Origin: Ideonella oryzae
GTDB taxonomy: Bacteria > Pseudomonadota > Gammaproteobacteria > Burkholderiales > Burkholderiaceae_C
Length of the DNA: 33,476 bases
Direction of reading: 5' to 3'
Assembly: GCF_024055665.1 (NCBI RefSeq)
Contig: NZ_JAMXMC010000020.1
Span: 1 to 33,476, forward strand
Each line of letters opens with the position of its first letter. Position 1 is the stretch's first letter. Positions 1 to 33,476 of the stretch are shown here, piece after piece. The notes under the pieces were generated by a model. That model saw only the letters and a list, made by a program, of their open reading frames with translations. It was not told where the DNA came from and did no database searches. The translations under genes and the position numbers were made by a program.

Positions 1-186
1 TCGCAGGCCTGTTCGGACCTGCGGGCATGGAAACCAAGGCGAATCTGCCAGCTGCAGCATCACATTCCCATCGTCTCGGCGCACCACCACGCCGGGTTGC
101 GAGTTGTGCAGACCTTCCCTAAGCGAACGTCGACCGACGACAGCTTCCAGTCTGATGATGACTTCCGCCGGTATTCGCCCGCTCAC
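1..186 (-). CDS. Partial hypothetical protein, cut by left edge of window
   Basis: A reading frame of 62 codons stays open from a GTG at 186-184 to base 1 without a stop, so only the N-terminal part is present. The GTG overlaps the stop of the upstream gene (stop at 185-183) in a four-base GTGA junction, which is typical of translational coupling and decides the start. The translation has ordinary globular composition (for example AEVIIRLEAVVGRR, then GVVVRRDDGNVMLQLADSPW). I do not recognise a family. It is probably co-transcribed with the Cys-rich gene at 183-623. Reality as a gene is likely because of the overlap and the natural composition; function is unknown. Confidence 0.6.
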   Translation of the reverse strand, partial: MSGRIPAEVIIRLEAVVGRRSLREGLHNSQPGVVVRRDDGNVMLQLADSPWFPCPQVRTGLR

Positions 187-623
187 ACCTTGGCGAGGAA
201 GGCCGCCGCATCACCCGCGTCACACTTCCAGTCTGCGAAGACCCCGACCAGATTGCATTCCACGCAGTGGCAAGCGATGTAGTACCAGCGCACGTCATGT
301 GTGCCCTTGTGGACGGAGACGCCAGACATCAGCTCGAACACCTCGTTTTCGCACACGCACTCGTGCGCCTCGGGAACGGCGTTTTCAAGGTGGTCTGCGC
401 TGTTGCCCATGAGGTGATCCTGCCCACAGTCGGTGCAGGTGCGGATTGCCACGCCGGCTTCTTCATCGGTCTGCAGCGCGAAGGTCCTGCACCCGCAATC
501 GCATTTGGATGCGGCAAACCGGACGGCCTCATCGCGATTCGCGATGCTGTAGCTGCGAAGCTCGGCTTGGGTGTCGCCGGACGTCGTTCCGTACCAGAAC
601 TCGCCCTTCTTCGTCAGTGCCAT
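183..623 (-). CDS. Cysteine-rich hypothetical protein, possible zinc-binding
   Basis: This encodes 146 residues starting at the ATG at 623-621, preceded by a GGAG Shine-Dalgarno about 10 bases upstream. The frame stays open upstream to 926, but that extension has arginine/tryptophan-rich shadow composition and no ribosome site, so the internal ATG was chosen. Eleven cysteines lie in clusters: C41, C43 and C45; C63 and C66 (CTDC); C89 and C91; C118, C120 and C123 (CHCVEC); and C134. Spacing of this kind suggests one or two zinc knuckles. No signal peptide or membrane segment is visible, so it is probably cytoplasmic. I do not recognise a named family. It shares a 4-base overlap with the next gene on the same strand. 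Confidence 0.7.
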   Translation of the reverse strand: MALTKKGEFWYGTTSGDTQAELRSYSIANRDEAVRFAASKCDCGCRTFALQTDEEAGVAIRTCTDCGQDHLMGNSADHLENAVPEAHECVCENEVFELMSGVSVHKGTHDVRWYYIACHCVECNLVGVFADWKCDAGDAAAFLAKV

Positions 624-828
624 TGATGCTGCTCCGTTCTTCAAGGTGGGCTTGCCGGCTGGCCAGATGCCCGGCTCGCACGGCTCATTTGGATTTTGCC
701 TGGAGGCCTGACCGGTTCCCCAGGCCGTACCCATGCGAAGCAGCAAGGGGTCACGGAGGCATCGAGGGGCCAGTTGCCCGCCAGACAGGGCCGACCTGCA
801 GGCTCGGCAACAACTCTGGCGCCTTGCG

Positions 829-1638
829 TCAAGCGGGCTGGCGCCGTGCCCCCAGCCACCGGGCCAGGCCGTAGCCCACCAGCAGGGTGAGCACCACGGC
901 CGCACCCAGCGCCAGCTCCTGCCCATCGGTCCAGGTGTCGATGGCGGGCGAGAGCAGCTTGGCCAGGCCCAGCAGGCCGATCAGCAGGCTCACGCAGCCC
1001 ACCGCCGCGCCCATGATGCGCGAGGCCAGCGCCGCCACTTCGTCGGCGCGGGCGATCAGGCGCGAGATCCACCAGCCGTTCAGGCCGTCGGTGATCAGCA
1101 TGCCCAGGATGAACAGCGCCCCCAGCGTGAGCGCCCGGCCCAGGCCACCGAACTGGGTGGCGGTGGCGGCGAACAGGGCCGACTGGCTGACCGTGTCGAA
1201 GGAGATGGCGAACAGCACGCCCACGCCGGCCACGCTGGCCGGGTGGCGCGCCTGGGTCCAGCGGCCCAGCCAGCGCGTCTTCCAGCCCACCGGGGCCACC
1301 ACCTCGCCCGGGGCGGCGCGCAGCACGGCCCGCAGGTTCACCAGTCCCAGGCCGATCAGAAAGGCGATGGAGACCCAGGCGCCGAACAGGTCCAGCCAGG
1401 CTGGCGGGCTCCAGTGGGTGCTGGCCAGCCCGACGAAGGCTGCGATCAACATCACCACCAGGCCATGGCCCAGCGAGAACAGGGCACCGCAGTAGCGCGC
1501 CCAGCCCAGCTGCCGGCGCTGGTTCAACCGGGTCAGGCCATCGATGGTGGCCAGATGGTCGGCGTCAAAGCCGTGGCGCATGCCCAGCAGCAGCACGATG
1601 GCGCACAGGGCGCCCCAGTCGGTGGGAAGTTCGCTCAC
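829..1638 (-). CDS. NiCoT family nickel/cobalt permease (HoxN/NixA type)
   Basis: An inner-membrane protein of about 269 residues that would take up Ni2+ or Co2+. The signature is RHGFDADHLATID near residues 21-33. It holds the HX4DH metal-selectivity motif (H22, D27, H28) that sits in helix II of this family. Several further hydrophobic helices follow, including GALFSLGHGLVVMLIAAFVG and a second family-like stretch with ISFDTVSQSALFA. The start is uncertain. GTG at 1638 gives a family-typical N-terminus directly before the first helix; the ATG at 1755 would add 39 atypical residues overlapping the spacer to the divergent cyclase gene. Metal preference (nickel for hydrogenase/urease, or cobalt for B12) cannot be told, since no metalloenzyme gene is adjacent. 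No cobalamin riboswitch was recognised upstream. Confidence 0.87.
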   Translation of the reverse strand: MSELPTDWGALCAIVLLLGMRHGFDADHLATIDGLTRLNQRRQLGWARYCGALFSLGHGLVVMLIAAFVGLASTHWSPPAWLDLFGAWVSIAFLIGLGLVNLRAVLRAAPGEVVAPVGWKTRWLGRWTQARHPASVAGVGVLFAISFDTVSQSALFAATATQFGGLGRALTLGALFILGMLITDGLNGWWISRLIARADEVAALASRIMGAAVGCVSLLIGLLGLAKLLSPAIDTWTDGQELALGAAVVLTLLVGYGLARWLGARRQPA

Positions 1639-1815
1639 GTTGGATTTCCGGGTCAGGGGGATCGAAATCTTCACACAAGAAGCGTGCCGGCCCGGGGCCC
1701 ACCGACGGACCTGGCAGGCCGCGCTAGCATCGGGTCCATGGACGGCCGGATTCATGCCACCGGTGCGTCATCCCTGCCCCCTGAGGGGGGTCTTCAACGT
1801 GATGGTGTTTTTGCG

Positions 1816-3585
1816 ATGGGCATGCCGCTGCGCAGGCTGGTACCGCTGCTGGCCCTGCTGCTTTCCCTGTTCTCGATGGCCGTGGCCAGCCGGGCCCTCG
1901 TGGCGGAATGGACCCGGCTGCAGGATGCCGACCGGGCGGGCTTGGCGCTGGCCGATCTGAAGACCGTCCTGGTGGCCGCCGAGATGGCCTCGCGCGAGCG
2001 CGGCCCGTCCAACGCCCTGATGGGGCAGGGGGCAGCAGCCCCGGCGGTGCTGAAGGAGCGCCTGGCCCTAGCTCGGGACCGCACGGACAGGGCCATCGAG
2101 GCCCTGCAGACCTGCTTGCGAGCCCGTGCCGGGCAGCCGCGCCACGCCATGGCCCAGCGCCACCTGGAGCAGGCCGTGCGTCAGCTGCAGACGGGCCGCG
2201 CGCAGGTCGATGCCGTCGCCGCCCAGCCCCACGACGGGGTGGACGCCGCAGCCATCCGACAGGCCGTGCAGGCCATGGCGGCCGTCATTCCGGAGCTCGG
2301 GCCCGCTGCCGCGCTGATGGCCGATGAGCTCCAGCGTGCGGCGCCGGCGCTGGCCCCTTCCGTGCAGAGCGCCCGCATGGCCGCCGACCTGCGCGAGTTC
2401 GCCGGCCTGCTGGGCTCGCACCTGACCGCGGCCCTGACCCAGCAGCGGCCCCTGACGGTGGAGGAACACCTGGCCTTCGAGCGCACCCGGGGCCGGCTGG
2501 ACCAGGTCCGCGGACAGCTGGCGCTGCGCTTGGACGACACGGCGGCGGCGGACGCCGTCCAGGCTGCCTGGCGGGATGTGGGCCGGGCCTACTTCTCCAG
2601 CGGACTCGACTTGGCCGAGGCCGTGGCAGGGCGGGGCGCGCGGGCCGCTGCGCGGGGCCCGGACCCGGCGGCCTTCGCCCAGGCTTATGTGCCCCGCATG
2701 GACGCCATCGTGGCCCTGCGGGACCGGCTGCTGGCCCAGGTCAGCACGGCGGTGGCCCGGGAGGCCGTGGATGCCCGCTGGGCCCTGGCCATCACGGGCA
2801 GCGTCACGGCGGTCACGTTGCTGCTGCTGGGCCTGATGGCGGCCACCCTCAAGCGGCGCCTGCTCGACCCCCTGGGAGCGACGGTGCAGGTGCTGCACGC
2901 CATGGCGCGCAATGACCACACGGACGCCCTGCCGGTGGTGAAGCGGCGGGACGAGATGGCCGAGGTGGTGGATGCGGTGGCGGCCCTGCGCCAGCATGCC
3001 CGCCGCCAGGAGGCGATGGCGCTGGAGCGCAGCCAGCTGATCGCCCAGCTCAACGAAAGCTCCAACACCGACTTCCTGACCGGGCTGCCCAACCGTCGCT
3101 GCTTTGTGGACACCGCGTCCCAGGTCCTGGCCCGGGCCGCTGCGGAGGGTCGGCCGGTGTCCCTGGTGCTGCTGGACCTGGACCGCTTCAAGTCGATCAA
3201 TGACCAGCATGGCCATGACGCTGGCGACCGGGCCCTGGTCGCGGTGGGCGAGGTGCTGAAGGCCGCCACCCGCGCCGGTGACCTGGCCGCCCGCATGGGC
3301 GGCGAGGAGTTCGTCGTCTTGCTGGAAGGCTGCGGCGATGGCCAGGCCCTGCAGTTTGCCGAGCGGCTGCGTGAGCAGCTGAGCCGGATGCGGGTGAGCC
3401 TGGCCGGTGGCGGCGTGTTGCAACTGACCGCCAGCCTGGGCGTGGCGGTGCAGCAGGCACCCGACGGCCCGCTCGACGGCCTGCTGCGCCTGGCCGATGC
3501 CGCGATGTACCAGGCCAAATCGCAGGGGCGGGACCGCGCGGTGCTGGCGCCCCCGGGTGGTTGGGTCGGGCCCGAAGGGGCTTAG
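1816..3585 (+). CDS. Membrane-bound diguanylate cyclase with NIT-like periplasmic sensor, HAMP and GGDEF
   Basis: A protein of about 589 residues that would make cyclic di-GMP from two GTP. From the ATG at 1816 the order is: transmembrane helix (about 5-27); a periplasmic region of about 290 residues with a SRERGPSN stretch near residue 60, resembling nitrate-sensing (NIT) or related helical sensor domains; a second helix (about 322-345); a HAMP-like linker; and a GGDEF domain. The catalytic loop is GGEEF at 495-499. An RAGD motif lies five residues before it (486-489), which is the RxxD inhibitory I-site, so product feedback is expected. LDLDRFKSIND is the usual metal/GTP-binding strand. The ATG at 1738 is an alternative start; no strong ribosome site marks either. 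It is divergent from the NiCoT gene and convergent with the TonB receptor. The signal is unknown. Confidence 0.9.
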   Translation: MGMPLRRLVPLLALLLSLFSMAVASRALVAEWTRLQDADRAGLALADLKTVLVAAEMASRERGPSNALMGQGAAAPAVLKERLALARDRTDRAIEALQTCLRARAGQPRHAMAQRHLEQAVRQLQTGRAQVDAVAAQPHDGVDAAAIRQAVQAMAAVIPELGPAAALMADELQRAAPALAPSVQSARMAADLREFAGLLGSHLTAALTQQRPLTVEEHLAFERTRGRLDQVRGQLALRLDDTAAADAVQAAWRDVGRAYFSSGLDLAEAVAGRGARAAARGPDPAAFAQAYVPRMDAIVALRDRLLAQVSTAVAREAVDARWALAITGSVTAVTLLLLGLMAATLKRRLLDPLGATVQVLHAMARNDHTDALPVVKRRDEMAEVVDAVAALRQHARRQEAMALERSQLIAQLNESSNTDFLTGLPNRRCFVDTASQVLARAAAEGRPVSLVLLDLDRFKSINDQHGHDAGDRALVAVGEVLKAATRAGDLAARMGGEEFVVLLEGCGDGQALQFAERLREQLSRMRVSLAGGGVLQLTASLGVAVQQAPDGPLDGLLRLADAAMYQAKSQGRDRAVLAPPGGWVGPEGA

Positions 3586-3616
3586 CCCTGCTGGCCCGTT
3601 CGGCGGTTCAGCGCTT

Positions 3617-5944
3617 TCAGAGCGCCAGACCGTCGAAACGCCAGCGCAGGCCCAGCCACACCGCGCGTGGGGCCCCGGGGGCGGCGAACTGTGCGTTGCG
3701 CCACTGGTCCGGCGGCAGCAGCTGGCCGTGGGCGTCGAAGGGGTTCTGCGCCAGCGAGCCACCGGTGGCGTAGCGGCGGTCGAACACATTGGCCACCTTG
3801 GCGAAGACCTCCACCCCGTGGCCGAGGGCGACATTGGTGGTCAGGTCCAGCAGCGCATAGCCGCCCACATGGCCGGAGCCGAAGTAGTCCACCCCGTCGG
3901 GCCGCTGGCCGCCGTTCTCGTTGCCTTGCACCCGCTGGCTGGAATAGGCCGAGAACTGCGCCCCCACGGTCCAGCCCGGGCGCAGGTGGGCGTTGGCCGT
4001 GAGCTTCAGACTGTGGCGGGGCAGGCCGGCCATGCGGTCGCCCGGGCGCACCGCGATCTCGCCCTCGCCGGGGCAGGCCTCGCTGCTGCCGGCGCTGCTG
4101 TTCGATTCCGAGAGCAGGCAGGCGCCGTGGCGGAAGGTGGCGTCCAGCAGGCTGTAGGCCAGGCGCCAGTCGAAGGCGTCCGCGTCCTGCGACAGCGACA
4201 GCTCGAGGCCCTGGCGGCGGGTGGTGCCCACATTGGTGAAGTAGCCCGCGGCGTGGCCGTTGCTGATGAACAGCAGATCGTCGTGGTTGTCGGTGCGGTA
4301 GGCCGAGGCGCTCCACTGCAGGTCCTGCACGACCCAGCCGCGCAAGCCCGCCTCCAGCGTGCGGGCCACCACCTGCTTGAGTGGCGGGTCGCTCTGAAGT
4401 GCATTGGGCAGCACACAGGGGTTGGCGGGGTCGGAGCAGCCCAGCTCGATGGGGCTGGGCGCGCGGTTGCCCTGGCTGAAGCCGCCAAAGGCGGTCAGCG
4501 CGGGGCTGATCTGCCAAGTCAGGCCGGCGGCCGGGTTGAACTTGGCGTAGGTGCCCTGGCCGTCCAGGTTCGTGTCCAGGCCCAGGTCCGCCCGACCCAC
4601 GTCGGTGGTGTGCACCCGGGTGTGGTTGTAGCGGCCCGACAGGGTCAGGTGCAGTGCGGGGCTGAGCGTGATCAGGTCCGAGGCATAGACGCTGGCGGTG
4701 CGCTGGCTGCCGCGGATCTTGGCGTCCACCTCGGCCTCTTCGGTGTCCACCACGCCCCGCGTGGCATCGAGCATGCCTTCGGCGCTGGTCTGCTCGAAGC
4801 TGTTGTGGGCCTGGTCCCAGGCCGCGCCCAGGCTCAGCTGGTGGGCGCCGGCAGTCTTGCTCAGCTGCAGGGTCAGGCCCTGGCTGCGGTCGGTGGTGCG
4901 GGTGCGGTTCTCGACGCCGGTGTTCAGGTCGTCCACCCCGTCGTAGTCGTCGTTGAGGTCGCCGTTGAGGGTGTGGCCGTTCAGCCGCCGCAGGTAGGCG
5001 GTGCCCGACAGCGTGAAACCATCGCCCAGCAGCCGCGAGGCATTGAGCGTGAGCAGGGTGGCCTGGTGGCGGGTCTCGTCCGGGCGGGTGAAGATCTGGT
5101 GCTGGTCCAACGCCAGCATCGATTCCGGCGTCAGCCCGTTGCCCACCAGGGTGCTGTCGCCATGGGCCAGGCTCAGGTCCCAGCGCTGGTCGGCCTGGCG
5201 CTCGCCGCCCTTGAGGAAGAGCTGCCGCACCCGCGAGGGCGAGAAGTCCCGCCAGCCGTCTTCGTCGAAACCGCTGAAGGCGCCGAAGACATGGCCATGC
5301 TCGCCCACCTTCTGGCCGTAGCTCAGGTCTACGCTGCGGCGGCCGAAGGAGCCGCCCTGGACTGTCACTTCGCCGCCCGGGTCGGTGTCGCCGCTCTTGC
5401 TGCGCAGCACCAGGGCGCCGCCCAGGGTGTTCAGGCCGAACAACGGGTTGGAGCCCGGCAGCAGGGCCATGTCGCTCAGGGCCTGCTGGGGGATCAGGTC
5501 CCAGTTCACCACGTCACCGAAGGGCTCGTTGACCCGCACGCCGTCCAGGTAGACCGACAGACCCTGCGGCAGGCCCAGCAGCGGGCTGGCGCTGAAGCCG
5601 CGGTAGTTCAGCGTCATCTGGTACGGGTTGCCCTGGGTGTGGTTGATGGTGACGCTGGCCAGCTGGGCGCCCATGAAGTCGGGCAGGTTCAGGCTCTGCA
5701 GGGCGCGCATCTGGGCGGCGTCGGCCGTCTGCACATTCGAGGGCACCTGGTCCAGGGGCACGGTCTTGTCACCCACCGGCGTGGTGCCCACCACGGTGAT
5801 GGTCTGCACCGCCGCCACCTGTTGGGCCTGGGCCTGCAGGGCCGGGTGGCAGGCCAGCAGGGCGGCGCAAGCCAGTGGGGCCAGTCGGGGGAGCCGGGGG
5901 AGCCGGGCGGCCGCGGATGGGCGGCGCGGGCAGGGGGCGCGCAT
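3617..5944 (-). CDS. TonB-dependent outer-membrane receptor
   Basis: A 775-residue outer-membrane transporter energised by TonB. The start ATG (5944-5942) has a GGAG ribosome site seven bases upstream. A signal peptide ends near ALQAQAQ. It is followed by a TonB-box-like QTITVVG and a plug domain with typical motifs (LNYRGFSASP, GLSVYLDGVRVNEPFG, NTLGGALVLRSKSG). The rest is a long barrel that includes FGGFSQGNRAPSPIEL and, near the C-terminus, NVFDRRYATGG and LGLRWRF, as in the TonB_dep_Rec family. The extreme C-terminus (DGLAL) lacks the usual final aromatic residue, which sits six residues earlier. The substrate is not evident: there is no siderophore gene beside it. It is divergent from a two-component system that may control it. 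Confidence 0.92.
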   Translation of the reverse strand: MRAPCPRRPSAAARLPRLPRLAPLACAALLACHPALQAQAQQVAAVQTITVVGTTPVGDKTVPLDQVPSNVQTADAAQMRALQSLNLPDFMGAQLASVTINHTQGNPYQMTLNYRGFSASPLLGLPQGLSVYLDGVRVNEPFGDVVNWDLIPQQALSDMALLPGSNPLFGLNTLGGALVLRSKSGDTDPGGEVTVQGGSFGRRSVDLSYGQKVGEHGHVFGAFSGFDEDGWRDFSPSRVRQLFLKGGERQADQRWDLSLAHGDSTLVGNGLTPESMLALDQHQIFTRPDETRHQATLLTLNASRLLGDGFTLSGTAYLRRLNGHTLNGDLNDDYDGVDDLNTGVENRTRTTDRSQGLTLQLSKTAGAHQLSLGAAWDQAHNSFEQTSAEGMLDATRGVVDTEEAEVDAKIRGSQRTASVYASDLITLSPALHLTLSGRYNHTRVHTTDVGRADLGLDTNLDGQGTYAKFNPAAGLTWQISPALTAFGGFSQGNRAPSPIELGCSDPANPCVLPNALQSDPPLKQVVARTLEAGLRGWVVQDLQWSASAYRTDNHDDLLFISNGHAAGYFTNVGTTRRQGLELSLSQDADAFDWRLAYSLLDATFRHGACLLSESNSSAGSSEACPGEGEIAVRPGDRMAGLPRHSLKLTANAHLRPGWTVGAQFSAYSSQRVQGNENGGQRPDGVDYFGSGHVGGYALLDLTTNVALGHGVEVFAKVANVFDRRYATGGSLAQNPFDAHGQLLPPDQWRNAQFAAPGAPRAVWLGLRWRFDGLAL

Positions 5945-6005
5945 GGGGTGTCTCCGGATGTTGTCTGTTCAGCTTGGAGCGCACGCTAACAAGCCGTCTT
6001 CGCGC

Positions 6006-6056
6006 CCGACAGGGAAAACTTCCCGCGCCCTGGCACGCTCAGGGTATCCCTGTCGG
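6006..6056. promoter_or_regulatory. 10-bp-arm inverted repeat between TonB receptor and two-component genes
   Basis: CCGACAGGGA at 6006-6015 is exactly mirrored by TCCCTGTCGG at 6047-6056, leaving a 31-base centre. A smaller dyad, GGGAA-AAC-TTCCC, lies inside at 6012-6024, and CCCTG/CAGGG flank 6028-6044. The element sits in the roughly 240-base spacer between two divergent transcription units. A binding site for the neighbouring response regulator, or another dimeric regulator, is the natural reading, but this is inference. Confidence 0.45.
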
Positions 6057-6185
6057 ACGGGCTTGGGCTGTCTCGTTCTGGAGCAGTCATTGCCCTTGGT
6101 TGTGTGTCAAAGCGGCGCGATGGCATGGGCCTGAGATGGCATGTGGATTGCACTTCACGCAGGACACGCTCCACCGCTCATCGCC

Positions 6186-7112
6186 ATGCGCCACGCCACT
6201 TTCCACTCTCCGTCCCCGGGGGCCGCTGGCCGTTCGGCCCAGGCCCGCAACGACCTGCGCTGGGTGCTGGTGGCCGCGCTGCTGGGCTGGTGCCTAGCGG
6301 CGGCCTTCGACCTGCAGGAGCGCATTGCCGGTCTGAGCCAGAGCCTGCGCCTGGAGCTGTGGCAGGTGGACGAGCTGCCGCTGGTGCTGACCGTGCTGGG
6401 TGGGGGCCTGGCCTGGTACGCCTGGCGCCGCTGGCAGGAAACCGTGGCCCTGCTGGCCCACAACCGCGAGCTGGCCCTGCAGCTCATCGAGGTGCAGGAA
6501 CGCGAGCGCCTGGTGCTGGCCCGCGAGCTGCACGACGAGCTGGCCCAGCACTGCACCGCCATCCGCGTGGAGGCGGCCTATCTCCGGCATGCCGACGACG
6601 CCACCGCACTGAAGGCTTCGGCCGCCAGCATCTCGGAGTCGTCTCGCCAGCTGCTGGACAGCCTGCGCGGCATCCTGCGGCGCCTGCGGCCGGTGGAGCT
6701 GGACGAGCTGGGCCTGGAAGCCGCGGTGCGTGCGCTGGCTTCCCGCTGCGCAGCCCGCACCGGTCTGCACTGCCGGGTGGAGTCCTCGGGCGAGCTGGGC
6801 GGCCTGGGGCCGTCCGTCGACATGGCGGTGTACCGCGTGGCGCAGGAGGCCCTGTCCAATGTCGAGCGCCATGCCCAGGCCCGCCGGGCGGTGCTGCAGC
6901 TGCGGCGGCAGGGCGATGCGCTGGAGCTGCGCATCGAGGACGATGGCTGCGGCTTCGCCCCGGACCGGCCCAGCCGCGGCCTGGGCCTGCTGGGGGCCTC
7001 GGAACGCGCGGCCCAACTGGGCGGCGATCTTTCCACCGGCGCGTCTCCCCTGGGCGGTGCCGCGCTGTGCCTGCAGGTGCCGGTGTGGCCGGTGGCGGAG
7101 GGCGCGCGATGA
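6186..7112 (+). CDS. Sensor histidine kinase, NarL/HPK7 class (HisKA_3)
   Basis: A 308-residue inner-membrane kinase. Two hydrophobic helices (about 25-43 and 64-80) enclose a short periplasmic loop of only about 20 residues, so sensing probably happens in or near the membrane. The H-box is ERLVLARELHDEL with phospho-accepting H116. The ATPase has an N-box-like VAQEALSNVERHA (218-230), DDGCGF (252-257) and GLGLLGASERA (265-275). The ATG at 6186 was preferred over an upstream ATG at 6141 because the extra 15 residues look untypical. Its stop overlaps the start of the response regulator by four bases (ATGA), so the two are one operon. It is divergent from the TonB receptor gene, the likely target. 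Confidence 0.88.
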   Translation: MRHATFHSPSPGAAGRSAQARNDLRWVLVAALLGWCLAAAFDLQERIAGLSQSLRLELWQVDELPLVLTVLGGGLAWYAWRRWQETVALLAHNRELALQLIEVQERERLVLARELHDELAQHCTAIRVEAAYLRHADDATALKASAASISESSRQLLDSLRGILRRLRPVELDELGLEAAVRALASRCAARTGLHCRVESSGELGGLGPSVDMAVYRVAQEALSNVERHAQARRAVLQLRRQGDALELRIEDDGCGFAPDRPSRGLGLLGASERAAQLGGDLSTGASPLGGAALCLQVPVWPVAEGAR

Positions 7113-7756
7113 TCCGCATCCTGCTGGTCGACGACCATCCGGTGGTGCGTGCCGGTTACCAGCGCCTGCTGGAACAGTCGGGCCGGGCCACGGTGGTGGC
7201 CCAGGCCGCCAACGTGGACGAGGCCTGGGCGGCCTGGCGCGCCCACGCGCCCGATCTCACCATCACCGACCTGTCCCTGCCCGGCAGCGGCGGCCTGGAA
7301 CTGCTGCGCCGCCTGCGCGAGGCCCAGCCCGACGCGCGGGTCATCGTCTTCAGCATGCACGACAGCGAGACGCTGGTGGGCCGTGCCCTGGACCTGGGCG
7401 CCTGCGGCTACGTTACCAAGAGCAGCCCGCCCGAAGACCTGCTGGAGGCCGTGCAGCAGGCCTTGCGCGGCCAGCGCTACCTCAGCCCCGGCCTGGCCCC
7501 TGCGGTGGCGGTGGGGCCGGGCCCGGCCTCGCTGCTGGAATCGCTCACCCAGCGCGAGTTCGAGATCTTCCAGCTCATCGCCCGGGGCGAATCCCCGCAG
7601 CGCTGCGCCCAGGCCCTGCACCTCAGCCCCAAGACCGTGGCCAACCACCAGAGCGTCATCAAGGACAAGCTGGGCGTGAGCACCCTGGCCGGCTGGGCCC
7701 ACCTGGCGCTGCGCTGCGGTTTGCTGGGCGGCGAAGAGGCCCGCACCGGCGCCTGA
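7109..7756 (+). CDS. LuxR/NarL-type response regulator
   Basis: A 215-residue DNA-binding partner of the upstream kinase. The receiver has the acidic pair D8-D9, phospho-acceptor D54 in DLTITDLSLPG, and conserved K104 in YVTKSSP. The C-terminal LuxR-type helix-turn-helix spans about 145-205 and includes LTQREFEIFQLIARGESP and LSPKTVANHQSVIKDKLGV. It overlaps the kinase gene by four bases. It belongs to the sigma-70-acting NarL class and has no AAA+ domain, so it cannot be the activator needed for the sigma-54-like promoter downstream at 8016. Its best candidate target is the divergent TonB-receptor promoter region. Confidence 0.92.
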   Translation: MIRILLVDDHPVVRAGYQRLLEQSGRATVVAQAANVDEAWAAWRAHAPDLTITDLSLPGSGGLELLRRLREAQPDARVIVFSMHDSETLVGRALDLGACGYVTKSSPPEDLLEAVQQALRGQRYLSPGLAPAVAVGPGPASLLESLTQREFEIFQLIARGESPQRCAQALHLSPKTVANHQSVIKDKLGVSTLAGWAHLALRCGLLGGEEARTGA

Positions 7757-8171
7757 GCGGCCGCCCCTGCACCCAGGGCAGCTGCCAAAAATCGTCAGCC
7801 CCGGGTGGGGCGGACAGGAATGGGTGACATTTCCCGGCACTCCTCGGGGCTGCCGAGGCATTCCCGCCGGCTTTCCGCCGGTTCTTCGCCATGGATGGGG
7901 TTTGATGGCTGCACCCCACCACGCCGTGCTGCCCAGGGCGCACCGTGCCGAAATGCTGGGTTGGCTGAGATTCCATTTGCAGGTGGTTGCAATTTATTCG
8001 CGATGTGCTCCGTTCTGGCACGTCGGTTGCGTGTTTCGTCGCCATGTCAAAGCGGCTTCCGAAGTGTTTCCATGGTGTCGGCTCGCCCTCGGTGACTGAG
8101 AAACAGAACCGGGCTTGACCCATTGCCTGCCCTTCCATGCCCATTGGGGTATTGGAATTCAACGAAATACC
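7757..8171. other. 415-base intergenic region without a gene
   Basis: No convincing coding frame was found. The stretch holds a stem-loop, CCTCGG-GGCTG-CCGAGG, at 7842-7858; a small dyad, TTGCA-N6-TGCAA, at 7977-7992; and the sigma-54-like promoter listed separately. The composition drops to lower GC around 7960-8060, as expected for a promoter. The long leader between the stem-loop and the promoter could hold enhancer sites for an activator, but none was recognised. Confidence 0.6.
8016..8030 (+). promoter_or_regulatory. Sigma-54 (RpoN) type -24/-12 promoter
   Basis: TGGCACG-TCGG-TTGC matches the RpoN consensus TGGCACG-N4-TTGC at every fixed position. The GG at 8017-8018 and GC at 8029-8030 have the required 12-base offset. 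It is preceded by C, as in the YTGGCAC form. Transcription would begin near 8042, giving an untranslated leader of about 130 bases before the di-heme oxidoreductase ATG. No enhancer-binding activator gene is in the window. The match was made by eye; its function is inferred. Confidence 0.6.
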
Positions 8172-11126
8172 ATGCATTACCCAAAGCCCAGGCAGAGCGC
8201 TGCCTTGACCCATCTCCAACGCTGGGCGACCCTCGGCTCCCTGCTGGCGCTGGCACAGGTGCTGACGGCCTGCGGCGGTGGTGGCGGCAGCACCCCGTCG
8301 TCAGAGGCCCCGGCCCCTGCACCCGCGCCCGCACCGACACCTGCCCCCGCCCCGTCGACCGACCCGGTGCTGGAGCCCCCGCCCGCGGCGCCTGCGCCCT
8401 CGCTGCCCAGCACGTCCGATCAGCAGCGCCTGCCGTCGCCCCCGGCGCAGCTGCAGCTGCCCGTGGGTGTCGACACGAGCCAACCGGGCATCGCCGTGCG
8501 GCCCCTGACCGCCACCTCGTCGGCCACCGCCAACTCCACCAACACTGCGTCCAAGGCGATGGACGGCGACGGCACGACCCGCTGGGAAAGTGCCTACACC
8601 GACGACGCCTGGATCCAATTCGACTTCGGTGCCAAGACACAGCTCGGCTATATGAAGCTGGTCTGGGAAAACGCATACGGCAAGGAGTATGTGATCGAGG
8701 TTTCCGACGACGGATCGACCTGGTATCAGCTGCGCTACGTCATCGGCGGGCAGGGCGGCACGCAGGAGTTTTTCAATCTCAATGCCAACGTCCGTTATGT
8801 TCGGCTGCAGGGTGTGGCCCGCGGCACGCAATATGGGTATTCGCTGTTCGAGGTGAGTTTCGCCTCCCCGGGCAGCGACAACTCGATCAGCCGGGCGGTC
8901 ACCTCGGCCGCGCCATTTCCACCCAATGGGGGCGCACTGGCGTCCCCCGCCCCTGCGGCCCCGCTGGAAACCACCCAGTTCCAGCTGGCCGATGGCACGC
9001 TGGTGACCCGCTTCGGCTTCGTGGGCCGCTCGCGCCACGGGCGCGAGCGCGGCGAGGACTGGAACGAGATCGGCTTCGGCCCGAACGACACCGTGGACAG
9101 CGCGGGTCGCCCCCAGGACAAGGGGCCCGGCGCCTACCTCAACTTCGTCGCCAACTACTTCAAGAACCGCACCTGGGGCGTGGAGATCATCGACAACAGC
9201 CAGGTGGCTGGCGTCACCGCACCCCGCCTGATCGTCAACCAGTACTACCAGCAGGCGCAAAGAGGCGGCGGGCAGTCCTTCGTCCGCCGCTTCGACGATG
9301 CGCACGTCACTGGCTACGGGTGGATGAGCCCGGGCACGCTGCTGGACAACAGCACCTACACCGCCGGCTTCAACGACATCGCGGCCTGCCCCGTGGTGCC
9401 CAAGCCGCCCGATGGCGCCCTGCTCAAGCCCACCAGCGGCTACAACGGCATCGTGGGGGCCAACGATGGCTGCAGCGTCGTGTTCGACACCTACCCGGGG
9501 CACGCGGACCTGTCGCCCAACGGCGATGGCGTGATGGTGCCCAACGGCAGCACCGTGCCGGCGCGTTCGCTGCGCCAGGGCGATGTCATCGAGTTCACCG
9601 GCTCCTTCTTCTCCACCCGTGCCGCGATGGACGCCATCGGTGACAGCGGCGCCTTTCGCTACTACACCAACGAGCTGACCTACGTCATCGGCGCGGGCCT
9701 GCGGCCCTCGTATGGCGTGCAGCCCCGGCTGATGAATGCGCCCCTGCCGCCCGAGACCCTGCAGGGCGGCCTGGGCTCGGTGTCCTACGACTACGCCGAC
9801 AACGCCACCTTCATGTTCCAGCAGCCGTACAACAACATCGGCATGCAGAACATGCAGCGCTTCGTCGAAGGCCGCCGCTGGGTTCACACCAACATGTGGA
9901 CGGGCGACCACAACGAACCTGGCAACGACCGCAACGAGGCCGCCGTCAAGCTGCAGGGGCCGCGCTTCAACCAGTCCTCCTGCTTCGGCTGCCACATCAA
10001 CAACGGGCGCAGCGCGGCCCCCAGCGTCGTCAACCAACTGCTGGACACCATGGCCGTGCGCACCGCCATGGTCGGCACCGATGGCCAGCAGCGGCCCGAC
10101 CCGGTCTACGGCCTGGCCGTGCAGATGCACGCTCGCTCGGCCGCCACGGGCGCGCTGCAGGATTGGGGCACCGGTGTGCGCGTGGCCGGCTTCGACACCA
10201 GGACCGTCACGCTGGCCGATGGCGCCGTGGTCGAGCTTTCCAAGCCACGGATCGCCTTCGATGGCGTGACGCCCGAGGTGTATTCCCTGCGAAGCGCTCA
10301 GCCGATGATCGGCATGGGCCTGCTCGAGGCCGTGCCCGACGCCGACATCCTGGCCCGGGTCCGCAGCACGCCGGACGCCGACGGCGTGATGGGCCGTGCC
10401 AACTTCGCCTACGACCCCGAGACCGGCGCGGTGCGCCTTGGCCGCTATGGCTGGAAGGCGGCCAAGGTGAGTCTGCGCCATCAGGCGGCCAACGCCTTGC
10501 TGCTCGACATGTCGGTCACCTCGCCCGTCTACCCCAGCCGGTCCTGCCTGACCGATGCCGCCAACTGCCACAGCGGTGCGGCGGCCAACGGCATCCCGGA
10601 GGACGCGCTGACCCTGGCCACCCGCTACCTGGGGCTGCTGGGCGTGCCGGCCCAGCGCAGCCTGAGCAGCGGCTTCCCCAAGGGCGTGACGCCGCTGCCC
10701 TATCTGCAGGTGGATCCCGCCCAGGTGACCCGGGGGGCGCAGCTGTTCGCCCAGGCGCGCTGCACGGCCTGCCACATCAGCGAGATGAAGACCGGCCTGG
10801 GCACCGAGCTGACCGAAGCCCGCAACCAGACCATCAAGCCCTACACCGACCTGCTGCTGCACGACATGGGCAGCGACCTGGCCGACGGCCTGGTGGAGGG
10901 GCAGGCCAGCGGCAACATGTGGCGCACCTCGGCCCTGTGGGGCATCGGCTACAGCCAGCGCGTGGCCGGCAGCACCACCATCGGTTACCTGCACGACGGC
11001 CGCGCCCGCAACCTGACCGAGGCCATCGTCTGGCATGGCGGCGAGGCGGCGGCCAGCCGGCAGCGCTTCGTGGGCTTCTCCAAGGCCGACCGCGACGCCT
11101 TGCTGGCCTTCCTCAACTCTCTGTAA
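8172..11126 (+). CDS. Di-heme oxidoreductase (DHOR/DUF1111-like) lipoprotein with N-terminal discoidin-like domain
   Basis: A protein of 984 residues. A lipoprotein signal ends at the lipobox LTAC (C34), followed by a glycine run and a Pro-Ala linker. Residues about 109-232 resemble a discoidin (F5/8 type C, CBM32-like) jelly roll, with TRWESAYTDDAWIQFDFG and YVIEVSDDGSTWYQLRYV. The large C-terminal part resembles di-heme oxidoreductases of the DUF1111 family. It has two c-type heme motifs, CFGCH (C604, C607, H608) and CTACH (C864, C867, H868), plus GTELTEARNQTIKPYTDLLLHDMG and a DGRARNLTEAI stretch typical of peroxidase-like cytochromes. It should be exported and lipid-anchored, with heme attached in the periplasm. 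ATG 8172 is preferred over the TTG at 8115 because the signal peptide follows it. The gene for a GH128-like hydrolase starts five bases after its stop. Fusion of a carbohydrate-binding-like domain to a di-heme enzyme is unusual. Confidence 0.85.
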   Translation: MHYPKPRQSAALTHLQRWATLGSLLALAQVLTACGGGGGSTPSSEAPAPAPAPAPTPAPAPSTDPVLEPPPAAPAPSLPSTSDQQRLPSPPAQLQLPVGVDTSQPGIAVRPLTATSSATANSTNTASKAMDGDGTTRWESAYTDDAWIQFDFGAKTQLGYMKLVWENAYGKEYVIEVSDDGSTWYQLRYVIGGQGGTQEFFNLNANVRYVRLQGVARGTQYGYSLFEVSFASPGSDNSISRAVTSAAPFPPNGGALASPAPAAPLETTQFQLADGTLVTRFGFVGRSRHGRERGEDWNEIGFGPNDTVDSAGRPQDKGPGAYLNFVANYFKNRTWGVEIIDNSQVAGVTAPRLIVNQYYQQAQRGGGQSFVRRFDDAHVTGYGWMSPGTLLDNSTYTAGFNDIAACPVVPKPPDGALLKPTSGYNGIVGANDGCSVVFDTYPGHADLSPNGDGVMVPNGSTVPARSLRQGDVIEFTGSFFSTRAAMDAIGDSGAFRYYTNELTYVIGAGLRPSYGVQPRLMNAPLPPETLQGGLGSVSYDYADNATFMFQQPYNNIGMQNMQRFVEGRRWVHTNMWTGDHNEPGNDRNEAAVKLQGPRFNQSSCFGCHINNGRSAAPSVVNQLLDTMAVRTAMVGTDGQQRPDPVYGLAVQMHARSAATGALQDWGTGVRVAGFDTRTVTLADGAVVELSKPRIAFDGVTPEVYSLRSAQPMIGMGLLEAVPDADILARVRSTPDADGVMGRANFAYDPETGAVRLGRYGWKAAKVSLRHQAANALLLDMSVTSPVYPSRSCLTDAANCHSGAAANGIPEDALTLATRYLGLLGVPAQRSLSSGFPKGVTPLPYLQVDPAQVTRGAQLFAQARCTACHISEMKTGLGTELTEARNQTIKPYTDLLLHDMGSDLADGLVEGQASGNMWRTSALWGIGYSQRVAGSTTIGYLHDGRARNLTEAIVWHGGEAAASRQRFVGFSKADRDALLAFLNSL

Positions 11127-11131
11127 AGCCG

Positions 11132-12124
11132 ATGAACCCCGTCACCCGTCCCGCGCCGGCCCCCCGGCAGGCGCAGCGCCGCCAGTTCGTCACCCTGCTG
11201 GCCGCGGGGGCCGCGGGGGCCGTGGGTGCCGCCACGACCGCCTTGACCGCCTGCGGTGGGGGTGGCGGTGGCGCAGCGCCGGTGCCCGCGCCATCACCTT
11301 CGCCGGCCCCCACACCGCCCGCGCCCGCGCCGACTGGTCCGACCCGCAGCGCCAAGCGCGGCATCGCCTATGACCTCAGCGCGGGGGAGGACTACGCCGC
11401 GCTCGCGCCCGGTGCGGGCTGGTGGTACGACTGGGGCCTGCAGCCCAGCGGGGGCGACAGCGCCACCCTGCGCGGTCGCTACGGCATGGAATTCGTCCCG
11501 ATGCTGTGGAACGGGTCGTTCGACGATGCGCAGGTGCTGCAAGCGCTGCGCGACGATCCCGGCATCCGCCACCTGCTGGTGCTCAACGAGCCCAACCTGA
11601 GCGACCAGGCCAACCTCACGCCCGACCAAGCGGCCGCGCTGTGGCCGCGCTTCGAGGCCATTGCCCAGGCGACCGGTGTGCAGATCATCGGGCCGCAGAT
11701 CACCTGGGGCACCCTGGCCGGCTACGCCGATCCGGTCGTCTGGCTGGATGCCTTCTACGCCACCTACCGAGGCGCCAACGCAGGACGCGACCCCCACATC
11801 GACGGCCTGGGCTTCCACTGGTACGACTACGGCCTGGCCGATCAGCTGGACCGCCTGACCAAGTACGGCAAGCCTTTCTGGGTGACCGAGATGGCCAACT
11901 GGCACAGCGGCGACGGCGACGCGCAGATCGATTCCAGCGCCAAGCAGCAGGCGCAGATGAGCGACATGGTGGCCACCTGCGAGGCCCGCGCCGACGTGCT
12001 GCGCTACGCCTGGTTCACCGGTCGGTGGAGCCCCGATCCGCATTTCACCAGCGTGCTGGCCGCTGCCGGCACCCTGACTGAACTGGGGCAGCATTACCTG
12101 TCGCTGCCTTACGCCTCGTCCTGA
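11132..12124 (+). CDS. GH128-like (Asl1 type) glycoside hydrolase, Tat-type lipoprotein
   Basis: A protein of 330 residues. The N-terminus has RRQFVTLLAAG, a twin-arginine-like motif, then a lipobox (LTAC), a glycine run and a Pro-Ala linker very like that of the upstream gene. The catalytic domain from about residue 70 resembles the glyco_hydro_cc/GH128 family of beta-1,3-glucanases. It contains KRGIAYDLS, FVPMLWNGSF, LVLNEPNLSDQ with a probable acid/base at E153, GLGFHWYDY, and WVTEMANWH with a probable nucleophile at E253. It likely cleaves beta-1,3-glucan at the cell surface or in the periplasm. Substrate is inferred from the family. The five-base gap to the di-heme oxidoreductase gene indicates one transcript and a shared role on a polysaccharide. 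Confidence 0.83.
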   Translation: MNPVTRPAPAPRQAQRRQFVTLLAAGAAGAVGAATTALTACGGGGGGAAPVPAPSPSPAPTPPAPAPTGPTRSAKRGIAYDLSAGEDYAALAPGAGWWYDWGLQPSGGDSATLRGRYGMEFVPMLWNGSFDDAQVLQALRDDPGIRHLLVLNEPNLSDQANLTPDQAAALWPRFEAIAQATGVQIIGPQITWGTLAGYADPVVWLDAFYATYRGANAGRDPHIDGLGFHWYDYGLADQLDRLTKYGKPFWVTEMANWHSGDGDAQIDSSAKQQAQMSDMVATCEARADVLRYAWFTGRWSPDPHFTSVLAAAGTLTELGQHYLSLPYASS

Positions 12125-12129
12125 TCGCG

Positions 12130-12147
12130 GCGCCGTTGCCGCGGCGC
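12130..12147 (+). terminator. GC stem-loop after the GH128 gene
   Basis: GCGCCG at 12130-12135 and CGGCGC at 12142-12147 can pair around a six-base loop just after the stop codon. There is no T-run behind it, so a classic intrinsic terminator is doubtful. Confidence 0.3.
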
Positions 12148-12178
12148 ATCGCTGCCCCCCAACCTTGTTGCTCGGACA

Positions 12179-12208
12179 TTGCCTTCACTTGTGATTGGTA
12201 AATAGAAT
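12179..12208 (+). promoter_or_regulatory. Sigma-70-like promoter of the heme/flavin operon
   Basis: TTGCCT (12179-12184) and TAGAAT (12203-12208) form -35 and -10 candidates with an 18-base spacer. They match the consensus at four and five of six positions. Transcription would start near 12215, about 26 bases before the GTG start of the peroxidase gene. The -10 element is overlapped by a Fur-like box. Confidence 0.5.
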
Positions 12209-12221
12209 GCGAACCATTCTT
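12203..12221. promoter_or_regulatory. Fur-like box over the -10 region
   Basis: By eye, the 19-mer at 12203-12221 agrees with the classical Fur consensus at 12 of 19 positions. Its core is AATGCGAACCATTC, with a GAATG/CATTC dyad. It covers the -10 element and the expected transcription start, the usual position for iron-dependent repression. The downstream operon would then be expressed under iron limitation. Confidence 0.6.
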
Positions 12222-12240
12222 ATTAATACCCACACCACCA

Positions 12241-13458
12241 GTGAACACCACCGCGCTTGTGACGTCCGGCCTGGCCCTGTGCCTGGCCCTGGCGGGTTGC
12301 GGAGGGGGCTCGGCCAGCACCGCCACCTCCGGCAGCTCCAGCACCACGCTGTCCGCCCAGGCCGAACTGGGCCGGAAGATCTTTGCCGACACCTCGCTGT
12401 CGGCCTCGGGCCAGCAGGCCTGCGCCAGCTGCCACGACCCTGAGAACGGCCACGCGCCGTCCAACGCGCTGGCGGCCCAGATGGGTGGCGCCGACATGAC
12501 GTTGCAGGGCGGGCGCAACTCGCCCTCTATCCGCTACCTGCAGACCAACACGGCCTTCTACTTCGCGGCCGATGGCACGCCCACCGGCGGCTTCTTCTGG
12601 GACGGCCGCGCCGCCTCGCTGAAGGACCAGGCCAAGGGCCCTTTCCTGAACCCGGTGGAGATGGCCAACACCAGCGTGACCGAGGTGGTGGCCAAGCTGG
12701 CCGCCGCGTCCTACGCGGCGGAGTTCAAGACCGTCTTCGGCGCGGACATCCTCACCCGCCCGGCCGACGCCTTCGACCGCATGGCCCAGGCGCTGCAGCA
12801 GTACCAGCTGGAGGACAGCGAGTTCCACGCCTACACCAGCAAGTACGACGCCTTCCTGCGCGGGCAGACCACGCTGACCGAGCAGGAGACCCGCGGCCTG
12901 GCCCTGTTCAACAGCGCCACCAAGGGCAACTGCGCGGGCTGCCATCCGTCCTCGCAGTCGCCCAACGGCGCCCTGCCGCTGTTCACCGACTTCACCTACG
13001 ACGTGCTGGGCGTGCCCCGCAACACCGAGCTGGGCCAGAACGCCGACGCCAGCTACTTCGACCTGGGCCTGTGCGCCCGCTCGACCGGCGACCTGACGGC
13101 CCGCACCGACCTGTGCGGCGCCTTCAAGGTGCCCAGCCTGCGCAACGTGGCGCTGCGCAAGGCCTTCTTCCACAACGGCTACTTCAAGACGCTCAAGGAC
13201 GCGATCACCTTCTACGTCCAGCGCGACACCAACCCCGAGAAGTTCTACCCCGTGGGCAGCGACGGCACGGTGCAGAAGTTCAACGACCTGCCCGCGGCCT
13301 ACCACGCCAACGTCAACACCACCGAGGTGCCCTACAACCGCAAGCCCGGTGACGCCCCGGCCCTGAGCGACAGCGAGATCGAGGACGTCATCGCCTTCCT
13401 CAACACGCTGACGGACGGCTGGAGCAGCACGTCCTCCACGGCCAGCACCTCGCGCTGA
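12241..13458 (+). CDS. Di-heme cytochrome c peroxidase / MauG family lipoprotein
   Basis: A protein of 405 residues from GTG 12241. A lipoprotein signal ends at LAGC, so it should be anchored in the cell envelope. Two c-type heme sites are visible, CASCH (C61, C64, H65) and CAGCH (C231, C234, H235), as in bacterial di-heme peroxidases and MauG. Family motifs include FFWDGRAASLKDQAKGPFLNP, KVPSLRNVALRKAFFHNG and, at the C-terminus, LSDSEIEDVIAFLNTLT. Canonical members reduce hydrogen peroxide or oxidise a partner protein. Which applies here is unknown. No Shine-Dalgarno sequence is visible before the GTG, and the frame is closed by a TAA at 12199, so this start is nearly forced. It is the first gene of a five-gene operon under a Fur-like box. 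Confidence 0.9.
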   Translation: MNTTALVTSGLALCLALAGCGGGSASTATSGSSSTTLSAQAELGRKIFADTSLSASGQQACASCHDPENGHAPSNALAAQMGGADMTLQGGRNSPSIRYLQTNTAFYFAADGTPTGGFFWDGRAASLKDQAKGPFLNPVEMANTSVTEVVAKLAAASYAAEFKTVFGADILTRPADAFDRMAQALQQYQLEDSEFHAYTSKYDAFLRGQTTLTEQETRGLALFNSATKGNCAGCHPSSQSPNGALPLFTDFTYDVLGVPRNTELGQNADASYFDLGLCARSTGDLTARTDLCGAFKVPSLRNVALRKAFFHNGYFKTLKDAITFYVQRDTNPEKFYPVGSDGTVQKFNDLPAAYHANVNTTEVPYNRKPGDAPALSDSEIEDVIAFLNTLTDGWSSTSSTASTSR

Positions 13459-13511
13459 ACGGCCTGTTCCCCCTTCCAAGACAGCAGACACCCAACCCAA
13501 GGACACCCACC

Positions 13512-14834
13512 ATGCACCCGCTGACCCGCTCCGCCCTGGCCCTGGCGGCCGCCCTGGCCGTGGCCGGCCCCGCCGCCGCCCAGGCCGCCACCCCGCAGGA
13601 AGAGGCCCTGGCCCGCAAGGTCGACCAGCTGGCCGCCGAACTGGCCACGCTGAAGGCCCAGCTGGCCGAACTGGCCCAGGCCCGTGCCAGCACCGCCGCG
13701 GCCCCTGCCGCACCGGCCACCGCCGCCGCCCCGACCGCCGCACCCGCGGTGGCGGCCGCGCCCGAAGCCGCCACCGGCGAGCCCGCCACCGTGCTGGGCG
13801 GCTACGCCGAGCTGACCTACAACCGGCCCCAGCACGCGGGCCAGGACACCACCGCCGACGTCGCCCGCTTCGTGCTGGCCTACCAGCACCGCTTCGACGA
13901 GAAGACCAAGGTGGTGACCGAGCTGGAGGTGGAGCACACGGTGAGTTCGGCCGATGACCCGGGCGAGGTGGAGGTGGAGCAGGCCTTCGTCGAGCACCAG
14001 TTCCTGCCCAACTGGGCCGCCCGCGGCGGTCTGTTCCTGATGCCCGTGGGCCTGCTCAACGAGAACCACGAGCCCAACGCCTACTACGGCGTCATGCGCA
14101 ACTTCGTCGAGACCGCCATCATCCCCACCACCTGGCGTGAAGGCGGCCTGCAACTGGCTGGCACGCTGGACGACGGCTGGACCGTGCAGGCCGGCGTCAC
14201 CACCGGCTTCGACCTGAGCAAGTGGGACGCCACCGCCGAATCCGAAGGGCAGGAATCCCCGCTGGGCTCCATCCACCAGGAGCTGGCGCTGGCCAAGGCG
14301 CGCGACCTGTCCGTCTTCGGCGCCGTCAACTGGCGCGGCATCCCCGGCCTGCAGCTGGGTGGCTCGGTCTTCACCGGCAACGCCAGCCAGGGCCAGACCA
14401 CGCAGAACGTCAGCGGCCGCGTCACCCTGTGGGACCTGCACGCCCGCTGGACGCCCGGCGCCTGGGACCTGTCGGCCCTGTACAGCCGCGGCACCATCAG
14501 CAACACCGCGCGCCTGAACAGCACCCTGCTGGGCAGCGCCGTGCTCATCCCCGAGCGCTTCGACGGCTGGTACACCCAGGCCGCCTACCACCTGTGGCAA
14601 TCGGGCAGCTACGCGCTGGCGCCCTTCGCCCGCTACGAGCAGTACAACACCGGCCGCAGCTACGCCAACCTGGGCGCGGGCGTGACCCCGGCCGGTCTCA
14701 AGACCGAGAAGGTCTGGACCGTGGGCGCCAACTTCCAGCTCACGCCGGGCGTGGTCGTCAAGGCCGACCTGCAGCGCTTCGACGAGAACAGCAACGCCAA
14801 CCGGCTGGACCTGGGCCTGGGCTGGAGCTTCTGA
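13512..14834 (+). CDS. Porin-like outer-membrane beta-barrel protein
   Basis: A protein of 440 residues from ATG 13512, with AAGGA ahead of the start. A signal peptide ends near AAAQA. Residues about 30-56 form a short heptad coiled coil (EEALARKVDQLAAELATLKA) followed by an Ala-Pro linker. The remainder alternates polar and aromatic residues and ends in GLGWSF with a C-terminal phenylalanine, the usual signal for barrel insertion. Stretches such as GGLFLMPVGLLNENHEP resemble OprP/OprO-type or general porin-superfamily proteins that are often left unnamed. The substrate is unknown. It ends in TGATG, overlapping the next gene by one base, which ties it to the flavin genes and suggests import of the substrate handled by them, possibly iron. 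Confidence 0.8.
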   Translation: MHPLTRSALALAAALAVAGPAAAQAATPQEEALARKVDQLAAELATLKAQLAELAQARASTAAAPAAPATAAAPTAAPAVAAAPEAATGEPATVLGGYAELTYNRPQHAGQDTTADVARFVLAYQHRFDEKTKVVTELEVEHTVSSADDPGEVEVEQAFVEHQFLPNWAARGGLFLMPVGLLNENHEPNAYYGVMRNFVETAIIPTTWREGGLQLAGTLDDGWTVQAGVTTGFDLSKWDATAESEGQESPLGSIHQELALAKARDLSVFGAVNWRGIPGLQLGGSVFTGNASQGQTTQNVSGRVTLWDLHARWTPGAWDLSALYSRGTISNTARLNSTLLGSAVLIPERFDGWYTQAAYHLWQSGSYALAPFARYEQYNTGRSYANLGAGVTPAGLKTEKVWTVGANFQLTPGVVVKADLQRFDENSNANRLDLGLGWSF

Positions 14835-15379
14835 TGCGCTTCTGGGTCACAGCCGCCGCCATGGCCAGCGCATCTCCCGCCGCCTTCGCGGTGGACTACC
14901 TCAGCGCGGACCAGGCCGCGCAGCTCATCTTCCCCGAGGCCGACCACTGGGACAGCAGCACGCTGGCGCTGGACGCGGCCCAGCTGCAGGCCCTGGACGC
15001 CGCCGGCGCCAAGGGCCGCTCCGCGCGCTGGGAGCTGCGCACGGCCCGCAAGGCCGGCGCGCTGCTGGGCTGGGTGCTGCTGGACAACGTGGTGGGCAAG
15101 TACGAGCTCATCAGCTACGCCGTGGGCCTGGACCGCGAGGGCGCCATCCGCGGGGTGGAGATCCTGTCCTACCGCGAAAGCCATGGCAGCGAGATCCGCC
15201 TGCCGGCCTGGCGCAAGCAGTTCGTCGGCAAGAACGCCAGCGCCCCGCTGCGCGTGGGCAGCGACATCGCCAACATCAGCGGCGCCACCCTCAGCTGCAG
15301 CCATGTGACCGACGGCATCCGCCGCATCGTGCAGGCGGTGGACGTGGCCCGGCGCGGGCAACCCGCATGGGCCCGCTGA
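14834..15379 (+). CDS. Exported FMN-binding-domain protein, predicted flavinylated
   Basis: A protein of 181 residues with a short signal peptide (cleavage near AAFA-VDY), so periplasmic. The FMN-binding domain carries SGATLS at 149-154. T152 is the predicted attachment site of a phosphodiester-linked FMN, as in NqrC/RnfG-type domains. Conserved surroundings include LLDNVVGKYELISYAVGLDREG and GVEILSYRESHGSEI. The gene starts inside the porin stop (TGATG) and overlaps the ApbE gene by 13 bases. The immediate ApbE neighbour strongly supports covalent flavinylation. It would shuttle electrons between the membrane protein and a periplasmic acceptor such as the di-heme peroxidase or an iron species; the acceptor is inference. 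Confidence 0.88.
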   Translation: MRFWVTAAAMASASPAAFAVDYLSADQAAQLIFPEADHWDSSTLALDAAQLQALDAAGAKGRSARWELRTARKAGALLGWVLLDNVVGKYELISYAVGLDREGAIRGVEILSYRESHGSEIRLPAWRKQFVGKNASAPLRVGSDIANISGATLSCSHVTDGIRRIVQAVDVARRGQPAWAR

Positions 15380-16176
15380 ACGCCCCGCCGGCCGGCGGCT
15401 GGGTACGCCGCGCCCGGCCGCTGCTGGGCACGCTGGTGGAGGTGGGCCTGCCCCTGGCCGCGCCCGCGGGGGGCGCCACGCACGAGGCCGCCTTCGCGGC
15501 GGTCTGGGCCCTGCTGCAGGACATCCAGGCCCAGCTCTCCATCTTCGACCCCGGCAGCGATCTGTCGCGCCTGCATGCCGCGCCGCCGGGCACCCGCCTG
15601 AGCGTGCGCTCCCACACCGCGCGCGTGCTGACGGCTGCCCGCCACTGGGCCAGCCTGAGCGACGGCGCCTTCGACCTGGCCCAGGGCAGCGGCCCCTGGC
15701 ACTGGGACGGCACCCGGCTGTGGCGCGAGCACCCCCACACCCGCCTGGACGCGGGCGGCCTGGCCAAGGGCGACGCCATTGACCAGGCCGTGGCCCGGCT
15801 GCAGGCCCAGGGCTGGCCGGCCGGCTGGGTGAACGCGGGCGGCGACCTGCGCGTCTTCGGCCCGCTGCGCCTGCCGCTGGTGCTGCGCGACGAAGCCCAG
15901 GGCGGCACCCGCGCCTGGGGCTGGCTGGAAGACGGCGCCGCCGCCACCAGCCATTTCGGTCCCGGCGCACGCAGCCGACTGCACAGCCCCGCAGGCGGTG
16001 CGCCCATTCACACCCACCTGAGCGTGCTGGCCCCCACCGCCCTGGCGGCCGACGCGCTGACCAAGGTGCTGGCCCAGCAGCCTGAGTTGCCGACCGCCTG
16101 GCTGGCCGGCCTGGGCGCGCACGCCGTCTTCCATGACGCCACGGCGCCACAACCCCTGGCGGAGGTCGCGCCATGA
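15367..16176 (+). CDS. apbE: FAD:protein FMN transferase (ApbE family)
   Basis: A protein of 269 residues that would transfer FMN from FAD to the threonine of the SGAT motif in the preceding gene product. Motifs: RPLLGTLVEV at the N-terminus, LDAGGLAKGDAIDQA (127-141), VNAGGDLRVFG (155-165), and LSVLAPTALAADALTK with D229 as the probable Mg-binding aspartate. It is shorter than the usual 320-350 residues, and no signal peptide is seen at this start. No alternative upstream start was found in the codons checked. The target appears to be exported, so flavin transfer either occurs before export or this enzyme leaves by an unrecognised route. It overlaps the FMN-binding gene by 13 bases and the next gene by four bases. 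Confidence 0.9.
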   Translation: MGPLNAPPAGGWVRRARPLLGTLVEVGLPLAAPAGGATHEAAFAAVWALLQDIQAQLSIFDPGSDLSRLHAAPPGTRLSVRSHTARVLTAARHWASLSDGAFDLAQGSGPWHWDGTRLWREHPHTRLDAGGLAKGDAIDQAVARLQAQGWPAGWVNAGGDLRVFGPLRLPLVLRDEAQGGTRAWGWLEDGAAATSHFGPGARSRLHSPAGGAPIHTHLSVLAPTALAADALTKVLAQQPELPTAWLAGLGAHAVFHDATAPQPLAEVAP

Positions 16177-16640
16177 GCCCCGGCCACCGCCACGCCGGCA
16201 TGGGCCGGGGCCTCAAGCGCATGGTCTGGCTGAGCAGCGCGCTGCTGTGGGCCAGCGGCCTGGGCTGGTGCGCGCTGCACTACACCGTGGGCGCGGGCGG
16301 GGCCGAAGGCCTGCCGCACCCGGCCGAGCCCTGGCTGATGAAGCTGCATGGCCTGGCCCTGTTCCTCAACCTGATGGCCCTGGGCGCGGTGGTGGCCCAG
16401 CACTTGCCGCCGGGCTGGCGCATGGGCCAGCGCCCGGCCTGGCGCGGCCAGCGGCGCACCGGCCTGTGGCTGGGCAGCCTGTTCATCGCCCTGGTGGCCA
16501 GCGGCTACCTGCTCTACTACTTCGGTGGTGAAGACTGGCGGCCCACGCTGGACGGCGTGCACATTGCCGCCGGCGTGCTGCTGGCCGTGCCGCTGCTGTG
16601 GCACACCGGCCGCCGCCGCGCGGCCCGCGCCATGCCCTGA
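16173..16640 (+). CDS. Four-helix membrane protein, DUF4405-like putative b-type cytochrome
   Basis: A protein of 155 residues with four hydrophobic helices (about 17-39, 56-78, 96-117 and 127-146). Histidines lie in or at the ends of helices: H36, H59, H77, H130 and H144. These could hold one or two b-type hemes, as in flavinylation-associated cytochromes of the DUF4405 group. The family assignment is by topology and context only. It starts with an ATGA overlap with apbE, so it is the last gene of the five-gene unit. It would feed electrons from the quinone pool across the membrane to the flavinylated periplasmic protein. It has no other recognised domain. Confidence 0.72.
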   Translation: MSPGHRHAGMGRGLKRMVWLSSALLWASGLGWCALHYTVGAGGAEGLPHPAEPWLMKLHGLALFLNLMALGAVVAQHLPPGWRMGQRPAWRGQRRTGLWLGSLFIALVASGYLLYYFGGEDWRPTLDGVHIAAGVLLAVPLLWHTGRRRAARAMP

Positions 16641-16668
16641 GCGAAGCTTTTTCCTCGCGCCCGGCTCC

Positions 16669-16683
16669 GAAAATCATATTTTC
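16669..16683. promoter_or_regulatory. Small AT-rich dyad before the monooxygenase operon
   Basis: GAAAAT-CAT-ATTTTC is a perfect 15-base dyad in the 188-base spacer between the membrane-protein gene and the flavin monooxygenase gene. It is the only AT-rich patch in that spacer, so an operator or promoter element is plausible. No regulator gene is next to it. Confidence 0.3.
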
Positions 16684-16828
16684 CCTGCGGGGCGCTTCTC
16701 AACAGAATGACTCTCACAGCAACCCCGGCGGCCAGCGCGGGGCATGGGTGAGAGTGACGGCAGACCGCCAGGGCCTGCCGAGGGCCATGCCATGTCCAAC
16801 GGCGAACGAGCCGCCCCAAAGGAACGAC

Positions 16829-18133
16829 ATGTCCCTCGATTTGACGGAAACAGACACGCTGGTGGTCGGCGCCGGCCAGGCTGGCGTGGCCATGAGCGAG
16901 CACCTGGGCAAGCTCGGCATTCCCCACCTGGTGTTGGAGCGCCACCGCATTGCCGAGCGCTGGCGTTCCGAGCGCTGGGATTCCCTGGTGGCCAACGGCC
17001 CGGCCTGGCACGACCGCTTTCCCGGCATGGAATTCCCCGGCTACGGGCCGGACGAGTTCGTCACCAAGGAAGACGTGGCCGACTACTTCGTGGCCTACGC
17101 CAAGATGATCAACGCCCCCATCCGCACCGGGGTGGAAGTCAAGCGCGTGGTGCGCCAGCAGGGCCAGCCGGGCTTTCTGGTGGATACCTCCGAAGGCACC
17201 ATTCGGGCCCAGCGCGTGGTGGCGGCCACCGGCCCCTTCCAGCGCCCGCTGATCCCCGTCATCGCCCCGCAGGACGCAGGCCTGACCCAGATCCACTCGG
17301 CCCAGTACCGCAACCCCGAACAGCTGCCCGAAGGCGCGGTGCTGGTGGTGGGCAGCGGCTCTTCCGGCGTGCAGATTGCCGACGAGCTGCAGCGCGCCGG
17401 CCGCCAGGTGTTTCTGTCCGTGGGCGCGCACGACCGGCCGCCGCGTTCCTACCGCGGGCGTGACTTCGTCTGGTGGCTGGGCGTGCTGGGCGCCTGGGAC
17501 GCCGCGGCCACCGAGCCGGGCAAAGAGCACGTCACCATCGCGGTCAGCGGCGCGCGCGGTGGCCACACGGTGGACTTCCGGGCGCTGGGCCACCAGGGCA
17601 TCACCCTGGTGGGCGTGACCCAGGGCTTCGAGAACGGCGTGGCCCGCTTTGCCCCCGACCTGGCCGACAACATCGCCCGCGGTGACGACAACCTGCGCCA
17701 GATGCTGGACGCGGCCGACGCCTACATCGCCCGCCACGGCCTGGACCTGCCCGAAGAACCCGAGGCCCGCCGGCGCCTGGCCGACCCGGCCTGCGTGACG
17801 AACCCGCTGCTGAGCCTGGACCTGGCCCAGGCTGGCGTGCGCACCATCATCTGGGCCACCGGCTTCACCGTGGACTACGGCTGGCTGCAGGTGGACGCGC
17901 TGGATGCCAACGGCAAGCCCCGCCACCAGCGCGGCGTGTCCAGCGAGCCCGGCGTGTACTTCCTGGGCCTGCCCTGGCTGTCGCGCCGCGGCTCCACCTT
18001 CATCTGGGGCGTGTGGCACGACGCCAAGTACATCGCCGACCACGTTGCCACCCAGCGCACCTACAGCGCCTACCGCGCCGCGCCCGAACGGAGCGTGGCC
18101 GTGCCATCCAATGCCAAGGAGATCACCGCATGA
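16829..18133 (+). CDS. Flavin-containing monooxygenase (CzcO/FMO-like)
   Basis: A cytoplasmic protein of 434 residues from ATG 16829, preceded by AAAGGAACGAC. An FAD-binding GxGxxG (LVVGAGQAGVAMSEHLG) lies near residue 12 and an NADPH-binding GxGxxG (LVVGSGSSGVQIADEL) near 173. ATGPFQRPLIP and IIWATGFTVDYGW are the usual ATG-type linkers of this class. It would use NADPH and O2 to oxygenate a nitrogen or carbon centre of a small metabolite. It overlaps the Rid-family gene by four bases (ATGA) and heads a four-gene unit with a DUF1028 protein and an M20 deacetylase, which suggests breakdown of an N-acylated or cyclic nitrogen compound. The substrate is unknown. Confidence 0.87.
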   Translation: MSLDLTETDTLVVGAGQAGVAMSEHLGKLGIPHLVLERHRIAERWRSERWDSLVANGPAWHDRFPGMEFPGYGPDEFVTKEDVADYFVAYAKMINAPIRTGVEVKRVVRQQGQPGFLVDTSEGTIRAQRVVAATGPFQRPLIPVIAPQDAGLTQIHSAQYRNPEQLPEGAVLVVGSGSSGVQIADELQRAGRQVFLSVGAHDRPPRSYRGRDFVWWLGVLGAWDAAATEPGKEHVTIAVSGARGGHTVDFRALGHQGITLVGVTQGFENGVARFAPDLADNIARGDDNLRQMLDAADAYIARHGLDLPEEPEARRRLADPACVTNPLLSLDLAQAGVRTIIWATGFTVDYGWLQVDALDANGKPRHQRGVSSEPGVYFLGLPWLSRRGSTFIWGVWHDAKYIADHVATQRTYSAYRAAPERSVAVPSNAKEITA

Positions 18134-18567
18134 GCCAGCCGACCCACACCCGCATCCGGATGTTCAACACCAAGGACACCTACCCCAACCAGTCGCTGGA
18201 CAACGACCTGTGCCAGGCCGTGCGCGCCGGCAACACCGTCTATGTGCGCGGCCAGGTGAGCACCGACTTTGAAGGCAACCTGGTGGGCCTGGGCGACCCG
18301 CGGGCCCAGGCCGAGCAGGCCATGAAAAACCTGCAGCAGCTGCTGAAGGAAGCCGGCAGCGACCTGAGCCACATCGTCAAGACCACCACCTACCTGACCG
18401 ATCCGCGTTTTCGGGAGCCGGTCTACCGTGAGGTGGGCCAATGGCTCAAGGGCGTGTTCCCCATCTCCACCGGCCTGGTGGTGGCGGCCCTGGGCCAGCC
18501 CGAATGGCTGATGGAGATCGACGTCATCGCCGTCATCCCGGACGGCTGGGTGCCGCCCCAAGCCTGA
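18130..18567 (+). CDS. Rid-family (YjgF/UK114) protein lacking the catalytic arginine
   Basis: A protein of 145 residues. The Rid fold is clear from GNTVYVRGQVSTDFEGNLVG, RAQAEQAMKNLQQLLKEAG, HIVKTTTYLTD and LMEIDVIAVIP. In RidA proper, the C-terminal motif FPAR holds the arginine needed for enamine/imine deamination. Here the same place reads F110-P111-I112-S113, so serine replaces it. Deaminase activity of the RidA type is therefore not expected; it probably belongs to one of the divergent Rid subfamilies. The start overlaps the monooxygenase stop (ATGA). It likely acts on, or hydrolyses, an intermediate made by its neighbours. Confidence 0.9.
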   Translation: MSQPTHTRIRMFNTKDTYPNQSLDNDLCQAVRAGNTVYVRGQVSTDFEGNLVGLGDPRAQAEQAMKNLQQLLKEAGSDLSHIVKTTTYLTDPRFREPVYREVGQWLKGVFPISTGLVVAALGQPEWLMEIDVIAVIPDGWVPPQA

Positions 18568-18586
18568 TCCAACGAGGACCCTTGCC

Positions 18587-19261
18587 ATGACCTTCTCCAT
18601 CGTCGGGCGCTGCGCCCGCACCGGCCAGCTGGGCGTGGCCATCAGCTCCTCCAGCATTGCCGTGGGCGCGCGCTGCCCCTGGCTGCAGGCCGGGGTGGGC
18701 GCCGTCTCCACCCAGAACATCACCCTGCCGGCCCTGGGCCCGCAGGTGCTGGGCCGCCTGGCCGAGCAGATGCCGGCCGAAGCCGCCCTGGCCCAGGCGA
18801 TGGCCGCCGAACCCTGGCGCGAGCACCGGCAGGTGACCGTGGTGGACGCGCAGGGCTGGACCGCCCACTTCAGCGGCCGCGAGGCCCTGGGCGTGCACCA
18901 CGCCGTGGCTGGCGCGCAGTGCGTGGCCGCCGGCAACCTGCTGGCCAGCCCCGCCGTCATCGAGGCCATGGTGCCCGCGTTTGAAAGCACCCCCGGCCCG
19001 CTGGCCGACCGCCTGCTGGCCGCCATGCAGGCCGCCCTGGCGGCCGGGGGCGAGGCCGGCCCCGTGCATTCCGCCGCGCTGAAGGTGGTGGGCGAGGTGC
19101 CCTGGCCCATCATCGATCTGCGGGTGGACTGGGCCGAGGCCGACCCCATCGGCCAACTGGCCGGCCTGTGGCAGGCCTATCGCCCGCAGATGCAGGACTA
19201 CCTCACCCGCGCCCTGGACCCCACCGCCGCCCCCAGCTACGGGGTGCCGGGCGATGAATGA
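18587..19261 (+). CDS. DUF1028 family protein
   Basis: A cytoplasmic protein of 224 residues. The N-terminus, TFSIVGRCARTGQLGVAISS followed by AVGARCPWLQAGVGAVSTQN, is the hallmark of DUF1028, a family proposed to have an Ntn-hydrolase-like fold in which the residue after Met would be the nucleophile (Thr2 here). That catalytic role is inference. An ACGAGG stretch lies upstream of the start. It ends inside the next gene with an eight-base overlap (ATGAATGA), so both are translated together. Function in the family is not established to my knowledge; an amide-bond hydrolase step fits the M20 deacetylase beside it. Confidence 0.88.
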   Translation: MTFSIVGRCARTGQLGVAISSSSIAVGARCPWLQAGVGAVSTQNITLPALGPQVLGRLAEQMPAEAALAQAMAAEPWREHRQVTVVDAQGWTAHFSGREALGVHHAVAGAQCVAAGNLLASPAVIEAMVPAFESTPGPLADRLLAAMQAALAAGGEAGPVHSAALKVVGEVPWPIIDLRVDWAEADPIGQLAGLWQAYRPQMQDYLTRALDPTAAPSYGVPGDE

Positions 19262-20426
19262 TCCCCGCAGCGTCGACCTGCTGGCGCAGCTGCTGAGCCA
19301 GCCCACCGTCAGCCGCAACCCCAACCTGGGGCTGATCCACTTCATCCGCGACTACCTGGCCGGCTGGGGCGTGGCCAGCGAGCTGTTTCTGAATGCCGAA
19401 GGCAGCAAGGCCAGCCTTTACGCCACCCTGGGCCCCACCGACCGCGGCGGCGTGGCCCTGTCCGGCCACACCGACGTGGTGCCGGTGGACGGCCAGGCCT
19501 GGACGGTGGACCCCTTTGCCCTGACCGTGCAGGACGACCGCCTGTACGGCCGCGGCGCCGCCGACATGAAGGGCTTCATCGCCTGCGTGCTGGCGGCGGT
19601 GCCGCGCTTTCTGGCGCGGCCGCTGCACTGGCCGGTGCACCTGGCGTTTTCGTATGACGAAGAGGTGGGCTGCCTGGGCGTGCGCCCCATGCTGGCCGAG
19701 CTGGCCCAGCGCCCGCACAAGCCCCGCCTGTGCCTGATTGGCGAGCCCACCGAGATGAAGCCCGTGCTGGGCCACAAGGGCAAGCTGGCCATGCGCTGCC
19801 GCGTGCGCGGCGCGGCCTGCCATTCGGCCTATGCACCGCAGGGCGTGAACGCCATTGAATATGCCGCGCGTCTCATCCACCGCCTGGGCGACATCGGCCA
19901 GCAACTGGCCCGGCCGGAACACCACGACCCCCGCTTCGACCCGCCGCACTCCACCGTGCAGACCGGGCTGATCCAGGGCGGCCGGGCGCTGAACATCGTG
20001 CCGGCCGACTGCAGCTTCGACTTCGAAGTGCGGGCCCTGCCGGGCTTTGACGCCCAGCAGGTGGTGGACGAACTGCTGCAGCACGCGCTGCTGGACCTGC
20101 TGCCCCGCATGCAGGCCGTGCACCCCCAGGCCGACATCCAGTTCGAACCTCTGAGCGCCTACCCCGGCCTGGCCACACCGGCCGACGGCGAGGCCGCCTA
20201 CCTGCTCTCACGCATCAGCGGCAGCTCGGCCTTTGGCACCGTGGCCTACGGCACCGAAGGCGGCCTGTTCCACCAGGCCGGCATCCCCACCGTGGTCTGC
20301 GGCCCCGGCAGCATGGACCAAGGCCACAAGCCCGACGAGTACGTGACCGTGGCGCAGCTGCAGGCGTGTGATGCGATGTTGGGGAGGTTGGGGGAGGTGT
20401 TGGAGGGGGAGGGCGGGCTGCGGTGA
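19254..20426 (+). CDS. M20 family metallo-deacetylase, ArgE-like
   Basis: A cytoplasmic zinc-dependent amidohydrolase of 390 residues. Zinc-site motifs are in order: GHTDVVPVDG (His and Asp ligands), YGRGAADMKG (bridging Asp), YDEEVGCLG (catalytic and ligand Glu), GEPTEMKP (Glu ligand), and FHQAGIPTVVCGPG with the C-terminal His. The sequence resembles acetylornithine deacetylase throughout. Its place behind a monooxygenase, a Rid protein and DUF1028 argues for a catabolic role on another N-acyl compound, not arginine synthesis, though this is inference. It is convergent with the GIY-YIG gene, with 34 bases between the stops and no clear terminator. Confidence 0.9.
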   Translation: MNDPRSVDLLAQLLSQPTVSRNPNLGLIHFIRDYLAGWGVASELFLNAEGSKASLYATLGPTDRGGVALSGHTDVVPVDGQAWTVDPFALTVQDDRLYGRGAADMKGFIACVLAAVPRFLARPLHWPVHLAFSYDEEVGCLGVRPMLAELAQRPHKPRLCLIGEPTEMKPVLGHKGKLAMRCRVRGAACHSAYAPQGVNAIEYAARLIHRLGDIGQQLARPEHHDPRFDPPHSTVQTGLIQGGRALNIVPADCSFDFEVRALPGFDAQQVVDELLQHALLDLLPRMQAVHPQADIQFEPLSAYPGLATPADGEAAYLLSRISGSSAFGTVAYGTEGGLFHQAGIPTVVCGPGSMDQGHKPDEYVTVAQLQACDAMLGRLGEVLEGEGGLR

Positions 20427-20460
20427 GTCTGAGCAATGACCGCCACCGCACCCATCTGGC

Positions 20461-21654
20461 TTAGCTGTTGCCCGCAACCACCAAACTGGCAGTACGGGGG
20501 TCGTAAGTCAGGCTTGTGAGCGTTCCGTCTCTGAGGTGAGATACGGCCTCGTCGATAACGTGCAATGGCACCAGGAACCACTCGCGTGGCTTTACTGGTT
20601 GGCCAAAACGATCTTCAATGGTCAAGTCGAGCTGTGCTGCGCCGAATAACCGGTGAAAGATGGCCTCCAGCCTCACCCGGTTCAGGTTGTGCAGTTTGTA
20701 GGTGGCAACCACCTCGACATCAGCCAGCAAGTAGGTGGCGTCTTTGTTCGCGCCAGCGATTCGCGTCTCCACCTTTCCGCCCGTCACCCCGATCTTGTGG
20801 ATCAACTCTCGGTGCTCGGCCACGAATGGGTGACTAGACTTGCTGCGCAGCACGTAAATCGTGCCTGACTCGATGTCGTCGGGTTCGGCCTCGCCGCTGA
20901 ACAGCGGCCCCATGTCTGGGTCGGATAGACGCCGGCCGGTGTCATCCTTGTACAGAGCTCGTTGCAGGGAACGTCGGAGCAAGTTGCTTTCGGTGCCGTT
21001 GGCGAAGATGACGCGCAGTCGAGCGTCGCTCTCGCCGTTCGGGGCTTTGATGGCCTCGCCCACCTCGGCGACGTAGGCGAGCTGACCGACGAGGATGAAG
21101 AAGTTGCCATCGGCCACGCTGGCGTCACGGCCAAAGCGCAGCGCTTTGCGAACGCCGGCCTTCAACTCCTGTTCGACCTGCTCAAACAGCGGCTGGAAGC
21201 TCTCGAAGTCGGGGCAGGGTGAACGGTCTGCCACCTCTTCGGCCACGCGCTTCTCGACGCTAGATCGTACGTGGCGAAGCACGGTGATGTCGTCTTCCGC
21301 GGGCACGTGGTCGCCAACGCCCAATTCAGCCAACAATGCGTCTTCGTCGAGTTCATCGATGTTGGCCACAGAGCTGGAAGCGCCCGCAAGCAGGCCCGGC
21401 GCGTCCATTGCAGCCAGCAGGGCATGCGCCTCCGGGAGCTTGCGCAACTGGTCCAAGCGCACGGCATACAGGCGCTCGAAGATGTCCCGGTCTTCGCCGT
21501 GTTGCGGTGCGCGTCCGTGGGCCTGGTAGAAGCGCAGGATGTCTTCGAAGCCCGCGATGATGCGTTCCTCACGCTGCGTGCGGCTAGATGCCTTCAGCGG
21601 GGCAACTTCAACGCCCAGCGCATCCAGCAGCTCGTCATCGTCCATGTCAGCCAT
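20461..21654 (-). CDS. GIY-YIG (T5orf172-like) nuclease-domain protein of methyltransferase-helicase operon
   Basis: A protein of 397 residues from ATG 21654, which overlaps the helicase stop by eight bases. The N-terminal 240 residues are acidic and helical (MADMDDDELLDALGVEVAPLK) without a known domain. A GIY-YIG-like core follows: GTIYVLRS (264-271), HKIGVTGGKVETRI with KIGVTGG at 287-293 and R298, and RLEAIFHRLF with the probable metal-binding E330. The order fits T5orf172/MUG113-type domains. As the only visible nuclease motif in the operon it is the candidate DNA-cutting subunit. It is the last gene of a three-gene unit (methyltransferase, helicase, GIY-YIG). Confidence 0.8.
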   Translation of the reverse strand: MADMDDDELLDALGVEVAPLKASSRTQREERIIAGFEDILRFYQAHGRAPQHGEDRDIFERLYAVRLDQLRKLPEAHALLAAMDAPGLLAGASSSVANIDELDEDALLAELGVGDHVPAEDDITVLRHVRSSVEKRVAEEVADRSPCPDFESFQPLFEQVEQELKAGVRKALRFGRDASVADGNFFILVGQLAYVAEVGEAIKAPNGESDARLRVIFANGTESNLLRRSLQRALYKDDTGRRLSDPDMGPLFSGEAEPDDIESGTIYVLRSKSSHPFVAEHRELIHKIGVTGGKVETRIAGANKDATYLLADVEVVATYKLHNLNRVRLEAIFHRLFGAAQLDLTIEDRFGQPVKPREWFLVPLHVIDEAVSHLRDGTLTSLTYDPRTASLVVAGNS

Positions 21655-23770
21655 TGGCAGCGCCTCCTTGGGCTTGCGCTGCCTTGGCCTGCGCGCGGTA
21701 GCGCGCAAACGCAGCCACGCCCTCGGCCATGCGCTTCTCCCAGGCGTCGGCTGAATTGATGTCTGGCAGGCGGCCCCGCTCGGTCTTGAACTGCAAGGCG
21801 CGCTTCGACAGGTCGCGGGCCTCTTCCTCGGGGATGCTCACCTTCTTCGCCGCAATGGCGGCCTGCACCTGGCGCAGCGATTTCTCGTCCATCGCCTTGG
21901 CCAGCACGGCGTAGGCCGCGTCGAAGGGGTTGATGCGGTCGATCAAGTCGATGTCCAGGTCGCGCACGTTGACGAACTTGCGCACGCCGTCCAGCAGTGC
22001 CGTGCTGCCTTGCAACGTGGCGCCGCCCGCTGCATCGGCCTGGGCAAGCGCCAGCTTGGCTTGCTGGGTGATGTTCATGGCGGCAATGGCATGCTGTCGA
22101 ATCGCCTCCTGGTCGCCCTCGCTCAGTTCCGGGTAACGTTCGCGCACGATCTTGCCCATGCGCAACTGCGTCAGCTCTTCCGGCAAGGTGTTCTCCTTGT
22201 CGAACAAGCCGCGCTCCAGCGCTGTCTTGTCCTGAAGAAAGCTGGTTACCACCTCGTTCAGGTCTTCCTTGCAGATGCGGGTGGCTTCGGGCGTTTCAGG
22301 CTTGGCCAGGCCGTTGATTTCGACGTGGTACTGGCCGGTCGCTTCGTTCACGCCGACGTTGGTGCGGCCTTCCTGGTAGCCCTCGCCGCCGTTGTAGACG
22401 AAGCCCTCCTGAGCACCTGCATTCTTGGGCGTGAACTCGTAGCGCGGCGCTAGTACCTGTTCCATCAGCAGGCTGGCCGAGATGGCCTTGAGCATGTCGT
22501 TCACGGCCTCGGTCACGGCGGACTGCTCGGCAGTCGGCTCCGCGATCAGGTTGGTGAAGCGCGAGCGCTCCTTACCCTTGGCGTCGCGCGTGGCCCGGCC
22601 GATGATCTGCACGATCTCGGTCAGGCTGCTGCGGTAGCCGATGGTCAGCGCGTGTTCGCACCAGATCCAGTCGAAGCCTTCCTTGGCCATACCCAGCGCG
22701 ATGATCACGTCCACATGGTCGCGGTCGTCCTTGTGCGCGGGGTCTTTCAGCGCCCCCAGCACACGGGTGCGCTGCGCTGGATCGCTGTCATCTACCAAGT
22801 CAGCCACCTTCAGGGTGCGGCCATCCTTGGTGGCTACCAGGTGGAAGCCGGTGTCGGGGTCCACGCCCTTCCACTCGCCCAGGCCGTGCATGATCTCGTC
22901 CACTTCGCGCTGCTTGTCCTTCAAGCTCTCGCGCGCATTGACGTTCGGGATGTGGACGATGGTCTTCAGCGCCGGGTCGAGCACCTTGGTTACGGCATCC
23001 ACATAGGGACCCGTGTAGAAGAAATAGCCGATGTCCAGCGACTTGAGCCACTGATAGCCGTTGAGCTGTTCGTAGTAGGTGTAGGTCACCGTCTCGAACT
23101 TCGATTCATCGGCCGGGCCCAGCACGGCCTCGCTGTCGCCCCGGAAGTATGAGCCGGTCATAGCCACCAGGTGCACCTTGTCTCGGGCGATGAAGGCGCC
23201 CAATTGGCTGCCCAGCACGTTATCGGGGTTGCTGGAGACGTGGTGGAACTCGTCGATGGCGATCAGGCGGTTGTCGAAGGCGGCAATGCCCAACTCCTCC
23301 ACCGCAAAGCGGAAGGTGGCGTGGGTGCAGACCAGCGCCTTGTCGCCACTGGACAGGAACTGACGCACCGCGTCCACCTTGGACTTGGCCGCCCGTGGTT
23401 CGTCACCGCCAGGCGCGTTACACAGGTTCCACTGCGGGGCGACGTGCCAATCCCAATGGAATCCGTAACGGGTCAACGGTTCGTCGGCAAAGCTGCCGCC
23501 AATGGACCGTTCGGGCACCACCACGATGGCTTGTTGCAGACCCTGGTTGTTCAGCTTGTCCAGCGCGATGAACATCAAGGCTCGGCTCTTGCCGGATGCA
23601 GGTGGCGACTTGATCAGCAGGTATTGCTCGCCCCGCTTGGCATAGGCCCGTTCCTGCATAGCACGCATGCCCAGCTCGTTGGCCTTGCTGGATGCGCCCG
23701 TGCGCGCCGTGGCGATGGATACCGACGGCACGGTGTAAGCGTTGGTCGGGTTGCTGGCGCGGTCGCTCAT
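21647..23770 (-). CDS. DEAD/DEAH-box SF2 helicase of restriction-like operon
   Basis: A protein of 707 residues. SF2 motifs: Walker A SPPASGKS (55-62), Walker B IDEFHH (172-177), motif III MTGSYF (205-210), and motif VI QIIGRATRD (388-396). VIIALGMAKEGFDW before motif VI is typical of type III or type I restriction translocases. The C-terminal 300 residues are helical and carry no recognised nuclease motif. ATP-driven translocation or unwinding of DNA is expected. It overlaps the methyltransferase stop by four bases (ATGA) and the GIY-YIG start by eight, so the three are translationally coupled and should act together. A role in restriction of foreign DNA is inferred from context. Confidence 0.88.
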   Translation of the reverse strand: MSDRASNPTNAYTVPSVSIATARTGASSKANELGMRAMQERAYAKRGEQYLLIKSPPASGKSRALMFIALDKLNNQGLQQAIVVVPERSIGGSFADEPLTRYGFHWDWHVAPQWNLCNAPGGDEPRAAKSKVDAVRQFLSSGDKALVCTHATFRFAVEELGIAAFDNRLIAIDEFHHVSSNPDNVLGSQLGAFIARDKVHLVAMTGSYFRGDSEAVLGPADESKFETVTYTYYEQLNGYQWLKSLDIGYFFYTGPYVDAVTKVLDPALKTIVHIPNVNARESLKDKQREVDEIMHGLGEWKGVDPDTGFHLVATKDGRTLKVADLVDDSDPAQRTRVLGALKDPAHKDDRDHVDVIIALGMAKEGFDWIWCEHALTIGYRSSLTEIVQIIGRATRDAKGKERSRFTNLIAEPTAEQSAVTEAVNDMLKAISASLLMEQVLAPRYEFTPKNAGAQEGFVYNGGEGYQEGRTNVGVNEATGQYHVEINGLAKPETPEATRICKEDLNEVVTSFLQDKTALERGLFDKENTLPEELTQLRMGKIVRERYPELSEGDQEAIRQHAIAAMNITQQAKLALAQADAAGGATLQGSTALLDGVRKFVNVRDLDIDLIDRINPFDAAYAVLAKAMDEKSLRQVQAAIAAKKVSIPEEEARDLSKRALQFKTERGRLPDINSADAWEKRMAEGVAAFARYRAQAKAAQAQGGAANG

Positions 23771-26556
23771 GATGTTTTCTTCCTTCCCTTTGCTGCCTTG
23801 ATGGCAGGCTTGCTCTTCTCTGCGGCCATCATCTTGGTGTACAGCTCAAACAGTTTTTCCAAGCGCTCAGTGTCGTTCCTGAAGCGGCGGCCGATGTAGA
23901 TGCGCTCCAGCACCTCGTCGTTGCGCTCGTGGGCGTGACGGAGGTTGTCCGGCATGGTCTCGGGGTCGTACAGGTCGGCGATGGTGGCAGGGAAATGTGC
24001 CTCGCGTGCAAGGAGGATATCCTCGGCGCATCTGGTTAGATCCTCTTTGTTCTGCTCGGTGAGAAGCGGCACGGGGAAAGTGTTCCAGCCAAGCGTGTTT
24101 GAATAGGAAAACCGCGTCTCCAAGCGTACGCAGACCGCACCAATCCACACCCAGTGAAGACGCGATGCGACCAGTGAAAGATTCCAAAGCGGGGCGTCAT
24201 ACAGTGCGAAACACTTGTTCGACACGATGCTGTCGGACGCCAAGAGATCACAGGGTAGGTATGCTCTATTCTCTGAGCTGACACCTGGAACGAGTATCTG
24301 ACTGGCCTTCGCTACGCCGGCGATCTGCACAAAGCGATGGGGATATTTGGCGAATTGACGGGTTGATTCTGCGTCCGATTGCAATCGGCTTTTTGCAACT
24401 CGTTCTAATCGATCCGATACGAAAGTGCTCTTGCGAGCGCCCTCAACTTCTCGATCCTCGATCCAGAGGCAGTAACGAAGCCGGCCATGGATTAACTCAT
24501 CAGAACCAACAAATCGCTTTACAAATCTTCTGGCTACTAGGTCTTCATTTGCTAGCTTGGAAAAAAGGTCGCCGTCAAGAAACAAATTTCCACCGTCGCG
24601 AGGCATGTTTCCGAATAGCATGGTCGATTGCTGACCAATTGGGGACGCAGCCTTTTGCACATACGCCAAACTATCCGGGACCAAGTATGGACCAATGGCT
24701 GAACATTGCTTGACATGGTCGTCTTGGAACAGCCGTTTTGGTGTCGAAGATTTCTTGCCAAGACCAATTACAACGACAGTAACTCCTGCATTGTTACTGG
24801 CCAAGTTGGCCCACTTGAAGGATGTATGCGCGAATCTTATTTCGCAGTCACGTGCGAATGCCACCGGCCATACATCAATTGCCTGCTGACCTTGAACCAC
24901 GCTATTCGTGGCCACGAAAGCAGATGCGGCATCAGGAACTTTGTCAAGGTAGTCAAAGAAGCGAGCAAACCATCCCGTAACAAAGTCAGTAGTCTTTGCG
25001 AGCTTGGGGTGTTTGATCCAAGCATTTGCTAGGTCTCTTTTTTGGCCTTCGGACTGCCATTTACTCCCTCTATATGGGGGGTTGCCGCAGATATAAGTCT
25101 CGCCACCTTCATTCTCAAAGTCTATTTCTGCCTGCTCCAGCGGAGTCCCAAACAGGTCATCAGAAATGACCTTGACACCTTTGCCAGTCGGCGGGCAAAT
25201 GCTTAGCCAGTCGAGTTGCAGCGCATTCCCAGAAACGATCCAGTTTTGAGAGTCAAGTGGCAGGAACTCGGCTAAAGCATCCTTCTGTCCGCGATGCAGC
25301 ACATCGCATTGAAACTCGGCAATGATGAGCGCCAAGCGCGCGATCTCGGCCGGAAAGTCTCGGAGCTCAATGCCCCGGAAGTTGGTCAGCGGAATTTCGC
25401 TGCCCTTATGCGCCTCGCCTCTGCGGCGATTGATCTCCGCCTCAATCTCGCGCATCTGCTTGTAGGCGATGACCAAGAAGTTGCCTGATCCACAAGCAGG
25501 GTCAAACACCCGGATGCGTGCCATGCGCTTGCGCAGATTCAGCAGCTTCCGGTCGTTGTCGCCGGCCTCGGCCAGCGCGGTGCGCAGGTCATCCAGGAAC
25601 AGTGGGTTCAACACCTTCAAGATGTTGGGCACGCTGGTGTAGTGCATGCCCAGGGCGCCTCGCTCTTCGTCGTCGGCCACGGCCTGGATCATGCTGCCGA
25701 AGATGTCGGGGTTGATCTCGCGCCAGTTCAGGGCGCCTGCATGCAGCAGGTAGGTGCGCGCCATCTGCGTGAAGCGCGGCACCTCGGTGCTGCCCGAGAA
25801 CAACCCGCCGTTCACGTAGGGGAAGGCATTGGCCCAGGCCGGCAGGCGGGGCGTGGCAGCGCCTCGCTCCGAGGGCTTGACGTTCATGGCCCGGAAGATT
25901 TCGGACAGCACCTCGTGGGCATTGCTGCCGTTGCGCTCGCTCCAGCGGTCCACCGTCTGCGTGAACAGGCCCGTGTCGCTGAAGATGCCCGTGTCTTCGG
26001 CGAAGAAGCAGAACACCAGGCGCGCCATGAAGTGATTCATGTCGCTGCGCCGGTCGTCCTTCGCCCAGGCCGGGTTTTCGCGCAGCAGCTCGACGTACAG
26101 CTTGTTCAACCGCCCCGTGGCGCGCACGTCGATGGGGTTGTCCTTGATCTCCTTAATCGTGGAGATGCCCGCCAGCGGTAGCAGGAAGCCGAAGTGGTTG
26201 GGGAAGTCCTCAAAGGCGCACGCTATGGTCTCGCCGCTGGCCAGCTCTTGAGCTTCCAGCGTCTGCCCATCGGTGGCCAGCACGAACTTGGCCTTGCCTT
26301 TGGTCGTGGCGGGGCTTGCCAGCAGCGCGGTGAAGGTCTCGCTGACGATGCCAGCCTCACAGGTGGCGATGTGGATGTTGTTGCGCAGCAAGACACCGCC
26401 GGGCAGGTCCGACGTGTTGTTGTTCCCGGTGCGCAGACGCTTAAGCGTGACTTCCTTGTTGCCGAAGGCGGCCAGGAAGGCATAGGGAAACTCAGCCGCA
26501 TCAAAGGGCTGCAGGGCCAGTTCAGAGATGGCCTGTTCGATTTCTACTGCGTTCAT
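23767..26556 (-). CDS. MmeI-like class I SAM-dependent DNA methyltransferase
   Basis: A protein of 929 residues. The N-terminal part (FPYAFLAAFGNKEVTLKRLR, then FVLATDGQTL) and the helical middle (about 165-345) resemble large MmeI/type IIG-style methyltransferases. The SAM site is FDPACGSGNF (351-360) and the amino-methyltransferase motif is GNPPY (491-495), so N6-adenine or N4-cytosine methylation is expected. The C-terminal third should hold the target-recognition domain. The D-EXK nuclease of true MmeI enzymes was not seen in the first 150 residues, so cutting probably depends on partner proteins. DNA for about residues 360-845 has much lower GC than the rest. The ATG overlaps, by four bases, the stop of a degraded relE-like frame upstream. 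It is the first gene of the operon. Confidence 0.87.
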   Translation of the reverse strand: MNAVEIEQAISELALQPFDAAEFPYAFLAAFGNKEVTLKRLRTGNNNTSDLPGGVLLRNNIHIATCEAGIVSETFTALLASPATTKGKAKFVLATDGQTLEAQELASGETIACAFEDFPNHFGFLLPLAGISTIKEIKDNPIDVRATGRLNKLYVELLRENPAWAKDDRRSDMNHFMARLVFCFFAEDTGIFSDTGLFTQTVDRWSERNGSNAHEVLSEIFRAMNVKPSERGAATPRLPAWANAFPYVNGGLFSGSTEVPRFTQMARTYLLHAGALNWREINPDIFGSMIQAVADDEERGALGMHYTSVPNILKVLNPLFLDDLRTALAEAGDNDRKLLNLRKRMARIRVFDPACGSGNFLVIAYKQMREIEAEINRRRGEAHKGSEIPLTNFRGIELRDFPAEIARLALIIAEFQCDVLHRGQKDALAEFLPLDSQNWIVSGNALQLDWLSICPPTGKGVKVISDDLFGTPLEQAEIDFENEGGETYICGNPPYRGSKWQSEGQKRDLANAWIKHPKLAKTTDFVTGWFARFFDYLDKVPDAASAFVATNSVVQGQQAIDVWPVAFARDCEIRFAHTSFKWANLASNNAGVTVVVIGLGKKSSTPKRLFQDDHVKQCSAIGPYLVPDSLAYVQKAASPIGQQSTMLFGNMPRDGGNLFLDGDLFSKLANEDLVARRFVKRFVGSDELIHGRLRYCLWIEDREVEGARKSTFVSDRLERVAKSRLQSDAESTRQFAKYPHRFVQIAGVAKASQILVPGVSSENRAYLPCDLLASDSIVSNKCFALYDAPLWNLSLVASRLHWVWIGAVCVRLETRFSYSNTLGWNTFPVPLLTEQNKEDLTRCAEDILLAREAHFPATIADLYDPETMPDNLRHAHERNDEVLERIYIGRRFRNDTERLEKLFELYTKMMAAEKSKPAIKAAKGRKKTS
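24010..25480. other. Low-GC segment inside the methyltransferase gene
   Basis: Sampled lines here are near 47 percent GC (24361-24420 and 24541-24600), against about 67 percent at 25861-25920 in the same gene. Limits are approximate. The segment matches the half of the protein after SAM motif I, including the expected target-recognition domain. It looks like a recombined specificity module. Confidence 0.6.
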
Positions 26557-26780
26557 GCTGAATGGGGCATTCCAGCGCCAGGCCAGAGGCGCGCAAAGTC
26601 GAGAGAGAGTTGTCGGGGGCGGCGGATGGACAGCAGGTGGGCCGCGGCGGTTTCATCTACAGCTGAGTAGAGCATCAGGTGGTCGCCATGCGGGTCCTCG
26701 CGAAGCGCGCTGGCCGGCGGCATGGCGAACTGAGCCAGCGCCTCGGCCGACTGTGGTGGATTGTCCAGGTAGCTCCGGCC
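26553..26780 (-). pseudogene. 3-prime fragment of a relE/parE toxin gene
   Basis: About 75 codons match the C-terminal half of the intact toxin at 27297-27698: YLDNPPQSAEALAQFAMPP here against YLDYPPQSAEALAQLAALP there, and LSIRRPRQLSLDFARLWPG against LSIRHHRQLSFDFARLWPG. The toxin N-terminal half is absent; instead the frame runs into a yhcG remnant near 26777. It ends with ATGA, overlapping the methyltransferase start. The divergence indicates an old duplication. Confidence 0.75.
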
Positions 26781-27238
26781 CGCCCGTGAAGGCGTGGTTC
26801 TATCTGCCGCTTCAGCACGGTGCGGCTCCAGCCATGTTCGACACAAACTTGCCCGTAGAGCAGTGCCAGCTTCACGGACTTGACCCTGGTCGGCAGGACG
26901 GCGCATATGCCCCCGGAGCATTTGTCTCACAGGCTGTGGGACAACTTGAAACTGCGGGCTGAAGCAGGCATAGAACTGCCGCATGGCAAACAGACTGCTG
27001 CGTGAAACGCCCATCATGCCGGGGTAGTTGGCCTGTAGGTCTTGCGCCATCTGCTCCACTACCGTCGAGCTCAGGCGCGCTCGCGTTGCCAGGCGTTGAG
27101 CTGGCGGCCAATGGCCCAGTACAGACCCGGCAGTTCTACATTCGCCGCCAGCACGACGCGGGTTTCCGAGGTCTGGATACGCTGCTTGATTACCGCCAGC
27201 GTCTGGCGGTAATCGGTGTGTTGGGTGATGTCGCTCAT
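26780..27238 (-). pseudogene. Frameshifted, truncated yhcG (DUF1016/PDDEXK nuclease family) remnant
   Basis: The ATG at 27238 opens MSDITQHTDYRQTLAVIKQR and VVLAANVELPGLYWAIGRQL, the start of DUF1016 proteins. The frame stops at 27071 just after NAWQRERA. The family continues in another frame with VVEQMAQDLQANYPGMMGVSRSSLFAMRQFY. It then shifts again near 26880 to VKLALLYGQVCVEHGWSR, and ends abruptly at the relE fragment. At least two frame changes and loss of the C-terminal nuclease domain make it non-functional. Confidence 0.78.
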
Positions 27239-27296
27239 GCCTTCAGACTCCATGTTGCGGCCGAAAGTCATGCCAGTTGTACGTCCAGCGGGATGG

Positions 27297-27698
27297 TCAT
27301 CTCTTTGTTTCGTTGCCGTTGCCCGGCCACAGCCGCGCAAAGTCAAACGAAAGCTGACGGTGGTGTCGGATCGACAGCAAATAGACCGTCGCATTGGCGT
27401 CCACGGCCGTGTAGAGCATCAGGTAGTCACCATGCAGGTACTCGCGCAAAGCGCCTGCTGTACCGGTCGGCAGCGCGGCCAGTTGGGCCAGCGCCTCGGC
27501 CGACTGTGGCGGGTAGTCCAGATAACGTCGACCAATGCGGGGGAACCGGGCCAGGTTCGGGATGACCGTGGCACGCAACTCGGCCAGCAGCTCGTCGAAG
27601 GCAAAGGCCGCGTCGGCTTCGGTCAGGAACGCCTCGATGGCGTCCAGCCGCTCCAGGAAGCTCGCGGTCAGTTCGACCCGGTACAGATCCTCAGCCAC
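27297..27698 (-). CDS. RelE/ParE superfamily toxin
   Basis: A protein of 133 residues from GTG 27698 (VAEDLYRVELTASFLERLDAIEAFL). The fold features of RelE/ParE proteins follow: a helical N-terminus, then FPRIGRRYLDYPPQ, LHGDYLMLYTAVDANATVYLLSIRHHRQLSFDF. It probably cleaves ribosome-bound mRNA (RelE) or poisons gyrase (ParE); which one is not clear. The start lies inside the antitoxin stop with an eight-base overlap, the usual arrangement. The upstream open frame to 27830 is antisense-like composition over the antitoxin gene and was not used. A partial second copy lies 500 bases downstream. Confidence 0.85.
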   Translation of the reverse strand: MAEDLYRVELTASFLERLDAIEAFLTEADAAFAFDELLAELRATVIPNLARFPRIGRRYLDYPPQSAEALAQLAALPTGTAGALREYLHGDYLMLYTAVDANATVYLLSIRHHRQLSFDFARLWPGNGNETKR

Positions 27699-28026
27699 GC
27701 TTCTTGGCGGTCTTGCCCGTGGCGGCTGACTTTGAAACTTCGGCACGGCGCTGCTGAAGCTGGGCGATGGCGGCATCGGCCCCCACAGTGCGGCCGGCCT
27801 CGATGTCGGCCAGGCCGCGCTTGGCATCATCGATCAGCAGCAGGTGGATGCGCTCGCGCTCCAACTGGTGGTAATAGTCCAGGCGGGCTGCGTCGATCAA
27901 CGCGACATAGCTTTCGCCGTTCTTGGTGATGATCTTTTCTGCCCCAGCCTTGGCTTGGTCGGCCAGATCGGACAGGTTGGCGCGCGCCTGGGTGAAGGGC
28001 ACCACATCGCTGGCTGAAAAGCCCAT
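27691..28026 (-). CDS. Phd/YefM-type antitoxin
   Basis: A protein of 111 residues starting MGFSASDVVPFTQARANLSDLADQA, the DNA-binding N-terminal half of Phd/YefM proteins. KIITKNGESYVALIDAARLD completes that domain. The C-terminal tail is long, charged and helical, as expected of a toxin-neutralising arm. It would bind the RelE-like toxin encoded next and repress the shared promoter. It is the first gene of the pair and lies just upstream of the remnants and the methyltransferase operon on the same strand. Confidence 0.87.
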   Translation of the reverse strand: MGFSASDVVPFTQARANLSDLADQAKAGAEKIITKNGESYVALIDAARLDYYHQLERERIHLLLIDDAKRGLADIEAGRTVGADAAIAQLQQRRAEVSKSAATGKTAKKRG

Positions 28027-28068
28027 GGCCGGTTCCTTGGTCGGATAGATGACAGAATTCTGTGCAGT

Positions 28069-29019
28069 TTACTCCGGCGCCAATGGCGCCGCGCGAGTGA
28101 GCGCCGGGGCCTCAACGGGAAAGTGCTTCGGATTGGAGAAGTCGCGGATCAGCGCGTCATAGACCGTCCGAACGCGCGGGGACACCGGGCCGCGTTGCGG
28201 GCGATAGACGCTCAAGGGCCACGGCGCAGGGGCGAGGTCCGGCAGCAGGGCGCGCAAGGTTCCCTGCATCAGGTGAGGCGCCGCCACAAAGCCGGGCAGT
28301 TGGGCGAACCCCAGACCTTGCACCGCCGCCGCACATTCGGCCTGGGTGCTGTTGCTTGCGAAGGCCAGGTGGCGAGGCACCCACTGGGCCGGCTGCTTGA
28401 GGAACCAGGGCCACGGCTTGCCGGTGCGCGCGTCGATGGTCCCCAGCACGGGGCCGGCCTGGATGTCGGCCAAGGTCTGTGGCGCGCCGATTCGGTCCAA
28501 CAAACTCGGCGCGGCCACGATGAAGAACGGGACCTCGGCCACCCGCCTCGCCACGAACCGGCTGTCCCGGATGAAGCCGTGCCGCAGGCCCACGTCGATG
28601 CGCTCGTCAACCACATCCGTGTCCTCGTCCTCCAGGTGCAGTTCGAACCGCAGCCCGGGATGCCTGGTTTGCAGGCGGGCCAGGCTGCCCAGCAGCGGGC
28701 CCTGTCCGATGGGCTCGGGTGCGGTGAGCCGCACCACGCCTTCCACCTGGGCGCTGGAGGCTTCCTGGGCGCCGATGAAGAACGCATCGACACCCTCCAG
28801 CCCACGCCGGGCCAGATCGGCCCAGCGCTCGCCCTCGCGGGTGATCTGACATTGCCGGGTGCTGCGGTGGAACAGCACCTCGCCCACCTGGGTTTCGAGG
28901 GCCCGGATGGCGCGGGTGACGGTCTGTGGAGACACCCCCAGACTCTGCGCGGCCTCCTTGAAGCTCTTCGACTCCGCTGCAGCGCAGAGGATTCGCAACA
29001 TGTCCAGGCGGTTTTGCAT
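28069..29019 (-). CDS. LysR-family transcriptional regulator
   Basis: A protein of 316 residues from ATG 29019. The winged helix-turn-helix is RLDMLRILCAAAESKSFKEA, with the recognition segment LGVSPQTVTRAIRALETQVG. The substrate-binding domain follows from about residue 85 (VEGVVRLTAPEPIGQGPLLG) to the end. The QTVTRAIR helix and GEVLFHRSTRQ are typical of the subgroup that acts on a divergent neighbour. It is divergent from a LysO-type exporter with 150 bases between. A dyad with T-N11-A geometry lies in that spacer, so it probably controls the exporter and itself. The inducer is unknown; an amino acid is a reasonable guess. Confidence 0.92.
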   Translation of the reverse strand: MQNRLDMLRILCAAAESKSFKEAAQSLGVSPQTVTRAIRALETQVGEVLFHRSTRQCQITREGERWADLARRGLEGVDAFFIGAQEASSAQVEGVVRLTAPEPIGQGPLLGSLARLQTRHPGLRFELHLEDEDTDVVDERIDVGLRHGFIRDSRFVARRVAEVPFFIVAAPSLLDRIGAPQTLADIQAGPVLGTIDARTGKPWPWFLKQPAQWVPRHLAFASNSTQAECAAAVQGLGFAQLPGFVAAPHLMQGTLRALLPDLAPAPWPLSVYRPQRGPVSPRVRTVYDALIRDFSNPKHFPVEAPALTRAAPLAPE

Positions 29020-29044
29020 AGCAGCGAGTTTCGGTGCCGGCGGC

Positions 29045-29061
29045 ATTCCAGCCAGCGGAAT
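29045..29061. promoter_or_regulatory. LysR-type T-N11-A dyad
   Basis: ATTCC (29045-29049) and GGAAT (29057-29061) are mirrored around seven bases; the inner T and A give T-N11-A, the classical LysR-type binding geometry. It lies 26 bases ahead of the lysR start and about 110 bases ahead of the exporter start. Confidence 0.5.
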
Positions 29062-29169
29062 TCACAAAGCCATCCGGAGGCAGATCCAGCACGCGCCCCG
29101 GACCGGATACTCGATCACCCTCTGTGCAACCGAAGCGATGTGCCCCATGGATTCCGGGGCTGCCTGGCA

Positions 29170-30081
29170 ATGTATGTGATCCTGGATTCTCTTTGGCCGA
29201 TCGGTTTGGCGCTGTTGCTCGGCCTCGGCCTGGGCCGCCTCTGGCCTGCTTTGGCGCGCCGAACAGGGCCCGTCCTGCGGCTGCTGGTGGTCCTGCTGCT
29301 GTTCTATTGCGGCAGGGAGTTCAGCGCCATCCTTCAGCCCGGTCCCGAACTGGGCAAGATCCTCAAGACCTCGGCCATCTATGCCTTGCTGACGACCGGG
29401 GTCTCGTGGGGCCTGATCGGCGCTCTGCAGCACCGTGCGCGCGGCAAGCTGGCAGGCCCCCGCGCGCCTGCTCAGCCACGGCGGTGGCGGCTGGCGGTGA
29501 TGGACTGTCTGGCGGCGCTGGGCACGGTGGCGCTGGGTGTGATCGTGGGGCGCCACGAATGGCCGGTGCTGAACCTCATCGACACCCGCCTGTTGATCGA
29601 CCTGATGGTGTTCCTGATCGGCGTCGAGCTGGTGGAGGTTTCGCTGGCCGGCGTGTGGAAGGACCGAGGCGCCTGGGCCATCCCGGGGCTGGTCATCGCA
29701 GGCTCCGCCTTGGGCGGCATGGCCGCTGCGCTGTGGACGGGCGATTCCCCCCGCGCAGGCTTGGCCATTGCCGGCGGGTTTGGGTGGGTCACACTGTCCA
29801 GCCTGCTGGTCAGTGGCAGCCTGGGCGAAACCTATGGCGCCATCGCGATGGCCAGCGACATGTTCCGCGAGTTGCTGGCCATCACCGCGCTCTACCTGTT
29901 CGGCGCCCGGTCCCGTTCCAGATCGATCGGCATTTGCGGCGCGACCGCGTTGGATGCCACTCTGCCCTTGATCCGCGCACAGTGCGGCCCGGAGGCGGTG
30001 CCACTGGCCCTGCTGAGCGGCCTGGTGCTGACGCTGGCCAGTCCAGTGCTCATCGTCATGTGCCTCCGCCTGGGCGCGTAG
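29170..30081 (+). CDS. LysO-family (DUF340/YbjE) amino-acid exporter
   Basis: An inner-membrane protein of 303 residues with about eight helices. Features of the LysO family include GLALLLGLGLGRLWP at the start, LLVVLLLFYCGREFS, DLMVFLIGVEL, and the loop AGGFGWVTLSSLLVSGSLGETYGAIAMASDMFRELLAI. The last part, including the F/GWYSL-like segment, is the most conserved in the family. The length equals that of E. coli LysO (about 299 residues). It would export lysine or toxic analogues; specificity is not shown by the sequence. Divergent LysR control is likely. No strong ribosome site is seen before the ATG at 29170. Confidence 0.87.
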   Translation: MYVILDSLWPIGLALLLGLGLGRLWPALARRTGPVLRLLVVLLLFYCGREFSAILQPGPELGKILKTSAIYALLTTGVSWGLIGALQHRARGKLAGPRAPAQPRRWRLAVMDCLAALGTVALGVIVGRHEWPVLNLIDTRLLIDLMVFLIGVELVEVSLAGVWKDRGAWAIPGLVIAGSALGGMAAALWTGDSPRAGLAIAGGFGWVTLSSLLVSGSLGETYGAIAMASDMFRELLAITALYLFGARSRSRSIGICGATALDATLPLIRAQCGPEAVPLALLSGLVLTLASPVLIVMCLRLGA

Positions 30082-30098
30082 GAGTCATTCCAATCAAG

Positions 30099-30143
30099 CA
30101 TATAGATTTGCATCGAATAGGGTGTTTCGATAATATCTATATG
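30099..30143. promoter_or_regulatory. hipBA promoter with nested operator dyads
   Basis: ATCGAA (30112-30117) and TTCGAT (30126-30131) form a perfect dyad around eight bases, the same half-site spacing as E. coli HipB operators. An outer dyad, CATATAGAT (30099-30107) and ATCTATATG (30135-30143), surrounds it. A -35-like TTTGCA (30107-30112) and -10-like GATAAT (30129-30134), 16 bases apart, embrace the inner dyad. Transcription would start close to the hipB ATG at 30145, giving a nearly leaderless message. Confidence 0.65.
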
Positions 30144-30144
30144 T

Positions 30145-30531
30145 ATGCCTAAGGCGCCTCGAGCTCTCCAGCAGCTCCCTCCCTCCACCGTCCACGCCCT
30201 TGAAAAGCTCGGGGCCGACCTGGCCGTGGCCAGGTTGCGTCGGGGGGAGTCTCTGAAGACCTGGGCCCAGCGCATGGGTGTCTCTGTGCCGACGTTGCAG
30301 CGCCTGGAAGCGGGTGATCCCGGCGTCGGTCTGGGTATCGTGGCCACGGCGCTGTGGCTCATCGGGCGCGATGGTGGGCTTTCCAATCTGGCCGCCCCCG
30401 AGGAAGACAAGGGCGCCCTGGAGCTGGATGTGCGTGAAGCGGTGGAACTCGGCCGGCAGCGTGCGAACGCGGCGGCCGAGGCCCGCTTGAAGGCCGCTGC
30501 CAACAAGGCCAGCCGCCAGCGCCAGGAGTGA
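30145..30531 (+). CDS. HipB-like Xre-family antitoxin/repressor
   Basis: A protein of 128 residues. A Cro/C1-type helix-turn-helix is seen at about 22-75 (LGADLAVARLRRGESLKTWA, then VSVPTLQRLEAGDPG). The C-terminal 50 residues are helical and charged. No Shine-Dalgarno is visible; the operator dyad ends two bases before the ATG, consistent with a leaderless transcript. It is followed three bases later by hipA. It would neutralise HipA and repress the operon through the dyads upstream. Confidence 0.88.
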   Translation: MPKAPRALQQLPPSTVHALEKLGADLAVARLRRGESLKTWAQRMGVSVPTLQRLEAGDPGVGLGIVATALWLIGRDGGLSNLAAPEEDKGALELDVREAVELGRQRANAAAEARLKAAANKASRQRQE

Positions 30532-30534
30532 CCG

Positions 30535-31848
30535 ATGAGGCACGACGAGCTCTACCTTTGGCACATCCCGGGTCCCGAGCAGCACCGCTGCGTGGGGCGA
30601 CTGCGCCTGGTGGTGTCTGGCCGCGGTGTCTCTCTGCAGTATTCCCAGGACTGGCTGGCCCACGGCTTCCCGCTCAGTGAAGACCTGCCCCTGGTGGACC
30701 GCGAGTACCTCCCGCAGGGCCGCTTGGCGGCCGATCAGGCCCGGGCTGTGGGCGCCGTGGACGATGCACGCCCTGACCGTTGGGGGGAACGGGTCATCCG
30801 CTACATCGTGCGGCCGGACCGGCTGTCCCTGATGGAGTACCTCTTCTATGCTGGTGATGACCGCTTTGGCGCGCTGGGCGTGTCCACGTCGGCGACGGCG
30901 TACCTGCCTTACACGGGTGGCGCCATTGCCCGGCATGAGATGGCCCAGCAGCTTGGCGATGTGGTGGCCAAGGTCGAGGCCTCCGAGCCCGTTTCCGAAA
31001 CGGAGCGGCGGATGCTGGCCGGCGGCGGCTCGCTGGGCGGCGCGCAGCCCAAGGCCTTGATCGAGATCGACGGCGAGGAGTGGGTCATCAAGTTCAGGCG
31101 CCGGGACGACCCGCTGGATTCTCAGTTGATCGAGCACGCGACGATGACGCTGGCGGCACAGGCCGGCATTCGCGTGGCCGAGACGCGGGTGATCCCTCTG
31201 GCCAGAAGCAACGCTGTGGCCATTCGGCGCTTCGACCGTGAGGGGCCGCGGCGCATCCACGGCATTTCCGCCGGTACCGCGCTTCGGGCCGAAGCTGCCG
31301 CGGGCCAGGAGCCGGACCTCTCCTACCCCGCGCTGGCGCGCCTGCTCCGGCGTGTCGGCGTGGCCAGGGACGGGGCCAACCTGTGCGATGTCCGCGAGCT
31401 CTTTCGCCGCATGGTGTTCAACATCCTCATGGACAACACCGACGACCACGAGAAGAACCACGCGCTTCTGGCCTTCGAGCCCGACCGCCATGGCCGCTAC
31501 AGCCTGTCGCCCGCCTATGACGTCTTGCCCTCACAAGGCGCCCACGGCTACCAGGAGTTCGCCTGCGGAGACCTGGGCCACGAGTCTTCGCTGAAGAACG
31601 CGATGTCGCGGCACCAGGACTTCGGACTGAACGCCGTTGAGGCCGCCGCCGAAGTCGCCCAGGTCATCTGTGTGGTCAACGGATGGCGAGCCCACTTCGA
31701 GGCAGTCGGCGTCAGCCGCGGCGATGTCGAGGTGCTGGCCCGGTCCATCGATGGCGACGAGCTGCGACTGCAACGCGAGCGTTTTTCTGCCGAGGCATTC
31801 ACCCAGCCCGAGCCCAAGAGACGCGCACGCCGACGCCCCTTTGGGTGA
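30535..31848 (+). CDS. hipA: HipA-family Ser/Thr kinase toxin
   Basis: A protein of 437 residues. A GGAG in the end of hipB serves as ribosome site. The N-terminal HipA-N1 part precedes the kinase motifs: GGSLGGAQPK (164-173), VIKF with K186, RRFDRE, NTDDHEKN (301-308) with the catalytic Asp at 303-304, and SPAYDVLP with a metal-binding Asp. S166 aligns by eye with autophosphorylated Ser150 of E. coli HipA, so self-inactivation is possible. E. coli HipA phosphorylates glutamyl-tRNA synthetase; the target here is not known. All key residues appear intact, so the toxin should be active. It is paired with the hipB gene upstream. Confidence 0.92.
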   Translation: MRHDELYLWHIPGPEQHRCVGRLRLVVSGRGVSLQYSQDWLAHGFPLSEDLPLVDREYLPQGRLAADQARAVGAVDDARPDRWGERVIRYIVRPDRLSLMEYLFYAGDDRFGALGVSTSATAYLPYTGGAIARHEMAQQLGDVVAKVEASEPVSETERRMLAGGGSLGGAQPKALIEIDGEEWVIKFRRRDDPLDSQLIEHATMTLAAQAGIRVAETRVIPLARSNAVAIRRFDREGPRRIHGISAGTALRAEAAAGQEPDLSYPALARLLRRVGVARDGANLCDVRELFRRMVFNILMDNTDDHEKNHALLAFEPDRHGRYSLSPAYDVLPSQGAHGYQEFACGDLGHESSLKNAMSRHQDFGLNAVEAAAEVAQVICVVNGWRAHFEAVGVSRGDVEVLARSIDGDELRLQRERFSAEAFTQPEPKRRARRRPFG

Positions 31849-31923
31849 GTGCTGCGCAATCTCCCCGGTCGGACACCTCAGCCGAATCAAGCGGCGCAGG
31901 GTGTGGGCGTCTTGGCTGTGGGC

Positions 31924-32286
31924 CTAGAGTCGTTCCAGCTCGATGGTGGCGCCAAGAGATGCAGGCTGGAAATGCTCCGTTGCTTGAGTGCCAGTGACCT
32001 GGAGCCGCAACCGAGCGGGCCCCACCCAGCGTGAGGTCACTTCGGTGCCATCCTCTGGCCTTTGCAGCACGCACTCTGACTGCCCCGCGTGAGAGACCCA
32101 CACTTCGATGGCCGGCGCTTCACCACCAAAGTGCGGCCCATAGACCACCTCACGAACCTCGGCGGTGTAGGCACCGTTCACAGAAGCGGTCTGGGAAAGC
32201 ACGTTCACTTCCAGATTGCGAGAACAGGCGCTCACCAGGGCCGTCGCCAACACTGCGAAGACGCGAGGAAGAAGTCGAGTGGTCAT
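31924..32286 (-). CDS. Small hypothetical lipoprotein
   Basis: A protein of 120 residues from the ATG at 32286. The N-terminus MTTRLLPRVFAVLATALVSAC is a lipoprotein signal with lipobox VSAC (C21). The mature part is beta-rich (VNGAYTAEVREVVYGPHFGG, then APAIEVWVSH). No family is recognised. The open frame extends upstream to 32592, but the extension lacks a convincing start; it does hold a hydrophobic stretch (TTLYAGLVAASAGYAWV). It is convergent with hipA. It probably faces the periplasm. Role unknown. Confidence 0.7.
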   Translation of the reverse strand: MTTRLLPRVFAVLATALVSACSRNLEVNVLSQTASVNGAYTAEVREVVYGPHFGGEAPAIEVWVSHAGQSECVLQRPEDGTEVTSRWVGPARLRLQVTGTQATEHFQPASLGATIELERL

Positions 32287-32617
32287 CGCAGTCTGGCGGT
32301 GGGTTAAGGTGCCGCGCTTGCTGGTAAGGGGGCGCGTTCGCGTTCTGTCATTTGTCACCCACGCATAGCCTGCTGAGGCGGCGACGAGGCCGGCGTACAG
32401 CGTGGTCAAGGGATGGGCGAGTTTTGTGAAGAGCGCTTGTCGAAAGGGGGGGCCGGTTCCCAATGGCGTGCTGGATTCTGGCAAATGGCGTGGACTATGC
32501 GGCCCGCCAGCAGCCTCCGCAGGCCGCCAGAAACGGGCGCACTGTGTGTGCCGCCATCGCTTCGTCACCTGGGACTCCGAACTGTTGGTCACGCCGCCAT
32601 CGAGTAGGCTTCCACCT
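32287..32617. other. 331-base stretch without a supported gene
   Basis: Frames are open on both strands, but none shows a convincing start and natural composition over its length. On the minus strand, a possible membrane segment precedes the lipoprotein start and might be part of a decayed or separate small gene. No terminator, attachment site or repeat was recognised. Confidence 0.5.
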
Positions 32618-32914
32618 ATGGCATACCCGGCAAAAGTCGTCCTGCACTGCCCCCATGGCTATGTTGCCCGGCTGGATGCTCTGGTCGAGAGGTTCCTGGC
32701 AGATGGAGTGCAATTCGTCGGTGTCGTCGGCGAGGACTGCGTGCGGGTTGAACACATCATTGATGAGATTGTGGTCGGCACCGGTCAAGACCCAGCACGG
32801 TTCATCTTGACGTCTTCCCATCCTGGCGAGTCAGTGGCAGGCGTGGTTGAGTTCGCTCGCCTCCTGTCTACCGCTGGGGATGGCGAGGCTCAGGTGGTCC
32901 TGCTCAGTGAATAG
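32618..32914 (+). CDS. Hypothetical protein
   Basis: A protein of 98 residues from ATG 32618 (MAYPAKVVLHCPHGYVARLD). It has alternating hydrophobic strands and helices (FLADGVQFVGVVGEDCVRVE, then GESVAGVVEFARLLS) like a small alpha/beta domain. No signal peptide or known motif is present. The ribosome site is weak. I do not recognise the family. The next gene follows on the same strand after 72 bases. Confidence 0.6.
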   Translation: MAYPAKVVLHCPHGYVARLDALVERFLADGVQFVGVVGEDCVRVEHIIDEIVVGTGQDPARFILTSSHPGESVAGVVEFARLLSTAGDGEAQVVLLSE

Positions 32915-32986
32915 GACCCGTTGGCCATGAGCTGATTTCAGCAAGCGCAGCGTCAAGACCTTCAGCAACACCCCGGTAGGAACCGT

Positions 32987-33277
32987 ATGGAAGAGCACCT
33001 CAATCTGCAAATGCGTGATCGACATGGAACCCCGGTCACGGTTGGGGATGTCGTTCGCGTTCTCGAGATAGCGCCTGAGGTTCTGGCGTTGCTGGCCGAT
33101 GATGAAAGGCCGCATCACGAGGCGATGCTCGGCAAGGAATACGAGATCGATGATCTACCAGAGCCAGGCAAGATCAGTGTCTCGATCTGGTGGGAGGAAG
33201 GGGAAGGGCGCACTGCTCACGGCGGGCTCTATCTTCTCTCGCACGAGTTTGAGTTTGTCCGCAAGGGCGGCTCTTAG
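32987..33277 (+). CDS. Hypothetical protein
   Basis: A protein of 96 residues from ATG 32987, preceded by TAGGAACC. It starts MEEHLNLQMRDRHGTPVTVG and contains VGDVVRVLEIAPEVL and KISVSIWWEEGEG, suggesting a small beta-barrel (SH3-like) fold. The family is unknown. A stem-loop follows at 33314-33349. Confidence 0.6.
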   Translation: MEEHLNLQMRDRHGTPVTVGDVVRVLEIAPEVLALLADDERPHHEAMLGKEYEIDDLPEPGKISVSIWWEEGEGRTAHGGLYLLSHEFEFVRKGGS

Positions 33278-33313
33278 GCTGGTGGGCCGGCAAGCCGGGG
33301 TGGCGTCCTTGGT

Positions 33314-33349
33314 AACACCCGTATCCAAACCTTGCCATCTGCGGGTGTT
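33314..33349 (+). terminator. Stem-loop after the last complete gene
   Basis: AACACCCG (33314-33321) pairs with CGGGTGTT (33342-33349) across a 20-base loop, 36 bases after the stop at 33277, with only three Ts at its end. It is a possible terminator, weaker than a classic one because the loop is long. Confidence 0.35.
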
Positions 33350-33375
33350 TCGGCGGTGACTCCCTCTGGCGGGGG

Positions 33376-33476
33376 ATGGTGACGGTGTACAGGCTGGCGA
33401 CACTCGTCGCTTCGTCAAACGCCGGTGCCCCCATGGCTGCCCTGCCTTCTGCCGCTTTGTCCTCTGAACTCGATGC
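33376..33476 (+). CDS. Possible partial gene start at right edge
   Basis: An ATG at 33376 directly after a GGGGG run opens a frame that stays open to the end of the window (33 codons). A second in-frame ATG at 33433 begins MAALPSAALSSELDA. Too short to identify; it may be chance. Confidence 0.25.
   Translation, partial: MVTVYRLATLVASSNAGAPMAALPSAALSSELD

Follow-up and report, generated by a model that had tools for sequence, protein, structure and literature searches.

The window, meaning the whole stretch of 33,476 nucleotides of Ideonella oryzae DNA that was analysed, contains five genes on the forward strand. These encode, in order, a lipoprotein-type di-heme peroxidase resembling BthA and MauG (12241..13458), an outer-membrane porin (13512..14834), an FMN-binding protein (14834..15379), an ApbE-like protein (15367..16176) and a four-helix membrane protein that is a putative diheme cytochrome b (16173..16640). 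The gene order and the overlaps of 1, 13 and 4 bases given in a preliminary description of this DNA were confirmed from the list of open reading frames, and the peroxidase and porin genes are separated by a gap of 53 bases. Upstream lies a gene for a DHOR/F5-F8 protein (8115-11126) and downstream one which, by reading alone, we take to be a flavin monooxygenase; neither recurs beside the operon in other clusters.

The peroxidase matches the CCP_MauG family of Pfam (PF03150, E = 1.5e-41) and PDB entry 6nx0 (E = 5.8e-76). Both of its expected heme sites are present, C61ASCH and C231AGCH (12421-12435 and 12931-12945), and it has a lipobox-type Cys20. When mapped on an alignment to 6nx0/6v59, the Tyr ligand and paired Cys of the BthA class were found throughout, with Glu140, Tyr325 and both Cys (Cys278/Cys292) kept in 48/48 sequences, the window's own included. 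The interheme Ser257 and Lys444 of that class are replaced in the window by W120 and R306; across the 48 sequences, position 120 is W in 24, R in 16, H in 6 and L in 2, and position 306 is R in 45, K in 2 and G in 1.

The assignment of the porin comes from its structure model, from Foldseek and from the Pfam matches of its homologues. The model has 16 strands and an N-terminal helix (pLDDT 87.9) and its Foldseek matches are porins, including OprP at rank 2 and OprO at ranks 7 and 13. In Pfam, the BBP2/Porin_4 matches of the protein itself fall below the cut-off, and Porin_O_P is matched by 32/52 homologues at E <= 0.1. Two strands have acidic faces, E137/E139/E141 and E152/E154/E156, where the facing is deduced from alternation and not from coordinates. 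An extracellular electron conduit of the MtrAB type was rejected, given the likeness of the porin to diffusion porins and the presence of only two hemes in the c-type protein.

The FMN-binding protein matches FMN_bind (PF04205, E = 4.5e-8), has RnfG and NqrC as its relatives in the PDB, and appears to be exported, with an N-terminus that is signal-peptide-like as judged by hydropathy and by eye, without a predictor. The SGATLS flavinylation motif lies at 15278-15295, as first described. Within it, T152 (codon 15287-15289) is the expected site of flavinylation and is invariant in 45/45 homologues. Relative to the motif D-x-x-[S/T]-G-A-[S/T], G150-A151-T152 is found in 45/45 and S/T at 149 in 44/45, with the Asp at its expected place (146) in only 1/45 and D at 144 in 34/45.

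The last protein had been described as having four helices and five histidines. The four helices stand (AF2 model, pLDDT 90.5) and five histidines do lie inside predicted helices (36, 59, 77, 130 and 144), with the total being eight. H59, H77, H130 and H144, on helices 2 and 4, are invariant in 56/56 homologues, which points to a diheme cytochrome b. Its family is less clear-cut: the window protein matches DUF4405 below the cut-off (E = 0.0066), and at E <= 0.1 its homologues match DUF4405 in 34/56 (best 4.3e-7) and Ni_hydr_CYTB in 25/56. The Foldseek search of the model produced no match at E <= 0.001 and only unspecific four-helix bundles, among which a hydrogenase cytochrome b ranked fifth (E = 0.54), and a profile search against PDB sequences produced only chance-level matches (best E 0.23).

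Promoter region and conservation in related loci

A sigma-70-like promoter is predicted at 12179..12208 on the forward strand by a consensus scan (9/12), with a -35 TTGCCT and a -10 TAGAAT separated by a spacer of 18. This pair is overlapped by a Fur-like box, AATGCGAACCATTCTTATT, on the same strand. The box does lie over the -10, as had been claimed, and its match is at 12206-12224, three bases 3' of the 12203-12221 first given. It scores 16/19 against a betaproteobacterial consensus, as read on the near-identical locus L015. A degenerate Fur pattern allowing up to 3 mismatches is expected 0.02 times per shuffle of the whole window; since the pattern was written with the window's own site in it, the finding of 0 mismatches at that site is by construction.

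The independent test of the box is therefore the upstream regions of related loci, scored with variants of the consensus. Among the best 80 of 120 loci, 73 were testable, 7 having been left out as lacking upstream sequence or fit. A Fur-like site of at least 15/19 precedes the first gene in 61/73 and is absent upstream in 12/73. The controls gave such a site in 1/1460 shuffles and before 3/207 other genes (feoA in two of the three cases), and on this basis a chance box was rejected. Within the I. oryzae genome, the degenerate pattern occurs at five places, including one upstream of a ferritin-like gene and another upstream of a TonB receptor gene, and a reversed-control pattern occurs at none. 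The feoAB genes of this genome are on another contig, with feoA preceded by its own Fur-like site of 15/19, which the degenerate pattern list omits. With a Fur box at its promoter that is kept in relatives, the operon is predicted to bind Fur and to belong to the Fur regulon. Fur also governs genes that are not involved in uptake, so a Fur box alone is no proof of uptake.

The neighbourhoods of homologues were searched for the gene set, and a shared gene order was found instead of scattering. The FMN-ApbE-cytochrome order is kept in 71/80 loci (the best 80 of 120, which are related to each other and not independent). All five genes occur in order in 44/80 of these when stop-to-stop frames are used and in 36/80 when genes are called with our own simple codon-usage caller, which also supplied the gene starts and misses genes. 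With this conservation, the idea that the set belongs to a single strain was rejected. Of the earlier interpretation, the conserved gene set, the Fur-like site and an iron-linked redox function are supported.

The ApbE-like protein

The fourth gene product is an ApbE-family protein (PF02424, E = 3.1e-24) as described previously, from which the canonical HxxDPxTG is missing. This catalytic-His motif is found in 0/76 copies from the loci and in 0/15 copies that are the sole ApbE of their genome, and is present in 4/4 canonical copies read; a His occupies its His column in 2/31 operon copies versus 3/3 canonical ones. The catalytic Ser and Asp229 are each kept in 31/31 operon copies, as is Lys233, where the equivalence at Asp229 is loose as the three canonical rows have G, E and D in that column.

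Judged by hydropathy and by eye, the operon copies also lack an export or lipoprotein signal. From the called start, the first LGT-type motif is at most 12 residues away in 49/76 copies, 13-31 residues away in 22, and otherwise placed or missing in 5. For 13/15 sole-ApbE copies, no more than 9-23 residues precede the motif even when the frame is extended upstream to the nearest stop, and the highest 10-residue hydropathy of these N-termini is 1.36; the other two copies have 43 and 89 residues. The idea that this ApbE attaches FMN outside the cytoplasm is consequently not straightforward, the protein being leaderless and without HxxDPxTG.

Twenty carrier genomes were hand-picked from the 61 that are FMN-positive, with small genomes preferred. 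In 15/20, the operon ApbE is the only one found and sits beside the only FMN_bind protein, which appears to be exported (of these 15 genomes, several are draft assemblies and one is 80% complete). The full retention of Ser, Asp229 and Lys233 (31/31 copies) and the failure to find any other ApbE in the 15 genomes make simple decay unlikely. There are two options: the protein receives its flavin ahead of export, or the assumed mode of attachment does not apply. It is possible, although the balance leans against it, that the operon ApbE represents a new type of flavin transferase, one that works in the cytosol without a signal peptide or the His base and loads T152 with FMN ahead of export of the FMN protein. 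A covalent flavoprotein would then leave the cytoplasm, instead of FAD being sent out to a periplasmic ApbE; most FMN proteins would take the Sec route, and the few whose signal is twin-arginine-like would use Tat. For flavinylation, these data raise the question of how an ApbE without a signal can act on an exported protein in genomes where it is the only ApbE found.

Iron linkage and proposed function

The possibility of ferric reduction, raised in the preliminary description, gains support from the presence of feoA/feoB near the operon in 15/80 loci (best 80 of 120, over 865 kb), a linkage that is new relative to the earlier observation. The feo genes are placed downstream on the same strand, divergently upstream or convergently; 65/80 loci have no feo gene within the fetched stretch. 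Other iron genes are found near the operon in the same best 80 of 120: a gene of the FUR family (4 loci, with three members Pfam-checked) and a ferritin-like cluster (4 loci, with one member checked). FeoB occurs in 50/61 genomes with the FMN protein versus 157/338 others, a comparison that ignores kinship and assumes that the FMN and FeoB searches, whose genome labels agree, drew the same 399 genomes.

On a modest balance of probability, the operon is a Fur-repressed periplasmic ferric reductase that feeds FeoB and has a dedicated porin. A drop in iron would release Fur from its box (12206-12224) and allow expression of all five genes. The membrane protein would carry a stack of two b hemes through the inner membrane, with the H59/H130 pair towards the periplasm and H77/H144 towards the cytoplasm. 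Electrons would pass from quinol through this cytochrome b to FMN bound covalently to T152 of the exported protein, and the reduced FMN would in turn reduce periplasmic Fe3+, either as such or in a weak chelate. Here, the porin would admit the iron, FeoB would import the resulting Fe2+, and the lipoprotein peroxidase would remove H2O2 beside the fresh Fe2+, thereby limiting Fenton chemistry. FeoB usually has no known ferric reductase partner; if the proposal is correct, the operon supplies a candidate dedicated one for FeoB-based uptake in a broad, mostly Burkholderiales group, whose carriers include Azohydromonas lata and members of Collimonas and Polynucleobacter.

A less probable reading, which still carries some weight, is that siderophores or other Fe3+ chelates are reduced in an FsrB-like or PepSY-like manner, with iron entering by any of several transporters and not by FeoB specifically. 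The Fur-like control fits this, and FeoB was not found at E <= 1e-30 in 11/61 carrier genomes. A TonB-receptor cluster is present in 4 loci (L027, L049, L051 and L055; one member Pfam-checked), divergent from the operon in the last three, which are from Collimonas, and this fits chelate uptake as well as Feo. Fur-regulated PepSY/DUF2271/ApbE clusters have, in the part of the source available, been linked to iron reduction (PMC8238504). Against this, feo is the commoner uptake neighbour, in 15/80 versus 4/80 loci with the TonB-receptor cluster (best 80 of 120). Many neighbour clusters, such as c11 and c16-c30, carry no annotation, and further transporters may be among them.

Slightly less probable again is that quinol, cytochrome b and the FMN protein deliver electrons to the di-heme peroxidase as their end point, guarding iron-starved cells from H2O2. 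H2O2 is turned over by BthA, the closest relative with a solved structure, according to the accessible portion of PMC6405878, the residues Glu140, Tyr325 and both Cys are invariant, and the peroxidase gene is directly 5' of the porin gene in 45/80 loci (best 80 of 120). Elsewhere among those best 80 of 120, it is replaced or absent in part of the loci: in 14/80 the peroxidase is missing and a DUF6662-cluster barrel precedes the FMN gene (one of 14 members profile-checked), 6/80 have a TIGR03118-cluster protein before the porin (two of 6 profile-checked) and 7/80 have other upstream genes, with only a peroxidase fragment matched in two of the seven. As the FMN-ApbE-cytochrome core stays where the peroxidase is replaced or absent, the earlier suggestion that the peroxidase is the terminal acceptor is weakened, and this suggestion also leaves the feo linkage unexplained. 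On the ferric-reductase reading, the BthA-like peroxidase would instead be an optional partner that provides safety. Quite improbable is that the di-heme enzyme, in the manner of MauG/BthA, modifies the porin or FMN protein by oxidising residues in it, with the rest as an electron relay for maturation: the MauG-like Tyr ligand position is kept in 48/48, an interheme Trp occurs in 24/48 and the gene adjoins a conserved porin, but position 120 varies and both proposed targets also occur without the enzyme.

If ferric reduction ahead of FeoB is the function of the operon, BthA-like di-heme peroxidases, whose role is called undiscovered in the available part of the BthA paper (PMC6405878), are placed in an iron-starvation operon.

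Relation to known systems

As far as the available text of PMC6405878 describes it, BthA of Burkholderia thailandensis shares with the window peroxidase the Tyr ligand position, the Glu acid-base residue, the surface Cys pair and a basic residue aligned with Lys444. The window protein differs in having Trp120 for Ser257, Arg306 for Lys444 and a lipoprotein-type N-terminus, and in belonging to a Fur-boxed operon, whereas bthA is reported with a phosphatase partner.

Ferrous uptake systems offer partial likenesses, as judged from the portions of the sources available. EfeUOB also has a peroxidase within it (PMC9174327) and differs in that no EfeU or EfeO domain was found at E <= 0.01 in the window's five proteins. 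Porin entry ahead of FeoB is known from the E. coli OmpC/FeoB route (PMC7315122) and periplasmic reduction ahead of FeoB from Bradyrhizobium FsrB-FeoAB (PMC10760861), where other proteins are used and are not described there as one operon.

The PepSY-like clusters (Meheust et al. 2021, PMC8238504; Caulobacter CC3059-3063, PMC3751524), in the parts of these papers available, are likewise Fur-repressed and combine ApbE, an exported flavinylated protein and a transmembrane protein proposed for iron reduction. A PepSY system was rejected for the window, where no PF03929/PF16357 or DUF2271 Pfam match was found at E <= 0.01 in the five proteins; peroxidase and porin are not mentioned in the main text of PMC8238504.

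The ApbE-associated DUF4405 systems of Huang et al. 2024 (PMC11334425), in the text available, resemble the window operon in grouping apbE with genes for a flavinylated protein and for a membrane cytochrome that is small and rich in histidine, and they are linked to iron through FezC. Those systems have a six-transmembrane DUF4405 and often Flavodoxin_4 substrates, whereas the membrane protein of the window operon has four helices in its model and the putative substrate is of the FMN_bind type. Unlike them, as they are described there, the window operon has a porin, a di-heme peroxidase, a Fur-like box and feo neighbours, and the words peroxidase and porin are absent from the main text of that paper. 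We infer that the operon is a new form of ApbE-linked flavinylated electron transfer, which would work like the DUF4405 systems without being placed among them.

The operon and its recurrence

The five open reading frames of the preliminary description are all present on the forward strand: a di-heme peroxidase (12241–13458), a porin (13512–14834), an FMN-binding protein (14834–15379), ApbE (15367–16176) and a putative diheme cytochrome b (16173–16640). Also recovered were the two CxxCH motifs of the peroxidase, the SGATLS of the FMN protein, the ApbE family match of the fourth gene and the gene overlaps of 1, 13 and 4 bases. The Fur-like box said to lie over the −10 is borne out by the palindrome AATGCGAACCATTCTTATT (12206–12224), which overlaps a promoter-like −10. 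The window spans all of contig C13; the genome measures 4.7 Mb. A large di-heme oxidoreductase (DHOR) with an F5/F8 discoidin domain is encoded upstream of the operon (8115–11126) and lies outside the recurring set.

With the FMN protein as query, a single search of GTDB genomes gave 156 stretches, 120 of which encode a relative, and the best 80 were kept. By record title, Burkholderiales form the majority of these best 80 of 120 loci. Among the named relatives in this search, Ideonella sp. B508-1 is the closest (FMN protein 98% identity). The order FMN protein, ApbE, cytochrome is kept in 71/80 loci when stop-to-stop frames are used (60/80 by gene caller), and all five genes are found in 44/80 (36/80 by gene caller). 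Median gaps are 23 bases for peroxidase–porin, 9 for porin–FMN, −4 for FMN–ApbE and 6 for ApbE–cytochrome. At E ≤ 1e-15, the FMN protein is present in 61/399 genomes of the order, and its profile at E ≤ 1e-20 in 9/274 genomes of the class, own genome counted.

The 5′ end of the set varies. Immediately 5′ of the FMN gene, the 80 loci have a porin (65), a barrel cluster (14; DUF6662 in the one member checked) or another gene (1). The barrel gene replaces both peroxidase and porin in 14 loci between L069 and L094 (for example L071:5090–5977), and Polynucleobacter is also among them. Immediately 5′ of the porin is the di-heme peroxidase (45), a TIGR03118-member cluster (6), something else (7) or the contig end (7). 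The TIGR03118-type protein takes the peroxidase's place in L032, L048, L054, L058, L061 and L068; two of the six members were checked, one having a weak Tat signal match. In two loci, the peroxidase before the porin gene was matched only as a fragment (L035:3411–3875 and L060:1370–1606).

Fur-like sites and iron genes

The region between −300 and +60 relative to the first operon gene was compared with three betaproteobacterial Fur consensus variants. Scores of 15/19 or higher are reached in 61/73 loci, and in 43/46 of those in which the peroxidase comes first, versus 1/1460 dinucleotide shuffles and 3/207 starts of other genes in these loci; two of these three belong to feoA. In the own genome, a degenerate Fur pattern, shaped to include the window's own site, matches five places, with zero matches in the reversed control: at the operon, 5′ of a ferritin-like gene, 5′ of a TonB receptor gene, between CRP-family and DUF2061 genes, and at one further place. 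The own feoA has a 15/19 site by consensus score, which is missing from the places listed by the degenerate pattern. One Fur-like site of this genome, at G000 C1:399931, adjoins a gene with no assigned iron function. A Fur-boxed TonB receptor (C28:283042) is followed about 5 kb further by another ApbE (C28:288396), and the pair is possibly a PepSY-type flavinylation cluster.

FeoA or FeoB is encoded within 15/80 loci (865 kb in total; Pfam-confirmed representatives), downstream of the cytochrome on the same strand, divergently upstream of the peroxidase, or convergently. Four loci each contain a FUR-family gene (L048, L072, L081 and L088; three checked by Pfam), a ferritin-like cluster (L034 checked) and a TonB-receptor cluster (L049 checked). 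The ferritin-like gene of L034 lies downstream (7947–8423), and in Collimonas (L049:773–2950, L051, L055) the TonB-receptor cluster is divergent from the operon. FeoB is found in 50/61 genomes with the FMN protein versus 157/338 without it (Fisher p 2.6e-7, kinship uncorrected). At least five genomes have the two genes 2–14 kb apart. In the genome of the window, FeoB and the operon are on different contigs.

Cytochrome, FMN protein and ApbE

The cytochrome is modeled with four helices (AlphaFold2, pLDDT 90.5). H59 and H77 on helix 2 and H130 and H144 on helix 4 are each kept in 56/56 homologues and H36 in 50/56, and the protein probably holds two stacked b hemes. At E ≤ 0.1, 34/56 homologues match DUF4405 and 25/56 prokaryotic cytochrome b561.

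The FMN protein has an Rnf/Nqr-type domain, in which G150, A151, T152 and S154 are each kept in 45/45 copies. According to an ApbE review, the flavinylation motif includes an Asp (PMC12052999). This Asp is at its expected place in 1/45 proteins, and 34/45 have a D two residues earlier. Among copies from the 80 loci, 63 have a hydrophobic N-terminal stretch and 60 an AxA. The FMN proteins of L072, L081 and L088 have a twin-arginine-like signal, unlike the remaining family, and these loci also have feoB and a FUR-family gene close by.

The operon ApbE is unusual. Its start lies at most 12 residues from the first LGT-type motif in 49/76 loci and 13–31 residues in 22/76, with another distance or no motif in 5/76. 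In 20 genomes taken from the 61 FMN-positive ones, small genomes preferred, no ApbE besides the operon copy was found in 15 (L116–L130; five as two pieces, one frame), each with a single FMN_bind match. Between the preceding in-frame stop and the motif, 13 of these 15 copies have 9–23 residues, none strongly hydrophobic; the other two have 43 and 89. HxxDPxTG is absent from the ApbE copies of all 76 loci and from all 15 sole copies. The catalytic-His column has His in 2/31 operon copies versus 3/3 canonical copies of the own genome; the Ser and Asp229 are kept in 31/31, the Asp column reading G, E and D in the canonical rows. By eye, all 12 of the 15 FMN_bind loci that could be located by SGAT[LM]S have a signal-like N-terminus; a leaderless ApbE stands beside a target that looks exported. 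Cytosolic ApbEs are described for a cytosolic fumarate reductase (PMC12052999); none for an exported target appears among the search results and passages covered. The 2021 flavinylation survey counted genomes only after discarding genes that lacked a predicted signal (PMC8238504).

A working scheme and known systems

The most likely working scheme is Fur-controlled electron transfer from quinol to Fe3+ that feeds FeoB, in which we infer the steps after expression. Here, iron shortage would release Fur from the operon, and electrons from quinol would cross the membrane via the two b hemes to FMN on the exported protein. This FMN would reduce Fe3+ in the periplasm, and FeoB would take in the Fe2+. 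The preliminary description had allowed either the peroxidase or iron as the end of the chain; the peroxidase is optional across loci, which argues against it in that role. Instead, it may guard against peroxide at the site of Fe2+ formation. It is closest to BthA, with the Tyr ligand, the Glu and both Cys in 48/48 copies and a variable interheme residue (W 24, R 16, H 6, L 2).

Iron would enter through the porin, which has 16 strands and an N-terminal helix, its top structural matches including OprP and OprO. E137, E139 and E156 are kept in 52/52 copies, E141 and E152 in 51/52 and E154 in 22/52. By strand alternation, these residues would form acidic faces, suggesting cation passage, whereas the title of the OprP entry names an arginine ladder.

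Precedents for single steps are found in OmpC/FeoB (PMC7315122), FsrB/FeoAB (PMC10760861) and EfeUOB with its own peroxidase (PMC9174327). Searches of the open-access literature gave no description of the gene set, although members may be listed in the cluster tables that supplement the two flavinylation papers. In its working, the operon would resemble the DUF4405 systems; it is not assigned to them, since the cytochrome has four helices and lacks their six-helix feature. The operon is best viewed as a variant of ApbE-linked flavinylated electron transfer that has a link to Fur and Feo and an unusual ApbE.
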